The notes beneath the pieces are model-generated. The model made no database searches. It was not told the origin of the DNA and saw only the letters and a program-made list of their open reading frames with translations. The position numbers and the translations under genes were made by a program. A stretch of DNA of 5,575 bases from Acidobacteriota bacterium (GTDB lineage Bacteria; Acidobacteriota; Terriglobia; Terriglobales; Acidobacteriaceae): contig JAJYBT010000240.1 of assembly GCA_021778875.1 (NCBI GenBank), positions 1 through 5,575 on the forward strand. Direction: 5' to 3'. Below, piece after piece: positions 1 through 5,575 of the stretch. How positions within the stretch are numbered: position 1 is the stretch's first letter; each line of letters begins with the position of its first letter.

Positions 1-189
1 CGGCCCCTCTTCCCGGATGTATTGGCCGATTTGGAACTCGCGCAGTTTCTGAATCACGTACGGCCCGATGAAGAGCGCAATCAGCAGCGCCGTGAGCGAG
101 GCAAAGGCCGTGCGAAACGTCAGATAGCGGAAGATGCGGAACGGGTGAAAGAACGGATAGAGCTTTTGATAGAGCAGCCAGTAAAGCAA
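1..189 (-). CDS. mraY: MraY, phospho-MurNAc-pentapeptide transferase (N-terminal 63 codons; 3' end outside window)
   Basis: MraY is the integral membrane enzyme that transfers phospho-MurNAc-pentapeptide from UDP to undecaprenyl phosphate, forming lipid I on the cytoplasmic face of the inner membrane. The 63 visible residues begin MLYWLLYQKLYPFF and contain RYLTFRTAFASLTALLIALF (about residues 21-40) followed by IGPYVIQKLREFQIGQYIREEGP. This matches the start of the family: a short amphipathic N-terminus, the conserved YLTFR box, the first transmembrane helix ending in a GP pair, then the conserved IGQxxRxxGP cytoplasmic loop. The start is a TTG at 189-187. No ATG lies in frame upstream of it before the preceding stop region, the protein begins exactly where homologues begin, and a GGGAGG Shine-Dalgarno sequence precedes it. 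The remaining roughly 300 residues, including the catalytic aspartates, lie beyond base 1. It is preceded by the lactamase gene with a 40-base gap and is presumably co-transcribed with it. Identity is very likely; only completeness cannot be judged. Confidence 0.96.
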   Translation of the reverse strand, partial: MLYWLLYQKLYPFFHPFRIFRYLTFRTAFASLTALLIALFIGPYVIQKLREFQIGQYIREEGP

Positions 190-193
190 GGGG

Positions 194-199
194 CCTCCC
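194..199 (-). promoter_or_regulatory. Shine-Dalgarno site for mraY (decides a TTG start)
   Basis: On the minus strand GGGAGG sits four bases upstream of the TTG at 189-187. This strong site, with no alternative ATG in the frame, is the reason for choosing TTG as the mraY start. The spacing is slightly short. Confidence 0.7.
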
Positions 200-229
200 G
201 AGCCGGATTGAGGCAGTTTCAGGTAGATT

Positions 230-1141
230 CTACAGGGACGGACGCGAATGCGGCTGTGGATGTGGCCTGGACTGCTTCGCTGCCGACTGGCGCTTCAACT
301 CCGCCGCAAAGGCCCGCTCGCGATCGTCGATATAGCTGCGATAGCCCTCTGGATCGATGAATGCGTTGCGGTCGCCGGCCTTCCAGCGCGCATACTTCTG
401 CTGCAACCCGAAATAGCCGCCGTGAGCACCCAGAAATATATCGCACCGAAGGCCTCTGAGCACCTCAAACTCATGCGCATAGTCCTCGGCAATCCGCGGA
501 TACGCCGTGTTCCCAACCAGCTTGTAACCCGGATTTACATTGGGGCTGCCGACAATGACTACGCGCAGCGTTCTGCCCGCCTCCGGCTCGTCCAGCGTCC
601 AGGTTGTCGTTCCTTTTGTGTGGCCCGCGGTCAGATGGGCGGTCAGAACGGTATCGCCCAGGCGCACCTTGTCGCCATCGTGCAACACGCGGTCCACATG
701 CGTGGGCGGAAACCACATGGACTTGTCCGAGGCGTAGTTGAAATCATTCCTCCCGCCCGACTCCACCACAGGCACATCCGCGTCCATGACGAAATATCGC
801 GCCCCCGTCATGCGCTTGATTTCGGCGCTGCCTGCGCAGTGATCGTAGTGCCCATGGCTGATGAGCAAAATCCTGATGTCGCTGAAGTGGAAGCCCAGTT
901 CCTCCACGCTCTTCTTGATCAGTGGCACGGAAGACTCAAGACTGCTGTTGATGAGGATGTCACCCTGGGGCGTAACGATGAGGTAGGACGCGAGATCCGC
1001 GCTGCCCACGTAATATAGGTTGCCCACAATGCGGAACGGGGGGAACGGCGTGGTCCACGCAGGATCCATCGCCGCCAAAGGCATCGCCAGCAGACAAGCC
1101 GCCACCAGAACCGCGCAACCAACAAATTTCTTCAGCGTCAC
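230..1141 (-). CDS. bla: Subclass B3 metallo-beta-lactamase, exported
   Basis: This 303-residue protein is a predicted zinc-dependent beta-lactamase of subclass B3, acting outside the cytoplasmic membrane. The N-terminus (MTLKK, then hydrophobic residues 6-24 ending PLAA) is a signal peptide. A signal peptidase I site after Ala24 is plausible, but Val13-Ala-Ala-Cys16 also resembles a lipobox. The mature part is the MBL fold. His96-Gly-His98-Tyr-Asp100-His101 corresponds to standard positions 116, 118, 120 and 121; His174 in TAGHTKG to 196; His240 in GAHGGYFGL to 263. All six zinc ligands of canonical B3 enzymes are therefore present. Further B3-type stretches are FSDIRILLISHGHYDH, MDADVPVVESGG and GSPNVNPGYKLVGN, the last with the Ser (199) where B1/B2 enzymes have the Cys221 ligand. 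The C-terminus is a His/Pro/Arg-rich tail from about residue 288. The start is GTG at 1141-1139, overlapping the murF TGA (GTGA), with GGAGGG just upstream. It lies in the dcw cluster between murF and mraY, which is unusual. The family is well supported; substrate range and true physiological role are not shown by sequence. Confidence 0.93.
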   Translation of the reverse strand: MTLKKFVGCAVLVAACLLAMPLAAMDPAWTTPFPPFRIVGNLYYVGSADLASYLIVTPQGDILINSSLESSVPLIKKSVEELGFHFSDIRILLISHGHYDHCAGSAEIKRMTGARYFVMDADVPVVESGGRNDFNYASDKSMWFPPTHVDRVLHDGDKVRLGDTVLTAHLTAGHTKGTTTWTLDEPEAGRTLRVVIVGSPNVNPGYKLVGNTAYPRIAEDYAHEFEVLRGLRCDIFLGAHGGYFGLQQKYARWKAGDRNAFIDPEGYRSYIDDRERAFAAELKRQSAAKQSRPHPQPHSRPSL

Positions 1142-2550
1142 TTTCCCTCCGCAAATGCGGTTTGATCCCTGATTGCTTCGATCGCCCGCTCCAGCCGCAC
1201 GCCGCGCGAGCCCTTCACCAGCACGGCATCGCCTGCACGCAGGTTTTGCTTAAGCCACTGGCCTGCGGCCTCGGCATCCGGCAGAAACAGCGAGGCAACG
1301 CCCCCGGCGCAGGCCGCCGTAGCCAGATGCACCGCATTGCCGCGCACGCCCACCACAATGTCAAGACCGCTGTCGGCGGCGGCCTTGCCGCACGTGACGT
1401 GGAGATCGGGGCCGTGCTCGCCCAGTTCGAGCATCTCGCCCGCCACCAGGATGCGGCGGCGCGCAGGACGTGCAGCCAGGGTGTGAATCATGGAGCGCAG
1501 CGCCTCGGGGTTGGAGTTGTAGCAGTCATTGAGCAGAGTGACGCCGCCAATCTCCATCACCTCGCCGCGCTTGTCGCCGGCCGTCAGCGACTCCAGCGCC
1601 TTGACGGCAGCATCCAGTTCGACTCCCGCCTCGAGGGCCACGGCAAGCCCCGCCATCGCGTTGGATCCGTTGTGCGCGCCAAGCAGGCGCAGCGTGAACG
1701 CGCCCTCGCGCTCCCCGGCCCGATAGCGCAGGTGCAAGCCCGCCAGATCCTCACTCTCCTCGATAATCTGCGGATCGGCGCACGGCCCATTGCCAAAATA
1801 AGCGACCTTGCCGGGAAAGTCGCGGCCAAACTGCGAAACATACGGATCGGAGCAGTTCAGAAAAGCCACGCCGGTTGTGGGCAACGCGGCCACAAGCTCA
1901 AATTTGGCGCGGGCAATTCCGGCCTGACCCTCGGCAAAATTCTCGATGTGCGCCGTGCCGACGTTGGTCACCACGCCCCAGTCCGGCGCGGCAATGCGCG
2001 CCAGCGCGGCAATCTCTCCAGAATGATTCATGCCCATTTCGATGACGGCATACTCGTGCTCCGGTTCTAGGCGCAGAAGTTGCAGCGGCAGCCCGTATGC
2101 ATTGTTCAGGTTGCCCGCGGACTTCAGCACGTTGAACTTCGCACCCAACGCGGCGGCGATTGCTTCCTTGGTCGTCGTTTTGCCTGCCGACCCGGTCACG
2201 GCCACCACGCGCTTGCCCCACTGGCGGCGCACATGCGCAGCCAGCGACTGCAAAGCGATCAGCGTGTCCTCTGCAATCAGCAGCGGCACAGCCAGCGCTG
2301 CGTCCGGCAGGCTGGCCACACGCGCGCGCGACACAACCGCGCCCACCGCGCCGCGTTCCACCGCAGCGGCAACAAAGTCGTGCCCATCCAGTCGCTCGCC
2401 GCGCACCGCAAAGAACAGCTCCCCGGCGGCCACCGTTCGCGAGTCAATGGAGTAGCCCTGCGCCACCAGCGCGCCCGGCTGCGAAATGCTGGCCGGCGCC
2501 TCCAGTACCGCGCCCGCGCCCACAGCCACCTCAGCCAATGTTAGTTTCAT
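1138..2550 (-). CDS. murF: MurF, UDP-MurNAc-tripeptide--D-alanyl-D-alanine ligase
   Basis: MurF is the cytoplasmic ATP-dependent ligase (EC 6.3.2.10) that adds D-Ala-D-Ala to UDP-MurNAc-tripeptide, completing the pentapeptide that MraY uses. At 470 residues it has the usual family length and all three Mur ligase domains. The N-terminal domain has SIDSR (34-38), GELFFAVRG (43-51) and DGHDF (55-59), the MurF uridine-substrate-binding pattern. The central ATPase domain has the P-loop TGSAGKTTTKE (119-129), GNLNNAYGLP (146-155), EMGMNHSGEI (171-180), TNVGTAHIE (195-203) and AKFE with Lys216, the position of the modified lysine in Mur ligases. The C-terminal domain follows GAHNGSNAMA (291-300), with NDCYNSNPEA (341-350), AGEMLELGE (370-378) and the terminal VKGSRGVRLE. 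The start ATG at 2550-2548 overlaps the murE stop as ATGA, and GGAGAG precedes it, so translation is probably coupled to MurE. Its own stop overlaps the lactamase start. No key residue is missing. Confidence 0.98.
   Translation of the reverse strand: MKLTLAEVAVGAGAVLEAPASISQPGALVAQGYSIDSRTVAAGELFFAVRGERLDGHDFVAAAVERGAVGAVVSRARVASLPDAALAVPLLIAEDTLIALQSLAAHVRRQWGKRVVAVTGSAGKTTTKEAIAAALGAKFNVLKSAGNLNNAYGLPLQLLRLEPEHEYAVIEMGMNHSGEIAALARIAAPDWGVVTNVGTAHIENFAEGQAGIARAKFELVAALPTTGVAFLNCSDPYVSQFGRDFPGKVAYFGNGPCADPQIIEESEDLAGLHLRYRAGEREGAFTLRLLGAHNGSNAMAGLAVALEAGVELDAAVKALESLTAGDKRGEVMEIGGVTLLNDCYNSNPEALRSMIHTLAARPARRRILVAGEMLELGEHGPDLHVTCGKAAADSGLDIVVGVRGNAVHLATAACAGGVASLFLPDAEAAGQWLKQNLRAGDAVLVKGSRGVRLERAIEAIRDQTAFAEGK
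1145..1150 (-). promoter_or_regulatory. Shine-Dalgarno site for the B3 lactamase gene, inside the murF 3' end
   Basis: GGAGGG on the minus strand lies within the last codons of murF (Glu-Gly), three bases before the GTG start at 1141. Together with the GTGA stop/start overlap it points to translational coupling of the lactamase to MurF. Confidence 0.65.
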
Positions 2551-4058
2551 CGCTCTCCACCGTATCCCAGTTGCTTGAGCGAGGAAAGCGCAATCTCCGC
2601 ATCGTCAAAAGGAATCGTACGTCCGGCCAGAATCTGCTCCCGCTCGTGACCTTTGCCTGCGATGAGAATCACGTCATGCGGCCTGGCCTCTGCGAGCGCC
2701 AGCCGGATGGCCGCCGCACGATCCGGCTCGATGCTGTACCGAACGCCGCTGGACTTGAGGCCCAGCTCAATTTCAGCCAGAATCGCCATCGGCTCCTCTG
2801 AGCGCGGATTGTCGCTCGTGGCGACAACCAGGTCGCTTCCCTCGCCCGCCGCCTGCCCCATCTTCGGGCGCTTGGTGCGGTCGCGGTCGCCGCCGCAGCC
2901 GAACACGGTAATCACGCGTCCGCCGGATGGCGCAGCCATCTGCCGAGCCAGGGTTGTCAGATTGCGTAGCGCGTCGTCGGTGTGAGCGTAGTCCACAATC
3001 ACGGTGAAAGGCTGGCCCGCGTCCACGGGCTGAAAGCGGCCTGGAACCGGCCTGAGCCGCGGCACATAATCCACGAGATCAGCAAAAGGCACGCCCCGCG
3101 CCTGCGCCGCCGTCAACGCTGCAAGCAGATTGAGGATGTTCACCTCACCAGCCAGGTGCGACGTCACGTGCGCTTGGCCTGCCGGGGTCTCCAATTCCAA
3201 CTCCGCGCCGCCCGGCGTGAGCCGGTAGCTTGCCGCGCGCCAGTCGCCCTGGCCGATTCCGTAGGTACGAATCTCCGCTCCGGCCTTGCGCGCCGCCTCA
3301 GCCAGTCGCGCGCTGTGCGGATCATGCGCATTCAGCACCGCCACGCGCGGCGCCGGGTATACCGTGCCGTCAAACAGCAGGCGCTTGGCCGCGAAGTACT
3401 TTTCCATCGTCTCGTGATAGTCAAGATGGTCGCGGGTCAGGTTTGTAAAGACGGCCACGTCAAAGTCGATGCCCGCCGCGCGGCCCTGGTCGAGCGCATG
3501 GCTCGACACCTCGGTCACCAGCTCGGTGGCTCCGCTTCCCGCGCCCTCTGCCATCAGCTCAAACAGGTCGCGCGACTCAGGCGTGGTGTGCAGCGAACGG
3601 CGCACCTCGCCAGCCACATGATACTCGATGGTGCCCACCAGCACAGTCTTTCGATTCGCCGCGTTCAGCAGCGCCTCGGTCAGGAATGCAGTGGTCGTCT
3701 TGCCGTTGGTGCCGGTGATGCCCGTGGCCGCAAGAGTGCGCTCCGGGTGGCCAAAGAAGGCCGCCGCAGCCTGTGCGAGCGCGCGCCGTCCGTGCTCCAC
3801 TTCAAGCACAGGAACACCGGCTTTGTAGACCACCAGATGATCGAAGGCCTGCGAAGAGTCTGTGATAATGCCCAGCGCGCCTGCTGCTAGGGCCTTGTCA
3901 ATGTATCGGTTGCCGTCGGTCGAGCCGCCCTTCATGGCCACAAACACCGCGCCCGGGCGCACGCGCCGCGAGTCATATTCAACGCCCGTCAGCCGCTGCG
4001 TCGAATCACCGGAAGCACCGACAGACGCCACTTCTGCTATGAGTTCGTTCCACGTCAT
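2547..4058 (-). CDS. murE: MurE, UDP-MurNAc-L-Ala-D-Glu--meso-diaminopimelate ligase
   Basis: MurE adds the third stem-peptide residue to UDP-MurNAc-L-Ala-D-Glu in the cytoplasm. The 503-residue product has the three Mur ligase domains: YDSRRVRPGAVFVAMKG (about 28-44) in the UDP-binding domain; P-loop TGTNGKTTT (115-123), HTTPES (157-162), EVSSHALDQ (183-191), TNLTRDHLDYH (205-215) and the carbamylated Lys225 in the centre; VDYAHTDDAL (355-364), FGCGGDRDRTKR (about 386-397), DNPR (416-419) and GKGHE (468-472) at the C-terminal side. DNPR with GKGHE is the signature of the meso-diaminopimelate-specific type (EC 6.3.2.13), not the lysine type. I chose the ATG at 4058 because MTWNELIAEV is where MurE proteins begin. 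The frame stays open for another 61 codons upstream, but that Arg-rich stretch overlaps the end of ftsI and resembles no MurE. The ribosome binding site is poor (only GAG next to the ATG). It follows ftsI by 55 bases and overlaps murF (ATGA). The Pro usually found in VDYAHTPDAL is Asp361 here. Confidence 0.98.
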   Translation of the reverse strand: MTWNELIAEVASVGASGDSTQRLTGVEYDSRRVRPGAVFVAMKGGSTDGNRYIDKALAAGALGIITDSSQAFDHLVVYKAGVPVLEVEHGRRALAQAAAAFFGHPERTLAATGITGTNGKTTTAFLTEALLNAANRKTVLVGTIEYHVAGEVRRSLHTTPESRDLFELMAEGAGSGATELVTEVSSHALDQGRAAGIDFDVAVFTNLTRDHLDYHETMEKYFAAKRLLFDGTVYPAPRVAVLNAHDPHSARLAEAARKAGAEIRTYGIGQGDWRAASYRLTPGGAELELETPAGQAHVTSHLAGEVNILNLLAALTAAQARGVPFADLVDYVPRLRPVPGRFQPVDAGQPFTVIVDYAHTDDALRNLTTLARQMAAPSGGRVITVFGCGGDRDRTKRPKMGQAAGEGSDLVVATSDNPRSEEPMAILAEIELGLKSSGVRYSIEPDRAAAIRLALAEARPHDVILIAGKGHEREQILAGRTIPFDDAEIALSSLKQLGYGGER

Positions 4059-4113
4059 CTCGTGCTTGATTGTAGATTGCCGGGGCGCAATCACCAGACG
4101 GCAGCGGTGCTGA
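4059..4113 (-). other. ftsI-murE intergenic gap
   Basis: These 55 bases between the ftsI TGA (4116-4114) and the murE ATG show no clear hairpin terminator, promoter or strong Shine-Dalgarno sequence. The gap does not look like a transcription unit boundary, so ftsI and murE are probably co-transcribed. Confidence 0.5.
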
Positions 4114-5575
4114 TCACCGCCCGCAGCGCACCACGATCTTCGTTCCCGTCGCAACCTGCGTGCCCGGCGCCGGGGCCTGCTCCCGTGCGGTGCCGTCGCC
4201 ACTGACCTCAACATCGAGACCCGCTGCGGCTGCCGCCTCAATCACCTTGCGCACCGACAGGCCCACAAGTGAAGGAACCGTCAGCCTTTTGCCGTCGCCG
4301 ATGGTCACCTGCGTGACAGCCTTTTGCGCAGGCGTCTGCCCCTGCATTGCGACTGCGGGCGCCGGGTTTGCCAACGCTGCTTCCCGTGCGGCGCCCGGCT
4401 TCTTGCCTGGCTTGGCCACGGACTCTGCCGAAACTGGCGAGGATTGGTCGGTAGTAAAAGATTGGGCCGGAGCGGTGCGCAGCGGGTCGTCCGCCGGCAG
4501 ATCGTTGACCGCCGAGTAGAGCGCGTTGATATCTTCCTGGTCTACCCCGGCGTCGTCTTCAGACGTCGTCTCATGCGTCTTTGACGGCGCATGCGGAGGC
4601 TGCACGTCAATGTCGTGCGGAACGCCAAGGTATTCCAGCACCTGCTGCGCCACCTCTGCAAACACAGGCGCTGAGACCGTGGTGCCGTAGTAGTTTCCCT
4701 TGGGCGAATCGATCACCACGGCCACAGCAATCACAGGATTGTTCACTGGCGCAATGCCGGCAAACGATGCAATGTGCACCGTCTTCGAGTAGCGATGCGT
4801 GACCGGGTCAATCTTCTGCGCGGTGCCCGTCTTTCCGCCGGATGAGTAACCATTGAGTTGCGCCGGCTTCCCCGTGCCGTACAGCACCACGCCTTCCATC
4901 ATCTTGCGCATCTCGGCGGCGGTCATCGTCGAAATCACGCGATGCGCCCCCGCAGGCAGCGGATTGGGCAGGTCTTCTCCGGGCCTGAAGGGCTCAGCCT
5001 TCAATGCAGGTGAGAGCTGCCCGTCTGTTGCGCGGTCCAACTGCCCAGGCATCAGCACGCGCGGCGGCAAGTACACCCCGCCATTGGCGATTGTGGAAAC
5101 CATGGAGACCAGTTGCAGCGGCGTGACGCCCACCTCCTGCCCAATGGCAAGGGATCCGATCGACGATCCGTTCCATTTGCTCGTAGGCCGCAACAGGCCG
5201 CGCGTCTCGCCCGGCAACTCCATGCCTGTGCGGCTGCCAAAGCCAAAGTCGCGGATGTATTGATAGAAGCGGTCCTGGCCCACCTTCAGCGCCAGCTTCA
5301 CCGCCGCCACATCGCTTGACCGCGCCAGCGCCGTGGCCACCGTCACCGTCCCCAGCCCGCGGTCGCTCTTGTCGTCGTGGATGACGCGGCCGGCCAGCGT
5401 AATCTGCCCGCCCTGGCAATCAATCATGTCTTCGGGCTTGGCCAAATGCTGATCGAGCGCCGCCGAGTAGGTGACCAGCTTGAACACTGAGCCAGGCTCA
5501 TACACGTCGCTCACCGCGTGATTCCGCAACAGCGCTGATGTGGTGTGACGAAAATCGTTGGGGTTGAATGCCGGC
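4114..5575 (-). CDS. ftsI: FtsI-type class B penicillin-binding protein with C-terminal PASTA domain (5' end outside window)
   Basis: This is the D,D-transpeptidase that cross-links septal peptidoglycan in the FtsW-FtsI division machinery. It is anchored in the inner membrane and active in the periplasm. The frame is open from the window edge, so 486 residues are visible (first full codon at 5574-5572); the N-terminal membrane anchor and dimerisation domain are missing. The transpeptidase domain holds YEPGSVFK with the nucleophilic Ser at visible residue 29 and Lys32 (SxxK, codon 5490-5488); Ser-Ser-Asp at 86-88 in ALARSSDVAAVKLAL, where Ser-x-Asn is usual; and GGKTGTAQK with KTG at 248-250. 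The domain ends near visible residue 325 (VFAEVAQQVLEYLGV). A hydrophilic linker of about 100 residues follows, rich in Pro, Ala, Asp and Glu, then one PASTA domain from about 431 to 486 (VPSLVGLSVRKVIEAA, ending TKIVVRCGR). Position before murE identifies it as the dcw-encoded division PBP and not the elongation PBP2. The first in-frame initiation-like codon in the window (TTG at 5529) is internal and is not the start. Confidence 0.95.
   Translation of the reverse strand, partial: PAFNPNDFRHTTSALLRNHAVSDVYEPGSVFKLVTYSAALDQHLAKPEDMIDCQGGQITLAGRVIHDDKSDRGLGTVTVATALARSSDVAAVKLALKVGQDRFYQYIRDFGFGSRTGMELPGETRGLLRPTSKWNGSSIGSLAIGQEVGVTPLQLVSMVSTIANGGVYLPPRVLMPGQLDRATDGQLSPALKAEPFRPGEDLPNPLPAGAHRVISTMTAAEMRKMMEGVVLYGTGKPAQLNGYSSGGKTGTAQKIDPVTHRYSKTVHIASFAGIAPVNNPVIAVAVVIDSPKGNYYGTTVSAPVFAEVAQQVLEYLGVPHDIDVQPPHAPSKTHETTSEDDAGVDQEDINALYSAVNDLPADDPLRTAPAQSFTTDQSSPVSAESVAKPGKKPGAAREAALANPAPAVAMQGQTPAQKAVTQVTIGDGKRLTVPSLVGLSVRKVIEAAAAAGLDVEVSGDGTAREQAPAPGTQVATGTKIVVRCGR

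Follow-up and report, generated by a model that had tools for sequence, protein, structure and literature searches.

A FEZ-1-like subclass B3 metallo-beta-lactamase gene behind murF in the dcw operon of an Acidobacteriaceae lineage

A gene for a subclass B3 metallo-beta-lactamase (termed MBL hereafter) lies between murF and mraY in a 5,575-nucleotide stretch of acidobacterial DNA, which was analysed over its whole length and is referred to as the window, and the same place directly behind murF is shared by at least 38 of 398 genomes sampled from the family. The explanation that we hold to be rather probable is that an exported, FEZ-1-like B3 resistance enzyme was captured by a cell wall operon with which it is likely co-expressed, through one insertion that was followed by losses. 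According to this explanation, the enzyme would be exported, carry two zinc ions and hydrolyse beta-lactams in the periplasm, it would be translated together with MurF via the overlapping start and stop codons, and it would have entered the slot once, been inherited vertically and been lost repeatedly as a dispensable protective gene. Judged by its sequence, the enzyme itself is an ordinary, new member of the known subclass B3. The new part is its inherited place in the dcw operon, a variant for which the open literature searched, where subscription papers are thinly covered, yielded no account of a B3 gene located in dcw or beside murF.

All genes identified in the window are located on the reverse strand in the order ftsI-murE-murF-[MBL]-mraY. 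The MBL gene (230..1141) encodes 303 amino acids from a GTG start, including the zinc ligands and a hydrophobic N-terminus. It is preceded by murF (1138..2550, 470 amino acids; TIGR01143, 388 bits, cut-off 288.6), murE (2547..4055; TIGR01085, 481 bits, cut-off 257) and, in the FtsI position, the C-terminal part of a class B PBP (4114..5574), in which Pfam detected a Transpeptidase domain (231.8 bits) and one PASTA domain (41 bits). For this PBP, the SpoVD model gave the best score, below the SpoVD cut-off, and the single PASTA domain is C-terminal. The MBL gene is followed by the start of mraY (1..189, first 63 codons, TTG start), whose product is 97% identical over 63 residues to the MraY of another locus of the comparison (L001), while the short piece alone gave no Pfam match. 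The end of murE overlaps the start of murF by 4 bp, and likewise the GTG of MBL (1141-1139) and the TGA of murF (1140-1138) share the 4 bp GTGA (1138..1141); the stop codon of MBL is separated from the mraY start by 40 nt. Sharing its orientation with murE, murF and mraY and lying close to its neighbours, the MBL gene has the position of a dcw operon member. A consensus scan of positions 1-1400 detected no sigma-70-like promoter and three terminator-like sites, all inside murF and none at the MBL junctions. The overlap with murF suggests a predicted co-production of MBL with the wall enzymes, and constitutive intrinsic resistance through such predicted co-expression is plausible.

In comparison with the canonical dcw cluster (murE-murF-mraY-murD-ftsW-murG), the order murE-murF-[MBL]-mraY-murD-ftsW is retained in 25 loci, with the B3 MBL added after murF as a single additional gene. 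A preliminary description of this DNA had placed the gene between murF and mraY, which holds for the window and for 24 of the 38 family genomes, where mraY follows on from MBL, but the constant partner is murF. The same description had regarded the base composition as similar to that of the neighbours and the gene as free of bordering mobile elements. The former is true of GC3 (0.75 against 0.74-0.77) but not of total GC, which is lower in MBL (0.60) than in the neighbours (0.64-0.66); as for the latter, Pfam and NCBIfam models revealed no mobile-element gene among the genes identified in the window.

The assignment to subclass B3 is based on model scores, relatives of solved structure and the active site. 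MBL scored 332.5 bits on the curated B3 model NF033105 (cut-off 240), which is matched by all 44 dcw members at E <= 1e-71, a value that by extrapolation from the score of the window MBL lies near the cut-off. The HARLDQ_not_B3 model NF000405 gave 221 bits, under its cut-off of 350, which leaves MBL outside that group, and the HARLDQ-type Arg and Gln at the ligand positions are absent, H98 and H101 both being His. On the FEZ family model NF000216 the score was 357.3 bits against a cut-off of 600, so that FEZ is, as far as the models tell, the nearest named family, of which MBL is not a member by the NF000216 rule. Among solved relatives, two FEZ-1 chains ranked best (352 and 348 bits), followed by GOB-18 (206). 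The AlphaFold model of MBL (mean pLDDT 88.4) is predicted to adopt the B3 fold: its best PDB matches are B3 enzymes, with FEZ-1 (5w90) as the best fold match at 1.4 A rmsd.

FEZ-1 from Legionella (Fluoribacter) gormanii shares 59% identity with MBL (152 of 256 aligned residues) and the same six ligands, which form the HHH/DHH pattern of H96, H98 and H174 together with D100, H101 and H240, just as the preliminary description had read them. Across the 43 other dcw rows, H96 is conserved in 42 and the remaining five positions show no variation, while all six ligands are kept in the 22 non-dcw rows. Moreover, S199, N203 and Y206 of MBL match the FEZ-1 loop, with S199 present in 40 and Y206 in 41 of the 43 dcw rows. 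In contrast, the FEZ-1 disulfide (Cys256-Cys290; PMC5531557) has no complete counterpart, since C233 of MBL aligns with the first Cys and Tyr267 with the second; Tyr267 is invariant in a 41-row alignment of relatives. GOB-18 and LRA-12 belong to the same subclass and are 37-39% identical to MBL in fold alignments; they differ by a Gln at the first ligand, where MBL has H96. One dcw MBL (L005, 2296-3210) also carries Gln at this position, inside a clade of His enzymes.

The N-terminus of MBL consists of two Lys followed by a hydrophobic stretch and is likely a Sec signal peptide, by which the enzyme would reach the periplasm. A strong hydrophobic stretch was found at the chosen N-terminus in 42 of the 44 loci carrying both murF and MBL; two N-termini (L028 and L049) are twin-arginine-like, and the others look Sec-type. 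Lactamase activity over a wide range of beta-lactams has been measured for FEZ-1 and other enzymes of subclass B3 (PMC5531557, PMC2422870). A promiscuous hydrolase of the MBL fold that acts mainly on something other than a beta-lactam or wall material, such as a lactone or phosphate ester, has a precedent in two soil MBL-fold proteins, one of them from an Acidobacteria-affiliated insert, which according to PMC6584368 had phytase activity and raised beta-lactam MICs. Such an identity seems most improbable for the present protein, which scores above the cut-off of the curated B3 model and below that of HARLDQ_not_B3, and whose closest solved relative, FEZ-1, is a measured lactamase.

A contig scan with the MBL protein returned 14 loci, each labelled as Acidobacteria or Acidobacteriota or with the name of a family or genus belonging to them. 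Among 396 evenly drawn genomes of the phylum, 99 contained an MBL match (E <= 1e-20); murF was sought in 80 of these, the 19 with weak matches being left out, and was found in 76, with MBL behind it in two. Within the family, 171 of 398 evenly drawn genomes contained a match at E <= 1e-40, and the 38 with MBL directly behind murF represent a lower bound because murF was examined in only part of the 171. Absences of MBL are provisional, as the searches scored no more than the top few candidates of each genome and MAGs are numerous in the samples. In four of the 38 genomes the contig ends 0-4.7 kb past MBL without mraY, and murF and MBL are on the same strand in all 44 loci, the window included. 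The survey of murF-mraY intervals that had been proposed at the outset thus found this location of MBL in many genomes and not in a single strain.

A recent cassette or a contamination was considered and rejected, in view of the arrangement on long contigs (6.0 Mb in G602, 6.8 Mb in G579, 1.7 Mb in G685 and 1.1 Mb in G490), the GC3 like that of the neighbours and the agreement of the trees described below. Carriage on plasmids was rejected as well, as the 22 plasmid records with a match contained distant relatives only, the best at 42% identity. With respect to the literature, the genome with the most copies in a survey of B3 genes was that of an uncultured acidobacterium, as reported in PMC7381538. 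In addition, a B3 gene from a soil fosmid, with an acidobacterial relative at 70%, gave E. coli a higher MIC for one cephalosporin, with no such effect for carbapenems, and groups with GOB-1, according to PMC9243250.

The lineage that carries the arrangement was delimited by the 59 best MurF rows (each at least 613 bits, 65-90% identity), and 57 of these clade genomes were examined, G472 and G594 being left out. MBL is located behind murF in 35 of them and is absent from that place in 21, while the sequence of one (G633) ends too early; the 35 together with G508, G734 and G693 (truncated murF) make up the 38. The 21 genomes fall into several states. Nine yielded no B3 match at the E <= 1e-40 threshold, a result qualified by the incompleteness of MAGs; in two (G004 and G708), a copy of the dcw type, which the tree puts within the dcw clade, resides at another locus; two (G584 and G559) have a B3 gene of the other, non-dcw group, located elsewhere; and in eight, mraY stands directly behind murF and a B3 match was found elsewhere. 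No remnant of MBL behind murF was detected by tblastn in 10 loci of genomes without MBL. Outside the clade, the B3-bearing family genomes whose murF was checked carry the gene mostly at other places. The place behind murF is therefore not required, given its vacancy in 21 of 57 clade genomes and the persistence of the two relocated copies.

The phylogenies of MBL and MurF were compared. In a tree of 71 proteins (43 dcw proteins, 24 others and four solved enzymes), the dcw proteins, including the relocated copies L053 and L054, constitute one group (90/88, below the star threshold), and the other 22 family proteins constitute a second group (85/85). FEZ-1 sits on a long branch apart from the acidobacterial rows sampled for the tree, a position of weak support (84/66); a derivation of FEZ-1 from the dcw clade, considered as a candidate, is unsupported by this placement. 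In the MurF tree of 75 rows, 44 of which have the MBL gene, all 44 lie within one clade of 66 rows (100/99), and the presence of MBL changes 11 times, at least seven of the changes being forced by starred branches; an earlier tree of 61 rows, with fewer genomes without MBL, required four changes only. Path distances in the MBL and MurF trees are correlated over 42 loci (r = 0.75), a value that none of 2000 shuffles reached, the highest being 0.51.

Taken as a single MBL group set against these changes along the MurF tree, the data read best as one insertion into the murF-mraY slot, which appears to have happened in the ancestor of one Acidobacteriaceae lineage, with vertical descent and repeated loss; re-insertions behind murF may have occurred alongside loss. 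The MBL gene is under purifying selection as estimated by dN/dS, which amounts to 0.07-0.23 in 12 MBL pairs, a thirteenth being excluded as too similar, and to 0.03-0.11 in 10 MurF pairs. The earlier reading of the gene as one for a B3-type protein and as a long-standing resident is supported, as are the sharing of its place among many genomes and the concordance of the trees.

An ordinary B3 lactamase whose place in dcw is a neutral accident, at a junction that tolerates insertions and gives the gene some expression with no link to wall growth, is an alternative that we judge unlikely, though of more weight than any other rival discussed here. The junction does accept cargo, as other genes occupy it in relatives, and the place of MBL may thus be accidental. 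In 26 loci without MBL where murF is followed by mraY, the gap measures 71-305 nt in 20 and 539-1161 nt in six. A close relative (G720, L096, 3969-4867), which is one of the nine clade genomes without a B3 match, harbours in the slot a toxin-antitoxin-like pair, made up of an antitoxin-like gene of the Xre/MbcA/ParS type and a gene with a RES domain, and three genomes outside the clade (G338, G361 and G226; L088, L089 and L090) have there an ORF rich in Lys and Ala, about 215-230 codons long, one of which was scanned against Pfam with no match above the cut-off. Further ORFs (PqqD and Band_7) lie between MBL and mraY in L024 and L032. An accident would also agree with the repeated loss of MBL, the two copies that persist elsewhere and the other locations of the gene in most B3-bearing genomes outside the clade. 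Against it stand the co-orientation of murF and MBL in 44 of 44 loci and the availability, in 28 of the 44, of a start codon that would produce the 4-bp overlap seen in the window.

The nearest MBL start is located no more than 15 nt from the murF stop in 42 of the 44 loci; starts were chosen at the overlap where available and otherwise nearest to the murF stop, a rule that favours small gaps, and the overlap counts carry no chance control. A neutral accident is likewise at odds with the genomes in which the dcw cluster is apparently broken behind MBL, 10 of the 38, where MBL remains next to murF and the 3.4-10 kb behind MBL are free of mraY. In nine of these, mraY was found on another contig, and in the tenth (G005) it was not found. 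The 10 cases are not independent, since several of these genomes may descend from an ancestor in which the cluster broke once. One such locus (L021) contains, further past MBL, genes for a glycerol-3-phosphate acyltransferase and a glycerol-3-phosphate dehydrogenase. Together, the overlapping codons and the retention of MBL at murF despite the break modestly favour a functional place.

It was also proposed in the preliminary description that the B3 fold might have a housekeeping role from which B3 lactamases were recruited, such as the periplasmic hydrolysis of an amide or lactam derived from the wall; lactamase activity would then be a secondary property. The location among essential peptidoglycan genes, the purifying selection and a few clade-specific residues (positions 167, 172, 178 and 192) would fit such a role, which is nevertheless quite improbable on the present evidence: the compared active-site residues are nearly identical in dcw and non-dcw proteins, nine clade members gave no B3 match at the threshold above, incomplete MAGs being a caveat, and FEZ-1 lies outside the acidobacterial rows, albeit at the support and branch length given. 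The apparent inheritance of the gene across many species, with repeated loss, argues against an essential wall role, and the relocated copies, together with relatives that hold the gene elsewhere, further disfavour a required wall function. As to an ancestral wall linkage, which was likewise rejected, the neighbours of the 24 B3 genes located outside dcw (22 and the two relocated copies, in stretches without murF or mraY) were clustered; each cluster covers at most 10 of the 24, and inspection by eye recognised no wall gene among the clusters listed.

Returning to the captured resistance enzyme, it is possible, if somewhat short of an even chance, that the beta-lactamase forms a standing component of the wall operon, in which the overlap with murF would couple its dose to growth. 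Resistance would on this proposed reading be tied to wall synthesis, and the amount of enzyme would follow growth without any inducer or regulator. AmpR-like sensing is the comparison case for the setting of beta-lactam resistance. If the coupling is true, intrinsic resistance would be set without such sensing, by an enzyme built into the operon of the pathway that the drugs target. Meanwhile, the lineage offers a natural series for comparing the effect of place, with the gene in the operon, elsewhere, lost, or its slot otherwise filled, and, if the reading is true, FEZ-1-like B3 genes would be placed as old vertical residents of the Acidobacteriaceae.
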